A stretch of DNA of 64,000 nt from an uncultured Latescibacterota bacterium (GTDB lineage Bacteria; Latescibacterota; UBA2968), in assembly GCA_951812755.1 (NCBI GenBank), contig OX638329.1, positions 3,480,522 through 3,544,521 on the forward strand, in the 5' to 3' direction. This document shows, piece after piece, positions 1-64,000 of the stretch. The notes below the pieces were generated by a model that saw nothing but the letters and a program-made list of their open reading frames with translations, did no database searches and was not told the origin of the DNA. The translations under genes were made by a program, and so were the position numbers. Positions within the stretch are counted from its first letter, which is position 1, and each line of letters starts with the position of its first letter.

Positions 1-707
1 CGGCAATCGCCGTTGAAGCCTCTCGCAAGCGCGTATCGCCACCGCAACACGGCCTTGTGAGACACTTTGCCAACATCTTTCGCGCCCACCGCAAAAATTT
101 GATCACCGCAGGTACAGGTCAGCTCTTTGCCCAAACCATTCGCAGCGGTCGCTACATCATCATACCGCTTTACGGCGCCGAAATTCTCGGCCTGGGATTT
201 GAACAAATCGGTCTCATCATGACGATCTCTGGTTTTATCGACATGATGATGTTCTATCCCGCCGGGGTCATCATGGATCGCTTTGGACGCAAATTCGCCA
301 ATGTCCCCAGTTTTGCGTTACAAGCCGTTGGCATGGCACTTATCCCGCTCACAGAAGCCTTTGCCCCTTACTTGAACCTGCCCTTTTTCTCTGTTGGCCT
401 CATCACAGGAGAATTTATCGCCCTTCTCCTTGCCGCCAGTCTGCTCGGATTTGGCAACGGCCTCAGCTCAGGCGCCATGATGACTCTGGGTGCCGACCTT
501 GCACCCCGCGACGCCTTGAGCGAATTCTTGGGCCTCTGGCGCCTCATCGGCGACGGCGGGCGCATGTCTGGTCCCGTATGCGTCGGTTATGTCGCCGACC
601 TCCTCGGCCTGTCGCCCGCGGCCCTGGCTATTGCAGGCATTGGCCTATCCGCAGCGGGTATCTTCCTCTTCCTCGTCCCCGAAACTTTGAAAAAACAACC
701 TGTCTAA
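1..707 (+). CDS. MFS transporter, C-terminal half (cut by window edge)
   Basis: The frame is open from the first bases, so the gene starts before the window. What remains is a loop followed by about six hydrophobic helices, matching the second six-helix bundle of a Major Facilitator Superfamily permease. After the second helix there is an MDRFGRK segment, the family's conserved cytoplasmic loop. A GTG at 57 could be read as a start, but it lies inside the central loop and gives only half a transporter. The substrate cannot be told. The stop overlaps the convergent gene at 704-1450 by 4 bp. Family assignment is firm. Confidence 0.85.
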   Translation, partial: AIAVEASRKRVSPPQHGLVRHFANIFRAHRKNLITAGTGQLFAQTIRSGRYIIIPLYGAEILGLGFEQIGLIMTISGFIDMMMFYPAGVIMDRFGRKFANVPSFALQAVGMALIPLTEAFAPYLNLPFFSVGLITGEFIALLLAASLLGFGNGLSSGAMMTLGADLAPRDALSEFLGLWRLIGDGGRMSGPVCVGYVADLLGLSPAALAIAGIGLSAAGIFLFLVPETLKKQPV

Positions 708-1450
708 CCCTTCCTCATAGCCTCCAAATGCGCCACAATCTCATCAATAGGCGCATAACAGGTCGAACAGGGATAGAGAAACTCCCCTGTTGCCCGCAAA
801 TGTGCCCCATTTTTGACATGGAACCGTCCCGTGCGATCCATAAACTGCCCCCAATGCCCCATCGTGTATCCCGCTTTTTGACTCACTATTGCGCTCTTGC
901 TCCAGCTTTTGGGAAAGAGTTCTTGAAATGGCGGCGCAGAATTGAGCCAACTGCCACACCTCACGGTCTTCACATCGGAGCGTCGCTGCTGTGTGTCCTT
1001 TAATAATTGCAGCAATGTGCCCATAAATGCATCTCGCATTTCACTCAGAGGCGATTTGGGCTGATACACATTGCCAATGTGGATCGCGATATAATCGTCG
1101 CCATCGTCATACGTCCAGCATTCGTAAGGACGGCCTTTTGTAGAGGGTCTGCTATAACCTTTTTTCACGCGGGGCCACAAATAGGTTAGCCCCTCTTCTT
1201 CCCATGTTTCACCCTCACAGCGGTCAAAAATGGCCTTCAACCCCTTCAAACAGTCGTCCCAATCAGGGTCTTCATACCCCCGTGCCGGGTGGTGCTCACC
1301 ATCAAAAAAATCCGTATTGCGATATGTATTGACCCGAGAAGTAACCGCATCTTCAAACGCAATCCCCTCCCGTCCCATCAGAAATCGCGCATACCACAAA
1401 CTCAGCTTGAGAAAATGGCTGACATAGTGGATGCGAATTTCGTTATCCAT
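704..1450 (-). CDS. conserved hypothetical protein, 248 aa
   Basis: A soluble protein I do not recognise. It is rich in Trp, Tyr and acidic residues, with a PCSTC pair of cysteines near the C-terminus and no signal peptide or membrane helix. The ATG at 1450 is chosen because CAGGAG lies at suitable distance upstream; an in-frame start 30 bases earlier lacks this. It converges on the MFS gene with a 4-bp stop overlap. The DDGDDYIAIHIGN stretch and the many aromatics suggest a globular enzyme-like or immunity-type domain, but no function is inferred. Confidence 0.6.
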   Translation of the reverse strand: MDNEIRIHYVSHFLKLSLWYARFLMGREGIAFEDAVTSRVNTYRNTDFFDGEHHPARGYEDPDWDDCLKGLKAIFDRCEGETWEEEGLTYLWPRVKKGYSRPSTKGRPYECWTYDDGDDYIAIHIGNVYQPKSPLSEMRDAFMGTLLQLLKDTQQRRSDVKTVRCGSWLNSAPPFQELFPKSWSKSAIVSQKAGYTMGHWGQFMDRTGRFHVKNGAHLRATGEFLYPCSTCYAPIDEIVAHLEAMRKG

Positions 1451-1545
1451 GGAAACTCCTGTATATCCATAATATATCAAAAAAGCGGCGAAGATGGATC
1501 GTTCTTCGCCGCCGCGGTCTGCTTTCTCAAGTCAGAAAGCGGGTA

Positions 1546-1995
1546 TTATATATTTGCATTTTCTTGTTCTACCGTATCTTCAATGACTTGAACCACCAGA
1601 TCCCCGTCCTTTACGTAGCTATCATCCTCATCGATATCTACCGGAGAAAATAAGTCTGATTTCCTCAGCGTCTCTATCTCATACTTATTTATCCAACTAG
1701 GGGGCATAAGTGACCGAGCAAATGGACCAAAGGAGGCGGGACTATCAACGGTTGCTCGTTGGTATGTAGAGGCTACTGCTAATTTCTCTTGAACCTCAGT
1801 AACCCTCACCCTGACTTTCGTACGCTTAATGGAGCCTAACACTTCGTTCGTATCAGGGTCCTTAATCTCACCAGAATCGAGAGACATTACATCAAAGTAC
1901 ATTCCCATCTTGATGCCATCAGCATAACCTCTATTTATGGCAATTTCTCGTGAGTTAAGCACTTTTGCAACTTTTCCTCGAATTGGTTCAGTCAT
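1546..1995 (-). CDS. hypothetical protein with FlgT-C-like beta domain, 149 aa
   Basis: The protein opens with GKVAKVLNSREIAINRG and continues with GIKMGMYFDVM, a pattern seen in small beta-barrel domains annotated as FlgT C-terminal-like, where a 'GKV...INxG...G(I/V)xxGxxF(D/R)V' core recurs. The C-terminal half is acidic. The ATG at 1995 is preferred over an upstream TTG; no clear Shine-Dalgarno is visible. It begins about 20 bp downstream of the tRNA-Gly 3' end on the same strand, so it may be transcribed from the tRNA promoter. The domain link is a pattern resemblance only. Confidence 0.6.
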   Translation of the reverse strand: MTEPIRGKVAKVLNSREIAINRGYADGIKMGMYFDVMSLDSGEIKDPDTNEVLGSIKRTKVRVRVTEVQEKLAVASTYQRATVDSPASFGPFARSLMPPSWINKYEIETLRKSDLFSPVDIDEDDSYVKDGDLVVQVIEDTVEQENANI

Positions 1996-2015
1996 AGTCA
2001 ATATTTATCAAAAAA

Positions 2016-2091
2016 TGGAGCGGGAAACGGGACTCGAACCCGCGACATCAAGCTTGGGAAGCTTGCACTCTACCAACTGAGTTATTCCCGC
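2016..2091 (-). tRNA. tRNA-Gly (anticodon CCC)
   Basis: The reverse complement folds as a full cloverleaf: acceptor GCGGGAA/TTCCCGC, D-arm ACTC..GAGT, anticodon stem CAAGC/GCTTG with loop TTCCCAA (anticodon CCC), and T-arm GCGGG-TTCGAAC-CCGTT with one mismatch. The 3' CCA is encoded at 2016-2018. The discriminator base is T. Confidence 0.95.
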
Positions 2092-2128
2092 TCCGCTAAG
2101 AAAAATTTACAGAGGTTCATATTTGGTG

Positions 2129-3049
2129 TCAACATGTTTCAAAGTTTTGCACGATGGCGTCTGCCACACCACCATCGCTGCCATCTACCCACACAATACG
2201 CTCATTTTTTCGAAAAAAAGTCATCTGTCGTTTGGCGTAGCGTCGCGTGCCCTGTTGCAAATTGGCAAGTGCGCGATCAAGCGTCGTCTCACCATCGAGA
2301 TATTGAAATATTTCGCGATATCCAAACGCATTGAGCGCGTTTAGATCGGGAGTATAACCCCTGTCGCGAAGGCTTGCCGTTTCTTCAATCAGGCCATTCT
2401 CAAGCATAAGACACGCACGCGCATTGATCCGGTCATAGAGTGCTTCGCGCTCCCAGGACAAACCAAAATAAGATGCTGCCTGACGGATCGGCGGCGTTGG
2501 CGGCACCTTTTGGTGTTCAGAAAGCGGTTTGCCCGACACTTCATAGACTTCCAGACCGCGCAGGATGCGTTGTGTATCGGTCGCCTGAATTTTTGCAGCC
2601 CATTCTGGATCCACCTCACACAATCTTTTGTACAATTTGAGAAGACAATCTCTCCCCTCTTTCTTCAATCGCGTGCGAATCTCCATCGGAATTTTTGGCA
2701 TAGGTGAAAAGCCATCGAACAACGCACGGATATACAACCCCGCCCCTCCGACCACAATGGGCACCTTGCCACGACTCAGAATATCCTCAATCACAACAGA
2801 TGCATCTTCGGCAAATTGCCCCGCGCTATAGTCCTTGTCGGGAGTGACAAAATCAATGAGATGATGGCGCGCAGCAGCCCGTTCTTCGGCTGTCGGCTTT
2901 GCCGTCCCAATATCCATAAAACGATAAATCTGCCGCGCATCTGCCGATACGATTTCGCCGTTTAATCTCTGCGCCAGTTCAATGCCCACAGCCGTTTTAC
3001 CCGATGCCGTCGGCCCTGCAATCACCAGAATATCTCGGAACGAGGCCAT
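2129..3049 (-). CDS. miaA: tRNA dimethylallyltransferase MiaA
   Basis: MiaA transfers a dimethylallyl group to N6 of A37 in tRNAs that read codons starting with U. The 306-residue length is normal. The P-loop GPTASGKT is near residue 12, followed by SADARQIYRFMDIGTAKP (substrate-binding region), VVGGAGLYIRAL, and the C-terminal YAKRQMTFFRK typical of the family. It sits 2 bp downstream of mutL on the same strand, so the two are co-transcribed, an arrangement seen in many bacteria. Confidence 0.96.
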   Translation of the reverse strand: MASFRDILVIAGPTASGKTAVGIELAQRLNGEIVSADARQIYRFMDIGTAKPTAEERAAARHHLIDFVTPDKDYSAGQFAEDASVVIEDILSRGKVPIVVGGAGLYIRALFDGFSPMPKIPMEIRTRLKKEGRDCLLKLYKRLCEVDPEWAAKIQATDTQRILRGLEVYEVSGKPLSEHQKVPPTPPIRQAASYFGLSWEREALYDRINARACLMLENGLIEETASLRDRGYTPDLNALNAFGYREIFQYLDGETTLDRALANLQQGTRRYAKRQMTFFRKNERIVWVDGSDGGVADAIVQNFETC

Positions 3050-3051
3050 GG

Positions 3052-4845
3052 CTATCGCTTAAACCGATTGTCGATTTCATCCAGCCCGATCTTCACAAGC
3101 GTTGGTTTGCCATAAGGGCTGACAAAAGGCTCTCGCGTTGCGAATAACTGATCGATAAGCGCGCGCATTTCTTCTGTCGATAAATCCTCACCCGTGCGAA
3201 TCGACGTGTGCCAGGCATAAACCGATGCGAGCCGATGTTCCTCGGGCGCGACCTGGCACCCTTGCACGGAAGGCGGAACAGAAGTCGCTTGCTCGGCTTC
3301 GGCCATATCGCGAATCATATCTCTCAAAAGCTGCCCGTCTTGCCACGTTCTCAACCCCATGGGAATGGCATCGACAACAACCGTATGGCCCCCAAAATCG
3401 CGAATACCAAACCCCATTTTTTCCAACAGCGGCATAGCTTCGCGCACAATAAAAATTTCTTTGACACCAAAATCGAGCGTAAGAGGAAACAATAGCCGCT
3501 GACTCGTCGCGGGACGGGTATGCATATTGTCGATGGCGCGTTCGTACAAAATCCTTTGGTGGGCAACCTGCTGGTCAATTGCAATCAAACCGTTTTTGAT
3601 ATGCGCCAAAATGTACTTGCTGTGCAACTGCCATACGGAAACCCGTGCAAAATCCTCTTCATCAAGACCTTCGGTATTAATCCCGGTTCCCCGCTTTGCT
3701 TTGCCCTGCGACATTCTCACCGTCAGGGGCAATGCCATCTGGGGCTGTCCGCCAACTTTGGGTTGCCCGGGCTGATAGGTAATCTCGGGAGATTCTGCAA
3801 TGCTCACAGGAGTATCTGCCACAGACATAACAGCATCGCCCATTTCCGGAATTATATCCGCGCCGCGCAATGCTTGCTGAACCGCCTGGGTGATCAGGCT
3901 GTAAATCGACCGCTCATCGGCAAAGCGAACCTCGCGCTTTGAAGGATGGACATTGACATCCACACGCGCCGGATCAATGCTCAGACAGAGGCAATACGAT
4001 GGCGCAAGCCCCTTGGGCAAAAGCCCGCCATATCCTTCGTAAACTGCAAAACCGATGGCTTTGTGTTGCACCCATCGGTTATTGACAATCAAAACCTGCT
4101 GAGCACCGGATTTTCGCGCAGACTCGGGCTTGCCCACAAATCCTCGAACCTCAATCCCGCTCACCACGCTCTCAATCCCGATGGCATCTGCGCCATATCG
4201 CACACCAAATATCTGCTCTGCCCGCCGATCAAAGCGCGACCTGCCCAGTTGCAACACCTGGCGTCCATTGTGCTTGAGGTCAAATCCGATCTCGGGATAG
4301 GCCATGGCCATAGCCGTCACTGCGTTCACAATATGTCGAAATTCCGTATCGACACTTTTGAGAAATTTTCGCCTGGCGGGCACATTAAAAAATAGACCGT
4401 GCAATGTAATGGTCGTACCCTGTCCCCGGCCAATCGCGGATACATCCTGCACGCGCCCGCCCACCACGGATACTCGCGTTCCTTCAACCGCATCTGTTAG
4501 GCGAGTCTCAAGGGTCATACGCGAAACAGCGGCAATACTGGGCAATGCCTCGCCTCTGAATCCATGCGTGAGCAGCCCTTTCAGGTCGTCCAGACTTTGA
4601 ATTTTGCTCGTCGCGTGTCGTTCAAGTGCCAAAAGCGCGTCATCGCGCGACATCCCGTATCCATTGTCACTGACCCTCAGGCTTTCCTTACCGCCAGCAG
4701 CAACTTCAACAACAATGCGGTCCGACCCCGCATCCACAGAGTTCTCAATCAGCTCTTTTGCGACAGACGCAGGTCGCTCAACCACTTCCCCAGCAGCGAT
4801 GCGGTTGGCAATATCATCCGGGAGTATGCGAATTTTATTGGGCAT
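3052..4845 (-). CDS. mutL: DNA mismatch repair protein MutL with degenerate endonuclease motifs
   Basis: MutL couples mismatch recognition to strand removal. The N-terminal GHKL ATPase is intact: ELIENSVDAG, DNGYGM, GFRGEAL and GTTITLHGLFFNVPARRKF. The ATG at 4845 is chosen because homology starts at MPNKIRILPDDIANRIAAGEVVERPA. In the C-terminal dimerisation domain the metal-binding DQHA(X)2E(X)4E motif reads DQQVAHQRILYE (residues about 424-435), losing the His and the first Glu. The later ACR-type motif reads YAWHTSIRTG and the CPHGRP motif reads SPYGKP. Nicking activity is therefore probably lost, although mismatch signalling may remain. It is followed by miaA. Confidence 0.95.
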   Translation of the reverse strand: MPNKIRILPDDIANRIAAGEVVERPASVAKELIENSVDAGSDRIVVEVAAGGKESLRVSDNGYGMSRDDALLALERHATSKIQSLDDLKGLLTHGFRGEALPSIAAVSRMTLETRLTDAVEGTRVSVVGGRVQDVSAIGRGQGTTITLHGLFFNVPARRKFLKSVDTEFRHIVNAVTAMAMAYPEIGFDLKHNGRQVLQLGRSRFDRRAEQIFGVRYGADAIGIESVVSGIEVRGFVGKPESARKSGAQQVLIVNNRWVQHKAIGFAVYEGYGGLLPKGLAPSYCLCLSIDPARVDVNVHPSKREVRFADERSIYSLITQAVQQALRGADIIPEMGDAVMSVADTPVSIAESPEITYQPGQPKVGGQPQMALPLTVRMSQGKAKRGTGINTEGLDEEDFARVSVWQLHSKYILAHIKNGLIAIDQQVAHQRILYERAIDNMHTRPATSQRLLFPLTLDFGVKEIFIVREAMPLLEKMGFGIRDFGGHTVVVDAIPMGLRTWQDGQLLRDMIRDMAEAEQATSVPPSVQGCQVAPEEHRLASVYAWHTSIRTGEDLSTEEMRALIDQLFATREPFVSPYGKPTLVKIGLDEIDNRFKR

Positions 4846-4869
4846 ATTTAGAATAGATGTGAAAATAGA

Positions 4870-4999
4870 AAACAAAAAACGCCTAACCCGCCGGGTGCCG
4901 AAATGGTTGTCGAAGTCCCGGTGTTAAAACAGCGGAAAACTTCCTGCGGGGCTACCCTCATGCAGATTCAAGGCGTTTTTTTGTGAAGCAAATAAGCTT
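4870..4999 (-). ncRNA. candidate structured small RNA or mutL leader ending in a terminator
   Basis: The intergenic DNA holds an 11-bp outer stem (arms 4874-4884 and 4971-4981) enclosing about 86 nt that can form further hairpins, including GCGGAA/TTCC(T)GC and CTGC...GCAG arms. On the minus strand it follows a strong promoter and ends in a T-rich tract (GGCGTTTTTTGTTTTC), as for a terminated small RNA. The terminator lies about 25 nt before the mutL start codon, so attenuation of mutL-miaA is possible. Some segments recall 6S RNA, but I could not confirm a family. The outer stem also gives a T-tract on the plus strand, so orientation is not certain. Confidence 0.4.
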
Positions 5000-5006
5000 C
5001 GACGCA

Positions 5007-5035
5007 AATATAGCATTTTTACAAATCTGAATCAA
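5007..5035 (-). promoter_or_regulatory. sigma-70-type promoter for the mutL leader RNA
   Basis: Read on the minus strand: TTGATT (5035-5030), 17-bp spacer, TATATT (5012-5007). The predicted start, near 4999, lies just upstream of a GAAGC/GCTTC hairpin and the structured element. Confidence 0.6.
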
Positions 5036-5185
5036 GGGGTTCTTCTCAAATACCGCAGAAAATGTGTACGCCCCCTTATTAACGCATATATTGATGGATC
5101 AACGTTTTTTGGGCAGGGTTCTCTTTGACTAAAAAAATAAATTGTTTAATTTATACCATCTTTCGATCACAAGGAGGTTTTTCCA

Positions 5186-5728
5186 GTGCAGGATTTTGAC
5201 CCTCATCTCGGTTCTATCTTAATCGACGAAAAAGCGATTCAGAACCGCGTTCGTGAACTCGGTGCCGAAATTTCCGCACAGTACCCAGACGGTGTCGTTC
5301 TCGTGGGTATTTTAACAGGATCCCTCTACTTTTTAGTCGATCTGTCGCGTGCGATAAGCTGTCCCATTGAAATTGATCTTATCGCAATTTCGAGTTATGT
5401 CGGTACAAGTAGCTCAGGCACAGTGACATACAAAAAAGACCTCAGCCGTGAAATTGACGACCGTCATGTGCTCGTTGTCGAAGATATTGTCGATACCGGG
5501 CGCACAATCTCTGCACTTCTCACATTATTAAAGGACAGAAACCCGCGCAGTCTCGGTATCTGCACCCTCCTGGACAAACCGGACCGCAGAATCGTACCTG
5601 TCCCCATCCATCACTGTGGTTTTACCATTCCGGATCAGTTTGTAGTGGGCTATGGCCTCGACTATAATCAAGCTTACCGCAACCTCCCCTATATCGCTGT
5701 GCTGGAGCCAATCGATCCAACCCTGTAG
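5186..5728 (+). CDS. hpt: hypoxanthine phosphoribosyltransferase
   Basis: This enzyme salvages hypoxanthine (and usually guanine) with PRPP to give IMP/GMP. The 180-residue length is typical. The PRPP-binding loop VVEDIVDTGRT is present, as is the C-terminal DQFVVGYGLDYNQAYRNLPYIA segment that contacts the purine. The start is GTG, supported by AAGGAGG eight bases upstream. A weak promoter-like pair, TTGACT (5125-5130) and TAATTT 17 bp later, precedes it. It is divergent from mutL and appears monocistronic. Confidence 0.95.
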   Translation: MQDFDPHLGSILIDEKAIQNRVRELGAEISAQYPDGVVLVGILTGSLYFLVDLSRAISCPIEIDLIAISSYVGTSSSGTVTYKKDLSREIDDRHVLVVEDIVDTGRTISALLTLLKDRNPRSLGICTLLDKPDRRIVPVPIHHCGFTIPDQFVVGYGLDYNQAYRNLPYIAVLEPIDPTL

Positions 5729-5748
5729 AAAAAAGCCTACTCCGCCTC

Positions 5749-6432
5749 TCAAGTGGATTCCGAGAGCAATGCGCACACGCGCTGGAACAAAACATCGATC
5801 ATATCTTCTGTCAGAACGCCCGTATTCATATTGTAGCGACTAAAATGGTAAGTCGCCACGAGGATCTTATCGTCAAACCGGTACACGCCACCGTGCTGGA
5901 AACGATAGGCGTTCAACCTCGTCACACGCCCTGCTGACCTCTCCAGCCTTATATAACTATCAAACGCATCCCTGCCCATTGCCAGGACGATTTTCACCCG
6001 ACGCAAGAAGGTCATTTCCTGCGCCAGCCAGTCGAGACACGCGCGCTTTTCTTCGGCTCTTGGGCGATTTTGAGGCGGAACACACTTGACGGCATTGGTG
6101 ATATACACATTGTCCAGGCGCATGCCGTCATGGATATCAACCGCGGTTTCCCTATTGGCAAAACCGTGCCGGAAGAGCGCGCGGTACAGCACATCGCCAG
6201 CACCATCGCCTGTAAATGGCCTACCCGTGCGATTGGCTCCGTGTGCGCCGGGCGCCAGACCAATAATGAGCAATTGTGCGTTGACATCTCCAAACCCCGG
6301 AACGGGTTTTGCCCAGTAATCGCAATCGCCAATTTTGCGGTTTTCCGCCAACTCAAAGGAGCGACAGTAATCGACCAGACGTTTGCACAGAGTACATCCC
6401 GCAATCTCTTTTTTGAGAACGCGTGTCTGCAT
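5749..6432 (-). CDS. uracil-DNA glycosylase, family 5-like (UdgB type)
   Basis: It removes uracil and related deaminated bases from DNA. The motif-1 region GLAPGAHGANRTGRPFTGD and the C-terminal ATYHFSRYN (usually HPSxxN, here HFSRYN) mark the thermostable iron-sulfur UDG group. Family 5 has Ala rather than Glu/Asp in motif 1, as here. Four cysteines (CTLC near the N-terminus and two further on, NAVKC and KRAC) fit the 4Fe-4S site. The ATG at 6432 is preferred because a longer frame would run through the upstream terminator and glutaredoxin gene. It lies just downstream of that gene. Confidence 0.88.
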   Translation of the reverse strand: MQTRVLKKEIAGCTLCKRLVDYCRSFELAENRKIGDCDYWAKPVPGFGDVNAQLLIIGLAPGAHGANRTGRPFTGDGAGDVLYRALFRHGFANRETAVDIHDGMRLDNVYITNAVKCVPPQNRPRAEEKRACLDWLAQEMTFLRRVKIVLAMGRDAFDSYIRLERSAGRVTRLNAYRFQHGGVYRFDDKILVATYHFSRYNMNTGVLTEDMIDVLFQRVCALLSEST

Positions 6433-6455
6433 AGTATTCACACTCTCGCACAATA

Positions 6456-6482
6456 GAAAAAGGCGACCCTTAAGGATCGCCT
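6456..6482 (-). terminator. Rho-independent terminator after the glutaredoxin gene
   Basis: On the minus strand AGGCGATCC-TTAA-GGGTCGCC is followed by TTTTTC. It separates the glutaredoxin gene from the UDG gene. Confidence 0.8.
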
Positions 6483-6508
6483 CATTATAAAAAACCACCA
6501 CCTTGTTT

Positions 6509-6874
6509 TTATCGTCCAAAGTGAGGGTTGGCAATGGTCGGTTGCTGTGCTGCACGCGCCATTGCTTCATGCTCTTCATCTGTACAGGAACGATCCGTCG
6601 GAACCGCGGGATCTGGACCACCGGGCTGGTAGCCGTTTTGGATCAACCAACCTTCTAACTCATCACCGCTGACATCGGCCAGCATCGTATCCCCGACCTG
6701 CACGCAGGGCTGTAAGGGCTGCCCACTCTTCATAACCATCTCGCGATAGTTGTCGGGATTGTTAATAATATCGCGGTCTTCGTACTCCAATCCATATTTT
6801 GCCAGAACAGCGCGCACACCACCGCTCCAACCACAGACTGGCTTTAAATATGCGATGACTTTGGGATTAGCCAT
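6509..6874 (-). CDS. glutaredoxin-domain protein, monothiol CGWS type
   Basis: A 121-residue protein with a thioredoxin-like glutaredoxin fold. The N-terminal strand VIAYLKPVCGWS carries the active site at C14 with Ser in place of the second Cys. Q-P-C-V-Q-V replaces the usual cis-Pro TVPQIFI segment, and ADVSGDELEGWL matches the family's C-terminal helix. About 35 residues follow that domain, ending in ANPHFGR. A good AGGAGG site precedes the ATG. Such proteins act in thiol redox or Fe-S transfer in the cytoplasm; which of these applies is not clear. The gene ends in its own terminator. Confidence 0.8.
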   Translation of the reverse strand: MANPKVIAYLKPVCGWSGGVRAVLAKYGLEYEDRDIINNPDNYREMVMKSGQPLQPCVQVGDTMLADVSGDELEGWLIQNGYQPGGPDPAVPTDRSCTDEEHEAMARAAQQPTIANPHFGR

Positions 6875-7006
6875 TGAAAAACCTCCTGAAAAATGACACT
6901 ACGGGTCTGATATAATTCTCTTTAATGTACAAAAAATTGCATATATGGCAAGGGTTCTTATTTTTTTTGCTTTTAACGGTCCGCCTGCCCTTCACCACGC
7001 CACCAA

Positions 7007-7965
7007 TCAAAATCCCACACTGGGAACTCGACCTTTATCCAATTTGCGGCTCTTTCCCCATCTAATAGTCCGAGTCATTTTATTTATGATGCCGATATTA
7101 TACCACAACTCTGTTCCTACAGGCGATTGGTGCATCTCCACGACAATATTCTTTTTGATTGCTACAGTGGGTACTTTCCCACTGCTGTAATTCACGCTTG
7201 ATCCCCACACAATCGTCCGCGTTTTTTTTTTAGTGTCCCCACGCGATACCACAATCGCAAGTCATCATGCCCTTGATGAACTTCCACTATCGTATCGCCG
7301 TCGAGATCGCACATGGGCAATCGCCCATTGTCATATTTGTGGCTTTCTCCCCAATCTATCGACCCCGAGGTCGAATCTAAAACGCCAACATGATACCACA
7401 AATTCGCCCCACTATGGGATTGATGCACCTCGACGATAGTATTCAATTCCTCTTTGGAAACTCCAATATTTGGAAATTGGCCCCGATCAAATTTTCTGCT
7501 TGCACCCCAGTTGATAACCCGGGTTGAACGATCCAAAATACCAGCGTGATACCACAAATCGGTTCCATCGTGAGACTGGTGCATCTCGACAATAATATTG
7601 CCCTGAATGCCGACAACCGGGTTTCTACCTCTATCTTCGTAACAGACACTGCTTTCCCAGTTAATCATCCGCGTTTTTTTATTAACCGTTCCCACGCGAT
7701 ACCACAAGGTCAAATCGCCGTGACCCTCGTGAACTTCCACAATCGTATTGCCTTCGAGGTCGCACATGGGCAATCGCCCATTGCCGTATTTGTGACCTTC
7801 TCCCCAATCAATCGCTTGCGTGGTCGGATTAATAATGCCAACACGGTACCACAAATCCGTCCCACTATGGGCTTGATGCACCTCGACGACGAGATCACTT
7901 GTGGATTCACTGGCTTCAATTAGAGATGTGATAGCGAAAATAATAAGAACAGCAGAAAATTTCAA
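7007..7965 (-). pseudogene. secreted VEVHQS/WG repeat protein, frameshifted at a poly-A run
   Basis: A signal peptide (KFSAVLIIFAITSLIEA) is followed by six repeats of about 47 residues with the pattern (I/V)VE(V/M)HQ-x-H-x-G-x-x-LWY-x-x-G...WG-x-S-x-K(Y/F)D-x-G-x-x-P. This is a beta-rich, probably propeller or lectin-like array. The start is taken as TTG at 7965, seven bases after AAGGAGG, because the GTG at 7974 overlaps that site. Within repeat 5 a run of ten A's (7222-7231) shifts the frame: one frame ends at 7192, while repeat 6 continues in the next frame to TGA at 7007. This may be a true mutation, slippage, or a read error. It is the last gene of an operon with the two genes upstream. 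Confidence 0.7.
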
Positions 7966-7991
7966 AAAACACACCTCCTTATTTCCATTTT

Positions 7992-8090
7992 TTACTTCCC
8001 ACCTCTGGCTTCTCGACGGCGCGCTTTAAGGCGTTTTTTTCGCCTCTGTCGCCTTCGACGAAGCTCTTTTCTGCGTTCACTACCCGCCAT
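7992..8090 (-). CDS. 32-aa arginine/lysine-rich small protein
   Basis: The reading frame encodes 32 residues with over half Arg or Lys (MAGSERRKELRRRR...ARGGK). GGAAGG is placed just before the ATG and overlaps the end of the preceding outer-membrane gene (stop at 8100). Similar very basic mini-proteins with ERRKxLRRRRxRRKK patterns occur in planctomycete and FCB genomes and may bind RNA or ribosomes; that is an inference. Its tight position between two envelope genes and the ribosome-binding site argue for translation. Confidence 0.5.
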   Translation of the reverse strand: MAGSERRKELRRRRQRRKKRLKARRREARGGK

Positions 8091-8099
8091 AAATCCTTC

Positions 8100-8690
8100 C
8101 TATTCGTTACCAAAGTGAAAACCAATTGTGAATTGCAATGCGCTATCTTTTTCATCGTCGGCAATGATGAGTTTCATTTCGCCAAACCAGGACAACACTG
8201 GCCCCAATTTGCGCTGATATCCCAATGGGATATTTACGCTGATTTTGGTATCGTTTTGTGGGCCTTCGATATCTTCAGACGCTGGATCTGGCGCTATAGT
8301 GTCTGTATCTGGCGCTATTTGTGGGCGAAAGAAGTGGGTTCCAAAACCACCACCGATATAGGCTCGTCCGACTGGCGTTTGATGAAAAAAGTAAACGACA
8401 TCCAGATTGGCGACATAAACGCGCAAATTTTCCTGTACCGCGATATCCATGCCCGGCAGCAGATGCAAGTTGGGCAAGATAACTGATCCCAGATCGAGAT
8501 TACTACCGAGCATCCATCGATGAGAGTCAAACTGTCCACCCATGCCGTAAATGGTGTCAAATTGCTGTTCGCGCGTCAGACTCACACCTGCTTTGACCCC
8601 CAACCCCAGGGCATCGGCTGTCTGAGGAACACACAGTGCCATCAGGGCTGCCAGTCCCCAGGCAGCGAATATTGAAATCACTCGATTCAT
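8100..8690 (-). CDS. outer-membrane beta-barrel-like protein, 196 aa
   Basis: An N-terminal signal peptide (IFAAWGLAALMALCVPQTADA) precedes a glycine-rich chain of alternating strands (LGLGVKAGVSL, AYIGGGFGTHF, ISVNIPLGYQ) that ends with LQFTIGFHFGNE. This is the profile of a small eight-strand outer-membrane barrel with an aromatic near the C-terminus. No specific function is seen. AAGGGGGT precedes the ATG. It is the first gene of a likely operon with the small basic ORF and the repeat protein. Confidence 0.7.
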   Translation of the reverse strand: MNRVISIFAAWGLAALMALCVPQTADALGLGVKAGVSLTREQQFDTIYGMGGQFDSHRWMLGSNLDLGSVILPNLHLLPGMDIAVQENLRVYVANLDVVYFFHQTPVGRAYIGGGFGTHFFRPQIAPDTDTIAPDPASEDIEGPQNDTKISVNIPLGYQRKLGPVLSWFGEMKLIIADDEKDSALQFTIGFHFGNE

Positions 8691-8740
8691 GTTACCCCCT
8701 TTGGATTGGGTTCATAGCGGTCTATTCAGATACACACAAA

Positions 8741-11035
8741 TCAGGCTGTCCCAGTTCCCCCATTTTTTGCCCACAACGCTTTGAGAACTTCAGCAGGTGA
8801 CATGGGCAAATTCGTCATTCTCACGCCTACAGCATCGTAAATCGCATTTGCAACTGCCGCAGCAGGCGGAACAATCGGGACTTCCCCCACCCCTCGCACA
8901 CCGTAGGGATGACCGGGATTTGGCACTTCGACGATATGAGTCTCAATCATGGGCAAATCGAGGCACGTCGGCATCCGATAATCGAGCAAACTCGCATTGG
9001 CCAAAAGGCCATCTCCATTATAGGCATATTCTTCGTTGAGTGCCCAGCCAATGCCCTGTGCCACCCCTCCCTGCATTTGTCCTTCGACATAACTGGGATA
9101 AACAGCTTTGCCAGCGTCTTGAATCATAGAGACGCGCAAAATCTCCACTTTACCCGTTTCAGTATCGACCTCGATATCGACAATCATTACCGCAAAAGCT
9201 CCGCCCACGCCGGACGGATTTACGGTCGCCCTGCCCATAACGGGGCCACCGATTTCGTCAAGCATTCCGGCCAAATCTTTGAACGAGATAGTCTTAGAAG
9301 AATCAGATGAAGAAAATGTGCCATCGTCAAAAACCACATCATCAGCCGAAATTTCCCACAATTTCGCCGCGCGCTTGATCAACTGCTCCTTAATATCCAG
9401 GGCGCACTGATAGGCCGCCCACCCGGTTGCAAATGTCGTGCGGCTCCCCCCGGTCACATCTGTATCGCCGATAGAATCCGTATCAGCCACCTGTGGTTTG
9501 ACATCTTCTGCCCGAATACCGAGCACTTCGGCCAATTGCATTGCAATAGATGTTCGGGTTCCGCCAATATCTGTAGAACCCTCGACCAGACTGACTGTGC
9601 CATCGGAATTTACACTGGCAGCAGCGCTCGACTTCAAGCCTACGTTGAACCAGAAACCCGAAGCAATCCCGCGCCCGCGATTTTTGCCACTGAGTTGCGT
9701 TGCGTAGTGCTCTGAAGACAGAGCTGTTTTGACACATTCCTCGTTACCAATTCGCGGATAAACCGGACCATCTGCGCGTCGCGTGCCTTCTCTGGCAGAA
9801 TTGTTGAGCCGAAACTCGAGTGGATCAACATCCAATTGCTCGCAAATCTCGTCGATAATCGTTTCTGAAGCAAAAGCTGCATTCGTGGCACCGGGTGCCC
9901 GATAAGCCATGGTCTGCGGTTTATTGACCAGCACTTCATAACCATCAATTAGCACATTGGGAATATTGTAGGGCGCGAAAATGCACATGGCACCTGGTGC
10001 CGCCCAACTGCCGGGAAAACCACCCGACTCATACGCCATATACGCGTATGCGGCGATAATCTTACCCGCTTTGTCAATCCCCATTTTGCACTTGATATAA
10101 GAGCCTGCAGTCGGACCAGTCGCCTGCAAAACTTCTGTGCGGCTCATGACCATCTTGACGGGGCGTCCCGTCTGTCTCGACAGAATTGCGGCCAGAGGTT
10201 CGAGATAAATCCGAATTTTGCCCCCAAATCCACCGCCGATTTCCATGGGAACGACTTTGACCTGCGAAACCGGCACGTCCAATATCTGTGCGGTCTGTTC
10301 GCGCACGGTAAAAGCGCCCTGCGTGCTGCACCACACAGTAATCTGATCATCGGCAGCCCACAAGGCCGTGGCATTTTGGGGTTCAATATACCCCTGGTGA
10401 ACCGTCGCCGTATCAAATTCTCGCTCAATGACGAGTTCCGCCTCTGCAAATCCCTTTTCTACATCGCCCAATTCGTGGCGAAAATGGGTACACACATTGC
10501 TTTTTTGCCCCGTATCCTCGCCAAGCGACTGCGTGGTCTGGTCTTCCAAAAGCAAAGGTGCGTCCTCTTCCATGGCTTCCTGGACAGTCAAAACGGGCTG
10601 TAGCACCTCGTATTCGACATCGATCAAATCGACGGCTTCTTGTGCCGTGTGAATATCTGTTGCCGCAACTGCTGCAACTGCATGTCCGTGGTACAATACC
10701 TTGCCATCGGCCAGCACATTTGCGCGCAGATGCCGGAGATTTGCAGCACCTTCGCCGAGATCTTCAATTTTGTCTTCTTGCAATGGCAGGTCTTCAACCG
10801 TGATCACGGCTTTTACACCTGCAAGTGCTTCTGCCTTGCTCGTATCTATCGATTCGATCCGCGCATGCGCGTGTGGGCTGCGTACAACTGCCCCGTGCAA
10901 CATGCCAGCCATATCGATATCTGCACCGTATTTTGCCCGACCAACAACTTTATCGACGCCATCGTGCCGTATCGGACGGGTGCCAATAACTTTGTAATCC
11001 GTAATGCCCAGATAATCTTCTGTTTTTGTCGCCAT
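8741..11035 (-). CDS. molybdenum hydroxylase, molybdopterin-binding large subunit
   Basis: Xanthine dehydrogenase/CO dehydrogenase large-subunit family, 764 aa. The N-terminal a/b hammerhead domain (GRAKYGADIDMAGMLHGAVVRSPHAHARI) is followed by the Mo-cofactor domains with GGGFGGK, AYRAPGATNAAFASE and the catalytic-Glu segment GVRGVGEVPIVPP. It is expected to hydroxylate an N-heterocycle or aldehyde. It lacks the AYxCSFR-type loop of aerobic CO dehydrogenase, so it should not be called coxL; the substrate is unknown. It is the third gene of the operon, 15 bp after the 2Fe-2S subunit, with GGGAGGT before the ATG. No signal peptide, so it is cytoplasmic. Confidence 0.92.
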   Translation of the reverse strand: MATKTEDYLGITDYKVIGTRPIRHDGVDKVVGRAKYGADIDMAGMLHGAVVRSPHAHARIESIDTSKAEALAGVKAVITVEDLPLQEDKIEDLGEGAANLRHLRANVLADGKVLYHGHAVAAVAATDIHTAQEAVDLIDVEYEVLQPVLTVQEAMEEDAPLLLEDQTTQSLGEDTGQKSNVCTHFRHELGDVEKGFAEAELVIEREFDTATVHQGYIEPQNATALWAADDQITVWCSTQGAFTVREQTAQILDVPVSQVKVVPMEIGGGFGGKIRIYLEPLAAILSRQTGRPVKMVMSRTEVLQATGPTAGSYIKCKMGIDKAGKIIAAYAYMAYESGGFPGSWAAPGAMCIFAPYNIPNVLIDGYEVLVNKPQTMAYRAPGATNAAFASETIIDEICEQLDVDPLEFRLNNSAREGTRRADGPVYPRIGNEECVKTALSSEHYATQLSGKNRGRGIASGFWFNVGLKSSAAASVNSDGTVSLVEGSTDIGGTRTSIAMQLAEVLGIRAEDVKPQVADTDSIGDTDVTGGSRTTFATGWAAYQCALDIKEQLIKRAAKLWEISADDVVFDDGTFSSSDSSKTISFKDLAGMLDEIGGPVMGRATVNPSGVGGAFAVMIVDIEVDTETGKVEILRVSMIQDAGKAVYPSYVEGQMQGGVAQGIGWALNEEYAYNGDGLLANASLLDYRMPTCLDLPMIETHIVEVPNPGHPYGVRGVGEVPIVPPAAAVANAIYDAVGVRMTNLPMSPAEVLKALWAKNGGTGTA

Positions 11036-11050
11036 TATGGGATTACCTCC

Positions 11051-11527
11051 CTATTCGGCCATTTCAGACGCGGCGTCTTGCACCGCGCGAACAATTTTGT
11101 CATAACCCGTACAGCGGCACAGGTTTCCGGCTAAGTATAACCGAATGCGTTCTTCGGAAGGATCAGACTCTTGATCGAGCAACGCCTTGGCGGCCACAAT
11201 AAAGCCCGGTGTGCAAATGCCACACTGAAGAGCTGCGTGTTCGAGAAATTTTTGCTGAAGAGGATGCAGACCATCGGCACTTGCAACGCCTTCGATGGTT
11301 GTAATTTCCTGTCCTTCGGCTTCTACACCCATCATCAGGCAGGAATCGATAACCTCTCCATTGACCAGTATGCTACATGCGCCGCAGTTGCCGTTGCTGC
11401 AACCCTCTTTTGTGCCCGTAAGATCGAGTTGATCCCGCAAAACTTCGAGAATTGTCTGCCGAGGTTCGCACAAAAACTCGACTGATTCTCCATTAATTGT
11501 CGTTGTAACGTGAACTTTTCCTGGCAT
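11051..11527 (-). CDS. molybdenum hydroxylase, 2Fe-2S small subunit
   Basis: A 158-residue protein carrying two [2Fe-2S] clusters. The plant-type ferredoxin motif is CSNGNCGACSILVNG, and the C-terminal helical domain has CGICTPG and NLCRCTGYDKI. The start lies 4 bp after the FAD-subunit stop and the large subunit follows, giving the order FAD / 2Fe-2S / Mo. It passes electrons from the Mo site to FAD. There is no Tat signal, unlike the paralogue at 23981-24625. Confidence 0.94.
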   Translation of the reverse strand: MPGKVHVTTTINGESVEFLCEPRQTILEVLRDQLDLTGTKEGCSNGNCGACSILVNGEVIDSCLMMGVEAEGQEITTIEGVASADGLHPLQQKFLEHAALQCGICTPGFIVAAKALLDQESDPSEERIRLYLAGNLCRCTGYDKIVRAVQDAASEMAE

Positions 11528-11531
11528 GCGA

Positions 11532-12407
11532 TCAAGACTCCTTTGCTCTCTGAATGGCTCCCTGAATGGCGCGGCGCGTCAAAACGCCGGACAGGTGAAT
11601 CCGCTGTTCGATAGTTCCCCGCATATCACTAATTGGCCTGGCTGCTGCGCGCGATGCCGCACAAGCCGCTTCTATTGCGTCTTCATCATCTACTGCTTTC
11701 CCCACAAGTGCTGCGCCTGCATCGGCAATGAGCAAGGGTGTGGGTGCAACGGCTCCAATTGCCACCCGCGCCTCTTGAATGGTCGTTTTATCGCTGTCCA
11801 AAACCACAGATGCCGCAGCATTGGCCACAGCAATATCCATTTCATTGCGTGGAATGAATCGCAGGAAAAACGCCCCCGAATTGGCAGCAGGCGTCGGTAC
11901 TTGAATAGAAACGAGAAACTCGCCGGATTGAAGAACACTTTGTCCGGGACCGGTAAAAAAATCCTCTGCGGCGACTTCTCGCGTGCCATTTGGCCCCGCA
12001 ATACGACATGTGCCGCCCAGGACAATGACGGCAGGTGGGGTGTCCGCTGCGGGCGAGGCATTGCAGAAATTGCCCCCAACTGTTCCGCGATTTTGAATCT
12101 GAATAGAACCGATGAGCGAAGTACAATCCACAAGCGCGGGATAACGGCTTTGGACAACATCATAACTGTAAATTTTGGAACACGGTGTTGCCGCGCCAAT
12201 GGACAAACCGCTGTCCTCATCAAAACTCAACGCCGTTGCCTCGGGAATCTGCTTGAGATCGATCATCAAGTCGATCTTGCGTCCCTCCTTCAACTGCGCG
12301 ATCAAGTCCGTGCCACCTGCCAGCATGCCGATATTGCCATTTCCCGCGCTAAGCAGAGAAATAGCCTCATCTACAGACTGGGGTGCAGCATAATCAAATG
12401 CGTTCAA
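11532..12407 (-). CDS. molybdenum hydroxylase, FAD-binding medium subunit
   Basis: FAD-binding PCMH domain plus CO-dehydrogenase-flavoprotein C-terminal domain, 291 aa. Motifs: the AGGTDLIAQ flavin-binding loop near residue 30 and NRGTVGGNFCNASPAADTPP. The start is a TTG at 12407, eight bases after AGGAGG; the protein then reads NAFDYAAPQSVDEAI as expected. First gene of the operon, driven by the promoter at 12510-12538. It lacks the Cys-rich insertion seen in the paralogue at 20481-21470. Confidence 0.92.
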   Translation of the reverse strand: MNAFDYAAPQSVDEAISLLSAGNGNIGMLAGGTDLIAQLKEGRKIDLMIDLKQIPEATALSFDEDSGLSIGAATPCSKIYSYDVVQSRYPALVDCTSLIGSIQIQNRGTVGGNFCNASPAADTPPAVIVLGGTCRIAGPNGTREVAAEDFFTGPGQSVLQSGEFLVSIQVPTPAANSGAFFLRFIPRNEMDIAVANAAASVVLDSDKTTIQEARVAIGAVAPTPLLIADAGAALVGKAVDDEDAIEAACAASRAAARPISDMRGTIEQRIHLSGVLTRRAIQGAIQRAKES

Positions 12408-12423
12408 AATTTTTCCTCCTCTT

Positions 12424-12494
12424 TATTAAAACCACAGATTTTATCTGCGTTTATTACCCATTTTCACAGGGATCATCTGCGGATGCTTTTGAAT
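12424..12494. repeat. dispersed ATCTGCGTTT/ATCTGCGGAT repeat
   Basis: This AT-rich segment between the promoter and the first gene contains ACAGATTTTATCTGCG and ATCATCTGCGGATGC. A related CATCCGCAGATGAACGCAGATAA block occurs at 46325-46440. Both belong to a class of simple dispersed repeats common in large MAGs. Confidence 0.4.
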
Positions 12495-12509
12495 TTTGTT
12501 GAGAAGCTA

Positions 12510-12538
12510 AGAATACAACCGGAGTTCCAGACTGTCAA
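12510..12538 (-). promoter_or_regulatory. sigma-70 promoter of the molybdenum hydroxylase operon
   Basis: On the minus strand: TTGACA (12538-12533), 17-bp spacer, TATTCT (12515-12510). It is followed by about 95 nt of leader before the TTG start at 12407. Confidence 0.7.
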
Positions 12539-12588
12539 GCCTTTTGCCGGGTGAGAATTAACGCTCTGAAAAAGGATGTGTCAACCAC

Positions 12589-12659
12589 AAAAAAGCGGGC
12601 TTCCGCGAGACGCTCAATCTGGTGGGAGGGGACCAGGCCGAACACTTGCGGAAACCCGT
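12589..12659 (-). terminator. branched intrinsic terminator downstream of the RsmC-like gene
   Basis: Arms 12645-12659 and 12595-12609 form a 15-bp stem with one mismatch and terminal G-T pairs. It encloses an inner CTGGT/ACCAG hairpin (12619-12636) and ends, on the minus strand, in TTTTTT (12594-12589). It starts about 50 nt after the stop at 12711. The Y-shape is unusual for a terminator. Confidence 0.6.
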
Positions 12660-12710
12660 GACAACTATCAGACCTTAATACTTCATTGCGATAAACGCCT
12701 GTGCGATACA

Positions 12711-13796
12711 TTAGTTCCCTATATGGGCATGGAGAACGACATATCCATTTTTTTGAGCTATAATATTCCCCTTCCCAAAAATCCTGCGAATATGTTTCAG
12801 ATACGCTTCTGGACGCATTACAACAAGCATCAAACGCCCTCCCGGCCGCAGTGCCCGAAAAGCACCCTCAATAAGGGGGTGCGCTGCTGCATTGCCGTCG
12901 TGAAAGGGCGGGTTTGAAACAATGAGATCGAATTTTTCGCGCAGGTCAAAAAAGCGAGCATCGACCACACGAGTCACCGCATTGCAAATTCGATTTCGCC
13001 TCAAATTTCCCTTTGCACAGGAAATAGCGCGAATATTTGAATCGACGAGCGTAGCATTGCCTTTTGCAGAGAGACGTGCAGCAACCATGCCAAGTGCGCC
13101 CCAGCCACACCCCCAGTCCAGTACACGATCAGTGGGCCGAACTTCCATGCAGTTGATTAGCAACCTCGTCCCGTTATCGAGTCCATCTCTCGAAAAAACG
13201 CCCGCACGGGTTTCAACGCTGTATGGACTGCCCGGCAAATCGCACAATTCAAATGTCATTCGATTGTCAACAGGTGCTTGCAAAGGATCGTTCTGCTTCT
13301 TTGTCGCGTTGTAAATTTCCACTCTGCCCGCGCGCCCTACGCGTTTGCTATTGCCAAAAACAGCATGCAAATATGCGACATAACTTTTAATGCCGCGATT
13401 TCGCTGCCCAGCCAGATAAAGCGCGCCGCCCATTTCAAGTGCCCGAAAACCCTGGTCAATCCATTCAAATACCTGACCCTTAGCAGATCTCTGTGCGGGT
13501 TTGTAAAATACGACACGCACGCCAGAAATTACCTCTGCTGGCATTTCGCTGAGCACCCCATTTATCCGAAGTGCTTCTGCCTTTTGCACAGCGCGAATAT
13601 CCTCGCCCACAAAAGTCGCCAGCGCACCTGTTTCCCGTAAGTATTCGAGACATTCTCCCTCCCAGCCGAGATCCAGGACCTGAGTGCCGGCCTGTAAATC
13701 TGCTGCCGCAACAAATGCCTCGCGCGCTTGTGTGTCCTTTGGCTTTATCACTCGTAACTGCCTCTGCCACAATATTGAACAGGATTTATATCCCAT
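12711..13796 (-). CDS. class I SAM methyltransferase, RsmC/RlmG-like
   Basis: 361 residues in two halves, as in RsmC/RlmG. The first half is a degenerate methyltransferase-like domain; the second has the SAM motif VLDWGCGWGALGMVAA and the catalytic VSNPPFHDG, which marks N2-guanine rRNA methylases. It probably makes m2G in 16S or 23S rRNA, but the position modified cannot be assigned from sequence alone. It stands alone between the molybdenum operon and the rhodanese gene, and is followed by the branched terminator. Confidence 0.85.
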   Translation of the reverse strand: MGYKSCSILWQRQLRVIKPKDTQAREAFVAAADLQAGTQVLDLGWEGECLEYLRETGALATFVGEDIRAVQKAEALRINGVLSEMPAEVISGVRVVFYKPAQRSAKGQVFEWIDQGFRALEMGGALYLAGQRNRGIKSYVAYLHAVFGNSKRVGRAGRVEIYNATKKQNDPLQAPVDNRMTFELCDLPGSPYSVETRAGVFSRDGLDNGTRLLINCMEVRPTDRVLDWGCGWGALGMVAARLSAKGNATLVDSNIRAISCAKGNLRRNRICNAVTRVVDARFFDLREKFDLIVSNPPFHDGNAAAHPLIEGAFRALRPGGRLMLVVMRPEAYLKHIRRIFGKGNIIAQKNGYVVLHAHIGN

Positions 13797-13834
13797 TTTC
13801 CATCAAATGAAACATCTGATGGTTTGATATGTTC

Positions 13835-14275
13835 TCACGACTTAGCCCGCGCCTTGAGACTCGCATAAGAATTGGATTCATTGACATCCGTTTCGACAGG
13901 CAAATTGGAATCGCGCCATCCCACCACTACGAGAACGCCATTTTCGACTTTTCCGCCAAAGCCACCCTGAACATTGGCGAGATTCGAATACCCCAACCGC
14001 GACATCAAGTCCGCGGCCATCTGAGAACGCATCCCGCTCTGACACCCACAAAAAATGGTTTGTTCTTTGTCGGGTAGTATTTTTTGTACAACATTCAGAA
14101 AGTCGGGATTTGGCATCATGCCCGCCGCGCCGGGAACGGCAATTGGGATATTGATAGCGCCTTCGGGATGTCCCTGAGCAAACTCCATTTCCGTGCGCAC
14201 ATCGAGATAAACCGAATTTTCTGCCTCGTCCATCGCGGCTTTTGCTTCTCGGGGTTCAAGCTGTTTAATCGCCAT
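13835..14275 (-). CDS. rhodanese-domain protein
   Basis: Single rhodanese domain of 146 residues. The VYLDVRTEMEFAQGHPEGAINIPI signature is present, and the active-site loop is CQSGMRS with C78 as the predicted persulfide cysteine. The C-terminal tail of about 30 residues is polar. It is expected to handle sulfane sulfur in the cytoplasm. GGAG lies upstream of the ATG. It has no operon partner on the same strand nearer than the RsmC-like gene. Confidence 0.88.
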   Translation of the reverse strand: MAIKQLEPREAKAAMDEAENSVYLDVRTEMEFAQGHPEGAINIPIAVPGAAGMMPNPDFLNVVQKILPDKEQTIFCGCQSGMRSQMAADLMSRLGYSNLANVQGGFGGKVENGVLVVVGWRDSNLPVETDVNESNSYASLKARAKS

Positions 14276-14459
14276 ATTAACACTCCAATATTGAGGTGAT
14301 TGCTCCTGAATCTATTGCTTACCAAAATAAACAAAATCATAGGGCAGGCAAGTCCTGAATCTCGTTTGGATACTTACAGTGTTTCAGTTCTTTACTCTTG
14401 TTGCTGGATATATTACTTTAGGATTCCGATAAAAATACGTACAGTGGAGGGAGATTCCA

Positions 14460-15863
14460 ATGTCAGACCCTATGAACATCGTCGTCATCGTAGCCGATAC
14501 ATTTCGCACATCATTCCTGGGTGCTTATGGAAATGACTGGATCCACACGCCAAACCTCGACCAATTTGCCGAAGAGGGCGTGCGCTTCACCAATGCCCAC
14601 CCCGAGTGCCTGCCGACCATCCCGACGCGGCGAACCCTTCACACCGGACGCAGAGCCTTCCCCTTCAAAGACTACCGTCCCGTTCCCTGGGACAATGTCT
14701 ATATTGCCGGATGGCAGCCTATGTCAACAGATGAGGGCACAATCGCCGAAGCGCTTGTGCAGGCTGGTTATCACACCGGTTTCTTTGCCGATGTTCCCCA
14801 TTACTTTGTCCCCGGAATGAATTTTACGCGGGGCTTCCGACAATGGCAATTCATTCGCGGCCAGGCCGAGGATCGCTATCGCGCCATAGCCGCAGCAGAC
14901 CCGGCATTGATCGAATGCTATAAACTCAGAGAAGGACAGACCGAAAATCTGATCCGTGCCCATCTGGTCAATGTACAACCCCAGCGTCCCGAAGAGACCT
15001 GGCCCACTGCGCGGACGTTTCGCGCTGCCATTGAGTTCATCGAGCAAAACGCTTCAAACGCGCCTTTTTATCTCTACGTCGATAGCTTTACCCCTCATGA
15101 AACATGGGAAGCACCACTCCACTACTACGACCTGTATGGTAGCCGCGAAGACAGAGAACCCACTTGTCTCAATGTACCTTATGGTCCCCTGAGCGCCAAT
15201 CCCGACTACGAAGATCGGCTCGCTTCTATTCGCGCCAACTACGCCGGACTCGTCACAATGGTCGATACCTGGTTTGGACGACTGATCGATACAATCGACA
15301 GAGTGGGCTTGGGAGACAATACCATGGTCATTTTTCTCAGCGACCACGGCACAAATTTCGCCGACAATGCCGAGGGCATAATCGGCAAACCCGCAGACTA
15401 CATGTATCCGGGTACCATGTGCATCCCAATGATCTTGCGACACCCACAAAATAAAGGCACCGGAACCATCTCCGACGCCTTTGTCTATACCCTCGATATA
15501 CCCGCAACAGTACTCGACATTTCCGGCGTCTCACCAATTGGAGAAATTGATGGACAGAGCCTTCTACCTATTGTTGAATCCTCGGGCACATTCAGCGAGC
15601 GAGACTATCTGACATGCCGCTACGGCAATTCTGTCTGGTATAAAGACCAGACCACCTGGTTCTTTTCTCAAGCGGATTTTTCTGGACCTCGCGTCTTCGA
15701 CCTGGAATCAGATCCGGACTGTTCTCAGAACATAGCCGAAAGAGCAGCAGATAGAATCGAACGGGCAAAACACCGCATTCTCGAAGATGCCAGCGGCGAG
15801 ATCCCCATCTACCATCGTCAGAAATCTACCGATGCTCTCGGTCGCCCAGAATTTACGGTATAA
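14460..15863 (+). CDS. sulfatase-superfamily hydrolase with Thr at the nucleophile position
   Basis: Alkaline-phosphatase/sulfatase fold, 467 aa, no signal peptide. Where sulfatases have C/S-x-P-x-R for formylglycine, this protein reads T53-I-P-T-R (within CLPTIPTRRTLHTG). It also has a single Asp (VADTFR) instead of the usual DD near the N-terminus. The downstream metal motif SDHGT is present. It is therefore unlikely to be a formylglycine sulfatase; a Thr nucleophile is known from phosphodiesterase and phosphonoacetate-hydrolase branches. It faces the phosphonoacetaldehyde genes at 15986-17993. GGAGGGA precedes the ATG. A similar gene lies at the right edge of the window. Confidence 0.85.
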   Translation: MSDPMNIVVIVADTFRTSFLGAYGNDWIHTPNLDQFAEEGVRFTNAHPECLPTIPTRRTLHTGRRAFPFKDYRPVPWDNVYIAGWQPMSTDEGTIAEALVQAGYHTGFFADVPHYFVPGMNFTRGFRQWQFIRGQAEDRYRAIAAADPALIECYKLREGQTENLIRAHLVNVQPQRPEETWPTARTFRAAIEFIEQNASNAPFYLYVDSFTPHETWEAPLHYYDLYGSREDREPTCLNVPYGPLSANPDYEDRLASIRANYAGLVTMVDTWFGRLIDTIDRVGLGDNTMVIFLSDHGTNFADNAEGIIGKPADYMYPGTMCIPMILRHPQNKGTGTISDAFVYTLDIPATVLDISGVSPIGEIDGQSLLPIVESSGTFSERDYLTCRYGNSVWYKDQTTWFFSQADFSGPRVFDLESDPDCSQNIAERAADRIERAKHRILEDASGEIPIYHRQKSTDALGRPEFTV

Positions 15864-15985
15864 TAAGCGGAGTTTGCCATCACAAACCCAACTCACCTAA
15901 ACTCATCTCTAACCACTACTCGGTGTAATCGGTCTGGGAGCGCGCCCTCGACTTTCGGGCAATGTTTGAGTCATCTCATTTTGAT

Positions 15986-17134
15986 TTAATGGATTTCCTG
16001 GAGTATCTGTCTTAGCTCAAACTGTGACAGGGCGCGGGGATTGTTTTTTAGACGTTCCGTGTTGACATTCTGCACAATTGTTTCCAGATCTGCGTCGGTA
16101 TCCACGCCAACCTGTCGCAGACGGGTTGGACAACCAATGGAGCTGATGAGACCGTCAATGTGTTTTCTCGCTTCTTCAGAACTCGCAACCCCTATCAATC
16201 TGTTGATATATCTGATATCTTTCTGAACTTGAGCAACACCTTTGGGATGCCAACTATCACCACTGGTTACCCCATTGTTGTATATTAAAACTGCACCCAA
16301 TGTCAGAGCCACAGCCAAACCGTGAGGCACGCCAAATTGAGATGTAAGCGTATAGGAAATTGCATGGGGTGCGGTAGTCTTGCTGATATTGATCGCTTTG
16401 CCAGATAGATGGGCAGCGCGACACATATTAGCACGCACATCGAGTGTGGGACGGAGAACTGCAGCCTCGATATTATCGAGCACCAGCGTCAGAGCCTCGC
16501 GTGCAAAAACGCGCGATTGCGCGGTTGCATTCACACTCCACAAAGATTCAACAGCCTGTGACAGTGCGTCCAGGCCAGTATGTGCGGTAATAGAAGCCGG
16601 CAAATTGGCCGTCAGATCGGGATCGATAATTGCGTAGTCTGGCAACACATTGGCGTGCGCAACAGAATATTTTTGTTTCTCGACATAAACCACAGCAAAA
16701 TGCGTCGCTTCACTCCCCGTACCCGCTGTGGTGGGAATGGCGATTAACGGTGTGGCTTTATCCCCAATCGGTATCTCCCCTGTAAGAAGCTCGCGGTATT
16801 GTCCGCGATGTGTACCGCAAATGCCAATGAGCTTGGCCATATCAATTGCAGATCCGCCACCTATGGCTATCATAATATCACAAGAATGCGTGTGCCAGAA
16901 TTTGACACCGCGTATCACATCAACGTATTTGGGATTGGGCGCGAAATCATCAAAGATGACATGGACTCGCCCCTGCAATGCGGATTCTATATACATTTTT
17001 GCACCGGATTCATTGTAGGCGGTGCGATCAGCCACAATAAAAACAGAACGCACGGCCCTGTCATCTAACAGAGATCGCACAGTTTTAATAGCCCCGGGTG
17101 CCATGTAAGTAATCTGTTTCACAAGACGCTTCAT
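15986..17134 (-). CDS. iron-containing alcohol dehydrogenase, probable phosphonoacetaldehyde reductase
   Basis: Group III iron-dependent ADH, 382 aa. NAD-binding GGGSAIDMAK near residue 92 and PTTAGTGSEAT follow the family pattern. Iron ligands are the Asp of TGLDALSQAVES and the His of APHAISY and VPHGLA. It is divergent from phnX with only 28 bp between the start codons, so the two share a control region. This context suggests reduction of phosphonoacetaldehyde to 2-hydroxyethylphosphonate (PhpC-type) or the reverse oxidation feeding PhnX. The family is clear; the substrate is inferred from the neighbour. Confidence 0.85.
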   Translation of the reverse strand: MKRLVKQITYMAPGAIKTVRSLLDDRAVRSVFIVADRTAYNESGAKMYIESALQGRVHVIFDDFAPNPKYVDVIRGVKFWHTHSCDIMIAIGGGSAIDMAKLIGICGTHRGQYRELLTGEIPIGDKATPLIAIPTTAGTGSEATHFAVVYVEKQKYSVAHANVLPDYAIIDPDLTANLPASITAHTGLDALSQAVESLWSVNATAQSRVFAREALTLVLDNIEAAVLRPTLDVRANMCRAAHLSGKAINISKTTAPHAISYTLTSQFGVPHGLAVALTLGAVLIYNNGVTSGDSWHPKGVAQVQKDIRYINRLIGVASSEEARKHIDGLISSIGCPTRLRQVGVDTDADLETIVQNVNTERLKNNPRALSQFELRQILQEIH

Positions 17135-17162
17135 TTTTTTAATAAATCAGAAAGGACAGAAA

Positions 17163-17993
17163 ATGGATTTCTATTTTCGACGTACATACCGCGGTGCGCT
17201 AAAAGCCATTTTGTTAGATTGGGCAGGAACCACAATGGATTACGGATGTTACGCACCTGCTGTGGTCTTTCGCCAGGTGTACGAACGCATGCGAGTACCT
17301 ATCAGCATGTCCGAGGCGCGTGCGCCAATGGGAGCGCATAAAAAAGTCCACATCCACAAAATATCTCAAATCGAATCTGTACACCAGCGCTGGGAAGAGA
17401 CATACAATCGACCGCCTCAGGAATCGGATATCGATGCGATGTTTGAAGCATTTGTGCCCTTGCAACTGAGTTGCTTGGCTGAATACGCCGACTTGATTCC
17501 CGGTACACTGGAAGCAGTTGCCGAGTTTCGCAAGCGCGGATTAAAAATAGGATCAACCACCGGATATACAGGCGAAATGATGGCACTATTGCAGAAAGAA
17601 GCCAAAAAACGAGGTTACGAACCCGATGCAACCGTATGTGCAACCGACGTTCCCGAAGGCCGTCCAGCACCCTGGATGTGTGTGCAAAATGCCATGCAAC
17701 TGGGCGTGTACCCCTTTGCCGCCTGTGTCAAAGTAGATGACACGATCCCTGGCATCGAAGAGGGCCTCAATGCTGGCATGTGGACTATTGGACTTGCAAA
17801 AACAGGGAATGAAATCGGTCTAAACGAAGAAGAAATCAACCGCCTTGATCCCGAAGTACTGCAAACACAACTCGAGACCGTATATCAACGCATGCATCAG
17901 TCTGGCGCACACTATGTCGTTGACGGCATCTGGGACGTGTCGGATGTATTAGACGACATCCAGAGCAGACTCACACGCGGCGAGTGCCCCTGA
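17163..17993 (+). CDS. phnX: phosphonoacetaldehyde hydrolase (phosphonatase)
   Basis: HAD-superfamily enzyme of 276 aa that cleaves phosphonoacetaldehyde to acetaldehyde and phosphate. The nucleophile is D19 in LLDWAGTTMDYG. The Schiff-base lysine is K60 within PMGAHKKVHI, matching the family's PMGxxKxxHI. VKVDDTIPGIEEGLNAGMWTIGL gives the acidic metal-binding loop. No aminotransferase (phnW) is present in the window, so the source of phosphonoacetaldehyde may be the adjacent dehydrogenase. AAAGGAC precedes the ATG, and a hairpin terminator follows. Confidence 0.93.
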   Translation: MDFYFRRTYRGALKAILLDWAGTTMDYGCYAPAVVFRQVYERMRVPISMSEARAPMGAHKKVHIHKISQIESVHQRWEETYNRPPQESDIDAMFEAFVPLQLSCLAEYADLIPGTLEAVAEFRKRGLKIGSTTGYTGEMMALLQKEAKKRGYEPDATVCATDVPEGRPAPWMCVQNAMQLGVYPFAACVKVDDTIPGIEEGLNAGMWTIGLAKTGNEIGLNEEEINRLDPEVLQTQLETVYQRMHQSGAHYVVDGIWDVSDVLDDIQSRLTRGECP

Positions 17994-18005
17994 GACGCAA
18001 TACTC

Positions 18006-18036
18006 AAAAAGGCCGTGAGTCATATTCACGACCTTT
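18006..18036 (+). terminator. terminator after phnX
   Basis: AAAGGCCGTGA / TCACGACCTTT stem with one mismatch, ending TTTAT, starting 13 bp after the phnX stop. Confidence 0.6.
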
Positions 18037-18066
18037 ATGTACTCCATCTCCGCATAGAGATATCCG

Positions 18067-19288
18067 TTACTCCGTTTTGTCGGGTTCAATTTTCACCGGT
18101 GAGACGACTTCTACCGACGTATTTCGCTGGCTCTGCACAACAAATGTCAGCGCGCTCCCGTCCATTATTGCCAGCGAATAATTATTCACCCGGCTTCCCA
18201 AGACCTTTCCCACGCCGATTCCCGTATTAAACAAAACCTGTGGCCCTTCTTTCCCTCCCTCGCCGTTCAATCGGAAACGCATCCGCAATTCACCCGCCCT
18301 GGGATTAAAATAAGGCACTCTCTCGTACTGCAGGTAATCACGACCGTTCAGTCGCGCGAATCCCTCTCCCCCATTTCGCATCACTCTTACACCACGCCTC
18401 CGGCGTCTCAGTGCCGTCACAAGGATCGGAAAAGTCCCTTTCAACAGCCAGTATTCATGATCCGTTCGACTGGACCGCACGCGCAACCGCTCGAACGGTT
18501 CCGCGGTATCCAGCCGCCCCAAAAACGCCACGATCTCGTTTTGCTCACCTACGAAAGGGAGACTGCCGCAGGCCACTGGCTGGGCCTCTTCCGCGGAAAT
18601 CGTCTTCAAAATCGGATATCCGGCCCATTGCACGTGTAAATTCATAAACCCATGCGCGCTCCCGCCTTTGTATCCTGCCACGCAACAGACCACATCGCCT
18701 CTGTCCCAACCACAAATTCTCCGGCCAGAAAACAGGCCCATCGCCCGGTGCGCCGTCTCGCCCGCAGCCATAGGGCATCACCCCGCTGCGAAACCGATCA
18801 ATCACCGCCGATACCCAGGCTTCTGCATCGGGATGTTTTCCCAATAAATACAAAGCCGCCACGCCAAAATGTCCGTTATCGACCACGGCATGATGTCGTC
18901 CATCCGATGAGTATCTGCCCCGCTCCACAGAGACTGTTTTAAAATTAATACCTGATGTTACGCATGTCCGGCGTTTTGTCATGCTGAGCGTAGCCGAAGC
19001 ATCTTTTCCACCTGAGTTGGTAAGAGATGAACTGGCCTGAGGATGGTGTACAACGAGCCGCTTTTCAGGCTCGTTCACCGGCCAGTTGTACCCCGCTCCT
19101 TCGACTCCGCTGCGCTCCGCTCAGAATGACAGGGCAATAGCGCATCGCTGAGAAGGGGCGAAATGAGTTTTAAAACAGCTTCTAAGGATTTGTTTCCGCG
19201 CCTCATCCCCCGGCGGATCGAATCTGTAATCCGGATCATCGACAGGATGATACAGCCGGGGGTGATCCTCACGCAGAATCTGAACCAT
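18067..19288 (-). pseudogene. decayed heparinase II/III-like gene split by a repeat element
   Basis: The ATG at 19288 has AGGAG upstream and begins MVQILREDHPRLYHPVDDP. After about 45 codons the frame enters a dispersed element (18951-about 19138) and stops. Homology-like sequence resumes beyond it with VSVERGRYSSDGRHHAVVDNG and continues to DGPVFWPENLW. A frameshift near 18710 then moves the reading to RGDVVCCVAGYKGGSAHGFMNLHVQW and on to the end at 18067. The sequence recalls heparinase II/III-type polysaccharide lyases, which have long alpha/alpha barrels; large internal parts are missing. The family call is a pattern match at moderate confidence, but the loss of function is clear. Confidence 0.6.
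18951..19138. mobile_element. MITE-like element, copy A (one end degraded)
   Basis: It begins with CCTGATGTTACGCA, one base different from the family end ACTGATGTTACGCA. It contains the family's core palindrome (GTCATGCTGAGCG... and ...CGCTCAGAATGACA), here with extra inserted sequence. The second terminal repeat is not recognisable, so the right boundary is approximate. It lies inside the heparinase-like pseudogene. Confidence 0.6.
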
Positions 19289-19317
19289 AATCGGACTCCT
19301 GATGAGTACCCCTATTA

Positions 19318-19725
19318 TTACTTCAAAGCCTCATCAATCAAAAACAGATCGGTCAGCAGCGCGCGCAAATGAATAGAAGCATTTAAGTTGTCGATCAACT
19401 GGGAACTGATGGCGGGCTTGCCCAGCACGAGGTTAATGCCCGCCCGTGCTCTTTTCGCATCGGCATTCATCTCGTCTAAAAAATCTCGATAATCTACAAG
19501 CTCTCTTTCTTCAGCGATACGCGCAGCAGATTCTCCCAAATTATCGAGCGCTTTATACATCTCTTTTAGCGCGTGTCGTATCTGAGAGTCTGGCGCGTCA
19601 TCTCCTTCTATACCCTGTGCGGCATAAGCCAGCATCAATTCATAGCCCGACTCAATCGCCTCAATATATTGTGCCCACTCTGAGAAAGCATCTCCCATGC
19701 GTTGATCAGCCCTTTCTTTTGGCAT
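19318..19725 (-). CDS. hypothetical helical protein, 135 aa
   Basis: No family recognised. The protein is predicted to be almost fully helical and acidic, with no signal peptide or membrane helix. It overlaps the end of the cytochrome b gene upstream by 20 bp, so it is probably the last gene of the second molybdenum hydroxylase operon. An alternative start is the ATG at 19698. A role in assembly or regulation of that complex is possible but is an inference from position only. Confidence 0.55.
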   Translation of the reverse strand: MPKERADQRMGDAFSEWAQYIEAIESGYELMLAYAAQGIEGDDAPDSQIRHALKEMYKALDNLGESAARIAEERELVDYRDFLDEMNADAKRARAGINLVLGKPAISSQLIDNLNASIHLRALLTDLFLIDEALK

Positions 19726-20329
19726 TCCACTTTTCGGGATCGTGATGTGCGCGATATTCCTCGTCTGTAATCCATCCTTTAATCATCGATCGCGTATAAA
19801 AGAGTTTCTCGGGCCGTATCGCAAAATAAACATGCATCATAATCAGCGGAATAAAACACAGACCTGAAAAATCGTGTAAAACGTAAATAATGCCCCAGCT
19901 TTCACCCGAAAAAACATAAGGATCGCGTGTCCATAAAGGCGAATCAATTTTAAGTAGCATCAAAATACCCGTCACAATAGCAACGAGACTCATGGTCGCC
20001 ACAATATGGTGATAAACCTTTTGCATCAGCCAGTATTTGCCGGGCGACACTTTCAAAGCCTTGATGGAACCCGACAGCGAGGAAAGAATATCTGCAAATT
20101 CTCCCCACGCAATCCACATAGATCGCCAATCTTGCCGGATCATGGCATAAATAATATGAAATAAAACAGAAGCGGTAAAAATTACCCCGGAAACCCAGTG
20201 CAGCGTCACCCACGCAAACTTGACCCCCAAAATCGGCAAAAATCCGGTCAGCAACAGCGCGATCATACACGCTGCCATGAGCCAGTGATTGATTCGGGTA
20301 GGGAGAGTATGTCTCAGCAGGGCATTCAT
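19706..20329 (-). CDS. cytochrome b561 / formate-dehydrogenase-gamma-like membrane subunit
   Basis: 207 residues with four hydrophobic helices. Paired histidines for b-type haem occur in RINHWLMAAC, VTLHWVSGV, FHIIYAM, YHHIVATM, LHDFSGLCF and IMMHVYFAI. It resembles the diheme cytochrome b subunits (FdnI/HydC type) that pass electrons between a periplasmic oxidoreductase and the quinone pool. The ATG at 20329 overlaps the stop of the 51-aa ORF (ATGA). Its place downstream of Mo, Fe-S and FAD subunits suggests it links the hydroxylase to quinones. Confidence 0.85.
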   Translation of the reverse strand: MNALLRHTLPTRINHWLMAACMIALLLTGFLPILGVKFAWVTLHWVSGVIFTASVLFHIIYAMIRQDWRSMWIAWGEFADILSSLSGSIKALKVSPGKYWLMQKVYHHIVATMSLVAIVTGILMLLKIDSPLWTRDPYVFSGESWGIIYVLHDFSGLCFIPLIMMHVYFAIRPEKLFYTRSMIKGWITDEEYRAHHDPEKWNAKRKG

Positions 20330-20481
20330 CGACCATTTTTTTTCACGAAAAAGTGCATATAACCCGAATGCAAAACAATAAACACAACGCCAGCACCGGC
20401 AAAATACCCGATCAGATCCCAAGAAAGACCTTCTAAAACTCGCTGTCCCCAGGCATCGCTGGTATATCGAAAAATATCCAT
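20326..20481 (-). CDS. 51-aa single-helix membrane protein between the FAD subunit and cytochrome b
   Basis: A short frame of 51 residues with one transmembrane helix (LIGYFAGAGVVFIVLHSGYMHFF) and a basic end. Its ATG overlaps the stop of the FAD subunit by one base and its TGA overlaps the cytochrome b start (ATGA), so it is translationally coupled on both sides. This placement argues for a real small subunit or helper of the membrane arm. No homologue is known to me. Confidence 0.6.
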   Translation of the reverse strand: MDIFRYTSDAWGQRVLEGLSWDLIGYFAGAGVVFIVLHSGYMHFFVKKNGR

Positions 20482-21470
20482 CAGCTCTCTCGTATCGCCC
20501 GTTTGACCAGACTCTCCATAAGGGGAATTTTAAACCCATTGTAATTCAGCGGCGTGGCCCCTCGGCTTGCCGCACTCGCAGCGAGATCGGCAGACGCGCC
20601 ATTTTGGGGACTGCCCTTGACCACTTCTTCCACAACTGTCAAGCGCAGCGGCACACACGCAACACCGCCACATGCCATGCGGATATCGGCAATCGCGTTG
20701 TTATCCACCTTCATCGCAGCGGCAATATTGACCAGCGCGAAATCCCATGTGTTTCTTTCGGCCACCTTTTCAAAATAAAAACGCGCACCTGCCCATGTGT
20801 TGGGAATCACAATCGACTTGAGCAAATCACCCGGTTGCAAAATCGTCATGCGCATAATATCCACATCGGGACCGATAAAAAAGTCCTCCGCCTGCACCTC
20901 TTTTTCCCCGTCGCCATTTACAACCACCATACGCGCATCAAGGGCAACAAGTGCGGGGGCAGTATCTGAAGGCGATACGGCAATACACCGATCCGCCCCA
21001 AAAAGACAATGTTCGCGGTCAATTCCCTCGGGCGTATCGGCATAACATGTATTCCCGCCCGCGCGATAACAATCCAGACCATACCGATAATACCAGCACC
21101 GCGTATCCTGACAGACATTGCCCCCAATCGTTCCCACATTGCGAATTTGCGGACTTGCAACATGCCGCGCAGCATCGGCCAACACACCGTATTTCTCTTT
21201 AATCAGCGCACTTGTCTCAATCTCCGTCAGCGTGGTCAGCGCACCAATTTCAATCCCATCGGCTGTTTCTCGTATCCCATGCAAATCATCAATACCGTTA
21301 ATATCGATAACTGCTCCGGGCTTCTTGGCGCGGTCCTTAAACCAGTCAAAACTATCCTGACCACCTGCCAGAACCCAACCGCCATCGCCATAGCGATTCA
21401 TCAAATTCAGCGCGTGGTCTATCGCCGTGGGCTGATACAATTCAAAATTAGCCATCATATCTCTGAGCAT
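20481..21470 (-). CDS. molybdenum hydroxylase FAD subunit with Cys-rich insertion
   Basis: FAD-binding subunit with AGGQDSFDWFKDR (variant flavin loop) and NVGTIGGNVCQDTRCWYYR. The loop after this contains Cys residues (CQDTRC, DCYRAGGNTC, HCLFGADRC), recalling the extra [4Fe-4S] site of 4-hydroxybenzoyl-CoA reductase beta subunits. The ATG at 21470 has GGAG seven bases upstream; the next Met residues (21458, 21455) are alternatives. There is no signal peptide of its own although its Fe-S partner has a Tat signal, so it would have to be carried along if the complex is exported. Confidence 0.88.
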   Translation of the reverse strand: MLRDMMANFELYQPTAIDHALNLMNRYGDGGWVLAGGQDSFDWFKDRAKKPGAVIDINGIDDLHGIRETADGIEIGALTTLTEIETSALIKEKYGVLADAARHVASPQIRNVGTIGGNVCQDTRCWYYRYGLDCYRAGGNTCYADTPEGIDREHCLFGADRCIAVSPSDTAPALVALDARMVVVNGDGEKEVQAEDFFIGPDVDIMRMTILQPGDLLKSIVIPNTWAGARFYFEKVAERNTWDFALVNIAAAMKVDNNAIADIRMACGGVACVPLRLTVVEEVVKGSPQNGASADLAASAASRGATPLNYNGFKIPLMESLVKRAIRES

Positions 21471-21583
21471 ATCATCTCTCCATCGTGCAAAATGGGCATC
21501 ATACTTCTCCGTGAACTGGTCTGGACTGCGACCAGTTTTACACCGTCCCTCCTTCACACTTCATACTTCACACATCCCCCTTC

Positions 21584-23980
21584 TCATACCGTATTCACCT
21601 GCAGTGCCTTATACGACTGTTCGCGCCCTGCGGCAGCATTGACGATATGATCGGTCGTCACTGGCATGCGATTAAAATAATACCCGCCCAGTGCATCTGA
21701 AATCGCGCACAAAAGCGCGGCAGCGGCACAACCCTGTACAGGCTCGCCTATCCCCTTAGCACCAACTGGATTTTGGGGATCCGCGATATCGACCACCTCG
21801 GTCTTCATCTCAGACGGAACATCGAGATAAGACGGCGGCTTGCATTGATAAAGTCCCATATTTGCGGGAAGGCCGTTTTGCGGATCATACACGTATCGTT
21901 CCAGAGCTGCCAGACCAAATCCCATAACCGCTCCGCCTTTGATCTGCGTCTCCAGCCCCTGCGGATGTAGCACCGTGCCGCACTCTGCAACTCCCACATA
22001 ATCCAGAATCTCGTACTTGCCAGTCTCCAGATCCAATTCAATCTCGATAAACCCGACAGCCATCGCCGGCACAACGCCCTCGTGCTTCAAATTGTCTTTC
22101 GCAACACCGATCAAACCCGTGCCCGCAAGCGCGGTCACCGAGGCTTTTGTCATATCATTAATATCTTCAGGAGCCTCATGCCCGTCGTACTTCCCTCCCA
22201 GTTCAATTGCGCGTTTTGCCGCCTCTGCAAATCCCATGCTTTTGGATTTGTCCGTTTTATGCACAACCCTCTCATCGGCCAAATCGTAATCGCCGTGAGA
22301 GCCTCCCAGGTCCATTGCAGCAATCTCCAGCAATTTGTTCTTTGCATCCATAGCCGCAACATAATTCGTGCGCGTCATCGTAAACGAGGTATTGCTTCCC
22401 CACTGCGCGTGGTTCCAGGGCAAATGCCGGCGGCTGTCGCCCCGCTCAATCACGCAATTTTCCCATTTACAGGTCAGTACTTCGGCGGCTACACGAGATG
22501 TTGCACTGTGCGAAAATGTGCCGAGATTGCCAACGCCCGAATGAATGTGCAACTTGCCTTCCGGCGTCAGGCGCACAAGGCCATCAAACTTACTTGACCC
22601 CGCCGAGTGATAAGCCTGTCCAATCCCCACACCAATAATTTTAGAGCCATTTCTCTGGCGGCTTTTCTGCTTTTTGCCTGCCCAATCAAAAGCCTTGCCG
22701 CCTTTGTCCAGTGCCTCGCGCATATAAACGCTCGTAACCGGTCCCTGCCTGCGCCCGTATTTCGAATCATTGTCGGGGGCATTGATGCGCCGAATCGCCA
22801 ACTGATCAAGATCCAATTCTTCGGCGGCCTTGTCGAGCAAGGGTTCGACCACACAGGCGATCTGATTTTGTCCAGGACCGCGCTGTGCCCCTCTAATTGG
22901 CGTATTTGTATATACTGGAATCCCCCGAAAGCGCATGGCCTCGGGCGTATAAACCAGCGAAACCGCATCGCCGGCAGCAGTCCAATCCCCACCCCCGCGA
23001 TAAGCGCCATTTTCCTGGATCACGTACATATCCAGCGCACTGATCCGCCCATTGTCGCGAAAACCAATTTTAATTCGCCCCTGAAAACCATGGCGCGCCG
23101 ACCCAATAAAATACTCTTCCACGCGACTAATACGCATCATCACGGGTCGCCCGACTTTTTTGGACATAAGTGGCGGAATCGCCATCACGGGATACGCCGT
23201 GCCTTTGGAACCAAAACCACCGCCGCAGTATTCCGCGATATAAACCAGATCTTCAGGCTCCATCTGTAAGAGACGGGCCAGGTCGCGCGTGGGACGGCTC
23301 TGGCTTTGCGTTGCGCCATACACGAAGCACTTGCCATTTTGCCATAAGGCCATGCACGACCGCGGTTCCATCGAATGATGCGGATTATTTGCCGTGACAA
23401 AGCTCTCATCCACGATCAATTTCGCGTTCTCAAATCCCTGATCAACCTCGCCATAAGACCACTCGGTTGCGGGTTTGCCCGTTGGACACACATTCTTTTT
23501 CACAAAATCTCCAGCAGTCCATTTGATCGTCTCGCTTCCCGAACGCCGGTTGCGAATATTGCCATCGTCGCGGGCATTTGTACCGCCGGGATAAAGACTC
23601 TCCAGAGGATCGAGCGTAAAGGGCAGAGGTTCATAATCAATCGCAATTTTGTCAATCGCATCCTGTGCCGTCTGCTCGTCGAGCGCGGCAACCGCCAGAA
23701 TTGGATCCCCCACATAATGGGGATTATTTGTCAAAATGGGATTGTTCGGCGCGTTTTGCTCGGGCACGTCATCAGCCGTTAAAATACCCACAACGCCCTT
23801 TATCTTCATCGCTTCAGACACATCGATATTGCGAACGCGCGCATGGGGCATTGTACTCAGGAGCAAGCGACAAAACACCATGCCTTCAGCGCGAAAATCT
23901 TCGGCGTATTTCGCCTTGCCCGTAACCTTTGCCGACACATCTGGCGGCATAAAATCCTTGCCAATCAATTGATATGCCAT
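21584..23980 (-). CDS. molybdenum hydroxylase, molybdopterin subunit (second complex)
   Basis: 798-residue xanthine-dehydrogenase-family large subunit. The hammerhead domain is VTGKAKYAEDFRAEGMVFCRLLLSTMPHARV. Mo-domain motifs are CGGGFGSKG, RGAQRGPGQNQIACVVEP and the catalytic-Glu segment GAKGIGEPVQG. The start codon follows the 2Fe-2S stop with no gap. It is about 30% of one protein length diverged in motif detail from the first complex (21584 versus 8741), so substrate probably differs. No signal peptide; export would rely on the Tat-bearing partner. Confidence 0.92.
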   Translation of the reverse strand: MAYQLIGKDFMPPDVSAKVTGKAKYAEDFRAEGMVFCRLLLSTMPHARVRNIDVSEAMKIKGVVGILTADDVPEQNAPNNPILTNNPHYVGDPILAVAALDEQTAQDAIDKIAIDYEPLPFTLDPLESLYPGGTNARDDGNIRNRRSGSETIKWTAGDFVKKNVCPTGKPATEWSYGEVDQGFENAKLIVDESFVTANNPHHSMEPRSCMALWQNGKCFVYGATQSQSRPTRDLARLLQMEPEDLVYIAEYCGGGFGSKGTAYPVMAIPPLMSKKVGRPVMMRISRVEEYFIGSARHGFQGRIKIGFRDNGRISALDMYVIQENGAYRGGGDWTAAGDAVSLVYTPEAMRFRGIPVYTNTPIRGAQRGPGQNQIACVVEPLLDKAAEELDLDQLAIRRINAPDNDSKYGRRQGPVTSVYMREALDKGGKAFDWAGKKQKSRQRNGSKIIGVGIGQAYHSAGSSKFDGLVRLTPEGKLHIHSGVGNLGTFSHSATSRVAAEVLTCKWENCVIERGDSRRHLPWNHAQWGSNTSFTMTRTNYVAAMDAKNKLLEIAAMDLGGSHGDYDLADERVVHKTDKSKSMGFAEAAKRAIELGGKYDGHEAPEDINDMTKASVTALAGTGLIGVAKDNLKHEGVVPAMAVGFIEIELDLETGKYEILDYVGVAECGTVLHPQGLETQIKGGAVMGFGLAALERYVYDPQNGLPANMGLYQCKPPSYLDVPSEMKTEVVDIADPQNPVGAKGIGEPVQGCAAAALLCAISDALGGYYFNRMPVTTDHIVNAAAGREQSYKALQVNTV

Positions 23981-24625
23981 TTAAGAAGCCTCCTTTGCCG
24001 CGCGCATTACCGAGTTTAGATAATTGTCATAAGCACCACAGCGACAAAGAGTTCCAGACATGGCAACCCGTGCTTCTTCGCGGGTTGGGCTCGGGTTGAT
24101 ATTCAGCAGTGCTACCGCAGACATCACCTGGCCCGGCGTACAAAAGCCACACTGAGGTCCCAGTTCTTCAATAAATGCTCGCTGAACCGGATGCAAGTCG
24201 CCGTCTTCGCCTTCAAGGCCCTCAACGGTCACAACCGAACGGCCTCGCACGCGATGGGTTAAAGTCGAACACGAATACATCGCCACATCGTCAACCAGCA
24301 CTGTACACGCACCGCATTCACCCCTGTCGCACCCCAGCTTTGTCCCCGTAAGCCCCAGCTTATACCGCAACGTCATCGCCAGCGTTTCCTGCGGCAAAAC
24401 ATCAACGCGGCGCACGCGCCCATTTACATTTAAAGAAATGAGCCGCTCAACCGCGCCCGGCGCGCTACTCATATCACCCGCACAGCCTCCAAACACATAT
24501 CCCATCGCTGAAATAGACGCACCAGTGGCAATAATCCCTTTGATAAAATCGCGTCTCGACATCCCCGCCCGTCCCATTGCCTCATCATCTGACAAAACGA
24601 CCTCGCGGGAGAAATTTGTATTCAT
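23981..24625 (-). CDS. 2Fe-2S subunit with Tat signal (second molybdenum hydroxylase)
   Basis: A twin-arginine signal, MSRRDFIKGIIATGASISAMGYVFGGC, precedes the ferredoxin domain. The cluster motifs are CDRGECGACTVLVDD, CGFCTPGQ and GTLCRCGAYDNY. The Tat signal predicts export of the folded protein, likely together with its Mo partner. First gene of an operon ordered 2Fe-2S / Mo / FAD / 51-aa membrane ORF / cytochrome b / 135-aa ORF. Most cytoplasmic xanthine-dehydrogenase relatives lack such a signal. A Cys at the end of the signal could allow lipid attachment instead; this is open. Confidence 0.9.
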   Translation of the reverse strand: MNTNFSREVVLSDDEAMGRAGMSRRDFIKGIIATGASISAMGYVFGGCAGDMSSAPGAVERLISLNVNGRVRRVDVLPQETLAMTLRYKLGLTGTKLGCDRGECGACTVLVDDVAMYSCSTLTHRVRGRSVVTVEGLEGEDGDLHPVQRAFIEELGPQCGFCTPGQVMSAVALLNINPSPTREEARVAMSGTLCRCGAYDNYLNSVMRAAKEAS

Positions 24626-24645
24626 AGAGCCTCCTCGTAATCTCT

Positions 24646-24933
24646 TTAATTACTCGTTTTGTATTCCGTTTTCTTAAACGCTTCCAAATCGCAATCAATC
24701 TCTCCCTCTTCGTAGTGAGTGATCGGGACTTGGCTACGGGAGAGAAGATCCAGAAATTCGCGATAGGAGAGACCCAATAGTTCGGCACCTTTGCGAATCG
24801 AGATGCGCTTTTGGCGAAGAAGATCTAGCACCAAGGCTTCTTTCATTTTTGCAGAAGCTGTAGCCTCATCTATCCAAAGGCTCGCAACTAAGGACTCGGG
24901 AAATTCCACAGATAGTTTGATCGTGTTTGCCAT
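24646..24933 (-). CDS. UPF0175 family protein
   Basis: A 95-residue protein with the UPF0175 pattern: N-terminal beta strand ...LSVEFPESL..., then AxxKMKEALVLDLLRQKRISIRKGAELLGLSYREFLDLL, a helix-turn-helix-like region. Members are often antitoxins of PIN-domain toxins; here no toxin gene lies next to it. It starts 20 bp from the molybdenum operon on the same strand. Confidence 0.85.
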   Translation of the reverse strand: MANTIKLSVEFPESLVASLWIDEATASAKMKEALVLDLLRQKRISIRKGAELLGLSYREFLDLLSRSQVPITHYEEGEIDCDLEAFKKTEYKTSN

Positions 24934-24977
24934 GTATAGTCTCCTTTAGTCTATTTTGCCAGGATGCAGTGGATTCT

Positions 24978-25895
24978 TCATTTGTATTCATCCCGATCCT
25001 CCAACACCCTATCAACGCCACGCATCCACGACAGGTCCCTTCCAATAACAAGTTCTGTCATTGCCGCATGGTGTGTATTCTTCATGGGTATAGGCTTAGC
25101 CATAAAATGATGCTTTCGCGCAAATTTTTTAACTTCTTCTGAATTGTCATAAGTCATTATAAAGTCACTTTTTAGCTTTCGACATGTTGCAAAAAGAGCT
25201 TCATGATCTAATTCAAAGTGCGTATATAGACGACTCCCTGCTTTCTTGCCGCCAGCAGTATATGGGGGATCAATAAAAAATACCACCTCTTCATCGTCTT
25301 TATATCGTTCTAATACATCAAACGCATCACCATGCTCGAAACGCAATTTATCTCGCATCAGGTTAATAGCTCGCAGTCGCTTGGCAAGCGTGGTGGGATA
25401 CCAGCGAGAAAGAACACCTTTACCCTTTTCGCCATTCTTCAGAAATCCAGCACCTGCTGCCAAAATACCACTGTGAAACGTGCGGTTTTTTACGATGGTT
25501 TGAAATGCTTTTTCTTTGGTTAATTTTCTATGGATATGGATCTCGGCAATAGCGTTTTCTCTCGACATTTCAAAATTTAGTATTCTCTTAGCAAGCCATT
25601 CTGCTTCACCATCAATAATCGTCTGCCATACAGCCGCGACATCCTCATCGAGTTCAACCATCAACGCAATTTCGACCAGGCTCTCAAAAATTGCTGTTAA
25701 AGAGATAATACCCCCTCCAGCAAAAGGCTCAACCAGAAGCCTGGGGCGTTTTGGTTGCGAGATGAGCCATTCTCGAAGACGAGGCACAAACCATGTCTTG
25801 CCACCGGGATACCGAAATGGACTTCGCTGTGGAACAGAGGCGACGTTGACGGCCTTTAAGGGTTCTTCTTTGTCACTAAACAGCAATTTTTGCAT
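24978..25895 (-). CDS. DNA adenine N6-methyltransferase (D12 class, Dam-like)
   Basis: D12-class m6A methylase with RYPGGK near residue 28, the SAM motif EPFAGGG and catalytic DPPYT. The ATG at 25895 is preferred (GAAGG upstream), because the longer frame would run back into the endonuclease gene. It starts 4 bp after the stop of the NotI-like endonuclease and is surely its partner in a type II restriction-modification system. NotI's own partner in Nocardia methylates cytosine; an m6A methylase here suggests a different site or at least different protection. Confidence 0.9.
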   Translation of the reverse strand: MQKLLFSDKEEPLKAVNVASVPQRSPFRYPGGKTWFVPRLREWLISQPKRPRLLVEPFAGGGIISLTAIFESLVEIALMVELDEDVAAVWQTIIDGEAEWLAKRILNFEMSRENAIAEIHIHRKLTKEKAFQTIVKNRTFHSGILAAGAGFLKNGEKGKGVLSRWYPTTLAKRLRAINLMRDKLRFEHGDAFDVLERYKDDEEVVFFIDPPYTAGGKKAGSRLYTHFELDHEALFATCRKLKSDFIMTYDNSEEVKKFARKHHFMAKPIPMKNTHHAAMTELVIGRDLSWMRGVDRVLEDRDEYK

Positions 25896-25899
25896 GTGA

Positions 25900-26781
25900 T
25901 TAGCCTTCAAATGGATTTTCAATAATTTTATTCGTTGGTGGCAATTCCTGTTTCTCATCTACCTTTGACTGAAGCAATTCCATGAAATCTTCAATTCTCC
26001 CAATTTTTGGACGGGTTATCGCGTTCAAAGCCTCTGAGAATTTTGTATAAACGACTTTGGTCCTTGTTAACTCGTATTGGGTGGCATTAGCATTGAGAAC
26101 AAGGTCGTACACAAGCCAGGCTACTTCAGCCTCAGATTTTGGCACCTCTGTGAGATTGGGGAGAGTGTTATAAAAAGCACTGTCCAAAGCCACCGCCATT
26201 TTCTTATTCCACGCCTGAAGAATACCCCCCTTAAACATAAGTTGCGGAGCTAAACGTTTTCGAGAGGATGAGAGGAAATCGGGACGAGGGTAATTAGGTT
26301 GATGCGTCCAGTTCATTTCGGCATTCGCCTCGCAATCCGACATGTAATGAATAAATGGATTTCGCACGTTTCCGGAAATATAAACAGCCTGAATTTCTAA
26401 AGAGCCAAAGTCATACACTTTTCCATCGCGGTCATAAGCAACCAATACTACGTCAATATTCCCCGCAGATTTACCATCAAAATCGGTCAGTCTTACTTCG
26501 GTCAATGAAGTCCATGCTGCTCCTTCTGGAAAGAAGAAATCCGCAGCATCATCAGCGACAAGCCAATCTTCTCGAAATCGGACAGGGCATGTGATGACTG
26601 CGCCTTCTCTGTTGTAAATACTACAGACTCCGAGGGGATCCCTTGCCTTATCCTTAGTGCAATTAGGAATTTGATTATTGAAAGGGCAAAGTTTGTTCCT
26701 CCGATAGCGCATTGCCTTCGGGCTAAAATCTGTTGGCAAATGGCCGAACACCTCTGCCAATGGTTGGTTCTCTTTTGGCAT
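25900..26781 (-). CDS. NotI-like restriction endonuclease
   Basis: 293 residues with the NotI family hallmarks. An N-terminal metal site has C32, C41, C53 and C65 (CPFNNQIPNC...PLGVCS...TC), the unusual iron-binding fold of NotI. The PD-(D/E)XK catalytic set appears as NID110 ... LE129-I-Q131. NotI-type enzymes cut rare GC-rich 8-bp sites. It is transcribed from a strong promoter at 26824-26852 and is followed after 4 bp by the adenine methylase. The specificity here is unknown. Confidence 0.85.
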   Translation of the reverse strand: MPKENQPLAEVFGHLPTDFSPKAMRYRRNKLCPFNNQIPNCTKDKARDPLGVCSIYNREGAVITCPVRFREDWLVADDAADFFFPEGAAWTSLTEVRLTDFDGKSAGNIDVVLVAYDRDGKVYDFGSLEIQAVYISGNVRNPFIHYMSDCEANAEMNWTHQPNYPRPDFLSSSRKRLAPQLMFKGGILQAWNKKMAVALDSAFYNTLPNLTEVPKSEAEVAWLVYDLVLNANATQYELTRTKVVYTKFSEALNAITRPKIGRIEDFMELLQSKVDEKQELPPTNKIIENPFEG

Positions 26782-26823
26782 TCTTTTCCTTCATCAATAG
26801 ACCATTGTCAAATCCACATTAAA

Positions 26824-26852
26824 CATATAGACAGAAAAAAACGGCCTGTCAA
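26824..26852 (-). promoter_or_regulatory. sigma-70 promoter of the NotI-like R-M operon
   Basis: On the minus strand: TTGACA (26852-26847), 17-bp spacer, TATATG (26829-26824), starting about 43 bp before the ATG. It is 10 bp from MITE copy B. Confidence 0.7.
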
Positions 26853-26862
26853 ATAAATATTA

Positions 26863-27008
26863 ACTGATGTTACGCATAGGCACAATATATTGCGTCTGTC
26901 ATTTTGAGCGGAGCCGAAAAATCTACTACCAACGCAGGTGGAACAGATGCTTCGGCTCCGTTCCAATCCGCTCAGCCTGACAAAACCACAGATCTGCGTA
27001 ACGTCAGA
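26863..27008. mobile_element. MITE-like element, copy B
   Basis: 146 bp. Ends ACTGATGTTACGCA and TGCGTAACGTCAGA; target duplication TATTA at 26858-26862 and 27009-27013. The core is the palindrome-like TGTCATTTTGAGCGGAG ... CTCCGTTCCAATCCGCTCAG. It lies just upstream of the NotI operon promoter. From 27014 to 27204 I see nothing. Confidence 0.85.
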
Positions 27009-27204
27009 TATTAATCTGAAAATATCCACTCTATTTTGCCTCGTCATAAAATGTTGACAGGGCGGCAAAAAGTCTTGAAAGTAAGGGAGGAAGCCACCTG
27101 CACACCCTTGTCGTGGGTGCTTCAAACCGTCTGCTCTGTTATAATTCCCAGGCGATAGTTTCCATTTGTCAACTGTTTTTGCTAATGTGCGGCTCCTTGC
27201 GAAA

Positions 27205-27471
27205 TCATAGAAGCCGTAGCGGAAAATCCTCTCCGACCCAATGTGTATGACCATATTTCTCGGCATGTTCTGGATTGGGTTCCGACCACTTACATACCAC
27301 TTTACAGGGCACCCCAGCATTCAGAACAGTGTCGATGTTCTCGTGCGAATCCTTATTTCCCCAAATCGCAAGTTTGCCGCCCCCTTCAATGTTGCATACC
27401 AATCTGAGGTGGTCCGGTGAGCCTTGTTTTCCCCCTTCATCGAAGGCGGTGAGCGTGAAGGTATGGATCAT
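27205..27471 (-). CDS. hypothetical small protein, 88 aa
   Basis: Unknown small soluble protein. It is rich in beta-type residues (HTFTLTAFDEGG, LRLVCNIEGGGKLAIWG) with two cysteines and a histidine cluster (EHAEKYGHTHWVGE). GGGAG lies ten bases before the ATG. It has no close partner; the region around it is accessory. Its small size and lack of homology make this a moderate call. Confidence 0.5.
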   Translation of the reverse strand: MIHTFTLTAFDEGGKQGSPDHLRLVCNIEGGGKLAIWGNKDSHENIDTVLNAGVPCKVVCKWSEPNPEHAEKYGHTHWVGEDFPLRLL

Positions 27472-27701
27472 AATGGAAAGCTCCCTGTTTTGATGGCACT
27501 GTAAGCAAGAGGAGATAGATTTCCCGTCTGCCAGCGCGGGAGATTCACTCTTTAATTTTAGGGCATTTCTATTGATAGTCTCTCAGGCTCCAGTAGAGCC
27601 GCACAGGCGGATACTTGCTGCCTAGGCTGGCATCGCAGGTCTGGCAGTTTGGAAGCAAAGAGCCAAAAACAACATTGGCTAAAAAGTCAACTCTACTGAT
27701 T

Positions 27702-28235
27702 TCATCGTTTCATCCACCTAAAAACACTGCGCTTCCTATGACGAGGATCCCATACTGAGGGATCCTCGTCTATGTTCTTACTGCGGTATTCACACCTCTG
27801 TCGATGGAAATGACCGCAAGCTGTTTCTGTAAATACGAAAAAACGTCGCGCTTCACCTGGTTCATCCTCAATAAGAGCCATTGCGTCTTCTGATACGATG
27901 CTATCAAAAAAAACTAATTCACTTGTTCTTGGCTCCAATGAGAATGGTAAAGATTCTTTAAGGTCAGGATATTTCGGATGAGCCTTAAACGCAAGGATTG
28001 GGTCCTGAGTTGATTCATTCAAAGACATGGCCATCTTAGATACGGTTATAGGTAGAGAACCTCTATTTGTAACCTCAAATTGATAGAAGTCACCAGCTGT
28101 TTTGATAAAATTAACTCCCAGTCTGATCTTGTTCTGCCACCACACGGTCCACAATGCGGTTAAGCCACTAAAAAAAAGAGCAATTAGTGAAACGATTATC
28201 GTGATTGTGGTTATGTGATCATTGCCCGTTTCCAT
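27702..28235 (-). CDS. membrane-anchored hypothetical protein, 177 aa
   Basis: One N-terminal transmembrane helix (ITIIVSLIALFFSGLTALWTVWW) is followed by a beta-rich soluble domain with an acidic C-terminal part. No domain recognised. The layout (short N-terminal tail, one helix, VGVNFIK-like strand, FEVTNRGSLPITVSKM) resembles small inner-membrane proteins found near defence or mobile regions, but that is loose. The gene sits 54 bp downstream of the WD40/MORN gene's end on the same strand. Confidence 0.6.
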   Translation of the reverse strand: METGNDHITTITIIVSLIALFFSGLTALWTVWWQNKIRLGVNFIKTAGDFYQFEVTNRGSLPITVSKMAMSLNESTQDPILAFKAHPKYPDLKESLPFSLEPRTSELVFFDSIVSEDAMALIEDEPGEARRFFVFTETACGHFHRQRCEYRSKNIDEDPSVWDPRHRKRSVFRWMKR

Positions 28236-28289
28236 TCCATTCTCCTACTTTTTAGAAGAGGTCAAACATCTGCTATCCTTCAAGGCCAT

Positions 28290-29783
28290 TTAGTCAAGAA
28301 TGCTATTTGGACGTTTCCATAGGGTGATCATCCCAGAGCCTTTCACTGCAAGGATCAAACCATCGGGAGAAAACGCTACGTCCACATTAGGGAAAAAAAA
28401 CGGCACGAAATTCACAATACCCCTTCTATCATAGCTTATATATCCGAGAGTCGCGATTTCTTGTCGCTTGGCAACCGACCATAACTTGATGGTTCCATTG
28501 CTGCCTCCTGATCCTGAGGTGAGGATCGAACCATCGGGAGAGAATACTACGGAATTCACAGACTTGCCATGTCCTTTGATGGTGGCGATTTCTTGTCGCT
28601 TAGCAACCGACCATAGCCTAATGCTTCCATCTTCGCCTCCCGATCCTGAGGCAAAGATCACAGTCTTGCTGACTCCCGATCCTGAGGCGAGGATTGAACC
28701 GTCGGGAGAGAATACTACGGAGTTCACAGTACTGCTGTGTCCTTTGAGGGTGGTGATTTCTTGTCGTTTGGCAACTGACCATAGCTTGATGGTTCCATTG
28801 TCGCCTCCTGAGGCGAGGATTGAACCGTCGGGAGAGAATACTACAGAGTTCACAGACTTGCCATGTCCTTTGAGAGTGGTGATTTCTTGTCGTTTGGCAA
28901 CCGACCATAGCTTGATGGTTCCATTGCCGCTTCCTGAGGCGAGGATTGAACCGTCGGGAGAGAATACTACGGAGTTCACAGTACTGCTGTGTCCTTTGAG
29001 GGTGGTGATTTCTTGTCGTTTGGCAACTGACCATAGCTTGATGGTTCCATTGCCGCCTCCTGAGGCGAGGATTGAACCGTCGGGAGAGAATACTACAGAG
29101 TTCACAGACTTGCCATGTCCTTTGAGGGTGGTGATTTCTTGTCGTTTGGTAACTGACCATAGCTTGATGGTTCCATTGTGGCCTTCCGATCCCAGGAGGA
29201 GGATCACAGTCTTGCTGACTCCCGCCCCCGAGGCAAGGATCGAACCGTCGGGAGAAAACGCCATGGAATATACATCATCAATTACAGCCTCGCTATGTCG
29301 TCCTTTGAGACTCCCTGACGACAGCCATGGCTTGAAGATTTGCCCATTTTCGTACCATTCGGTCCATTTGCCATTTTTCTTATCCTCTTGGTAGCTTCCT
29401 TCTGACGCCATTTGCCCGTTTTTGTACCACGCGGTCCATTTGCCGTTTTTCTTATCCTCTTGGTAGCTTCCTTCTAACGCCATTTGTCCATTTTCGTACC
29501 ACGCGGTCCATTTGCCGTTTTTCTTTCCATCCATCATTCTCCAAAGCCACAAAAGCCTAAGCTCCTGTTCTTGCTTTTGATCCTTCACCCATCCTTCATA
29601 GGGCTTTTGCTCATTGGGGGCATAAGACATTTCTTCGCCTGATGGTGTCCGCTGGATTTGCAAGATATCCTTATTTATTGCTTCAGCGAAGATTTTATCA
29701 CGAACTTTCGGATCGTCTAAGTTTGGCTCACCGCAGCTAACGACCAGCTGCAGGACTGCCAAAAGAGCAAGGATGAACTTCAT
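28290..29783 (-). CDS. lipoprotein with MORN-like and WD40 repeats
   Basis: The ATG at 29783 gives a lipoprotein signal (LLAVLQLVVSC). Three MORN-2/YwqK-like repeats follow (KNGKWTAWYENGQMALEGSYQED), then about seven WD40 blades of the VNSVVFSPDGSILASG...GTIKLWSVAKRQEI type. Blades 126 bp long alternate between GKSVNSV and SSTVNSV, showing duplication of a two-blade (252-bp) unit. A longer frame starts at 29861 but lacks a signal. It is probably surface-exposed and binding in function. The high internal DNA identity could also reflect assembly collapse or expansion. Confidence 0.8.
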   Translation of the reverse strand: MKFILALLAVLQLVVSCGEPNLDDPKVRDKIFAEAINKDILQIQRTPSGEEMSYAPNEQKPYEGWVKDQKQEQELRLLWLWRMMDGKKNGKWTAWYENGQMALEGSYQEDKKNGKWTAWYKNGQMASEGSYQEDKKNGKWTEWYENGQIFKPWLSSGSLKGRHSEAVIDDVYSMAFSPDGSILASGAGVSKTVILLLGSEGHNGTIKLWSVTKRQEITTLKGHGKSVNSVVFSPDGSILASGGGNGTIKLWSVAKRQEITTLKGHSSTVNSVVFSPDGSILASGSGNGTIKLWSVAKRQEITTLKGHGKSVNSVVFSPDGSILASGGDNGTIKLWSVAKRQEITTLKGHSSTVNSVVFSPDGSILASGSGVSKTVIFASGSGGEDGSIRLWSVAKRQEIATIKGHGKSVNSVVFSPDGSILTSGSGGSNGTIKLWSVAKRQEIATLGYISYDRRGIVNFVPFFFPNVDVAFSPDGLILAVKGSGMITLWKRPNSILD

Positions 29784-29895
29784 AGTAGCCCAATTTTCTC
29801 CTAATCCAGTAGTGGATACATTCATACCACCCTTATGTAACAATATCCGTTTCTTTGTCATGTTTTTTCTCCTCGGGGTATTTTATGTTCAACAC

Positions 29896-30019
29896 TTCGG
29901 ACAGTTTTTCAAAATTTGGACCTTTATAATCCATAAATCCTTAATTTACAACAATTTATGAAATTTATAGACACTTCTGTAAATTATTGTAAATACGTAA
30001 CTTACAAAAAGTGTCCGAA
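29896..30019. repeat. 124-bp inverted-repeat element
   Basis: Ends TTCGGACAGTTTTT (29896-29909) and AAAAAGTGTCCGAA (30006-30019) are near-perfect inverted repeats (13 of 14). The interior is AT-rich without a gene. The outer flanks TTCAACA and TGTTGA extend the symmetry. It lies between the WD40 gene and the dioxygenase gene and may be another non-autonomous element. A long operator is the alternative. Confidence 0.5.
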
Positions 30020-30141
30020 CTATTGTATGTTGAGAAATTGGTTTATTTTATGGCAGTCCCTCTCAGCGGTCTTCTTTGTCGTGATGGTGGGATAAAAAAA
30101 CCTTGGCAGCAACAAAAATTTCAATATAACTGAGCGACTCT

Positions 30142-31002
30142 TCAGCTTTCAGCACTCGCTTTTTCCTCCTCCTCAATCAGTGCTGCAATATCCATACGCC
30201 CCGCATTGTGCGGGGGTTGCATAATAGCCTGCTGAAGCGGTGTCAGTTCATCCATAAATGGCGCGTATTTCGCGGGATCATTCCCACTGGGCGGGTTGAC
30301 ATATCCACCTGCGGCATAGCGATACAAGAGGGTCCGTCGCTCGTGATCCGCAGTCCACGGCATTGCGCCATGTGTCAACGCCTCGGTAAAAATCACTGCG
30401 GATCCCGCCTTCATGGGAATATGCTTAAAACACCCTAAATCCCGCTCCATTCGACGCACATCCGTCGGACATTCAAAATTTGCCTTATGACTGCCGGGAA
30501 TACACACAAATCCACCATCGCCGGGATTGACATCGGCGAGCTGATAACACACGGCAATCAGATTATTCCACATCACCCCGTCCTTACAGAAATACATATG
30601 TCCGCCCAAAAACCCACCGCCACCGTGAAGCAAATGCCCTTCTGCCCCTTTGGTCATGCTAATCCCATTGGCATTGCCATAGCGAAACCCATTGCCGATC
30701 ATATCGAGCATATAGTGCATCGTTGGCAAATGGGATAGCAAATCGCGGAAGGGTTGGCACCACGGCTTCGGCCATCTCAAAATACTCCCGATATCCCCTC
30801 GCCCGTGCGCACCCTCCAGTGCAACAGAGACCTCCTGTTGGCCCGCGCCGCCCGACAACCTCAGTTCCCCCTCGCGAATCCTTATTCTGTCCCTATTGTG
30901 ATCAATCGCCTCATTGAGTGCTGAAACCTGATCGGCAGACAAAATATCCTCCACAACCAGATACCCATTCACATCAAAAAAATACTTCTCATAAACGTCC
31001 AT
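30142..31002 (-). CDS. phytanoyl-CoA dioxygenase family protein
   Basis: Fe(II)/2-oxoglutarate oxygenase of 286 aa. The double-stranded beta-helix core runs from about residue 100: GHLLHGGGG supplies the first histidine region, and THGAMPWTADHERRTLLYRY the distal His and the 2-oxoglutarate-binding Arg. Members of this PhyH branch are common in sulfatase-rich uncultured bacteria; the substrate is unknown. No signal peptide. It is divergent from the DUF6785-type gene. Confidence 0.85.
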   Translation of the reverse strand: MDVYEKYFFDVNGYLVVEDILSADQVSALNEAIDHNRDRIRIREGELRLSGGAGQQEVSVALEGAHGRGDIGSILRWPKPWCQPFRDLLSHLPTMHYMLDMIGNGFRYGNANGISMTKGAEGHLLHGGGGFLGGHMYFCKDGVMWNNLIAVCYQLADVNPGDGGFVCIPGSHKANFECPTDVRRMERDLGCFKHIPMKAGSAVIFTEALTHGAMPWTADHERRTLLYRYAAGGYVNPPSGNDPAKYAPFMDELTPLQQAIMQPPHNAGRMDIAALIEEEEKASAES

Positions 31003-31136
31003 AACAACCTCCTTTTCTGGATGTACTAAAAAATTATAGCATAAATTTTAAGTTGAAAACTTCTGCCCTTCGCCCTATTTTGCCCTGTCGTTAAAATGCT
31101 TTACACTGGTCCTAACTCTCCAGCCCTTTTACACAA

Positions 31137-33116
31137 ATGGCCATACAAACAGACATATCTCCTGAAACCCATCCCGATGTACAGGATCGAGGCATCACAG
31201 TACGCGCGGTAATGCTGGGCATCTTGACCATTGCCCTCATGACGATCTACATCACGCATTTTGCGTGGAACATGATCAAAAACTACATGCCCGTATCGGC
31301 TCTGATCCCCTTTGTCGCCTGGATCGGCATCAACGCCATACTCAAACTCGTCGCGCCAAAACGCGCCTTATCGCGCACGGAAATGCTGACCATCTTCTTC
31401 ATGGTCTGGCTCGTGGGCAACCTGCCCACCACGGGCTGGGCGGGCTATCTCCTGGGCAATATCTCTGCCCCGGTACACCTCGCATCGCCGGAAAATCGCG
31501 TGGGCGATGTCATTGCCCCCTTGCTGCCCGACTGGCTCTTTATGCAAAAATCGCCCGTGGTCATCGGACAACTCTATGGAGGATTAGAACCCAACACATC
31601 TATTCCCTGGCAACCGTGGATCCGTCCGCTCTTCTGGTGGACCGCCGCCTGTTTATCCGTGGTCATGTCCGGTTTTTTTTGCAGCGTCTTGTTCTTCAAA
31701 CAGTGGCACGAAAAAGAGCGACTCACCTTTCCTATGGCTACCTTCCCCACCGAAATGTTGCGGGAAGAACCCGGCTATCGCCTGCCCGTCGTCTTTCACG
31801 CCCCTCTGTTTTGGGTGGGATTTGGCATTTCGGTCTTTGTGATCTGCTGGAATATCGCGGGTTATTTTGTCCACACCCTGCCGCATATTCCCATCTACGA
31901 CCTCGCTGGACAAATGGCGATAAACATCGGCTATCACTATCCAAGATATTTTTTACGCATGCAACCCCTGATAATGGGCCTGGCCTATTTGTGCCCGCTC
32001 GACCTGCTCTTCAGCTTCTGGTTCTACAATGTTCTCAATATTATCAAAGAGGGGCTGATGAACCAAACTGGCATCACAGTGGGTTTACAGGGGCAGCAAG
32101 CGACGCCGGCAGAAATACTCAGCTTCGAATCCCACGGCGCACTCGTTTTTCTCGTCGCCTGGTCGCTCTGGGTATCGCGCAAACACCTTAAAAACACCCT
32201 CGAATGTGCGCTGATGAGCAATCGCGCCGCAGATGACGGAACGCCTGTCACCTATCGAACCGCCTGGCTCGGCCTCGCAGCTTCGGTCATATTTCTCGCG
32301 GGCTGGTGCCTGGCAGCAGGCATGGAATTGTGGGCAACAATAGTGCAACTCATCTTGATGTTCATCGCGCTATTCGGCGTTGCCAAATACGCCGCAGCAA
32401 CCGGATTCACCTTTTTATCCCCCGGAAGTACCGGCGGACTGGGGGCCGATAAGGGAGGCAATGTGTGGATGCAGATGGGTGGTACGGCTAACATGTCGCC
32501 CGGAACACTCACGACAATCTGGATGATCAACCGCAATGGATTTGCCGGCATGCCCATTCGCCTCACCGCCACCATGTCTGTCCCCCACTACTTTCGCATG
32601 CTGGGCAACCACTTCAAGCGACATCCCATGGTCTGGGCTATTATTCCCATCGCCTACATCGCGGGCTGTATCACAACCGCTACCGATTCGCTGTATCGCA
32701 GCTACATGGACGGCGGGATGAACGGACCGCTATATTTGGGCGATTGGAACCATCTCGTGCGTCTGGTCCCTTATGTAGAAGGCTCGACAATACTCTACTT
32801 CGACATCGAAAAATTGGGTGTGTGGCTCTGGGGATTTGCGATAGCTGGTTTTTTGACTTACATACGCACGCGCTTTTCCTGGTGGCCCTTTAATCCCGTA
32901 GCCATTGCCTTTCCCACCCGCCGCTATGGCTTTAGTTTGCTCGTTGTGTGGGCGACCAAAGCACTCATCATGCGCTTTGGCGGCGTCGCGCTCTACCGCA
33001 AATCCCTGCCCTTCTGGTATGGCCTCATGATCGGCTACTTGCTTGGCGTTGGTATCTCTACAGGCGTCGATGCCATCTGGTTTCCCGACGCAGGCCATAT
33101 TGTACATGGATGGTAA
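31137..33116 (+). CDS. DUF6785/DUF6784-type polytopic membrane protein
   Basis: 659 residues with many (about 14) hydrophobic helices. The pattern (ALSRTEMLTIFFMVWLVGNLPTTGW, then a long extracytoplasmic part with PYNIPxWQPW-like IPWQPWIRPLFWW, and the C-terminal WWPFNPVAIAF) fits the DUF6785/6784 group, distant relatives of OPT oligopeptide transporters. It likely imports small organic molecules. It is flanked by a dioxygenase and a sulfatase, which may act on its substrate. Confidence 0.75.
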   Translation: MAIQTDISPETHPDVQDRGITVRAVMLGILTIALMTIYITHFAWNMIKNYMPVSALIPFVAWIGINAILKLVAPKRALSRTEMLTIFFMVWLVGNLPTTGWAGYLLGNISAPVHLASPENRVGDVIAPLLPDWLFMQKSPVVIGQLYGGLEPNTSIPWQPWIRPLFWWTAACLSVVMSGFFCSVLFFKQWHEKERLTFPMATFPTEMLREEPGYRLPVVFHAPLFWVGFGISVFVICWNIAGYFVHTLPHIPIYDLAGQMAINIGYHYPRYFLRMQPLIMGLAYLCPLDLLFSFWFYNVLNIIKEGLMNQTGITVGLQGQQATPAEILSFESHGALVFLVAWSLWVSRKHLKNTLECALMSNRAADDGTPVTYRTAWLGLAASVIFLAGWCLAAGMELWATIVQLILMFIALFGVAKYAAATGFTFLSPGSTGGLGADKGGNVWMQMGGTANMSPGTLTTIWMINRNGFAGMPIRLTATMSVPHYFRMLGNHFKRHPMVWAIIPIAYIAGCITTATDSLYRSYMDGGMNGPLYLGDWNHLVRLVPYVEGSTILYFDIEKLGVWLWGFAIAGFLTYIRTRFSWWPFNPVAIAFPTRRYGFSLLVVWATKALIMRFGGVALYRKSLPFWYGLMIGYLLGVGISTGVDAIWFPDAGHIVHGW

Positions 33117-33144
33117 GAAGCGATCAGCTTGTATCCTCCTTTGT

Positions 33145-34521
33145 CTATTCGTTCATCATCGCCTCTATCCTCGCCCGATAGCTCTCATTATCTTCAGGCC
33201 ATTCAACAATCTCAGAATCTGGCGCATCATTATCGGGCAACCACTGTGCCAAAAGCTCTTTGACCTCGCGTAAAATAGGGCTATGCGCCATATTTTCCCA
33301 CTCCATCTCGTCGTGCCTGTGATCGTAAAGTTCCTCTGAACCATCTGCATAACGGATATATCGCCATCGATCAGACCGTATGGCATGATTACCGCGTCCA
33401 TGCGTAGTGATCGCGGGAAAGGGCCAGTTGCGGTCTGGATTTTCCATTAAAGGCACCAGACTTCGGCCTTCCAGCTCCTCGCGAGCGGGCAAGCCGCACA
33501 ACGCACTCAGCGTGGGATAAATATCGATCAATCCCACAGGCTTTGAACAGGTGCCGGGCGAATAACCCGGTGCTGAAATAAGCAAGGGCACGCGCGTGGC
33601 CTCTTCCCACAACGTACTCTTTTTCCAGTGGCTTTTTTCGCCCAAATGCCACCCGTGATCCGCCCACAAAACAATTGCTGTATCCTCTGCATAAGCACTT
33701 GCATCCAGTGCATCTATCAATCGCCCAATTTGCGTATCCACAAAACTGATACACGCCAGATAACACCGAACAGCTTCCTTCCATTGTCCTGCTTCTACGA
33801 TGCGTGCATGCGGTTTTTGATTCGCCCATCGCTGCGCGACCTCGGGAACATCGTCCAGATCATTTGCCAATGTCTCGGGCAGATGAAGATCATTTAGTTC
33901 ATAAGCTTCTACATATTTCCTCGGAGCGTGCCACATCAGATGCGGCAGCTTAAATCCACACGTCAAAAAGAAGGGTTTATCATGCCTTTCGTGTAATTGC
34001 TCAACACAATAACTCACAGCCTTGTAATCCTGCATATCTTCATCGGGCACATCCATCGGTCCCCAGTCCAGATTGCCCATACCCACCATGCCATTTACAG
34101 GACGATGATCGGGTCCCGCGCCGGAATGCGATTGATTGAACAAACTCGGCACATAAGAATCCCACGACATTGGATCGGGAAATTTGCCGTGATATACCTT
34201 GCCACTGCCCGTTGTTAAATAGTCATTTTGCCGGAAGTGCTGCGGCAAAGTCACGCAATTCTTTCCCGCTTCCGAAAATCTGAGCGGTTGTCGATTATTA
34301 TAAACACCCGTAGTGGATGGTCGCAACCCACTCATCAAACTCGCCCGAGACGGATTGCAAATTGGCGCCTGACAATACGCGCGTTCAAATACTGTACATC
34401 GCTCGGCCAACCGATTAAAATGAGGGGTCACAGCATTGGGTGCGCGATCTAAAAACCCCACATAGTGATTTAAATCGTCAAACGAAATGAATAACACATT
34501 GGGCCGCTCTTTTTGTGCCAT
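33145..34521 (-). CDS. sulfatase with canonical C-x-P-S-R site
   Basis: 458-residue sulfatase of the iduronate-2-sulfatase-like branch. N-terminal metal Asp pair in FISFDDLNHYVG; formylglycine site C55-N-P-S-R-A-S; downstream metal motif WADHGWHLGEK. No signal peptide is seen. It needs a formylglycine-generating enzyme, not found in this window. GGAGGTGA precedes the ATG. MITE copy C lies only about 21 bp upstream of the start, so its promoter must be within or beyond the element. Confidence 0.92.
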   Translation of the reverse strand: MAQKERPNVLFISFDDLNHYVGFLDRAPNAVTPHFNRLAERCTVFERAYCQAPICNPSRASLMSGLRPSTTGVYNNRQPLRFSEAGKNCVTLPQHFRQNDYLTTGSGKVYHGKFPDPMSWDSYVPSLFNQSHSGAGPDHRPVNGMVGMGNLDWGPMDVPDEDMQDYKAVSYCVEQLHERHDKPFFLTCGFKLPHLMWHAPRKYVEAYELNDLHLPETLANDLDDVPEVAQRWANQKPHARIVEAGQWKEAVRCYLACISFVDTQIGRLIDALDASAYAEDTAIVLWADHGWHLGEKSHWKKSTLWEEATRVPLLISAPGYSPGTCSKPVGLIDIYPTLSALCGLPAREELEGRSLVPLMENPDRNWPFPAITTHGRGNHAIRSDRWRYIRYADGSEELYDHRHDEMEWENMAHSPILREVKELLAQWLPDNDAPDSEIVEWPEDNESYRARIEAMMNE

Positions 34522-34542
34522 ATACTCACCTCCATGTTATGA

Positions 34543-34693
34543 ACTGATGTTACGCACCTGCACAATATAATGGCCCTGTCATTTTGAGCGGAGCGGAGTC
34601 GAAAAATCTACTACCAACGCAGGTGGAACAGATGCTTCGGCTCCGTTCCACTCCGCTCAGCATGACAAAACCACAGATCTGCGTAACATCAGT
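34543..34693. mobile_element. MITE-like element, copy C
   Basis: 151 bp with perfect 14-bp ends ACTGATGTTACGCA / TGCGTAACATCAGT and a perfect 5-bp target duplication TATGA (34538-34542 and 34694-34698). Core GTCATTTTGAGCGGAGC ... CCACTCCGCTCAGCATGAC. It lies between the sulfatase and an oxidoreductase operon. Confidence 0.9.
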
Positions 34694-34790
34694 TATGAAG
34701 TTTAATATACCACCCGATTTTTAGTTTTCAATTTTACATTTTCAATCTTACATTTTCGAGCCTTGTTGGACAACTACAGGAGGTCCTCCG

Positions 34791-35801
34791 ATGAACGCAA
34801 TTGCCGTGATAGGAACGGGCTATATAGGTGGCGAACACATCAAAGCCATCTCAGCACATCCCAATGCACATTTGCGAACAATATGTACAACGCCGCGCAG
34901 CGAACAGATCGCAAAAGATCTGCAAGCGACATATCGCGCAGATAAAATATCGACAGAGTACGATAGCGTCCTCTCCGACTCTGAAATCGACATCATTTAT
35001 CTCTGCACGCCCAACTCACAGCACGTAGATCAAGCCGTCGCCGCGCTCGACGCGGGCAAGCACGTCTTTGTGGAAAAACCTCTCGCGGTTACAGTTGAAG
35101 ACTGTCAAAAAATCGTCGATGCAGCCAAACGATCCGGGCGACAAGTCATGGTTGGTCACGGCGCGCGATTTAGCAACATATTTGAAACCATTTACCATCT
35201 CGTTGACAACGGCACGCTGGGAGAAGCCTGTTTTGTAGAAGGCGATTATATCCACGACCTCAAACCCTTCTTGCCCCTGCCCGGTCACGACTGGTGGATG
35301 GACACTAAAAAAGAAGGCCAACTACCCATTATTGGCGGGGCTTGCCATCCTCTGGACCTGATGCGATGGCTCGCCGGAGAAATCGTTGAAGTCAGCGCGT
35401 ATGGCGTGAATAAAAATATTCCCGATGCACCATGGTATGACACGGTTATTGCAGGCTTAAAATTTGAATCCGGTGCCCTGGGCAAATGTCTGGTCTCCTG
35501 CGGCGCTGAAATTCCCTACAACCTCAACTTCAGCTATCACGGAACTAGAGGCTCCATTCACAATAACAAACTCTTCATCGGCGGTATGCCCCACGTCGAA
35601 GAATGGTCTGAGCTCCCAATTGAAATTCGCGCAGAAGACCATACGTGTCCCCAGGAACTCGACCACTTTTTAACCTGTATTGAACGCGGCGAAAAACCAC
35701 TAATTGACGCAGTTGATGGTGCGCGGTCCGTCGCCGTATGCTGTGCCATAATCGAATCCATTGAAAACAATCGCCCGGCAACCGTATTCCTGGACTTTTA
35801 A
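34791..35801 (+). CDS. Gfo/Idh/MocA family oxidoreductase
   Basis: NAD(P)-dependent sugar or inositol dehydrogenase-like enzyme, 336 aa. Rossmann motif VIGTGYIGGEH at the N-terminus, the EKPLAVT motif near residue 98, and C-terminal GGACHPLDLMRW with the family's catalytic His region. AGGAGG precedes the ATG. It heads a three-gene operon with a GNAT acetyltransferase (2 bp later) and a second Gfo/Idh/MocA gene. The substrate is unknown. Confidence 0.92.
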   Translation: MNAIAVIGTGYIGGEHIKAISAHPNAHLRTICTTPRSEQIAKDLQATYRADKISTEYDSVLSDSEIDIIYLCTPNSQHVDQAVAALDAGKHVFVEKPLAVTVEDCQKIVDAAKRSGRQVMVGHGARFSNIFETIYHLVDNGTLGEACFVEGDYIHDLKPFLPLPGHDWWMDTKKEGQLPIIGGACHPLDLMRWLAGEIVEVSAYGVNKNIPDAPWYDTVIAGLKFESGALGKCLVSCGAEIPYNLNFSYHGTRGSIHNNKLFIGGMPHVEEWSELPIEIRAEDHTCPQELDHFLTCIERGEKPLIDAVDGARSVAVCCAIIESIENNRPATVFLDF

Positions 35802-35803
35802 CT

Positions 35804-36316
35804 ATGAACGTTGCGCCCAATCCCACAAGCAGCATTCGCATGCACCGCTCTCTCAGCACTCCACTTCCCCAATATGTCCCGCCCAAAGGCTTCACAATTC
35901 GCACGCTCCAGCCCGGCGAAGAAGAAGAATGGGTTCGCATGAAAAATGAGGCTTTTGGCGAAGAAGGTGGAAAACCCTGGACCATAGACAATTTTCACAA
36001 TACATTCACCCGTGAACCGTGTTGCGATTACAAGCGCATTTTTGTTGCTCTTAAAGGCGATTACATGGTCGCAACTGCCAGCGCGTGGGAAGCCCATTAC
36101 GGAGGAGAGCCAGTTGGCCTTATCCACTGGGTTGGTACCGATCCCAAATACCGTGGGCATGGACTCGGCTACGCCCTCTCTCTCCGCGCCCTCAAAGAAC
36201 TCGTTGCTCGCGGGTATGCCGGTGCCTATCTCAACACAGCCCTCTGGCGTGAATCCGCTGTGCGCCTCTACAAACGTCTGGGCTTTCGCATCGCCCCAAA
36301 AACCGAAGACACCTGA
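35804..36316 (+). CDS. GNAT family N-acetyltransferase
   Basis: 170 residues with one GNAT domain. IHWVGTDPKYRGHGLGYALSLRALKEL is motif A, with RGHGLG binding acetyl-CoA, and AVRLYKRLGFRIA is motif B. The N-terminal 30 residues look like an extra strand-rich leader. It lies 2 bp after one Gfo/Idh/MocA gene and 28 bp before another, so it probably modifies an amino-sugar or related small molecule in that pathway, which is inferred. Confidence 0.85.
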   Translation: MNVAPNPTSSIRMHRSLSTPLPQYVPPKGFTIRTLQPGEEEEWVRMKNEAFGEEGGKPWTIDNFHNTFTREPCCDYKRIFVALKGDYMVATASAWEAHYGGEPVGLIHWVGTDPKYRGHGLGYALSLRALKELVARGYAGAYLNTALWRESAVRLYKRLGFRIAPKTEDT

Positions 36317-36344
36317 TCAACCCATCCAGTAAACGGAGAACCCG

Positions 36345-37337
36345 ATGCCCCTCCCCATTCGCATTTTGCTCGTCGGTTGTGGTCGCATGGCTTTGGGCCA
36401 TGCCAATAGTTTGAAGTCCCTGCCCGAACTCGGTGTCATTGTCGCTGGCGTTGACCCGGCGAAAGACGCTCGCAACAATCTAAAAACCCAATATGGCGTG
36501 TCAACTACCTTTGACAGCCTCGACCATGCACTTGCAAACGTGGAAGCAGATGCTGCAATTATTGCCGTGCCCAACTTCCTGCACCGGGATTATACTATTG
36601 CCTGTCTCGAAAAAGGATTGCACACCCTCATCGAAAAACCCATGGCCCTCACCCTCGCAGATGTCGATGACATGATCGCTGTATCCGAAGCCAAAGGCAA
36701 ATTGCTGATGTCTGGACAGAGCCAGCGTTTTTCAACAGCTATTCGCCAGGTCAAAAAGCTCCTCGAAGAAAAAGCTGTGGGTAACATCCGCCACGTCATC
36801 CACCGCAGACTGGGATCGGGGCGCGGCGGCGACGAAAATAGCTGGTTTGCGCGTCAGGAATTATCGGGCGGCATTCTCCCCGGCATTGGCGTTCACTCGC
36901 TCGATGTGCTCTTGTGGTGGATGGATGAAAAAGCCGTATCAGTCTCTGCAATCGTGCAAAACATCGATCCACACCCCGATATCGACATCGAAGACGAAGT
37001 CTCCCTCATCGCCACAACAGAAAGCAATGCCATACTCAACTGTGCCCTCTCCTTTCACCATCAAGCCGGCACGGAATGGACCGTAATGGGCGATGAAGGC
37101 GTTATCCACCTCAACAGCACCCGCGGACCTCTATTGCTCAATGGCAAAGAACAGAACATACCCGAAACCGTTCACCTCGCTGGCGAACCCACCATTCACC
37201 TCGAATTTCTCACAGCTATCCGCAACAATCGCCCGCTCGCACAAGCATCAGCTCAGGATGTACGCAAAACAATGGCACTCATCTTTGCGGCAATGGAATC
37301 GGGAAAAACTGGAAAAAATGTATCCGTTTCCGGCTAA
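36345..37337 (+). CDS. Gfo/Idh/MocA family oxidoreductase
   Basis: 330 aa with N-terminal Rossmann ILLVGCGRMALGHANSL and EKPMALTLADVDDM. The C-terminal domain has GGILPGIGVHSLDVLLWWM, the family's His-containing segment. Third gene of the operon. The 47 bp after the stop lead to MITE copy D. It is paralogous to the first gene but clearly diverged. Confidence 0.92.
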   Translation: MPLPIRILLVGCGRMALGHANSLKSLPELGVIVAGVDPAKDARNNLKTQYGVSTTFDSLDHALANVEADAAIIAVPNFLHRDYTIACLEKGLHTLIEKPMALTLADVDDMIAVSEAKGKLLMSGQSQRFSTAIRQVKKLLEEKAVGNIRHVIHRRLGSGRGGDENSWFARQELSGGILPGIGVHSLDVLLWWMDEKAVSVSAIVQNIDPHPDIDIEDEVSLIATTESNAILNCALSFHHQAGTEWTVMGDEGVIHLNSTRGPLLLNGKEQNIPETVHLAGEPTIHLEFLTAIRNNRPLAQASAQDVRKTMALIFAAMESGKTGKNVSVSG

Positions 37338-37381
37338 CCCTGCTACGCTGTTGCACACCGTTCCCTAATTTTTAATTCCTA

Positions 37382-37565
37382 ACTGACGTTACGCATAGGT
37401 AGAATATAATGCGCCTGTCATTCTGAGCGAAGCGCAGCGGAGTCGAAGGAGCGGGGTACAACTGCGTAGCAGTTCATCTCCTACCAACACAGGTGGAACA
37501 GATGCTTCGGCTCCGTTTCACTCCGCTCAGCATGACAAAAACCGTCAGACCTGCGTAACATCAGT
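37382..37565. mobile_element. MITE-like element, copy D
   Basis: 184 bp, the longest complete copy. Ends ACTGACGTTACGCA / TGCGTAACATCAGT; flanking TCCTA / TCTTA differ by one base and are taken as target duplications. The core has an extra CTGCGTAGCAG hairpin. Its right end contains the TGA that stops the SelA-like gene on the minus strand. Confidence 0.85.
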
Positions 37566-39027
37566 TCTTAATTCTCACTCCCCGCCATCTCGCAGTACCA
37601 TATTCGCGCTGATTCAACGGCCCGGGTGCAGACTGTCCCGAACTGCCCATTTCAACTTCGCCGCGCATTTCATCACCCGACACCGTTCCCACAAACCGAT
37701 AAGATAGATGGGTTCCCTCAAACCGATGCTGGCTCGTAAATACGATTTCATCTCCATTTACTGAGCCGTTCAGCGAATTTTTTAGCCAGCGCGTCTGGTG
37801 AGTACCAGTTAAAACGCTGGCAATTTGCTCGATATCCACACGATGACGCGCTATTTTTCTCGCAAGCGCGATTTCAATTTCCCATGCACCCGACACATCA
37901 ATGGGTTCTGGTACCGTTTCTTTTGAAGGCAAAGGTGCGTGGGATAATGCGTCGTGAATATGCCTGCCAACAATATCTGCTTCCCCCGATTGTAGCGAAA
38001 ACGGCAAAATAAAAATAGACGTGTCCGTTGCCCCCCGATCATCCAGCATAATGCGAGGATCACCGCACAAAAGTTGTTCGCGCAATTCAAGGCCGGTAAG
38101 GCCAATGCGGTCTCCATCCCAACGGATCTCCAACCTGGGAACATCCGACTGATCAGACGCGAGGATCTCTGCTTCTACACCCGATACACATGTCACATGC
38201 CGCGCAATCGTCTCGAGATCGGCAATCCAGCTCTCGAATTCTCGCTCGGAATCGCGTTCCGCCAGAAGATATTCCACTGCTGCCAAAACGCCCATAACTT
38301 CCTCTTTGCCAATCTTCATCGCGCGTCCAAGCGTATGATGCGGTGCTGCGTGCACCCAGGCGGCCTCGACGAGATCGCGATCGCCTAATAACAATCCCGT
38401 AGGCTGAGGTCCGCGCAGGTATTTGCCCCCGCTATAAGCGACCAAGTTGGCCCCGCGACTGGTATATGGTTCAGGGGATTGGAGATGCTCTGACGCCGCA
38501 TCGACCAGCACGGGAACATCTCTGGTGCGTGCTATGTCAACAACTGATTCAAGCGTCATATCTGCCTCCCAGGTCCCCAGTAAGGCAACCATAGCCACTT
38601 GTTCCCGATCGAGCATCGCATCCATTTCCCCGAGATTATCCACCTCCACGATTGTCACCCCTACCGAGCGAATGGCGTGATCATACGTAAATCGACTTTC
38701 TCTGGGCATAATGACCTCGCGCTTCATCCCACTCGTATCGGGCAATCGAAACATCAACTCGGGATCGCCACCCGTCACACAGGCTGCTGTTGCGTGACAC
38801 AGGCATGCCGCCGCGCCAGAGGCTACCATCCCCCACTCCGCTCCCGTGAGTATGGATAAACGCTTACCTACCCCCGCCATGAGTTCATCCATATTTACAA
38901 AAAAGCGCGAAGCAGCCATCATCGCTTCGCGCACCTGCGGCCACATCAGAGTCCCCCCGTGAATCGTTCGCGTGCCACAACAATTGATAAACGACCGCAC
39001 GCCAATCAGCGAATAGGGATCATGCAT
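37561..39027 (-). CDS. SelA-like PLP-dependent enzyme with C-terminal beta domain
   Basis: 488 residues. The first 350 or so match the SelA/DgaE-type aminotransferase-fold group: VRSFINCCGTRTIHGGTLM at the N-terminus and PLP-lysine in AYSGGKYLRGP. The last 110 residues form a separate beta-rich domain (GAWEIEIALA...GTHQTRWL...GDEIVFTS...YRFVGTVSGDEMRGEVEMG), a small barrel found on the C-terminus of diverse bacterial enzymes. The stop codon TGA at 37561-37563 is supplied by MITE copy D. It is unlikely to be a true selenocysteine synthase; such proteins act as ammonia lyases or racemases. Confidence 0.82.
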   Translation of the reverse strand: MHDPYSLIGVRSFINCCGTRTIHGGTLMWPQVREAMMAASRFFVNMDELMAGVGKRLSILTGAEWGMVASGAAACLCHATAACVTGGDPELMFRLPDTSGMKREVIMPRESRFTYDHAIRSVGVTIVEVDNLGEMDAMLDREQVAMVALLGTWEADMTLESVVDIARTRDVPVLVDAASEHLQSPEPYTSRGANLVAYSGGKYLRGPQPTGLLLGDRDLVEAAWVHAAPHHTLGRAMKIGKEEVMGVLAAVEYLLAERDSEREFESWIADLETIARHVTCVSGVEAEILASDQSDVPRLEIRWDGDRIGLTGLELREQLLCGDPRIMLDDRGATDTSIFILPFSLQSGEADIVGRHIHDALSHAPLPSKETVPEPIDVSGAWEIEIALARKIARHRVDIEQIASVLTGTHQTRWLKNSLNGSVNGDEIVFTSQHRFEGTHLSYRFVGTVSGDEMRGEVEMGSSGQSAPGPLNQREYGTARWRGVRIKN

Positions 39028-39048
39028 TGTTATTCTCCTTTTTATACA

Positions 39049-39120
39049 TATTCATTAAACGATGAATATACGAGAATCCCCCACCTACTTTTGAATTGCG
39101 GCACAAGACAATCGTATTAA
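39049..39120 (+). promoter_or_regulatory. promoter and inverted repeat between divergent genes
   Basis: A 7-bp inverted repeat TATTCAT-N6-ATGAATA (39049-39068) lies before a promoter-like pair TTGAAT (39091-39096), 18-bp spacer, TATTAA (39115-39120) that reads toward the bicupin gene. The repeat may be an operator shared with the divergent SelA-like gene. Confidence 0.45.
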
Positions 39121-39162
39121 CTTAATGTTCCGCAAATTTTTCCACACTCCTGAGAGGCAAAC

Positions 39163-39894
39163 ATGGCACACATCAAAAACTGGCGAGATCAGCAACCCGA
39201 AGTGGCGCATCTGAGCGCGATTCGCTGGCCGGGATTAAGACAGAGAAATGCGACACCCAAACACGACGAAGATGACTCACCTCAGTTGCACAATCTCCAG
39301 GGCGTTGTCAAACACGGACTCCAGGGGCGCAAAACCTCCGACCACCACAAACACCCGCAAACCGAACAGGCGTATTATATCATCAGCGGTAGCGGCGAAG
39401 TCCTCGTTGGAGACGACCGCTTTTCCGTGCGCTCTGGCGACGCCGTATATTTGCCAGCCGATATTCACCATCAAATGTTCAACGACATGAATGACGAGTG
39501 GCTCGAGCACCTCGTCCTTAGCAAAAATATCGACACCGAACCCGGAGGCGAATGTGTGATTCGCAACTGGGAAGACGTTTTGCCCATAAGCGATGGCGCA
39601 GGCGCGATTCGTTGGCATCAGCTCGGTCCTGTTGGCGAAGAAAACACGGGTTGCTTAAAATCCATCGCCTTTATTGATCGGGAAGCCGTACAGCCCGGCC
39701 AACAGAGCATTGTGCGATGCTATGACGACATAGAACTCGGCTTCTGGATTCTCGAAAACCAGGGCATTCTCATCACATCTGATGGTGAACAGCACATCAC
39801 AGAAGGCGATGTGGTCCACTTACCCCCTGGCACATCCTATCACATCGAAAATCCCCACAGCGAATGGTTGAGCTATATGATCATCGCAGGATAA
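39163..39894 (+). CDS. bicupin protein
   Basis: 243 residues with two cupin domains. The first has HKHPQTEQAYYIISGSGEVLVGDD and DAVYLPADIHHQ, with the metal-binding His/Glu set. The second (WILENQGILITSDGEQHITEGDVVHLPPGTSYHIENP) has lost some of these residues and may be structural. AGAGG precedes the ATG. A metal-dependent isomerase, lyase or sensor is possible; the function is not specific. It ends in a terminator. Confidence 0.85.
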   Translation: MAHIKNWRDQQPEVAHLSAIRWPGLRQRNATPKHDEDDSPQLHNLQGVVKHGLQGRKTSDHHKHPQTEQAYYIISGSGEVLVGDDRFSVRSGDAVYLPADIHHQMFNDMNDEWLEHLVLSKNIDTEPGGECVIRNWEDVLPISDGAGAIRWHQLGPVGEENTGCLKSIAFIDREAVQPGQQSIVRCYDDIELGFWILENQGILITSDGEQHITEGDVVHLPPGTSYHIENPHSEWLSYMIIAG

Positions 39895-39915
39895 AGAAAT
39901 GATGATTTCGCTATG

Positions 39916-39969
39916 AAAAAAAGGCTTTATCTAAGATCTTGCAAGCGATTTTAGATGGGGCCTTTTTTC
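39916..39969 (+). terminator. terminator after the bicupin gene
   Basis: AAAAAAGGC ... GCCTTTTTT with an inner ATCTAA/TTAGAT stem; a T-tract follows. Confidence 0.7.
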
Positions 39970-40088
39970 AGTCCCAATTTCGTCCTGTCTGTGTCTCTCT
40001 AAAAGTTTTGGTGGCTAATTTTGGAGTAAATTCTTAAATTGCCCAAACCCATTCTCTGCGTAATACACACTTGGAGAGTCCTTATCGC

Positions 40089-41351
40089 ATGCCTAATTAT
40101 CGAGAATACATGGCACAGATTCTAAATCATCCCATTCTAAAAAAAAGTCCTATTGCTCAGGTGGCGCTCTATCTTGCTACCCTATTTATTGGCCTCTATA
40201 TCTGTACAAAAGCGGCAATCTGGCTCGACGGAGCCATTACTGGACTACAAGGCGGGCAAGTCCTTCAGGGGGGAACTTTTTGGAAGGCACTTACCGTCAC
40301 ATTCCAACAACCCGACAATCCAAAACAAAAAATAGCAGTTACGGACATCCGCTTCAAGAATGTAGATCGCTTTTTACCCATCGCCGTGATCGTACACACA
40401 CAGGGGCGTGATTCGACCTATCACGCTGGCACGCAACGCGAATGGATCGAAATACCCAATATGCCCATCGACAGCCTCGTCATTCGCACGCGCAACGCCA
40501 GCCACAGCGCCGTGATCGACGATTTGAGCTTTCAGCACAACAACCGGAGCTATGCGATGGACTTTGACCGGACAGCCGATGGTCCCATTGCGCCCAATAC
40601 GCAGATGGTCGAATACAAATTTGAGGACATTCAAATCGCGTTTGCAGCCGACAATGCCGTGCCTACAGTTGTTCGCGGCGGTGATTTGGCCGAATCCATC
40701 GGACGCTATATCTCCAACATCAGCGGCCCACTTTCTACGGTTTTGATCCTGCTCCTGATCGCTTTGCCCTTCTATATGGTTGTGCGCTATGCTCAAGTTT
40801 TGTCTCACGATCTGTCACCTGACCGCTTCTTCACCAATTCCGACGCTCAAATCGTTCAGAAGCAAGGTATTGACCTGCTATGGGGCGGGCAATACAACAC
40901 CGATTACGCCCTATCTGAAAACACAGAGCTATACGCCATCCTCACATCTGTCGAATCTGAAATCGCATCTGACCAGGCGCGATTGGTCGAACGATGTACC
41001 GACAAAATCTATCTTCTTTTCGATGAAATTGAAGACCGTCTTTCCGAGGGATTTGGCATGTTGGGGCTTCTATCGCTCTCCATGGGACTTTTGGGCACAG
41101 TGATTGGCATGATAGACGCCTTCAAAATTTTGGAAGACACTATGAAAGTGGGCGAAGGTCCCGCCCAAACCCAGCTCAAAATGGCGCACTATATCAACTT
41201 TGCCCTCGTCACCACAGCCATTGGATTCCTCGGACGCATTTTATCCATGATCCTCATACGCAAAATCAAAGCCCACAGTCTGCAACATCGGGCGCGCATG
41301 CTCAACCTGATTCAGCACTTTTATCAAGTAGAGGGGAGACGTGAGGCGTGA
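40089..41351 (+). CDS. ExbB/TolQ/MotA-like proton-channel subunit with large periplasmic insertion
   Basis: 420 residues from the ATG at 40089 (GGAGAG upstream; an in-frame TTG at 40071 is less likely). TM1 is at about residues 23-45, followed by a periplasmic beta-rich domain of some 150 residues not seen in ordinary ExbB. A second helix (PLSTVLILLLIALPFYMVV) follows, then a cytoplasmic stretch, then the MotA/TolQ/ExbB signature helices GMLGLLSLSMGLLGTVIGMIDAFKILED and FALVTTAIGFLGRILSMILI. It overlaps the ExbD-like gene by 4 bp. It should conduct protons to power an envelope process. Confidence 0.85.
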   Translation: MPNYREYMAQILNHPILKKSPIAQVALYLATLFIGLYICTKAAIWLDGAITGLQGGQVLQGGTFWKALTVTFQQPDNPKQKIAVTDIRFKNVDRFLPIAVIVHTQGRDSTYHAGTQREWIEIPNMPIDSLVIRTRNASHSAVIDDLSFQHNNRSYAMDFDRTADGPIAPNTQMVEYKFEDIQIAFAADNAVPTVVRGGDLAESIGRYISNISGPLSTVLILLLIALPFYMVVRYAQVLSHDLSPDRFFTNSDAQIVQKQGIDLLWGGQYNTDYALSENTELYAILTSVESEIASDQARLVERCTDKIYLLFDEIEDRLSEGFGMLGLLSLSMGLLGTVIGMIDAFKILEDTMKVGEGPAQTQLKMAHYINFALVTTAIGFLGRILSMILIRKIKAHSLQHRARMLNLIQHFYQVEGRREA

Positions 41352-41878
41352 GACATCGCAACAGGCGACCTCTGGCAGCACTTTTAGACACGGGCGAAGG
41401 GTTTATTGATGTCTTGTTTTTGCTGCTTACATTTTTTATTATCCAGAATGTGTGGCAAACCCATCTCGCCAATTTGCACAACCGCTTCGTTCACGCACAA
41501 AAACTCAACTTTATCAAAGCACCCGACGAAGATGGCTCTGCACCCCACCCCACAGATGAACGATTTTTGCAGATTATCATCGGTAAATCCTATGTGCAAT
41601 TTGACAAAGGCGGCGTTGCCACCGAAGAGCACATGGTCTTTCAAGACCGCGCAGATAACGACCAGATTGGTATTGAACGCGCTGTATTTTTATCCGTAAA
41701 AAAAGCTTTACTCGCACTTCAGGCACAACATGGATTTGCGCCCAATGACATTTTGGTGCGCCTATATTTTGAACGCGATGCAACCGTGACTTATACCGTT
41801 GGTGTGTACGACGCCCTCAATACCAGCGGATTTAAGACCGTGCAATGGGGGCTGGAAAGCCAAAAAAGAAAATTGTAA
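41348..41878 (+). CDS. ExbD/TolR-like subunit
   Basis: 176 residues: a short basic N-terminus, one helix carrying the essential acid (FID21VLFLLLTFFII) and a periplasmic domain. This matches ExbD/TolR. The GTG start overlaps the ExbB-like stop (GTGA). The periplasmic part ends with a TYTVGVYDALNTSGFKTVQWGL segment that fits the ExbD swap domain. It pairs with the upstream subunit as the proton-driven stator. Confidence 0.85.
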   Translation: MRHRNRRPLAALLDTGEGFIDVLFLLLTFFIIQNVWQTHLANLHNRFVHAQKLNFIKAPDEDGSAPHPTDERFLQIIIGKSYVQFDKGGVATEEHMVFQDRADNDQIGIERAVFLSVKKALLALQAQHGFAPNDILVRLYFERDATVTYTVGVYDALNTSGFKTVQWGLESQKRKL

Positions 41879-41886
41879 AATAGAAT

Positions 41887-43236
41887 ATGTATCCCCAACA
41901 AAAAAATTTGATCCAGAGCACTCTTGAAAGCATGCGTCGGGATCATCCCAAACTCTTTGCCGTGTTATCAGCCACACTGCGCGCTCGCAACTTGTCTGAG
42001 GCGCGCCGAGCCTGCAATTATCCGTCGCCCGAAGACTTTACGAGCGACTACCATAAGGCTCTCGAACACCTTTCCAAACAGTTGCGAGACCAGGGATATG
42101 TTCCCCCATCGGAAACCGATAGTTTTGAGGATCACATGGGACAGATTTCGCCATCAAGCCATTCCAAACTGCCTTCGCGCGAAATCATCAACCGCTGCTA
42201 CAAAGGCCATATCTTCCACGAAGCATGTACGCTTGTGGCCAAACAGAACCACCAGGGGCTTTCCAAACTCTGGGAGCGCTTTCCCAATCGCCGGCATGAA
42301 ATAGAAATCGCGATCGCTCTTGCGCCTGTCCAGCCGCTCCAACCGCAACCCATCCGTCTGTCCTATGCCCCTATTCAACGCACACAGCAACGCTTTTTGC
42401 CCGCATTAGCTGGCGTGTTTGCACTGGGCATCGTCTTGCTATTGGCAGCGAGTCCCCCTCAGGGCGGGCGGGCATTCAAAGCCATAGTCACAAATTTTGA
42501 AGAAATGCTCGTAAGCGCGCAAGGCGTCTTTGATCTTAGCAAAAATGTGCAAGCCGACGCAACAAAACCAGAACCAGAACCCATAGTGCAGGCTGCACCA
42601 GAGCCTGCACCACGTCCCAAAATCGCGCTGCCAGACAAACCGAAATTGGCACTTGCATCTTTACCCGATATTCCGCGCCAACTCGACAGGCCGCTCGGCG
42701 CATCGCTCGGCGGATTGAAAACACCGCCCCGCATCTCGGCACCCAATTTGGACAGAGGTACAAACCCATCATCGTTTTTTGGTTCGCGACCAGAAGTCCA
42801 TGTCGCGCGCCCCACTATGAGCATGCCAGCGCACACCTCTACTACATTGCCATCAACAGGTAAAGATCAGCCCGAGCAACAAGCGGAATCCGACGAACTC
42901 AAAGGCTATCGACCTGCTGGACACATTAGTTTTTCCAACTTTCACACATCGACTGGTCTCTCGACAGAACTCGTGCGTTTGACCCGTATCCAACGCGCAC
43001 TCTCTCGGCTAAAAACGCCTCAAAGTAAAATATATGAAAATGCCCAACTCACATTAGCCCCGGACAAAGCCAAAATACAGTTTGCCGATGGCGTTGCATT
43101 TATCCTCACATTTCGACTGGGACAACTCGACGGCATTCGGATTTTCGCACGATCGGCCATAGACAAATCCCTTCACATAGAAACCGAAGCGCGTCGGGGC
43201 ATTCGTTTACTCAACCGCGCCCTGAGCAATTCGTGA
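41887..43236 (+). CDS. TonB-like protein with long cytoplasmic N-terminus
   Basis: 449 residues. About 165 residues of mostly helical cytoplasmic sequence come first, then one TM helix (FLPALAGVFALGIVLLLAA), then a Pro-rich linker (PEPEPIVQAAPEPAPRPKIALPDKP), and a C-terminal globular domain. The helix-plus-Pro-linker plan is that of TonB/TolA. The long cytoplasmic domain is unlike either. The C-terminal domain is not a recognised TonB fold. Eight bases separate it from the ExbD-like gene. It is likely the force-transmitting arm. Confidence 0.6.
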   Translation: MYPQQKNLIQSTLESMRRDHPKLFAVLSATLRARNLSEARRACNYPSPEDFTSDYHKALEHLSKQLRDQGYVPPSETDSFEDHMGQISPSSHSKLPSREIINRCYKGHIFHEACTLVAKQNHQGLSKLWERFPNRRHEIEIAIALAPVQPLQPQPIRLSYAPIQRTQQRFLPALAGVFALGIVLLLAASPPQGGRAFKAIVTNFEEMLVSAQGVFDLSKNVQADATKPEPEPIVQAAPEPAPRPKIALPDKPKLALASLPDIPRQLDRPLGASLGGLKTPPRISAPNLDRGTNPSSFFGSRPEVHVARPTMSMPAHTSTTLPSTGKDQPEQQAESDELKGYRPAGHISFSNFHTSTGLSTELVRLTRIQRALSRLKTPQSKIYENAQLTLAPDKAKIQFADGVAFILTFRLGQLDGIRIFARSAIDKSLHIETEARRGIRLLNRALSNS

Positions 43237-44621
43237 GATCGCTTATGAAAAAAATAGCCCTTATTCTCGCTTTTTTATTTTTACCACCCCTTTCCTTTGC
43301 CCAGGAAAAGGACGATGCCCTCGCCTATCAGGCTTTCGAGCAAGGCCGCAGTGCTTACGCGCTCGGGCGATACCTCGAAGCCGTCGCACATTTCGAGCGC
43401 GCGTGTAACCACGCCCTTATTTTTACCAGTGCCTATTATATCTGGTTGGGCACGGCATGCGAGCGCGCCTACGACACAGGTCGGGACACACCTGACCGAT
43501 TGGATATGCTCAGAAAAGGTGCCGACGCATACCGCAAGGCACTTGACCGGGAGCAAGACCCCGATGTTCGCTACGAACAAGGCCGCCTCACCGTCAAATA
43601 CGCGATGGCGCGTGCCAACTTCGTGCTCGAACGCGAAAACAACCGCCAACCCCTGCCGCTGGATTTGCCCCCGCCAGCATTGCGAGACAGCACCTGGATA
43701 CCCACGCGCTTTCAACCCGCAACAATTGACTCCCTGCACCGGATATGGCATCTCGCAGAGGGGGGGCTGCGAGACATTTGGATGGCGATTCTTGGCAGAA
43801 CGCAAAAGGAAATCGTCTATGCCGCGCCGCAACACAGCAGCATGAGCGATACCCTCCAGGCTTATTTAAGCGTCTATATCGAAAACAGTCTGAATCTGAT
43901 CGAGACCGCCGGGCAGGCGAATTTTGAAGGCATAGAACCCGATTTTTACATCCCAAAAATTGCCGCTGCATCTTCCCGCGGCGTTTTGGGCGACAACCCC
44001 GACTGGTTCAATCAAGTGCTCGCTGCCGCGCGCTTTGACGGCGGTTATAACATGCGCTGTGCCATCTATCGCCTCAAGGGATTGCGCCACAGCAAGGAAG
44101 AAGAAGCCAACCGCGCAATCCACGCCATGCAACGCGCTCTGGTCTATGCGAGATCCGACACCTCTCGCGCCGCCCTCTATCTCGACATGGCCTTCACCGC
44201 TTACCGAGACGACTTGCCCAAAGCCGTTGAATATGCCAAATACGCATACGCGCACAACCAATACGAACCGAGAGTGTGCGATACCTATGGTGGGCTTTCG
44301 CTCAGTTTGGCGAGCGTAAAACTCAAAGAAGGCGCGTACCGGGAGGCGATCTCAACTATTTATCCTGTAACCTCCTTTGGCTGGCAAGACCGCGGCGAAG
44401 CTCTGATCACTCTGGCGATTGCCTATTTCAACTCCGATCTGCAAAATGTGGGAGACAGAGCATACCAGGCCGCGGAAATGGCCTATCGCATTGCGCCAGA
44501 ACGCTACTGGGAAGAATTTCATCGCATTGCTAAAAGTCAGGGCAACTATGTGCAAGCTCGTCAACTCGAAGAAAAGCACAGCAGCGCGCTACTCAGCAAA
44601 AAACAGGACACCTCCCCATGA
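43233..44621 (+). CDS. secreted TPR-type protein
   Basis: 462 residues. A signal peptide (KKIALILAFLFLPPLSFA) follows the GTG at 43233 or, more likely, the ATG at 43245. The rest is built of helical pairs: AYQAFEQGRSAYALGRYLEAVAHFERAC near the start and EEANRAIHAMQRALVYARSDTSRAALYLDMAFTAYRDDLPKAVEYAKYAYAHN near the middle are TPR-like. Its start overlaps the TonB-like stop, and its stop overlaps the PEGA gene (ATGA). It is probably a periplasmic scaffold or partner of the TonB-like arm. Confidence 0.75.
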   Translation: MRSLMKKIALILAFLFLPPLSFAQEKDDALAYQAFEQGRSAYALGRYLEAVAHFERACNHALIFTSAYYIWLGTACERAYDTGRDTPDRLDMLRKGADAYRKALDREQDPDVRYEQGRLTVKYAMARANFVLERENNRQPLPLDLPPPALRDSTWIPTRFQPATIDSLHRIWHLAEGGLRDIWMAILGRTQKEIVYAAPQHSSMSDTLQAYLSVYIENSLNLIETAGQANFEGIEPDFYIPKIAAASSRGVLGDNPDWFNQVLAAARFDGGYNMRCAIYRLKGLRHSKEEEANRAIHAMQRALVYARSDTSRAALYLDMAFTAYRDDLPKAVEYAKYAYAHNQYEPRVCDTYGGLSLSLASVKLKEGAYREAISTIYPVTSFGWQDRGEALITLAIAYFNSDLQNVGDRAYQAAEMAYRIAPERYWEEFHRIAKSQGNYVQARQLEEKHSSALLSKKQDTSP

Positions 44622-46318
44622 ACACCCTGAGATTCATTTTATTTTGCATCCTGATGACCACACCGCTCCATATCCAGGCTCAAGAAACAGAGCCTGTGTC
44701 GAGGACGCTTCTCAAGACAAAAATTCACATCCGCTCAGAGCCCACAGGTGCTCAGGTCTTCATCAATGGGCAGGAAGCGGGTTATACGCCATTTGTCACA
44801 GAAAAGTTGCTGGACATTGGCGATAAAATTCAAGCGTATGCACACGGCTACCAGCCCTACACGCGCACATTTACGACAATCGTTTTGGCAGATACGGTGC
44901 ATATTGCGCTCATACGCCAGAAAGCGAATCTGGAGATTCGGTCAGATCAACTCGCAGCCTTAGGTGCAGAAATCCATCTTCGATTTGCAGATCAAGACAC
45001 GACCATCACCGGGTTTATCAACATCGGACGCGGCAATGTGGCATATCAGTCGGACCTCTTTGTGGGCAAATACCACCTCGAAATCAGCAAACCCGGTTTT
45101 AATCTCATCGAACAAGAATTCTTTCTTCCACCGCGTGGCAAACTCATAGCAATTCGGCTTACACCCAATCCACTGCCGCTCACGGGATTGTCTATACCCG
45201 GTCTCGCGGATATCGCAGATCAATACCTCGCCGAAAGCGCGCAACTCCTCGCCGCTGCCCTGGCCATTGGCGAAACAGCACCCGCAGTTGAAACCAATGC
45301 GTCTATCCGCCTCAGCGATACGCGCTTGACGCCTTTTATCGAAGATCTGAAATACTATAGCCACCAGACGCGCGAATTAGAACGCACGATGCGTCTTATG
45401 GGAAAAAGCGAACGCAGCCTGCTCCGTGCACTGTCGCAAATTGACGTGTATCGCGGCATTGTACTCGGCAAATACCGCCGCTTCTCAGAAGCGAACGCAC
45501 TCTTTGAAGAAGCCCGTGAGCGTTCTCCCTTTCCCATCGAACAAGAACCTAATCCCCTGCCAGGGGAAAGCGAGTCCCGTCTGGGCGATCTCACGCGCTT
45601 TGCCGAACAATGGCACACCCGCCTCGGTCGATTAGATGTCAACATAAATGCGGCCTATCTCGCCATTCGCAACCTGCCCCCCAAAACCCTGCGCTTTGAA
45701 CAGGTGCGCTTCACGCGAGAAGAACCCGTGCCCCCGGCCACTTCCTCACACGAACAGGCCATGCACGACAGCCTCGTCGCCCTTGCCGAACACATCCTGA
45801 ACGACAATATCGCCAATCGCCAGCAGGAGTTTTCCCTCACCCTTCCCCAAGGCCATTACATGCTCAAAGACACGCAAAACATGGCCATCCCCATTTCATT
45901 CCGCGTTTCAGAAACCCCCGCTTTTCTACCCATCTCACCGCGTGTCAGCTTGTGGTTGCCCACCGCCAAAACCGCGTCGGATACGGTTCGCCTGCAAACC
46001 GTCGTCGGAGACGAACTCGGCCCGATTGTTCAACCCGATCAAATTACTTTTGGTCGAGAATACGCACTTCTGGTCAAAATGGGCGATTACAAACGCCACC
46101 GCGAAAACATCATCCTCTATCCTGCAAGCGGCATCAAACCCGTCTGGCCCGGGGTTACTGCCATCGCCGCGACCCCAGGTACGGAATGCCTATATTACAA
46201 AACAGGGAATGAAAAATTGGAAACATCTCTCCTCGGCAACATACAGGGCAAACGTAGCGGGATTCTCAAATACCTGCTCATACCCATCGTCGGTATAGGC
46301 GTTGCCCTCGCGCTGTGA
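44618..46318 (+). CDS. PEGA-domain protein with C-terminal membrane helix
   Basis: 566 residues. A signal peptide (FILFCILMTTPLHIQA) precedes a PEGA domain (IHIRSEPTGAQVFINGQEAGYTPFVTEKL), then a second similar beta domain at about 110-180, a long helical region and a C-terminal helix (LLIPIVGIGVALAL). PEGA domains often bind cell-wall or polysaccharide. It is the last gene of the five-gene cluster; the C-terminal helix would place it in a membrane. Confidence 0.78.
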   Translation: MNTLRFILFCILMTTPLHIQAQETEPVSRTLLKTKIHIRSEPTGAQVFINGQEAGYTPFVTEKLLDIGDKIQAYAHGYQPYTRTFTTIVLADTVHIALIRQKANLEIRSDQLAALGAEIHLRFADQDTTITGFINIGRGNVAYQSDLFVGKYHLEISKPGFNLIEQEFFLPPRGKLIAIRLTPNPLPLTGLSIPGLADIADQYLAESAQLLAAALAIGETAPAVETNASIRLSDTRLTPFIEDLKYYSHQTRELERTMRLMGKSERSLLRALSQIDVYRGIVLGKYRRFSEANALFEEARERSPFPIEQEPNPLPGESESRLGDLTRFAEQWHTRLGRLDVNINAAYLAIRNLPPKTLRFEQVRFTREEPVPPATSSHEQAMHDSLVALAEHILNDNIANRQQEFSLTLPQGHYMLKDTQNMAIPISFRVSETPAFLPISPRVSLWLPTAKTASDTVRLQTVVGDELGPIVQPDQITFGREYALLVKMGDYKRHRENIILYPASGIKPVWPGVTAIAATPGTECLYYKTGNEKLETSLLGNIQGKRSGILKYLLIPIVGIGVALAL

Positions 46319-46324
46319 GAAGAA

Positions 46325-46440
46325 GCATCCGCAGATGAACGCAGATAATGTAGGGGCAGCGCGTGAACGGGTCTGAACAGCGACCCGTTGTAAACCGCTT
46401 ATGCCTGCCCGTCAGGTGAACGCAGATAATACCCTTTTTC
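46325..46440. repeat. dispersed repeat block
   Basis: Contains CATCCGCAGATGAACGCAGATAA, a GTAGGGGCAGCGCG segment and a second GGTGAACGCAGATAA. It is related to the blocks near 12424 and 51541. No gene is seen in 46482-46660 except the leader repeat. Confidence 0.45.
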
Positions 46441-46449
46441 AACAAACAG

Positions 46450-46481
46450 AAAGCACCCAGACGCAACCCGGGTGCTTTTTT
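46450..46481 (+). terminator. terminator of the five-gene cluster
   Basis: AAAGCACCC ... GGGTGCTTTTTT, a 9-bp stem with T-tract. Confidence 0.8.
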
Positions 46482-46531
46482 ATTTCAAACATTTATCGCA
46501 ATCGCCCTTGATTTGCACATAGATTTTGAGT

Positions 46532-46610
46532 AAAATTATCACATATCCGAGAGGTCTGACCTGTTGCACCAGGTGTCACCCTTTGACGGTCTTTTTTTGA
46601 CAAATTATTA
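46532..46610 (+). repeat. leader repeat, first copy, upstream of Cas2/SinR-like gene 1
   Basis: A segment beginning AAAATTATC, running through GAGAGGTCTGACCT and ending in a T-tract near a TTGAC, is repeated at 47705-47788. Each copy lies upstream of a Cas2/SinR-like start, so it marks the duplicated unit; it may hold a terminator or promoter. Confidence 0.6.
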
Positions 46611-46660
46611 TGCATGCAAATAAAACCATTACACGACACTCTCTGAAAGGATGAACGGCA

Positions 46661-46927
46661 ATGGAACGGTGCTACATTATCTCTTATGACATGGCCGAGG
46701 GAGGCGATTACAGTGCCCTCCACGAGGCCATCCAGAACTATGGCGTTGGGGCTCCGGTTACCGAATCAACATGGGCGGTGGTAACCGGGTATAGCGCGGA
46801 AGTGATTCGTGACCGCTTGAGCAGATACCTGCCTGATGGCAGCCGTCTTTTTGTCATCAGGTCGGGGGTTGAATCGGCTTGGTGGAATGCACTTTGTGAC
46901 AACAAATGGCTAAAAAGGAACCTTTAG
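46661..46927 (+). CDS. Cas2/SinR-like protein, copy 1
   Basis: 88 residues: YIISYDMAEGGDYSALHEAIQNYG...ESTWAVVT...SAEVIRDRLSRYLPDGSRLFVIRSG...WLKRNL. This is the ferredoxin-like fold of the stand-alone Cas2-like group often labelled SinR family. There are no CRISPR repeats or Cas1 nearby. It is nearly the same as copy 2 at 47387. The function of such stand-alone proteins is not settled; a link to toxins of the VapD type has been proposed by fold. Confidence 0.75.
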   Translation: MERCYIISYDMAEGGDYSALHEAIQNYGVGAPVTESTWAVVTGYSAEVIRDRLSRYLPDGSRLFVIRSGVESAWWNALCDNKWLKRNL

Positions 46928-46928
46928 C

Positions 46929-47309
46929 ATGTCCCAAGCGAAAAACCGTGGCGAAAAGCCCTTTATTCTGCGAGGCAAAGTCAGTTCGGTGTTGTTGTAC
47001 GAAGTTACTGAGCACGAATTGGATACCCTTGAAAAAGGAACACCTACGAGTCTTTTCCTAAACTTTGGCATTGCGCTATTGTCAATTAGCTGCTCATTTC
47101 TCGTCGCTCTTCTTACAACAAATATAGATTCTGATCGTCTCTTTATGGTGTTTACCTTCATTGTCATTGTCGGTTTCATCATTGGTATCTTATTGATGTG
47201 TTTATGGTATCGCAATCGGCAGTCAATCAACGTATTGGTTAAAAAAATCAAGAGCCGGATCCCAGAAAAGGAATCGGAATCATCTGAGCAAGATAAGGAT
47301 ACAGAATAA
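46929..47309 (+). CDS. hypothetical two-helix membrane protein, 126 aa
   Basis: Two hydrophobic helices (LFLNFGIALLSISCSFLVALLTT and LFMVFTFIVIVGFIIGILLMCLWY) with an acidic C-terminal tail. No family recognised. It starts 1 bp after Cas2/SinR-like copy 1, so the two are one operon. Copy 2 is not followed by such a gene. Confidence 0.65.
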   Translation: MSQAKNRGEKPFILRGKVSSVLLYEVTEHELDTLEKGTPTSLFLNFGIALLSISCSFLVALLTTNIDSDRLFMVFTFIVIVGFIIGILLMCLWYRNRQSINVLVKKIKSRIPEKESESSEQDKDTE

Positions 47310-47386
47310 GGTAATGAATCCGACTTAATGGGTTATCAGAACACCAATTCCCAATATGAGACCGCGCAAGCGAAGGAGAAACAACG

Positions 47387-47707
47387 ATGGAAGCCTACAT
47401 CATCTCTTACGATATGGCCTGGGGAGGCGATTACGACGCCCTCCACGAGGCGATCAAAAGTTACGGGGCCTGGGCACATATTACCGAGTCAACATGGGCA
47501 GTGTTGACCGAATATAGCGCGGAAGTGATCCGCGATCACTTGAGCGAATACCTGCCTGATGGAAGCCGCCTTTTTGTCGTCCGGTCCGGCGATGAAGCGG
47601 CGTGGCAATACTTGAACTGCGCCTCCGACGAATGGTTGGAAGCCATACTGTCCCAAGATGCAATCCGTCTCAACAAGTTACACGCAATTTTGCAACTTGA
47701 TTCGTAA
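47387..47707 (+). CDS. Cas2/SinR-like protein, copy 2
   Basis: 106 residues with the same core as copy 1 and a longer C-terminal helix (LEAILSQDAIRLNKLHAILQLDS). The YIISYDM start and ESTWAVLTEYSAEVIRDHLSEYLPDGSRLFVVRSG core match. AAGGAGAAA precedes the ATG. The second leader repeat overlaps its end. Confidence 0.75.
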   Translation: MEAYIISYDMAWGGDYDALHEAIKSYGAWAHITESTWAVLTEYSAEVIRDHLSEYLPDGSRLFVVRSGDEAAWQYLNCASDEWLEAILSQDAIRLNKLHAILQLDS

Positions 47708-47788
47708 AATTATCGCACAGTCGAGAGGTCTGACCTATTGGACCGTGGGAGCAAGGTCTCCCCTTGACTGTTTTTTTTATAAATTGAT
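47705..47788 (+). repeat. leader repeat, second copy
   Basis: Homologous to 46532-46610: AAAATTATC, GAGAGGTCTGACCT, CTTGACTG and T-tract. It precedes the relic third copy. Confidence 0.6.
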
Positions 47789-47796
47789 GAACTGAA

Positions 47797-47859
47797 ATGG
47801 ACAGGTGCTACATTATCTCTTGCGGGGTTGGATACATGGCTCGGTTACGCGGAGATTGA
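47797..47859 (+). pseudogene. relic of a third Cas2/SinR-like gene
   Basis: ATG followed by DRCYIISCG, matching the N-terminus of copy 1, then the frame is lost and stops after 20 residues. The rest of the gene has been deleted, with the PD-(D/E)XK gene now starting at 47876. Confidence 0.65.
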
Positions 47860-47875
47860 ATAAAGGGTTATTCTA

Positions 47876-49102
47876 ATGGACCATGCACTCATAGAACAAG
47901 TGGAACAACTGCTGCAATCAACAGGATCAATTATTAAGAAACATGAAGAAATTGCCCGGATCAAGGGCGAAAACTTCAATATATTCTGCGTGTTGGGGAT
48001 TGAAGACAAAGAAGTTAAACTGCATTCGCGTTTTATAGCCGAGTTACTTGATCCCAAAGGGAGTCACGACCAGAAGACAGCGTTTTTGAAGATGTTTTTG
48101 GAACAGGTTGTGGAGCCCCTGACATCAGAATCAGACAGGCTTCCCAAAGAAAGCAAGACAAAGGTACATAATGAATACTACATTGGTCCAAAGCGTATAG
48201 ACGGAGAGAATTCAACAGGTGGTCGTATAGACATCTTCATAACCGATGGGATACAACACATTTCCATTGAGAACAAAATTTGGGCAGACGAAGGTGAGCA
48301 TCAGGTCGCCCGATATTGCAACTATCAGACTGATAAAAACCTCGTAATATTTTTGACACTTCGAGGTGATGAAGCCTCTACGGAGAAGAAATACTACCCT
48401 GTCTCTTATAAAGAGCATATACTCCCGTGGCTGGAATCCTGCCAGAAGCATTGTGCAGACCTGCCTATTCTAAGAGAGACGATAAAGCAGTATATCATTA
48501 CCATCAAAGGATTAACAGGAGGTTTGACAATGCAAAAAATGGAGAAGACCATCCAAAAGCTTATGATGAAAAATATAGAGGCAGCACACGCGATATATTC
48601 AAATTATGACCCCCTCTTCCAAAAAACCGTTGAGAAATTTGTTCAAGAGGTAAAAGAAGAAATCGAGGATGAAAAACCTGTTTCCTGCAGTTCTAACGAC
48701 TGGAAAATAACTCCTAACGATGGAAATGGATTAAGAATAAGAAATACACAATGGAATGAAAATCATCATCTTCAGATAGATTGGGCGTGGGCAAAAAAAC
48801 GTGCGAAATCAGCACCATTTTACGGCATTATTGTCCATGAAGACCACTTTAATCGGGATAAAATCAAAGAGAAACTGGATGGAATAGAGGGATTAGGACT
48901 AGACTTATACGACCCCAAATATCCAGAGTGGCCTTTCTATACATATACAAAAGAAGCTGATTTCCAGGACCCCAATCAGTTAAAAACACTATGGGAGAAA
49001 GAAGAACGCAAGGAACTGGTAAAAGATGTTGCCCGTAAGCTCATTGAACTCATTGAATTTTGCAACGGCAAACTTCTACCATCCGGGAATAGTAATAGTT
49101 GA
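47876..49102 (+). CDS. PD-(D/E)XK nuclease superfamily protein
   Basis: 408 residues. The pattern LHSRFIAELLDPKGSHDQKTAFLKMFLE followed by GGRIDIFITDG...ISIENKIWADEGEHQVARYCNY gives the PDDEXK_4 catalytic set (D of RIDIFI and E-x-K of IENK). These proteins occur in defence-rich accessory regions. The C-terminal 180 residues form a separate, more variable domain. Its neighbours are the Cas2/SinR-like genes. Confidence 0.82.
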   Translation: MDHALIEQVEQLLQSTGSIIKKHEEIARIKGENFNIFCVLGIEDKEVKLHSRFIAELLDPKGSHDQKTAFLKMFLEQVVEPLTSESDRLPKESKTKVHNEYYIGPKRIDGENSTGGRIDIFITDGIQHISIENKIWADEGEHQVARYCNYQTDKNLVIFLTLRGDEASTEKKYYPVSYKEHILPWLESCQKHCADLPILRETIKQYIITIKGLTGGLTMQKMEKTIQKLMMKNIEAAHAIYSNYDPLFQKTVEKFVQEVKEEIEDEKPVSCSSNDWKITPNDGNGLRIRNTQWNENHHLQIDWAWAKKRAKSAPFYGIIVHEDHFNRDKIKEKLDGIEGLGLDLYDPKYPEWPFYTYTKEADFQDPNQLKTLWEKEERKELVKDVARKLIELIEFCNGKLLPSGNSNS

Positions 49103-49112
49103 AAAGCCTATC

Positions 49113-51530
49113 TCACAATCCAATCAAATACGACACTTTGAGAAGCACTGCGCGGCCGGTCTGGTGCAAATCGCCAGCGGTTCCAAACCCGTGATCATAG
49201 ACAAAGAAAATATCGCTGCCCGGGCGGAACCGGTAATTGAGCAAAAAGTTTGCGCCCACGGATTCGCTGTCACTATTCCACTGTGCGAAAATTTTAAAAA
49301 AGAAATCGGTTGTAAACGAGTAAATCAATCGCGTACTCAACGCCTGGATATTGAGATTGGCCTGTGGCAAGCGAATCCAATTCCCATCGTAAATCAACTC
49401 AATACCCAATCTGCCATTGGGCCGATAGGCATTCTCTGCCGTCACCCGATACAGGTGTCCCGTATAATAGGTCCCCACCAGAAAGTCAAAATCCAACTGC
49501 AACTTGCGATAACTTGCCGTATCCGGCCCCAGCCTGAACGATGTAAAAGTATATTCGTCCGGTGGAATGGCGACATCGGGCCGCTTGCTCGACGGTCTAA
49601 AAGGCCGCGTAACAACATCGCGGGTCCTCTCCATACGCACCAAAAAGCGGTCAGCCGTCTGAAGCGCGAGCACGCCATCTAACCTGAACCGCTGGAACGG
49701 CACCTCGCCTTCGTCGTTTTCAATCACCTGAATATCGGGTGTGAACCTCAAATTGCGGATATTGGCTACTTTGGGACGCGGCAAATAGGATAGATTAGCA
49801 CTGTAGCGCCGAAATCCCCGAATGCCACGCCTGCGATTGACAAACCCCGCCTCCGGCTCAAAATTGTCCTCCACATCCAGAACAGTTGCCGAACCCGAGT
49901 ATTTGGTGCCGTTATACGAAAAGCGAAGATACCGCGCGTCATCTACATCCTCTTGCTCCTTATCCCACATACGCGCATAAAAAGCCTGAATATTGACCGC
50001 GGTTGAAGGCGAAAAACTGAAATCCAGCCCCCCAGCGCGATTGTAGTCGTCCCACCCGCCTTCGGGTAATTCGCTTTGTTTATTTACCCAGATAAATCCC
50101 ACATTGGACCGCGCGAACACATCGCGTTTCATCCTCAACACAGAAAAATTCCGGCGCGGCAACGTCTGCGTGTCCAGCATCTCAGAATTTGTCAGAACAT
50201 TTAAGGCACCGATACTCGTGCGCCCGGCTTTGCCGGCCAATTTTCCTCCTGCGAGTATCGGTACGGGCTGCCCGCCATCCAGTCCAATTCTCCTGCTGTA
50301 AAACAAAAGCGTTGGCGGGCGCACATCGCCCCCACGAGTTGACGCTGCCTCGCCAAAATCAAACAACTGCGCCCCCTCCAGGAAAAACTCGCGTTTTTCG
50401 GGAAAAAACTGAGAAAACTGCGTCAAATTCACCTGCTCTTGATCGGCTTCGACCTGGGCAAAATCCGTATTATAAGACACATCCAGCGCGAGATTAGATG
50501 TCACGCCATAGCGCACATCTGCACCGGCTTCAAACGTGCGATTCTCATCCTCATCACCTGCAAAATTGCGCGAAGTTCCCGGCAAGATATATGGCTTGAC
50601 CTGAAAAAGCCGCTTTCTCTTAACGGCCTTTAATCCACGCAACACACCCATATCGGTCATCTGATACCGCCGCCGGGGCGACGGAGTGTGCCTCCCGACA
50701 ATAAACGCGGTCTCTTCGTTCTTGTGACCGATATAACGACCTATGTTAATCCCCCATTCCATCTCATCAGACGGATTAAAACGAAGCTGATCAAATGGAA
50801 TCGCTATTTCGGCAGTCCAGCCCTTCTCGTGACGCACACACCGCGCCTCCCAGATACAATCCCAATCATCATTCGTCGTTCGGCCTTCATTTGACAAAAG
50901 CATATCTGTCTGCGCGCCGAGCGCATTGAGAAAAAAGAAAACCCCATTCTGTTTATCATTAAACGGATCGAGCAACAACTGGATATTGTCATCCCCCGAA
51001 AGCTGTGCATCTCGGCGCATATTATTGGTGACAATGAGATCGGGACTTTTGTCGTAACATTCAAAACCAAAATAAATTTTTTTATTGTCATAAATAATTT
51101 TTACAACCGTCCGTTCAGTCACAGGCATCCAGTATTTCGGATCGCGCTGAACAAAACCCTCCGCGGCCTGAGCCTGTTGCCAGACTGCGTCATCCAATCG
51201 TCCGTCAATGCGCGGCGCATCAGCAACCCGCGTCGCATGCACCACCCTGCGCGGCGACCCCGCAAGCGTGCCATCATTCACCTGAATCTGATCGCCGGAT
51301 TTTACCGGCGAACCATTCTCTTCAACCACGCGCGCTACCACCACATTGGGCAACACCTTGATCGCCTGCAAAACCGCACCTTCATCGCCCACCACCCGCA
51401 ACTTGCCATCCAGATCAGCCGAAAGCCCTTCCACATAGACGAGATCGCCCACCACCTGTTGCACTGTGCCCTGTGCATATATGGGAGTTACAACTGTCAT
51501 CAGCACGAAAACCAATATATAAGAACGCAT
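49113..51530 (-). CDS. outer-membrane protein with CBM9-like and DUF5916 domains
   Basis: The ATG at 51530 has AGGAGG upstream and gives a signal peptide (SYILVFVLMTVVTPIYA). A carbohydrate-binding family-9-like domain (PRIDGRLDDAVWQQA...VKIIYDNKKIYFGFECYDKSPD...GDDNIQLLLDPF) is followed by the DUF5916 beta-barrel (TPSPRRRYQMTDMG..., NTDFAQVEADQEQVNLTQFSQFFPEKREFFLEG). The C-terminal portion is barrel-like to the end. It likely binds or imports a glycan or peptide at the outer membrane. The penicillin-acylase gene lies just upstream. Confidence 0.88.
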   Translation of the reverse strand: MRSYILVFVLMTVVTPIYAQGTVQQVVGDLVYVEGLSADLDGKLRVVGDEGAVLQAIKVLPNVVVARVVEENGSPVKSGDQIQVNDGTLAGSPRRVVHATRVADAPRIDGRLDDAVWQQAQAAEGFVQRDPKYWMPVTERTVVKIIYDNKKIYFGFECYDKSPDLIVTNNMRRDAQLSGDDNIQLLLDPFNDKQNGVFFFLNALGAQTDMLLSNEGRTTNDDWDCIWEARCVRHEKGWTAEIAIPFDQLRFNPSDEMEWGINIGRYIGHKNEETAFIVGRHTPSPRRRYQMTDMGVLRGLKAVKRKRLFQVKPYILPGTSRNFAGDEDENRTFEAGADVRYGVTSNLALDVSYNTDFAQVEADQEQVNLTQFSQFFPEKREFFLEGAQLFDFGEAASTRGGDVRPPTLLFYSRRIGLDGGQPVPILAGGKLAGKAGRTSIGALNVLTNSEMLDTQTLPRRNFSVLRMKRDVFARSNVGFIWVNKQSELPEGGWDDYNRAGGLDFSFSPSTAVNIQAFYARMWDKEQEDVDDARYLRFSYNGTKYSGSATVLDVEDNFEPEAGFVNRRRGIRGFRRYSANLSYLPRPKVANIRNLRFTPDIQVIENDEGEVPFQRFRLDGVLALQTADRFLVRMERTRDVVTRPFRPSSKRPDVAIPPDEYTFTSFRLGPDTASYRKLQLDFDFLVGTYYTGHLYRVTAENAYRPNGRLGIELIYDGNWIRLPQANLNIQALSTRLIYSFTTDFFFKIFAQWNSDSESVGANFLLNYRFRPGSDIFFVYDHGFGTAGDLHQTGRAVLLKVSYLIGL

Positions 51531-51540
51531 TAACACCTCC

Positions 51541-51580
51541 TGACTGGGCGGGCACAGGGGCACCGCCCCTACATACCCCA
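51541..51580. repeat. GTAGGGGCGGTGCCCCTG dispersed palindrome
   Basis: A short GC-rich palindrome between two operon genes, of a kind scattered in many genomes. Confidence 0.45.
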
Positions 51581-51595
51581 AAAATACGGAAATTT

Positions 51596-53866
51596 TTAAT
51601 TGTCGATTGAGGATTCTGGCTCAGTATTTGTAGAATCGGGTGCGACTACACCTGTTTGCAATTGCTTGCGCCAGAGAGCCTTCATCGATTGACGCTCAGC
51701 TTCTTCGGGATCGTAAGGAACCGTTGTAAGATCAGTCAAAACAGGTTGCAAATCGCCAGTTGTAAAAACCGTTTTCTTAAATGTATTGCGATGTTGCAAA
51801 TCGGCCTGATCGTCATAATGGGGTGACGCAGGATCCTCGCTATTGCCATAAACCAGTGCACTCCACGACTGCACCGGCTGCACCAGCGAAACCACCATTC
51901 CAAACGCCGATCCGCCTTCGATAACCATTGTGCCATCTGCTTCTATTTGGGTCAGTGTCTGATGCAAAGCCTCCGTACCAGAAGGCGCACCGCCTATCGG
52001 AAAAGTGCGATCTCCCCGTTTCAAGTGATGCACCTGCCCCCACGGCACATCCAATCGCCCATAAGTTGCGGTCATATACGCGACCGCCTGTTGCAATGCC
52101 TCCAATACAACCTTTTCTCGAACAAAAATATCGCGCTTTTGCGGAATCTGTGCGAACAACGAATCGAATTGTGTCTTCCAGACAGAAAACAAAAGCGTGC
52201 CAACACTCTCTAAACTCGCCCGATTATCCCATGCCCTGAGAATTTGAACAGCATTCCCTATATCCCAGTTGGGATCGTGTAGCACAGGCCAGGCGCGGTT
52301 ATAAGCGCGATAAATCAGTCCCTTATATTCTTCTGCGTCAACGATATAGTCATCCCGAAGCAAAACCTGCATATCGCCAACCGCGATATTTCGAGATGTG
52401 AGCAACCTGTTCACAATCCGCTGTGCGCGATAATTGGGCGTTCCCCACCCCAAAAATGGTGGGAAATCATTCATTTTAAGACCACTATCAATCGCAACCA
52501 CATCTGGCGAGACATTGCAATTCTGCAAAAAGCCCGAAGCGGGATTATGCACTTGCGGTAATTGCGAAAATGCGATCACACCTCTCCACTCTGTTTCAGA
52601 GGTCCAGCCTGGCACAGGCGCGCGCCAATCGAAACCTTCTGATCGCATGGGACAGCGGCCATTAAACACATAAAAAATCTCGCCTGTCACATCGCCGTAT
52701 ATCACATTGAAAACCGGCAACTCCAAATGCGAAAGCGCCTGCTGAAAATCGCTCAGTGTCACCGCGCGATTCATCTCCAGCAATTGCCCTATTGCATCCA
52801 CGCGATTTTCCATACTCGTACGCGCCGCATAAGCCCAATTGCCAATCATCTTGTAAACCGGGCCGTGATCGGTATAGCGCAACTCGCGCTCGACTTCCCG
52901 AATCCCTTGCTCGCTATGCACGCCAATTTTCACCTGCCGCGACACCACCCGCCTTTTCCCGTCTCCATAAAAATAGCGTCTGGGATTGATGGGATCCAGA
53001 CGCACCTCGTACAAATCAAAAATATCAATATCATTGGAAGTCATTGACCAGGCAATGTGATCATTGTGACCTGCAAAAATAATCGGTAATCCAAAAAATG
53101 TCGCCCCCATCACATTCAAACCCGAGTTACTAACCAAATGTGCTTCACAAAGCTGAAAGGGCGTTGTGTATGGCAACTGCACATCCATCGCCAGCACGGG
53201 CGCGTCGCTACCAGATCGAGATGCCCCCACAACCCACAGATTGGACCCCGGCAATTTGGGAACCGTTGTCGCCAATCCCACATGGGACAATTCGGATTCA
53301 CCAGTCTGCTCGGCAAACAAGAACAAGATCCACCGCGCAAGAGCCACGACATCTACTGCTCGCACATCCTGCACCCACTGCGGCAACACCTGTCGATGAA
53401 TTTCAATATAGTGGTTGATGCCCCCAACAAAAGCTGCGATATAGTGCCGCGTATCCTCGGGAATATCTCCATACCGTTCACCGGCCACACTGTGAATGCG
53501 CCACAGCAAAGCCGTTTCATCCAATTTTAAGGCCGAAGTGCCCTCGACCTCAGCCAAACGCCCCCTGGCCTGGCGAAAATTCTTCAACATCTGAAGGAGA
53601 TGATCTTCTGCTTGTGCATAGCCAAAACCAAACGCGACATCCACATCTGTGCGCCCATAAATATGGGGTACCCCATAAGCATCGCGCAAAATACGCGCCT
53701 TATCCTCTGGAGGTGAAAACAGAGAATCACCCAGTTTTGCGACCAGCGTCTCAACCGGGACTTCGGCCAGCAAAACCGCCAGACTATCCCGATCAATTAT
53801 ATCCTCTTCCGCCTCACTTTGAGTGGCAAAAGCGATAGTGAATACGACAAAAATAAACCACCTCAT
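51596..53866 (-). CDS. penicillin acylase family protein
   Basis: 756 residues. Signal peptide MRWFIFVVFTIAFATQSEA. The alpha-chain motif RDAYGVPHIYG and the autocatalytic site G-SNLWVVGASRSGS (Ser becomes the N-terminal nucleophile after processing) mark an Ntn hydrolase of this family. HNDHIAWSMTSND and the downstream NVIYGDVTGEIFYVFNG are beta-chain signatures. It cleaves an amide bond in the periplasm; the acyl substrate is not predictable. It is 3 bp downstream of a Gfo/Idh/MocA gene on the same strand. Confidence 0.9.
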   Translation of the reverse strand: MRWFIFVVFTIAFATQSEAEEDIIDRDSLAVLLAEVPVETLVAKLGDSLFSPPEDKARILRDAYGVPHIYGRTDVDVAFGFGYAQAEDHLLQMLKNFRQARGRLAEVEGTSALKLDETALLWRIHSVAGERYGDIPEDTRHYIAAFVGGINHYIEIHRQVLPQWVQDVRAVDVVALARWILFLFAEQTGESELSHVGLATTVPKLPGSNLWVVGASRSGSDAPVLAMDVQLPYTTPFQLCEAHLVSNSGLNVMGATFFGLPIIFAGHNDHIAWSMTSNDIDIFDLYEVRLDPINPRRYFYGDGKRRVVSRQVKIGVHSEQGIREVERELRYTDHGPVYKMIGNWAYAARTSMENRVDAIGQLLEMNRAVTLSDFQQALSHLELPVFNVIYGDVTGEIFYVFNGRCPMRSEGFDWRAPVPGWTSETEWRGVIAFSQLPQVHNPASGFLQNCNVSPDVVAIDSGLKMNDFPPFLGWGTPNYRAQRIVNRLLTSRNIAVGDMQVLLRDDYIVDAEEYKGLIYRAYNRAWPVLHDPNWDIGNAVQILRAWDNRASLESVGTLLFSVWKTQFDSLFAQIPQKRDIFVREKVVLEALQQAVAYMTATYGRLDVPWGQVHHLKRGDRTFPIGGAPSGTEALHQTLTQIEADGTMVIEGGSAFGMVVSLVQPVQSWSALVYGNSEDPASPHYDDQADLQHRNTFKKTVFTTGDLQPVLTDLTTVPYDPEEAERQSMKALWRKQLQTGVVAPDSTNTEPESSIDN

Positions 53867-53869
53867 CCC

Positions 53870-54910
53870 CTACTCCCTGAACAAATGATCTTCAATGGGC
53901 AATGCCATGGCAATGCCATTGGTCGCAGAAATAAGCCCTGCCTCCATAATCTCCTGTGCATTGCGCGACAAATCCGCACAAGTCACAAAACCGGGCGACG
54001 CGCCCGATTGAATACAATGAATAAAATGTTCGGAGGCATTATTTTCCCCTTCGGGCAATGCATCTGGCGCAATTGTTTTTCCTTCTTTACTACCGCGCGT
54101 GTACAAAACAACATCGCTGCCAGCAATAATCGTCCCCTCTGTCCCGTGCAGCATCAAATCGTGCGGCGGCTTGTTCGGCACGGCTTCTGTCCATGTCATC
54201 TCCAGCCGACACATCGCATTTGGATAGCGCAAAATCATCATTCCATTATCATCCACGGGCAAATGCGTTTTCAACAGTCGTCCCGCCATTCCCACCACGC
54301 GATTTGGCCGTCCCAAAAACAACACACACAAACTTGAGCCATATCCCCCATAATCGTTAAAAGCACCTGCGCCATTGAGATGACTATCAAATAGAAAATC
54401 GCAAAAATGTTCGGAACATCCCAACTCATCTGGCCCACAATGTCCCCCCCGCCACAGCAGTTGCCACACCTGCCCGATCGCACCTTCTTGCACCAGGCGA
54501 TAAGCCGTTCGGATGCCGCGATTCCACGCCGTTGGCCAATTGACCATCAACACCGTCCCCGCCTTTCGCGCAGCCGTCAACATGCGATCCGCTTGCTCTA
54601 AGGTCGCTGCCATTGGTTTTTCAACCATTGCGTGAATCCCGCGCGGCGCACACAACTCTACCACATCGGCGTGATGCGCTGTCGGGGTAAACACGAACAC
54701 TGCATCCGGCTCCTCATTGTCCAGCAACGCTTCAAAATCCTCATATACCAACTCACAACCAGTAGCTTCGACAAATTGTTCTCGCAACTCTGCATTGTCA
54801 TCTGCACCGGCCACCAGAACCGCATTATCCAACGCTTTGAGTGCGCGCAAATTTGACCATACATGATCGTGCGCCAGCCCCAATGCGGCCACTTTTACTC
54901 TTTCTGCCAT
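53870..54910 (-). CDS. Gfo/Idh/MocA family oxidoreductase
   Basis: 346 residues from the ATG at 54910 with AGGAGG upstream; a much longer frame is a read-through into non-coding sequence. Rossmann ALGLAHDHVWSN is a variant of GxGxxG, and the EKPMAATLEQAD motif follows near residue 96. The C-terminal domain has GAFNDYGGYGSSLC where relatives have a catalytic His, here missing or moved. It is in an operon with the penicillin acylase and the DUF5916 protein. Confidence 0.9.
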   Translation of the reverse strand: MAERVKVAALGLAHDHVWSNLRALKALDNAVLVAGADDNAELREQFVEATGCELVYEDFEALLDNEEPDAVFVFTPTAHHADVVELCAPRGIHAMVEKPMAATLEQADRMLTAARKAGTVLMVNWPTAWNRGIRTAYRLVQEGAIGQVWQLLWRGGHCGPDELGCSEHFCDFLFDSHLNGAGAFNDYGGYGSSLCVLFLGRPNRVVGMAGRLLKTHLPVDDNGMMILRYPNAMCRLEMTWTEAVPNKPPHDLMLHGTEGTIIAGSDVVLYTRGSKEGKTIAPDALPEGENNASEHFIHCIQSGASPGFVTCADLSRNAQEIMEAGLISATNGIAMALPIEDHLFRE

Positions 54911-55039
54911 GGATGCCTCCTCAAATATCTGATCGGGATATAAAGAATTTAAAATATTACACGATGAATGCACTTTGTGATTCCAAATGATACAGCACAG
55001 CATAATATGAGTAAAGCAGAAAAAGGCGATGCATAAAAC

Positions 55040-55081
55040 AAAAAGCCCGGGTGAGCTTCTAAAAAAGCTATCCGGGCTTTT
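55040..55081 (-). terminator. terminator after clpB (possibly bidirectional)
   Basis: AAAGCCCGG ... CCGGGCTTTT with inner AGCTT/AAGCT; T-tracts on both strands, longer on the minus. Confidence 0.75.
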
Positions 55082-55266
55082 ATTATCCAGCAGCCTATAA
55101 CGAACGCAACGAGATCTCACTACTGCATCGTGGCGTAAGTCATACGCCATATAGAAGTGAACAGCAAAACCTTCTGGATTACTGGCGTTGTGCCTGCGGC
55201 GTGGCGGCTTAAACCATGCCGCAATGACATAAGATTAATGTGCACAATCTTTTTTACCGAGATGCA

Positions 55267-57873
55267 CTACTCACCTGTCGCGCCTTTAACCACAAGTTCA
55301 TCCTCCGTAGCATCCACCTCAACCTGCGCCCCGTCCGAAAGGTCACCACTGATCAACGCACGCCCAATGCGCGTCTCCAACTCGTGCTGTAAAAACCGTT
55401 TGAGAGGGCGCGCTCCAAACATGGGATCAAAGCCTTTGCGGGAGATAAACACCTTTGCATCCTCTGTAAGAGTAAGGCCAATCTGTCTGTCAGACAATCG
55501 GTTACACAAATCCACAATAAGCAAATCCACAATTTTGGTGATCTCCGACAACAACAGTGGCTTAAATAGCACCACATCATCTACGCGATTGAGAAATTCG
55601 GGTCTAAACTGCTGTCTCAATTCCGCCATCACCGCATCGCGGGCAGATTCGCGGATTTCGCCATCATCGGTCACACCTTCAAGCAAATACGGCGAACCGA
55701 TATTTGACGTCATAATTACCACAGTATTCTTAAAATCCACGACATGCCCTTGTGCATCTGTCAAGCGACCGTCATCGAGCAACTGAAGCAAAATATTGAA
55801 GACATCGCCATGTGCCTTCTCAATCTCGTCGAACAAAATCACCGAATACGGTTTGCGACGCACCGCTTCCGTCAACTGCCCACCTTTGTCATAACCGATA
55901 TACCCTGGAGGCGCGCCGATCAAACGCGACACTGAGTGTCTCTCCATGTACTCACTCATATCGATGCGAATCATACTATCTTCGCTATCAAAAAGTGCCT
56001 CTGATAGCGTGCGCGCGAGTTCAGTTTTGCCAACGCCGGATGGACCTAAAAAAATGAACGAACCGATGGGACGACGCGGATCTTTGATCCCTGCGCGCGC
56101 TCGAATCACCGCATCGGCCACCAGAGAAACTGCCTCGTCCTGCCCCACTACGCGCTCGTGTAAAATATCGTCCAATCGCAGCAATTTTTCACGCTCTCCC
56201 TCGACCAATCGCGTCACCGGAATGCCCGTCCATCGCGACGCGGTCTCGGCAATTTCCTCTTCAGTCACCTCTTCGCGCAGCAACCGATTATCCATCGTTT
56301 GAGAACCTTCGGCGATTTTGAGTTGCCGTTCCAAATTGGGCAATGTGCCGTGTTTCAACTCTGCGGCGCGGTTGAGATCGTACTGCCGCTCTGCCTCCTC
56401 GGTCTCGCGCCTTGTCTGCTCAATCTTCTCTCGCAAAGTTCGCACCCCATCCAGTTCCTGCTTTTCATTCTCCCACTGTACGCGCATCGCATCTGCCTGA
56501 TCCCTCAAATTCGCCAACTCTTTCTGCAGCGTCTGCAACCGATCCCGACTCGACTTGTCCTTTTCCTTTTTCAACGCGGCTTCCTCGATCTCGAGCTGCA
56601 TCACGCGCCGGGTTATAGCATCCAGTTCCGAAGGCATGGAATCGATCTCTGTGCGAACCATCGCACACGCCTCATCAACCAGATCAATCGCCTTATCGGG
56701 CAAAAATCGATCTGAAATATAGCGATCTGATAACACCACGGCATTGACCAGTGCATTGTCTTGAATACCCACTCCGTGGTGGATCTCGAATCGCTCGCGC
56801 AAGCCCCGTAGAATCGAAATGGAATCCTCAACAGATGGCGCATCGACCATCACAGGTTGAAAGCGACGCTCCAGAGCAGCATCTTTTTCCAGATATTGCC
56901 GGTGTTCGTCGAGCGTTGTCGCTCCAATACAGTGCAGTTCTCCTCGTGCCAGCATTGGTTTGAGCATATTGCCTGCATCCGTAGATCCCTCCGTTTTACC
57001 CGCACCCACAATCGTGTGGACTTCATCGATAAATAACAAAATATGGCCGTCGCTCTGTTTAATCTCATTCAAAACAGCCTTCAAACGCTCTTCAAATTCT
57101 CCCCGATATTTCGCGCCGGCCATCAACGCGCCCATATCCAGTGAAAAAACCGACCGATCTTTGAGCCACTCGGGCACATCGCCCCGTACAATGCGCTGCG
57201 CCAGCCCTTCAATAATCGCGGTTTTACCCACACCGGGTTCACCGATTAGCACCGGATTATTTTTTGTTTTGCGCGACAAAATGCGAATCACGCGACGAAT
57301 TTCTTCATCGCGCCCAATCACGGGATCCAATTTGCCTGCACGTGCCTCGGCAACCAGATCAACACCGTATTTTTCAAGTGCTTGATATGTCTCTTCCGGA
57401 TTGGCACTCGTCACTCGCTGATTGCCGCGGATTTGCGTCAAAACAGAAAGAAAATTGTCCCGCGTAATATTAAACTGCTTCAAAATGTGCCCTGCTGGCG
57501 TTTCATCGCCCTCGCCGATCAGCGCCAATAACAAATGCTCCACTGAGACATACTCATCCTTCAGCCTTTCAGCTTCGACCTGAGCGGACAGAAACAGCTT
57601 TTGAAAACGCGGCGTCACATAAATTTTGTCCTGTTCAACGCCTGGTCCAGAAACTTTTGGCAACCGCGCCAATTCCTTATCAAGCTCCGATTTCAGGACA
57701 TCGCCATCCACTTGCATGCGCGTAAGCATACGGGGAAATAGGTCGTCATCCTGCGCGAGCAAGCTGGCGAGCAGGTGTTCCCCATCCACTTCCTGATGCC
57801 CATATCGCAGTGCTATAGCTTGCGCTTGTTGCACGGCCTCCTGCGATTTCTGCGTCAATTTGTTCATGTCCAT
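55267..57873 (-). CDS. clpB: ClpB disaggregase
   Basis: 868 residues, the normal length. N-domain repeats, first AAA+ module with GEPGVGKTA, coiled-coil M domain (about 410-520), second AAA+ with GPSGVGKTE. It extracts proteins from aggregates with DnaK. The gene lies 108 bp downstream of hsp20, so it may be transcribed from the sigma-54 promoter at 58476. A stem terminator follows. Confidence 0.97.
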
Positions 57874-57981
57874 TTTATTAGTCCTCTATCAGTTCCCCTA
57901 TCCAGCCCAAAGACAAGAGGCGAGAGGCGAGAAGTCTATCCACTCTCGCGCCCCGCCTCTTAACCTCATACTTCATACTTC

Positions 57982-58416
57982 TTATGACACAGCGACTTCG
58001 ATCTGCCGAGGTTTTGCTGCTTCTGACTTGGGTACCGTCAGAGTCAAAATCCCGTCCTTGTAATTTGCAGCAATTTTATTGGCTTGTACTTCTGTGCTGA
58101 GCTTGAAAGCGCGTTTGAATGTCCCATAGGAACGTTCACGACGGAAGAAATATTTATCCTTCTGCCCGTCTTCGTGCTTCCGCTCGCCTTCAATTGTGAG
58201 CACATTGTCTTCGAGCGTCACCTTGATATCATCCTTGTTCAGCCCGGGCAATTCGGCGTGAACGGTAAATTCATGATCCGATTCCACTACATCCACGCGA
58301 GGGTGCCAGCCCGTGCCGTGATAGGTGTTTACATCGCCCCAGAACTTGCTCACCAGGTCGTCGATCTCGCGCTGAATCGCGAAAGACTCACGGGGTTGCC
58401 AACGAATAAGTGCCAT
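57982..58416 (-). CDS. Hsp20 family small heat-shock protein
   Basis: 144 residues from the ATG at 58416 (AGGAGG upstream). Alpha-crystallin domain with HAELPGLNKDDIKVTLEDNVLTIEGERK and the C-terminal anchor NYKDGILTLTVPKSE; the short I-x-I-like tail is IEVAV. It holds unfolded proteins for refolding by ClpB/DnaK. The sigma-54 promoter is 60 bp upstream. Confidence 0.95.
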   Translation of the reverse strand: MALIRWQPRESFAIQREIDDLVSKFWGDVNTYHGTGWHPRVDVVESDHEFTVHAELPGLNKDDIKVTLEDNVLTIEGERKHEDGQKDKYFFRRERSYGTFKRAFKLSTEVQANKIAANYKDGILTLTVPKSEAAKPRQIEVAVS

Positions 58417-58475
58417 CACAATACCTCCTGTTATTGGTTGTTGGTTGTTACTTCTTCGTCTCGTCCTATTTCTAT

Positions 58476-58491
58476 TGCAACCCCCGTGCCA
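58476..58491 (-). promoter_or_regulatory. sigma-54 promoter of hsp20(-clpB)
   Basis: On the minus strand TGGCAC-N5-TTGCA with G in the run after GGCAC, a near-exact -24/-12 element. Its predicted start is about 12 bp downstream, with a leader of about 45-50 nt to the ATG. The rest of 58492-58755 is AT-rich and holds no gene; a TGTCT/AGACA inverted repeat is near 58643. Confidence 0.75.
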
Positions 58492-58755
58492 CAATATTTA
58501 ATTTTCTCAAAAATTAAAATAAACTATTGTAAAAAAAAAGTTTAAAATTTTCACCTTCCGTTTTTGTCAGCGTACCATTCTATCTCTAAACCTGTCAGAT
58601 CGCCACAAACGCCTCATTTTGGCATCAATCGGTCTGTCGCCCTGTCTTATAGGCAGACAATATGGCACAAAAACCTTGTTCTCCCACGCGCTGAATGGGT
58701 ATATTAGGAAAACTATCTGGCACAACCCTATATTGACCGCTCAGGAGAAAACGCA

Positions 58756-61290
58756 ATGCGACCAGTCATCACCTTCACAATTGTATTGCTATGGACCTGT
58801 GCTTGCTTTGCCAGCGATCCGGTGCAAACGCTAACCTATTGCGAGAATCTTTCCGGATGGTCCCGCGGCTTACAATTATCTAAAGACGCGCCAGAGGGTC
58901 GCTTTGCCGTCGCCGCTTCCCTGCCAGCAGGTCAGACGGGATTCTTTACCTACAATTTTTTTAGCACAGGCCTGGATATCTCCCAGAAACACAGCTTGAG
59001 CTTCTGGTGGAAAGTAGAAGGCGATGGTCTGAGGGACCTCAAAATCAAAGTTCGCAACTATCCCTTGGTCGGCGGCATGGAAGCCGTATATACGATCTGG
59101 GAGGGACAAACACCGCCCCAGGGCTGGCAACTTGCTGTTATAGAACTGGCAAAACCCCAATACGATAACTGGGGCAGAGAACCCGATTACAACCAACGAT
59201 ATATCATATTTAGAACTGAAACCAGTCAAAATTCAAATGCGCGCCTGTTCATCGATCATATTGCAACCGTCGATCAGACCTTTTCATGGCAAGTTGACGC
59301 GCCAGTACAGGAAAAAGGCTCTATTACCCATCTCGATTTTGATGGCAACGGAGCCGTTGGTTTTACTGATTTTATTCTCTTTGCTCAGAAATTCGGTGCA
59401 ACACAGACCAATTCAGAATACGATCCTCTCTACGATCTCGATTCTGACGGACAAATCGGTTTTGGAGATTTTCTCACTTTTGCCGCTGGATTTGGATCTG
59501 ATGGCTCGCAGTGGTACATCCCCGTCATATTTGAAAACCACACCGCACAACCGTTAAGTATTGCAGTGGGAACCGAAACGCAGACCTTGTTGACACAGAC
59601 CATTCAGGTGGGAACGACCCAGATTCGCGTGCCAATCCCTCGGGATATTCTCGCCTCACGCAACCCCACCACGACATATCCCATCCCTATTTGGGCGCAG
59701 GTTGCAGATTATATCCAAACGCGAAGCAGTTGGATATCTTACGTACCCCAGCGTATTCCATCGCGCACATGGACACAATTCGTAGCGGCCAAAGAAAACG
59801 CTACTGAACCCATTTTACCCGATTTTTCCTACTCGGGCTATCACTACTTTGACAAACCGATTCCCGATATCCAGGGCGATGTATTCGACGTCACAGCTTA
59901 TGGCGCCATCCCCAATGATAGCCTCTCCGACCAGGCCGCCATCGTACGCGCCATTACTGCAGCCGAGCAAAACAACGGCGGCATTGTCTTCTTACCCCCA
60001 GGCGAATTTCTCGTCAATACCAATGCAGACAACAACCAGCCCATCTACATCCGCAACAGCAACATCGTCCTCAGAGGAAGCGGCAGTCGAAGCGGAGGCA
60101 CAATCATCCGCCAGGTGAACCACATGCCGCCACTCAATCCCGACCAGTTGTGGACATCGCCCTATATGTTTATTTTCCAACCCCGCAACACAAGCGATAG
60201 ATCCCTGACGTCCATTACGGAAAGTGCCGATCGAGAAACCTTCTATATCACAGTAGCCGATGCTTCCAGGCTCTTTCCAGGCCAACGGATAACGCTCTAT
60301 ATGAACAGCACCGCAGCCATCTCGGAATTTCTCGCGCCCTACTCGGCAGAATCCATCTGGACGACTATGCTGACCAATGGAATACAAGTGCGCGAAAAGC
60401 ACAGCATTGCCGAAATACAGGGCAATCGGATTCGCCTCAATGAACCCCTGCACACCGATGTCAACCACACGTATAACTGGACCGTGCGCGAATATCAGCA
60501 CCTCGAGGAAATCGGCGTTGAAGACATCAGCTTTCACGGCACCTGGCTGGATGATTTTGTCCACCACAAAGACGCTATTCACGATGGCGGCTGGAGTTTG
60601 CTCCGGCTCAACCGATGTGTCAATTCCTGGATACGGCGCACATCCTTCATCAATTGCAATCGCGCCCTTCGCATAAGTTTGAGTTCTGCCGTATCTGTGT
60701 ACCACGTCACACAGGCGGGAAATCTGGGCCATTCATCTATTGCCAGCGATGGCGGTTATGGCGTATGGGTCGGGCTGTCAGAAGACCTCGCAGGCCACTG
60801 GCATGGACCGGGCACAAACAGTCGCTCTGCCGGAACCGTGTACTGGCGTTATGACATGCGTCCAGATCAACGCATTGACGCCCATGGTGCTCAACCTTAT
60901 GCCAGCCTGCTCGACCGCGTCAATGGCGGTATCTTGTATGGCAGCGGCGCGTCCCTCGCCAATTATCCCAATCACCTCAAGCATTACGTGCTCTGGAATT
61001 TCAAACATCGGGGCAATTTGAGACACTACGACTTTTGGCAACCTGGTGACGCACGCGACCGATTTGTACAGCCCATCATCGTTGGCTTGCACGGCGACCC
61101 CGCCACCTTTAATGAAAATACCCTCCAGGTCGTCGAATCCAACGGCAGCCCAGTTGAGCCAGAATCGCTCTTCGAAGCCCAACTCGAATCGCGTCTCCAA
61201 ATCCTCCCCCCCTGGCTCAACGACCTCCGTACAGAGTGGGAAACGTTTCGAAATACGCCGCTACCAGATTTCCCGGTGCCGAATTTTTAA
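58756..61290 (+). CDS. secreted beta-helix (pectate-lyase-3-like) protein with EF-hand pair
   Basis: 844 residues. Signal peptide (FTIVLLWTCACFA), an N-terminal beta-sandwich (CBM-like, residues about 25-180), a pair of dockerin-like calcium loops (LDFDGNGAVGFTDF and YDLDSDGQIGFGDF, about 195-240), then a pectate-lyase-3/right-handed beta-helix domain starting with GDVFDVTAYGAIPNDSLSDQAAI. The C-terminal part matches the DUF4955 type. It is probably an extracellular polysaccharide lyase or hydrolase. AGGAGAA precedes the ATG. Confidence 0.85.
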   Translation: MRPVITFTIVLLWTCACFASDPVQTLTYCENLSGWSRGLQLSKDAPEGRFAVAASLPAGQTGFFTYNFFSTGLDISQKHSLSFWWKVEGDGLRDLKIKVRNYPLVGGMEAVYTIWEGQTPPQGWQLAVIELAKPQYDNWGREPDYNQRYIIFRTETSQNSNARLFIDHIATVDQTFSWQVDAPVQEKGSITHLDFDGNGAVGFTDFILFAQKFGATQTNSEYDPLYDLDSDGQIGFGDFLTFAAGFGSDGSQWYIPVIFENHTAQPLSIAVGTETQTLLTQTIQVGTTQIRVPIPRDILASRNPTTTYPIPIWAQVADYIQTRSSWISYVPQRIPSRTWTQFVAAKENATEPILPDFSYSGYHYFDKPIPDIQGDVFDVTAYGAIPNDSLSDQAAIVRAITAAEQNNGGIVFLPPGEFLVNTNADNNQPIYIRNSNIVLRGSGSRSGGTIIRQVNHMPPLNPDQLWTSPYMFIFQPRNTSDRSLTSITESADRETFYITVADASRLFPGQRITLYMNSTAAISEFLAPYSAESIWTTMLTNGIQVREKHSIAEIQGNRIRLNEPLHTDVNHTYNWTVREYQHLEEIGVEDISFHGTWLDDFVHHKDAIHDGGWSLLRLNRCVNSWIRRTSFINCNRALRISLSSAVSVYHVTQAGNLGHSSIASDGGYGVWVGLSEDLAGHWHGPGTNSRSAGTVYWRYDMRPDQRIDAHGAQPYASLLDRVNGGILYGSGASLANYPNHLKHYVLWNFKHRGNLRHYDFWQPGDARDRFVQPIIVGLHGDPATFNENTLQVVESNGSPVEPESLFEAQLESRLQILPPWLNDLRTEWETFRNTPLPDFPVPNF

Positions 61291-61377
61291 GCATCCGCAG
61301 AATGATAGGCAATCGTTAAGCAGGTTGAAGAATAATTGGAAAGTCCGTAAATTAATAAAAAGCAAAGGAGAAACAAT

Positions 61378-61539
61378 ATGCCTGAACAGATGACAACACG
61401 CCCACTCATTCGAGGCGATATACGCAAACTGAACGCACCAGAAAAAAATTTATTTAATCGAATAAAAAAGATTCGCAAAGCTATTGGTCCTGTGGTAGTA
61501 AATTCTGGTGCGATTTTAAGGCGGTTAAATGATCAATGA
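61378..61539 (+). CDS. 53-aa antitoxin-like protein upstream of a PIN toxin
   Basis: A small basic protein (KKIRKAIGPVVVNSGAILRRLND) with AAAGGAG before the ATG. Its stop overlaps the PIN-domain gene's start by 11 bp, which is the usual toxin-antitoxin layout. No DNA-binding domain is recognised. Confidence 0.6.
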   Translation: MPEQMTTRPLIRGDIRKLNAPEKNLFNRIKKIRKAIGPVVVNSGAILRRLNDQ

Positions 61540-61974
61540 AAGATACGTTTTAGATGCGTCAGTTGCTGCTAAGTGGTTCTTAAACGACGAAGACGTGGTA
61601 GATATTGCAGAGACGTTTTTCATTCGGTTCTTAGCTAAAGAGATCGTATTTTATGCACCGCATATTCTCGAGTATGAATTAGGTCACATTATTACCCGGG
61701 CACAGCGCAGTGGTAGGCAGCGTATCGAAACAGATCAAGCAATAGAAGCGTATCGAACATTCTCTGAATTGCCAATTGTATTTTGTGACTTGAGCGTACA
61801 AGATCGACAAACAATTTTGCAATCCGCTTTAATCGCGGATTTTATGATGCGACTTATATCGTCCTGGCAAACAAACTTGATTGTATCTGGTTGACCAGCG
61901 AAAAACGATATCGAACAAACTTACCTCCTGACTTTCCAGAGCATCTAATTCTGACATTGGAAAGTTTCGAATAG
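61529..61974 (+). pseudogene. PIN-domain toxin gene (VapC-like), frameshifted
   Basis: VLDASVAAKWFLNDED and YELGHIITRA give the first two acidic sites of a PIN domain. After ALIADF a missing T (TTTT for TTTTT near 61840) shifts the frame and gives an early stop at 61894. The other frame reads YDATYIVLANKLDCIWLTSEKRY, the true C-terminal part, and ends at 61974. The toxin would be inactive unless the shift is a read error. Confidence 0.75.
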
Positions 61975-62221
61975 CAATTTCTGCCACTTCTGGCACCAAC
62001 TCAACGCCTATACCATGTCGTCCTAATCGCTTCGATTCAATGAGTGTCGTGCCCTAAAAAGGTATCCAATTCTGATTAGGAATTTGTGGAATAAAATTGC
62101 CGTGATACGCATTGTTGTGAGCACCCGATCTGTCGCGCTCATCAATTGACCACAGGCTATCGGTGAGAATATCGCCGTATTCCTGCCAATTTTTTAAGTC
62201 TAAGTCGTTGATTTTAGGCAT
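61949..62221 (-). pseudogene. relic of a DNA methyltransferase gene
   Basis: The frame starts MPKINDLDLKNWQEYGDILTDSLWSIDERD and GNFIPQIPNQ, the typical opening of N4/N6 methylases of the D21/PF01555 type. A stop (62054-62056) and a deletion have removed the DPFLGSG core; GTTLIESKRLGRHGIGVEL follows in the same frame. It runs into the 3' end of the PIN gene. Confidence 0.75.
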
Positions 62222-62224
62222 TGT

Positions 62225-63148
62225 TCATTCACCTCTATTCTTATCTCTGAAATATCCCCTCTGTCGCATCAACAAGCGATAGAGACTGGGATTTTTCTCA
62301 AACGCCTCGCGTCCGTGCAGCCAGAAATGGTTATTGAGCACCACGAGATGATCGGGCGGCAAGGGTAGCGAGACCACTCCCTGTGACGCTTCCATCGAAT
62401 CTGAAAAATCACGCAGATATCGCCCCTGCTCAATGGTCTCGGGATAAACAAACTGATCGATAAAACACACACACGCTTTGCCGTCTTGCTCGTAGAACGT
62501 CGGCTTTTCAACCCTAACGGGATAATTCTTACTCGGCGGCGATTGATAGACCAGAGGCAAAGAAGCCAGCGGATGGCTGGCAAAGTGCTCTAACGCCTCC
62601 CAATCATCCAGATGCAACAGTCGCGACTCCCCTCCCACCGCATCGTGCTCCGCCATCTTCATCATCAAAATCCAGTCTGTATGCTCGCGGACATACGTGC
62701 CATCGGTATGGAGCGTGAACAGACGATATGCCTGACGCAAATACGAATCGCTGCTATCCGTATCCTTCACTTCAAAACAGGCGTAATAATTCTCCGTCAT
62801 ATCGTCAAAATTGGGAATCCCGATCGCATGTGAAACAGCCGTGCCAAAGGCAACGCGCTGATCCATCGTCTCAAACCCACCCTCAACGGCAGCGGTAAAA
62901 CCTCCAATCTCTCGGTCTCTAACGAGTGCATTGATATGCTCGAAAAAATCGCCACCGACGATATTTTGAAGGCAATCGGCGGCGATCAATCTCAGATACG
63001 GCACATAAGTCAATCGCTGTTCAGAAAGATCTGCGACTTCGCGCACAAATGCCGCTGCGGCATCGGCGTCGATTGTGATGTGACGCAGCCGGTGATGGTC
63101 GGGATGTTGTTCAACAGTATAGTTCAAGTCCGGCCCCTTATGTTCCAA
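62225..63148 (-). CDS. CsiD/GlaH-like Fe(II)/2-oxoglutarate dioxygenase
   Basis: 307 residues matching CsiD (glutarate 2-hydroxylase). LFTLHTDGTYVREHTDW gives the HxD iron ligands; GGESRLLHLDDWEALEHFASHPLA, YIDQFV-like CFIDQFVYPETIEQGRYL, and NNHFWLHGREAF...RLLMRQRGYF match the C-terminal half closely. It hydroxylates glutarate or a near analogue. LhgO and GabDTP are not in the window. Its start overlaps the upstream sulfatase-like gene by 11 bp. Confidence 0.88.
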   Translation of the reverse strand: MEHKGPDLNYTVEQHPDHHRLRHITIDADAAAAFVREVADLSEQRLTYVPYLRLIAADCLQNIVGGDFFEHINALVRDREIGGFTAAVEGGFETMDQRVAFGTAVSHAIGIPNFDDMTENYYACFEVKDTDSSDSYLRQAYRLFTLHTDGTYVREHTDWILMMKMAEHDAVGGESRLLHLDDWEALEHFASHPLASLPLVYQSPPSKNYPVRVEKPTFYEQDGKACVCFIDQFVYPETIEQGRYLRDFSDSMEASQGVVSLPLPPDHLVVLNNHFWLHGREAFEKNPSLYRLLMRQRGYFRDKNRGE

Positions 63149-64000
63149 GATTATACTTATTCATAAACGTCCGCATTGCCCGCGCCGGGTGTCTTTGTTT
63201 ATACGCGCTAAACACATCGGGGAAATCTCCAATCACAGTACGCGCCCGTTCCAATGCCTGTGCCACGACCTCGCGGGGCGGATCGGTCAGGGGATTTTCC
63301 TCATCGGCATCCACACTCAAATCGTAAACCGTCGCCTGTGGCGACCTTGTTCCCACATCCATGTGTACGCTGTAGCGATCATCCCGCACATTGAAACTCG
63401 TTGCCCAACCCGTTGTGATATAATCTCGAGCAGGTTCAGCCTCACCCGTTGCACCTGCCCATGCATCTGCCCCATTCATCTCCTCATGCTCAACACCCAG
63501 CATATTGAGAATCGTCGGCGTGATATCCTGATTCTGTGTCCAGATATCCGAGTGCTGCCCGCGCGGCCCATCTGGATGGCGAACAATCCAATTGATCTGC
63601 GTGTTAAAGGGAAACAGCGCGTTACCCCCCTTGCCAAACCGCCCCCTATCCATCAATTGCGTGCCGTGATCGGATATGAACATCACCACCGTATCGTCTC
63701 GTAGATTCAATCGGTCAATCGTTTCCAACAAATGCCCAATCCAGCGATCCACAAACGTGACATAGCCCATATACAGCGCTTTTGTGCGCTCGATTTCCGC
63801 ATCTGTCGCATCGTCAATGGACAAGACGCTATGATGGATATAATCCTTCACCGAAGGATCTGAAAAATAGGAATCGGCATACTGCCTGGGCGGATCCCAT
63901 AACTCGTGTGGGCTAAAGCTGTCAATCCACAGGAAAAACGGCTTGTTGCTCCTATTGTCCTCCACCCATTGCGATGCCTCGCGGAACACTTGAGCAGCGA
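63138..64000 (-). CDS. sulfatase-superfamily hydrolase, C-terminal part (cut by window edge)
   Basis: Open at the window end, so the N-terminal nucleophile motif is not seen. FLWIDSFSPHELWDPP, VVMFISDHGTQ and NQDITPTILNMLGVE match the gene at 14460 closely, so it may have the same Thr nucleophile. It overlaps the CsiD-like gene. Confidence 0.85.
   Translation of the reverse strand, partial: AAQVFREASQWVEDNRSNKPFFLWIDSFSPHELWDPPRQYADSYFSDPSVKDYIHHSVLSIDDATDAEIERTKALYMGYVTFVDRWIGHLLETIDRLNLRDDTVVMFISDHGTQLMDRGRFGKGGNALFPFNTQINWIVRHPDGPRGQHSDIWTQNQDITPTILNMLGVEHEEMNGADAWAGATGEAEPARDYITTGWATSFNVRDDRYSVHMDVGTRSPQATVYDLSVDADEENPLTDPPREVVAQALERARTVIGDFPDVFSAYKQRHPARAMRTFMNKYNLGT

Follow-up and report, generated by a model that had tools for sequence, protein, structure and literature searches.

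The window, a 64,000-nucleotide stretch of DNA, lies within the 6.53 Mb single-contig genome of an uncultured Latescibacterota bacterium. On its + strand, from 40089 to 46318, it carries an operon of five tightly packed genes, A to E:

40089..41351, + strand: gene A, 420 aa; an extra transmembrane (TM) helix and a predicted periplasmic beta-sandwich, followed by a complete, divergent ExbB/TolQ channel subunit by profile comparison
41348..41878, + strand: gene B, an ExbD/TolR-like subunit of 176 aa
41887..43236, + strand: gene C, candidate transducer; predicted cytoplasmic helical region (residues 1-165), TM helix (170-188), proline-rich linker (191-335), and globular C-terminal region (336-449)
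43233..44621, + strand: gene D, a predicted secreted alpha-helical/TPR-like periplasmic protein with a signal peptide
44618..46318, + strand: gene E, a PEGA-domain protein with a putative C-terminal membrane tail

The joints measure -4 bp (A-B), +8 bp (B-C), -4 bp (C-D), and -4 bp (D-E). A tightly joined five-gene cluster had been proposed from the letters of the DNA (the sequence-only reading); its frames and joints were recovered, and the gene order, which that reading proposed to check, holds beyond this genome: each of the genus's 11 genomes (this one and 10 others) has the five genes so arranged. Named relatives with the locus are Latescibacterota MAGs. In the most distant member (G038, locus L011) protein identity is 84% for A, 87% for B, 63% for C, 77% for D, and 70% for E; the A-B and B-C gaps are 43 and 64 bp, and the C-D-E overlaps are retained. 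Values of dN/dS against G038 are 0.10 (A), 0.07 (B), 0.30 (C), 0.15 (D), and 0.28 (E), and those against a nearer genome (L010) are lower for 5/5 genes. The motor parts are under the strongest purifying selection; residues 196-395 of A are 91-98% invariant and the TM segment of B is 100% invariant. Because the five-gene order is kept across the genus and dN/dS is low, the order is selected rather than a chance of annotation.

Proteins B, C, D, and E were searched by profile over 64 genomes of the phylum, and A by single sequence over the same 64 genomes and by profile in 8. These searches found no other credible gene set, so of all genomes searched only those of this genus have the full five-gene set; four of the five genes have no match in the other 53 Latescibacterota genomes searched. 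The sole exception outside the genus comes from G018, a genome of another family, in which a short contig carries, close to its start, a sequence homologous to the final third of E (E=2e-24). A pattern-based contig scan with A across all phyla returned this genus and, apart from it, only short ExbB-core matches in Alphaproteobacteria; no plasmid homologs of A or E were found.

Downstream of E are two small, paralogous-looking ORFs of 88 and 106 aa (46661-46927 and 47387-47707), the first of which has no Pfam match, and a PDDEXK_4 nuclease-family gene (47876-49102). In locus L008 the small ORFs and the PDDEXK_4 gene are absent and the next conserved gene follows E after only ~200 bp; in L011 an ORF related to the first small one is found upstream of A. 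These genes look like a variable insertion outside the operon.

Protein A could start at a TTG at 40071, but the ATG at 40089 is favored by its orthologs. Its features are as follows:

40152..40208, + strand: extra N-terminal TM helix (hydropathy maximum; helix H21-52 in the model)
40278..40661, + strand: predicted periplasmic beta-sandwich of ~10 strands (AlphaFold2 (AF2) model residues 64-191, block pLDDT 42-83)
41097..41099, + strand: pore threonine T337 (GLLGTVIG), aligned to TolQ 8odt and ExbB
41199..41201, + strand: F371, at the position of the conserved ExbB/TolQ glutamate in alignments to TolQ 8odt and ExbB
41214..41216, + strand: pore threonine T376 (ALVTTAIG), aligned to TolQ 8odt and ExbB

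A matches PF01618 with 43.4 bits (cut-off 22.9, E=3.6e-11). Residues 200-415 align by hhalign over 184 columns (probability 99.9, E=5e-32, 17% identity) with an ExbB profile that was made from other phylum loci and excludes A orthologs; a score of 134 bits from an earlier ExbB profile was discarded as circular, since A orthologs were in its training set. The alignment includes TM1 and with it the whole TM1-cytoplasm-TM2-TM3 core, so A is a whole ExbB preceded by an extra TM helix and a periplasmic domain; by these profile alignments its ExbB/TolQ homology is complete, though the sequence is very divergent. The best match among solved structures is TolQ, a weak one (E=0.47). An ExbB/TolQ-like channel with a large extra periplasmic domain, as proposed by the sequence-only reading, is confirmed; the additional TM helix before that domain had gone unmentioned. 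The TM3 glutamate of ExbB/TolQ (GIxEAL) is absent from A, and F371 is found in 8/8 aligned orthologs.

A and C were modeled as single chains with low mean confidence (pLDDT 48); the A model has a mean pLDDT of 48 and is poor outside the periplasmic domain. The beta-sandwich has no Pfam match. Foldseek pairs it with the CBM32 structure 2v72 (probability 0.98, TM-score of 0.35 normalized by target) and with 1nc7 (probability 0.87, 0.43 on the same scale), in both cases with E-values that are not significant. The model tentatively suggests a jelly-roll of galactose-binding/CBM32-like type, which serves as a lead.

Large extracytoplasmic domains ahead of a complete ExbB occur elsewhere, and the long ExbB of Serratia is a precedent (PMC9008036). 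In the phylum genomes, locus L133 (G019:C84, 2346-7129) encodes a DUF2341-LamG-ExbB fusion together with a TonB and a Porin_5 protein, and L134 encodes a 438-aa ExbB with a large N-terminal extracytoplasmic domain in a cluster with a recognizable TonB. A shares with these proteins the placing of an extra domain, a beta domain in each case, before a complete ExbB; the domains themselves differ, and those clusters carry a recognizable TonB. The L133 contig may be a gammaproteobacterial contaminant of the G019 MAG.

Besides A, the genome has three PF01618 genes. L046 is a canonical Ton cluster (TPR-ExbB-ExbD-ExbD-TonB-TPR), and L045 is an ExbB-ExbD-TonB set adjoining a glycosyltransferase. L047 (G000:C1:4592000-4604000, 5167-7555) contains a divergent ExbB-like gene (28 bits), whose neighbors encode a TM protein lacking the TM aspartate and a periplasmic protein of 403 aa, which has two hydrophobic segments and, by eye, some likeness to a sugar-binding beta domain. 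This periplasmic protein and the ExbB-like protein were considered as a split paralog of A and rejected: there is no sequence similarity, and the protein at the ExbD position lacks the TM aspartate.

Protein B is ExbD-like chiefly in its TM segment (residues 18-40), which contains:

41408..41410, + strand: D21, the putative proton-carrying TM aspartate, invariant

D21 lies in FIDVLFLLLTFF. B scores 20.8 bits against PF02472 (cut-off 25.4, E=4.4e-4), and the hhalign match to ExbD (probability 86, E=5e-6) is confined to the TM segment; by these comparisons the periplasmic domain appears only marginally ExbD-like and is hardly recognizable as such. No OmpA match, corresponding to the peptidoglycan-binding domain of MotB, was found in B. 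An ExbD-like subunit with an acidic D21 is thus borne out by the TM motif and by the invariance of the residue.

Protein C has one TM helix by hydropathy (170-188). In its AF2 model the helical cytoplasmic region is the best-modeled part (pLDDT ~75-88 over residues 1-70), the proline-rich linker is disordered, and the C-terminal domain has low confidence. C has no match in Pfam, NCBIfam (E<=1), or PDB sequences, and Foldseek gave no meaningful match. Searches of Pfam and NCBIfam at E<=1 did not find a TonB/TolA C-terminal domain; the canonical TonBs of the same genome, as a positive control, do score with PF03544. As a TonB homolog C was rejected with a 20-row TonB profile of the phylum (hhalign 0.2%), and as a Glt-type transducer because it is absent among the NF033768 matches in its own genome at E<=1. 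TonB and TolA carry a TM histidine in an SHLS-type motif (PMC12204202); the TM helix of C has no histidine in any of 8 orthologs. Pfam recognizes neither a vWA domain at the tip nor a signaling domain. Of the TonB-like protein with a long cytoplasmic N-terminus that had been proposed, the topology therefore stands and the homology does not, the profile, tail, and histidine tests being negative. C is TonB/TolA-like in topology only, and transducer-like only by layout.

Protein D has a hydrophobic segment at its N-terminus only, which is signal-peptide-like. Its earlier label as a TPR protein comes down to one sub-threshold TPR_2 match (E=0.021, 15.4 bits versus a cut-off of 27); what is retained is a predicted periplasmic protein with that signal-peptide-like N-terminus. 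Protein E, likewise with a signal-peptide-like N-terminus, matches PF08308 (PEGA) at residues 35-86 (E=4.5e-8), in agreement with the sequence-only reading; two further PEGA-like stretches seen by eye have no Pfam match. E ends in a hydrophobic tail:

46259..46315, + strand: hydrophobic C-terminal tail of E, GILKYLLIPIVGIGVALAL (hydropathy 2.16 over 19 residues)

The tail is conserved: it is present in G038, and the E-homologous fragment of G018 ends KYALVPVIFLLGIQ. E is therefore probably membrane-anchored through this tail, judging from its conserved hydrophobicity. Neither D nor E shows a lipobox (by eye for D), and none of the five genes is predicted to encode an outer-membrane or peptidoglycan-binding protein. 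The proposed reach from the inner membrane to a wall- or surface-bound PEGA protein is accordingly not supported. Elsewhere in the phylum no other PEGA-ExbB neighborhood appears among the matches listed, compared by eye, except one weak case, in which a partial PEGA match lies ~4 kb from an ExbB (G003:C2, among the matches listed).

Taken together, the operon is best read as encoding an inner-membrane motor driven by the proton motive force (PMF), one of the 5:2 motors of ExbBD/TolQR type to which this genus has added attachments of its own; we give this a probability of about 0.6. By homology, A would form a pentameric wheel around a dimeric axle of B, and its threonines would make two rings past which D21 carries the protons. 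The five beta-sandwiches of A would then form a periplasmic collar around B. C could act as force transducer, its single TM helix being joined to a globular tip by a proline-rich linker (~145 residues), and its large cytoplasmic domain might allow regulation or positioning by the cytoplasm. D and the tail-anchored E would form a periplasmic structure acted on by C or the collar, and the load beyond the inner membrane would be encoded outside the operon. The most plausible guess for its role is envelope organization or surface-protein export.

Several observations favor the motor: the five genes are together in 11/11 genomes with overlapping stops and starts, purifying selection acts most strongly on the motor parts, A has full ExbB homology with both pore threonines, B has the ExbD motif with D21, and C has the three-part topology typical of force transducers. 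The proton-driven apparatus of the sequence-only reading gains support from the complete ExbB homolog and the aspartate-bearing ExbD TM motif, which point to a PMF-type energizer. On the other side, A lacks the ExbB glutamate, the periplasmic part of B is hardly ExbD-like, pLDDT is low, and no outer-membrane partner is encoded; C, with neither the TM histidine nor a TonB-type tip, is only putatively coupled to A.

The searches of Pfam, NCBIfam, and PADLOC agree with the earlier claim that the gene set differs from those of Ton, Tol-Pal, Mot, Gld, and Zorya: the five genes include no GldL or GldM match (NCBIfam, E<=1) and no TolB or Pal, TolB_N is found in 0/11 genomes of the genus, and Zorya membership was rejected because PADLOC returned no Zorya model. 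The canonical Ton cluster of the same genome (L046) is similar in gene content and order, and the operon could be an additional, divergent ExbBD-TonB serving one outer-membrane receptor encoded elsewhere, with the TPR and PEGA proteins as accessories. The two have in common a complete ExbB, the ExbD TM aspartate motif, the transducer topology, and a TPR gene. The operon nevertheless has one ExbD where L046 has two, an A with an extra TM helix, a periplasmic domain, and F371 for the glutamate, a cytoplasmic domain in C, and a PEGA protein; the cluster contains no receptor, and C shows neither TM histidine nor TonB C-terminal domain although Pfam finds the TonBs of this genome, and the phylum TonB profile misses it. 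These differences make a Ton system improbable. A substitute for Tol-Pal in envelope constriction and integrity, with A, B, C, and D standing for TolQ, TolR, TolA, and CpoB, would be in keeping with the lack of TolB across the genus and with the tolQ-tolR-tolA-plus-TPR order. Its prospects are slighter still: TolB, Pal, and the TolA C-terminal domain are missing from the operon, C does not end in a TolA/TonB-like tip, and in the family's four other genera TolB and the operon are both absent, so the operon does not track the loss of Tol-Pal and was rejected as its replacement. TolB_N goes undetected in most Latescibacterota genomes; in G018, TolB lies beside Pal- and CpoB-like genes (L163, G018:C14, 5970-8973).

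In GltG and GltJ, the transducers of the myxobacterial Agl-Glt machinery, a cytoplasmic domain is followed by a TM helix and a periplasmic tip. This layout, which C resembles, together with a TolQR-like motor as in AglRQS, would fit a machine for motility or secretion, like Agl-Glt or the T9SS motor, with D and E linking to an export or adhesion apparatus. A further hint in that direction comes from G018, where the E-like C-terminal fragment is followed by an Ig-repeat protein broken across a number of frames and then by a protein that weakly matches the PorV/PorQ barrel family (L132, G018:C230, 392-6073); this suggests that the E family may accompany surface-protein export in another family. 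Set against it, NF033768 misses C and weakly matches a TonB of the same genome, the operon lacks a second TolR-like gene, Glt genes for the outer membrane, and any GldL/GldM match, and the G018 Ig-repeat protein was rejected as a partner in the genus, where a search lacking a positive control found no homolog. Such a machine is about as unlikely as a Ton system. Alternatively, the sandwich of A and the PEGA protein might sense the envelope or its glycans in a PMF-gated sensor with the cytoplasmic domain of C as output. The well-modeled N-terminal helical domain of C and the carbohydrate-binding-like Foldseek matches of A are compatible with this, but no signaling domain is recognized in C, and the conserved proton-channel motifs and long periplasmic linker better suit force transduction, leaving a sensor as improbable as a Tol-Pal substitute.

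Precedents for such a motor exist outside Ton and Tol. TolQR-like motors encoded with TPR genes have been described in which the transducers have the TonB/TolA layout and end in a vWA domain, and further such systems are expected to be found (PMC12204202). The operon fits this kind in its motor and TPR genes and in a transducer whose TM helix is followed by a disordered linker and a globular tip unlike that of TonB; it differs in that C lacks both a vWA match and the TM histidine, and in the added periplasmic domain of A and PEGA protein. With its unrecognized tip, A domain, and PEGA protein the operon belongs to a known motor family as a variant, and the suggestion of a possibly new machine is weakened by the precedents in L133, L134, PMC9008036, and PMC12204202; a literature search found no paper combining a PEGA domain with ExbB, ExbD, and TPR. 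A tentative proposal, less likely than the motor itself, is that the operon encodes a trans-envelope machine of a new PMF-driven class. Here a 5:2 motor bearing a carbohydrate-binding-like collar would drive C, whose tip would have a new fold, against an inner-membrane-anchored PEGA/helical-repeat scaffold.

The operon is a well-defined, genus-wide addition to the few proton motors outside Ton, Tol, Mot, and Gld. Its candidate transducer has no recognizable TonB/TolA tip, and its channel subunit carries a periplasmic sandwich of its own and lacks the ExbB glutamate; each unusual part offers a direct test of what a motor core needs and of how motors gain new loads. In another family, L052 and L162 (G049 and G047) contain a divergently arranged ExbB-ExbD-ExbD set with a 1093-aa TPR protein and a DUF4159 protein that has a TM helix and a proline-rich N-terminus, which gives the class a further motor operon outside Ton and Tol.

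Follow-up and report, generated by a model that had tools for sequence, protein, structure and literature searches.

In the uncultured Latescibacterota bacterium studied here, hsp20 and clpB are probably transcribed from an enhancer-dependent sigma-54 promoter as part of a small chaperone regulon, with the protein encoded at locus L095 as the most likely activator. Sequence comparison gives good support to sigma-54 control of hsp20-clpB. More generally, chaperone genes in this bacterium and in many of its relatives appear to be switched on via sigma-54 and not via the usual heat-shock sigma factor. Candidatus Latescibacterota is a phylum within the FCB group, and we know of no cultured model for it. 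The genome is a single contig of 6.53 Mb; "the window" below denotes the whole 64 kb stretch of it that was analysed.

Results

The hsp20-clpB locus and its promoter

The preliminary description proposed a sigma-54 promoter in front of hsp20-clpB, and the TGGCAC-N5-TTGCA element on which it was based is found exactly at the place given (Table 1). The GG and GC dinucleotides of TGGCACGGGGGTTGCA lie 10 bp apart, and 59 nt separate the element from the hsp20 ATG at 58416. Given the predicted transcription start, the leader of hsp20 would be approximately 48 nt long. The two genes share a strand and are separated by 108 nt, and clpB is probably co-transcribed with hsp20. A ClpB-like gene follows hsp20 in eight other members of the genus and lies within ~1.1 kb of it in G012 and G019; none was seen near hsp20 in the remaining fetched neighbourhoods.

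Table 1. Features of the hsp20-clpB locus, in window coordinates.
Feature	Position	Strand	Basis or remark
-24/-12 element TGGCACGGGGGTTGCA	58476..58491	-	exact TGGCAC-N5-TTGCA match
Transcription start, predicted	58465	-	12 nt past the GC of the -12 box, standard sigma-54 geometry
Shine-Dalgarno-like AGGAGGT	58423..58429	-	sequence reading
hsp20, small heat-shock protein, 144 aa (MALIRWQP...)	57982..58416	-	PF00011, 97 bits
clpB, disaggregase, 868 aa	55267..57873	-	TIGR03346, 1336.7 bits (cut-off 1232.1)
TTTACAATAGTTTATT, core CAA-N4-TTA, between enhancer and promoter	58518..58533	-	putative IHF-like site
Dyad TGGCGATCTGACA, 114 nt upstream of the -24 box	58593..58605	-	8 of 10 fixed positions
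Dyad TGCCAAAATGAGG	58612..58624	-	8 of 10; TGTCAAAATGAGA in G006
Dyad TGCCATATTGTCT	58655..58667	-	8 of 10; also listed for the near-identical G009 locus

The informativeness of the motif depends on stringency. Without mismatches, TGGCAC-N5-TTGCA occurs once in the window, at TGGCACGGGGGTTGCA. With two mismatches allowed there are 22 matches against 23.65 expected, so the motif is uninformative at low stringency and counts within the window only as an exact match. Across the whole genome, exact TGGCAC-N5-TTGCW is found 34 times, and 25 of the 30 fetched exact matches are not spanned by an open reading frame of at least 100 aa. Allowing up to one mismatch yields 393 matches compared with 119 for a reversed control pattern, an excess expected of a genome that uses sigma-54 promoters.

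Between the upstream dyads and the promoter lies TTTACAATAGTTTATT, whose core resembles an IHF site. A CAR-N4-TTA sequence recurs 36-39 nt upstream of the -24 box in all 10 genus loci. The gene divergent from hsp20 (58756-61290, plus strand) encodes a DUF4955 and a pectate-lyase-like domain, and its upstream region overlaps the hsp20 enhancer region. A short open reading frame at 61529-61894 (plus strand) was judged by eye to encode a PIN-domain (VapC-like) protein with an odd C-terminus.

Sigma-54 machinery and conservation of the promoter

The sigma-54 promoter reading is supported both by the machinery of the genome and by conservation of the two boxes among relatives. The preliminary description had named a genome lacking rpoN and non-conserved boxes as outcomes that would speak against it, and neither was observed. 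The gene for sigma-54 itself is present (PF04552, 200.9 bits; C1:3385881-3386354), as it is in 56 of the 60 genomes searched, this one included. Enhancer-binding proteins are numerous: of 30 PF00158 matches, 25 exceed 145 bits and were taken as activators, and the other five, at ~38 bits or less, include the ClpB of the window. RpoH (TIGR02392) was above the cut-off in none of the 60 genomes, while 2 of 14 control genomes passed.

We found hsp20 in 51 of the 60 genomes and fetched the 30 best-matching loci, which span the genome itself, its genus, family, order, class and phylum. A site was accepted at a score of at least 12.5, calculated with weights of our own. Comparable sites were present in 25 of the 30 loci, ~54-102 nt ahead of the hsp20 protein match. 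Dinucleotide shuffles reached the site score in 0 of 300 trials at 21 of these 25 loci, and in 1, 2, 6 and 44 trials at the other four. At three of the misses (L084, L086 and L090) the upstream sequence is truncated or masked. A fourth, L088, comes second in a gene pair, and it is the first gene of that pair that has a site, beside an uncertain start. L082 carries hsp20 without a sigma-54 site in place. Five of six further loci (L146-L151) also have the site; among these, the class members G025, G028, G037 and G040 show TGGCAC-N5-TTGC 63-75 nt ahead of hsp20. No site was found at hsp20 of G020 (L146) or at the second hsp20 copy of G015.

An enhancer-like dyad upstream of hsp20

When the printed sequences were compared side by side, a dyad, TGYCA-N3-TGRCA, was apparent upstream of the hsp20 sites, mostly in two copies per promoter. 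The copies, usually at least two, lie some 45-165 nt upstream of the -24 box. Examples are TGTCAAAATGGCA and TGTCATTATGGCA in G018 (30 bp apart), TGCCAATATGGCA and TGCCATAATGGCA in G019 (39 bp apart), and TGCCATTGTGGCA and TGCCATAGTGGCA in G011 (44 bp apart). Across 24 promoters, the two best dyads are spaced by 39-44 bp in 12, by 30 bp in four, and differently in eight. Spacings of 39-44 bp and 30 bp are near whole helical turns.

Dyad statistics were calculated for 24 of the 30 loci, after dropping four with short or masked upstream sequence and two without a site in place. At 17 of the 24 loci, no more than 10 of 1000 shuffles attained the summed score of the top two dyads. At the hsp20 locus of the window 52 of 1000 did, and the dyads there are not significant alone. 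Because the motif was first spotted by eye in hsp20 promoters, these figures are biased and controls carry more weight. A best dyad of at least 9 of 10 fixed positions accompanies 20 of the 24 hsp20 sites; among 29 exact sigma-54 sites elsewhere in the genome, one has such a dyad at equal distance. Of 26 hsp20 upstream regions, each no longer than 450 bp, 10 contain a pair of dyads that both score at least 9 and fall within 70 bp, and none of 105 control loci does (~605 kb, partly overlapping). The hsp20 locus of the window (L050) is itself among these 105 and lacks such a pair, as do 16 of the 26 hsp20 regions.

A dyad search of the window alone was uninformative (4 matches; 8.25 expected), and an untargeted search of the hsp20 upstream regions for long palindromes returned mostly AT-rich repeats and terminator-like hairpins. 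The preliminary description had implied an upstream enhancer: an enhancer-like dyad is clear in many relatives and weak in the window, where the copies match at 8 of 10 positions. On these comparisons, the dyad is well supported as a putative hsp20 enhancer in the relatives and moderately supported in the window.

One further site of the genome has a similar layout. At L038:1357-1726 (C1 near 697,000), two dyads stand 102 and 144 nt upstream of an exact sigma-54 site, which itself precedes an uncharacterised 53-aa open reading frame with no Pfam match, possibly a small member of the chaperone regulon.

The dyad and sigma-54 sites at dnaK and groES

Six relatives (G011 and G015-G019) were searched with a stricter pattern, ATGYCA-N3-TGRCAT, which matched at 13 places, compared with 2 for the reversed control. 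Four matches are at hsp20, and two, in two genomes, lie ahead of a zinc-ribbon gene and dnaK. Of the others, three fall in the gap that separates an isomerase-like gene from a short-chain dehydrogenase-like one, another three mark a dehydrogenase E1 gene junction, and the last is inside a coding region, with gene names assigned by eye. Both dnaK-operon dyads are followed 111 nt further on by a sigma-54-like site, TGGTACTCATGTTGCT. At the isomerase-like/dehydrogenase-like and E1 junctions (L362, L363 and L371; L367 and L368), the dyads are strong, with as many as three in 60 bp, and lack a sigma-54 site at the usual distance.

After the two matches at the dnaK operon, dnaK was chosen as a separate test. 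Of 30 loci returned, 28 were scorable, two of them from other phyla (G060 and G069). The arrangement sought was a sigma-54-like site scoring 12.5 or more, a permissive threshold, and, 40-200 nt upstream of it, a dyad matching at least 9 of 10 positions. Both were present at 17 of the 28 loci, the genome itself included, and 0 of 300 shuffles reproduced the arrangement at each. The dnaK site of this genome, TGGTATGTATATTGCT, is weaker and has dyads TGACAATATGGCA (9 of 10) at -110 and AGACAGTATGGCA (8 of 10) at -90. The 110 nt distance is similar to the 114 nt of TGGCGATCTGACA at hsp20. From this promoter, the order is zinc-ribbon gene (PF09723), then dnaK (TIGR02350). The arrangement is absent from 11 of the 28 loci, including three of five genus members tested (G002, G008 and G009), and at nine of these 11 the 700 nt examined contain no sigma-54-like site.

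For groES, 23 of 30 rows were used; L203, L207, L208 and L209 were left out for misplaced starts, and L210, L212 and L218 because they were not found. The fetched loci exclude the genome of the window, and many genomes have further Cpn10 matches outside this count. CIRCE, at 16 or more of 18 positions, precedes groES at 17 of the 23 usable loci. Five loci of one class-level family, f4 (L213, L219, L223, L225 and L228), instead have a sigma-54 site and no CIRCE. L210, a sixth f4 locus scored outside the 23, shows a sigma-54 site as well, and at L202 neither CIRCE nor a sigma-54 site was found.

A candidate activator

Of the 25 activators of the genome, only the 512-aa protein encoded at L095:4064-5602 (C1:735563-737101) gave reciprocal best hits in every one of the six comparison genomes (in G012, five of seven PF00158 matches were usable). 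It consists of a diverged receiver-like N-terminus, an AAA+ domain (PF00158, 237 bits), a linker reading LPV..GKTP... and a Fis-type HTH domain (PF02954, 48.6 bits). Its receiver domain scores 22.8 bits, under the Pfam cut-off of 30.2; among orthologues, that of G047 passes (31.1), that of G054 scores 14.2, and G012 and G017 give no match. The sequence RTLYRK in the recognition helix is invariant across seven orthologues. The sigma-54 contact loop reads GAFTDA here and in G012 and G017, GSFTDA in G053, and GAFTGA in G054, G047 and G051; the replacement of GAFTGA by GAFTDA speaks against the candidate. Variants of the GAFTGA loop are seen in Desulfovibrio activators assigned to regulons, and GAFTDA is not among the variants in the excerpted passages of that study (PMC4641369).

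A profile of the linker and HTH matched at E values of 1e-20 or lower in 50 of the 60 genomes. In G032 and G057 (assemblies 76% and 99% complete), dyads are present at hsp20 or dnaK but neither genome matches this profile strongly, which argues against pairing the dyad with the L095 protein unless the gene is absent from the assembly or has diverged. The L095 gene itself is flanked by one for a TPR-like protein (by eye) and one for a trypsin/PDZ (DegP-like) protease. No activator gene was located beside hsp20 in 35 fetched neighbourhoods (L117-L151). Scans for dyad pairs near activators were likewise negative: 25 stretches of this genome (L092-L116), 30 loci from six relatives (L152-L181) and another 20 stretches (L182-L201) gave none, so conservation is the one line of evidence for the pairing. 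From these sequences, we consider it a good hypothesis that the L095 protein is the most likely activator of the hsp20 promoter.

Elsewhere in the genome, the activator encoded at L113:4471-6357 (C1:5998470-6000356) carries a CARF-like Cas_NE0113 domain (PF09623), and behind it lie two exact sigma-54 sites (L113:6577 and 7719) and a CRISPR RNA-processing-like gene (by eye); this is possibly a sigma-54-controlled, CARF-signalled locus. Nine activators (L099, L101, L102, L104-L107, L109 and L111) are 1,058-1,088 aa long, and the two scanned, L099 and L101, fuse a Reg_prop/Y_Y_Y propeller sensor to the sigma-54 AAA+ domain. In six of these nine stretches, a TGGCACRCTTTTTGCW site lies within a few hundred bases of the gene. 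A 1,659-aa activator at L094:2881-7860 combines Ser/Thr protein kinase, AAA_16, TPR, GAF, sigma-54 AAA+ and HTH domains in one chain.

Related activators and hsp20 sites in other phyla

The linker and HTH profile was also searched against 26 genomes reached through hsp20 loci of other phyla. It matched open frames of 367-484 aa in four Bacteroidota, five Ignavibacteria-type, one Zixibacteria and three further bacteria, with best E values from 3.5e-30 to 5.6e-14. In the remaining 13 genomes the best E ranged from 2.2e-15 to no match, and the groups with and without an L095-type match therefore overlap slightly. The related Bacteroidota and Ignavibacteria proteins are short, five of them being 367-415 aa. 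An LptE-like gene follows the activator in six of the eight neighbourhoods read, and five of these were confirmed as PF04390.

From named genomes, 80 hsp20 loci were fetched, of which 79 could be scored for a site of at least 13.5 within 350 nt upstream. Such a site is present at 15 of the 79, two of them from Latescibacterota genomes and the other positives mainly from Verrucomicrobiota, Planctomycetota, Bacteroidota, Zixibacteria and Spirochaetes. Site and dyad occur together in, for example, L327 (Bacteroidetes), L337 (Zixibacteria) and L295. Rows from Chloroflexi, Cyanobacteria, Acidobacteria and Deltaproteobacteria had no site of at least 13.5. One of four Bacteroidota-type rows passes (L327), with two others reaching 13.2, and none of the five Ignavibacteria-type rows does; these misses argue against an FCB-wide rule.

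A broader scenario is possible, though on balance doubtful. One ancient family of L095-type sigma-54 activators, lptE-linked in Bacteroidota and Ignavibacteria, together with the enhancer TGYCA-N3-TGRCA, may form the heat-shock master switch in much of the FCB group. It would replace RpoH, govern hsp20-clpB and dnaK, have taken over groESL in lineages that lost CIRCE, and sense misfolding via chaperone titration.

Discussion

Alternative explanations

That the -24/-12 match is accidental, with hsp20 under the main sigma factor or HrcA/CIRCE, is highly improbable. The chance level of the two-mismatch motif in the window and the frequency of CIRCE ahead of groES would fit such an account, but the site is kept from genus to phylum with linked dyads, and CIRCE upstream of hsp20 reaches at best 12 of 18 positions in 30 loci and 11 in the window. 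Upstream of dnaK, too, the best CIRCE match is 12 of 18 among the 25 loci listed. Two promoters, a housekeeping-type GTGAAA-17-TACAAT (58554-58526, minus strand) for basal and the sigma-54 promoter for induced expression, are unlikely, though less so. The housekeeping-type sequence is a 9-of-12 match to a consensus that may not be that of the host phylum, and the genus retains a TTTACAATA-like block; yet 2 promoter-like sites in 2 kb are close to the 2.2 expected, and a bend site would account for the retained block equally well.

A somewhat better case, although still rather unlikely, can be made for a real promoter and enhancer served by another activator: the NtrC-type L092 or L093, or a 335-aa protein without an N-terminal domain (the second protein of L094). 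With 25 activators, candidates exist, L092 and L093 have reciprocal best hits in 5 and 4 of the six test genomes, and the dyads of G032 and G057 lack a strong L095-profile match. Against this, in the alignments shown, the C-terminal helices vary more across the phylum in the L092 and L093 sets than in the L095 set.

Under the preferred reading, with the L095 protein as activator, the regulon would comprise hsp20-clpB and the operon of the zinc-ribbon gene and dnaK, joined in one class-level lineage by groESL. RNA polymerase with sigma-54 would wait at the hsp20 promoter as a closed complex. An activator hexamer on the dyads would be brought in by a bend of the intervening AT-rich DNA, possibly by IHF, and would open the promoter complex using ATP. 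The trigger may be protein misfolding, perhaps through chaperone titration, since the L095 receiver is degenerate and the related Bacteroidota and Ignavibacteria proteins are short.

Comparison with known systems

Sigma-54 promoters on chaperone genes are already known and have been mapped in Flavobacterium. In F. psychrophilum, starts with -24/-12 boxes were mapped at groESL, lon, dnaK, grpE-dnaJ, htpG and clpB (PMC9723704). In this part of the tree, sigma-54 control of such genes is thus not rare, at odds with the earlier statement that heat-shock genes under sigma-54 are rare. These SM4 promoters resemble ours in placing sigma-54-type promoters on the same class of chaperone genes. As far as the excerpted text goes, they differ in that no enhancer sequence or activator is assigned, the authors leaving open which of three activators acts, and hsp20 falls outside the selected table (PMC9723704). 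A survey of predicted sigma-54 targets found heat-shock chaperones, IbpA-type included, enriched in Bacteroidota and Planctomycetota; it differs from our analysis in predicting promoters by gene group, and its excerpted text names no enhancer, activator or Latescibacterota (PMC12316311). Excerpts of two further studies describe a sigma-54 promoter in tandem at Chlamydia hrcA-grpE (PMC8762339) and heat induction of hsp20, clpB and dnaK in the planctomycete R. baltica, with no change seen in rpoN or rpoH (PMC2754498). In the open-licence literature searched, no title or abstract dealt with TGYCA-N3-TGRCA, the L095 activator, or Latescibacterota together with sigma-54.

In the F. psychrophilum genome, a probable sigma-54 activator gene with LptE behind it lies three to four locus tags away from groES. 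Latescibacterota differ from this species in that groES mostly has CIRCE and the candidate activator has an extra N-terminal receiver-like domain. In E. coli, the sigma-54 activator PspF of the psp system answers stress by release from a negative partner. A likeness here is an exact sigma-54 site 52 nt before a pspA-like gene (by eye) at L041 (C1:1710565); a difference is that the present targets are cytoplasmic chaperones. The RpoH (sigma-32) heat-shock regulon overlaps in its target genes with the set described here. It uses another class of sigma factor, whereas here an ATP-driven activator would act, and none of the 60 genomes searched has RpoH over the cut-off.

How bacteria without RpoH mount a positive heat-shock response is only partly known. 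For Latescibacterota, the present analysis puts names to a putative enhancer and a candidate activator and defines the set of genes concerned. This ties in with the mapped sigma-54 chaperone promoters of Flavobacterium, for which the activator was left open in the excerpted text (PMC9723704).
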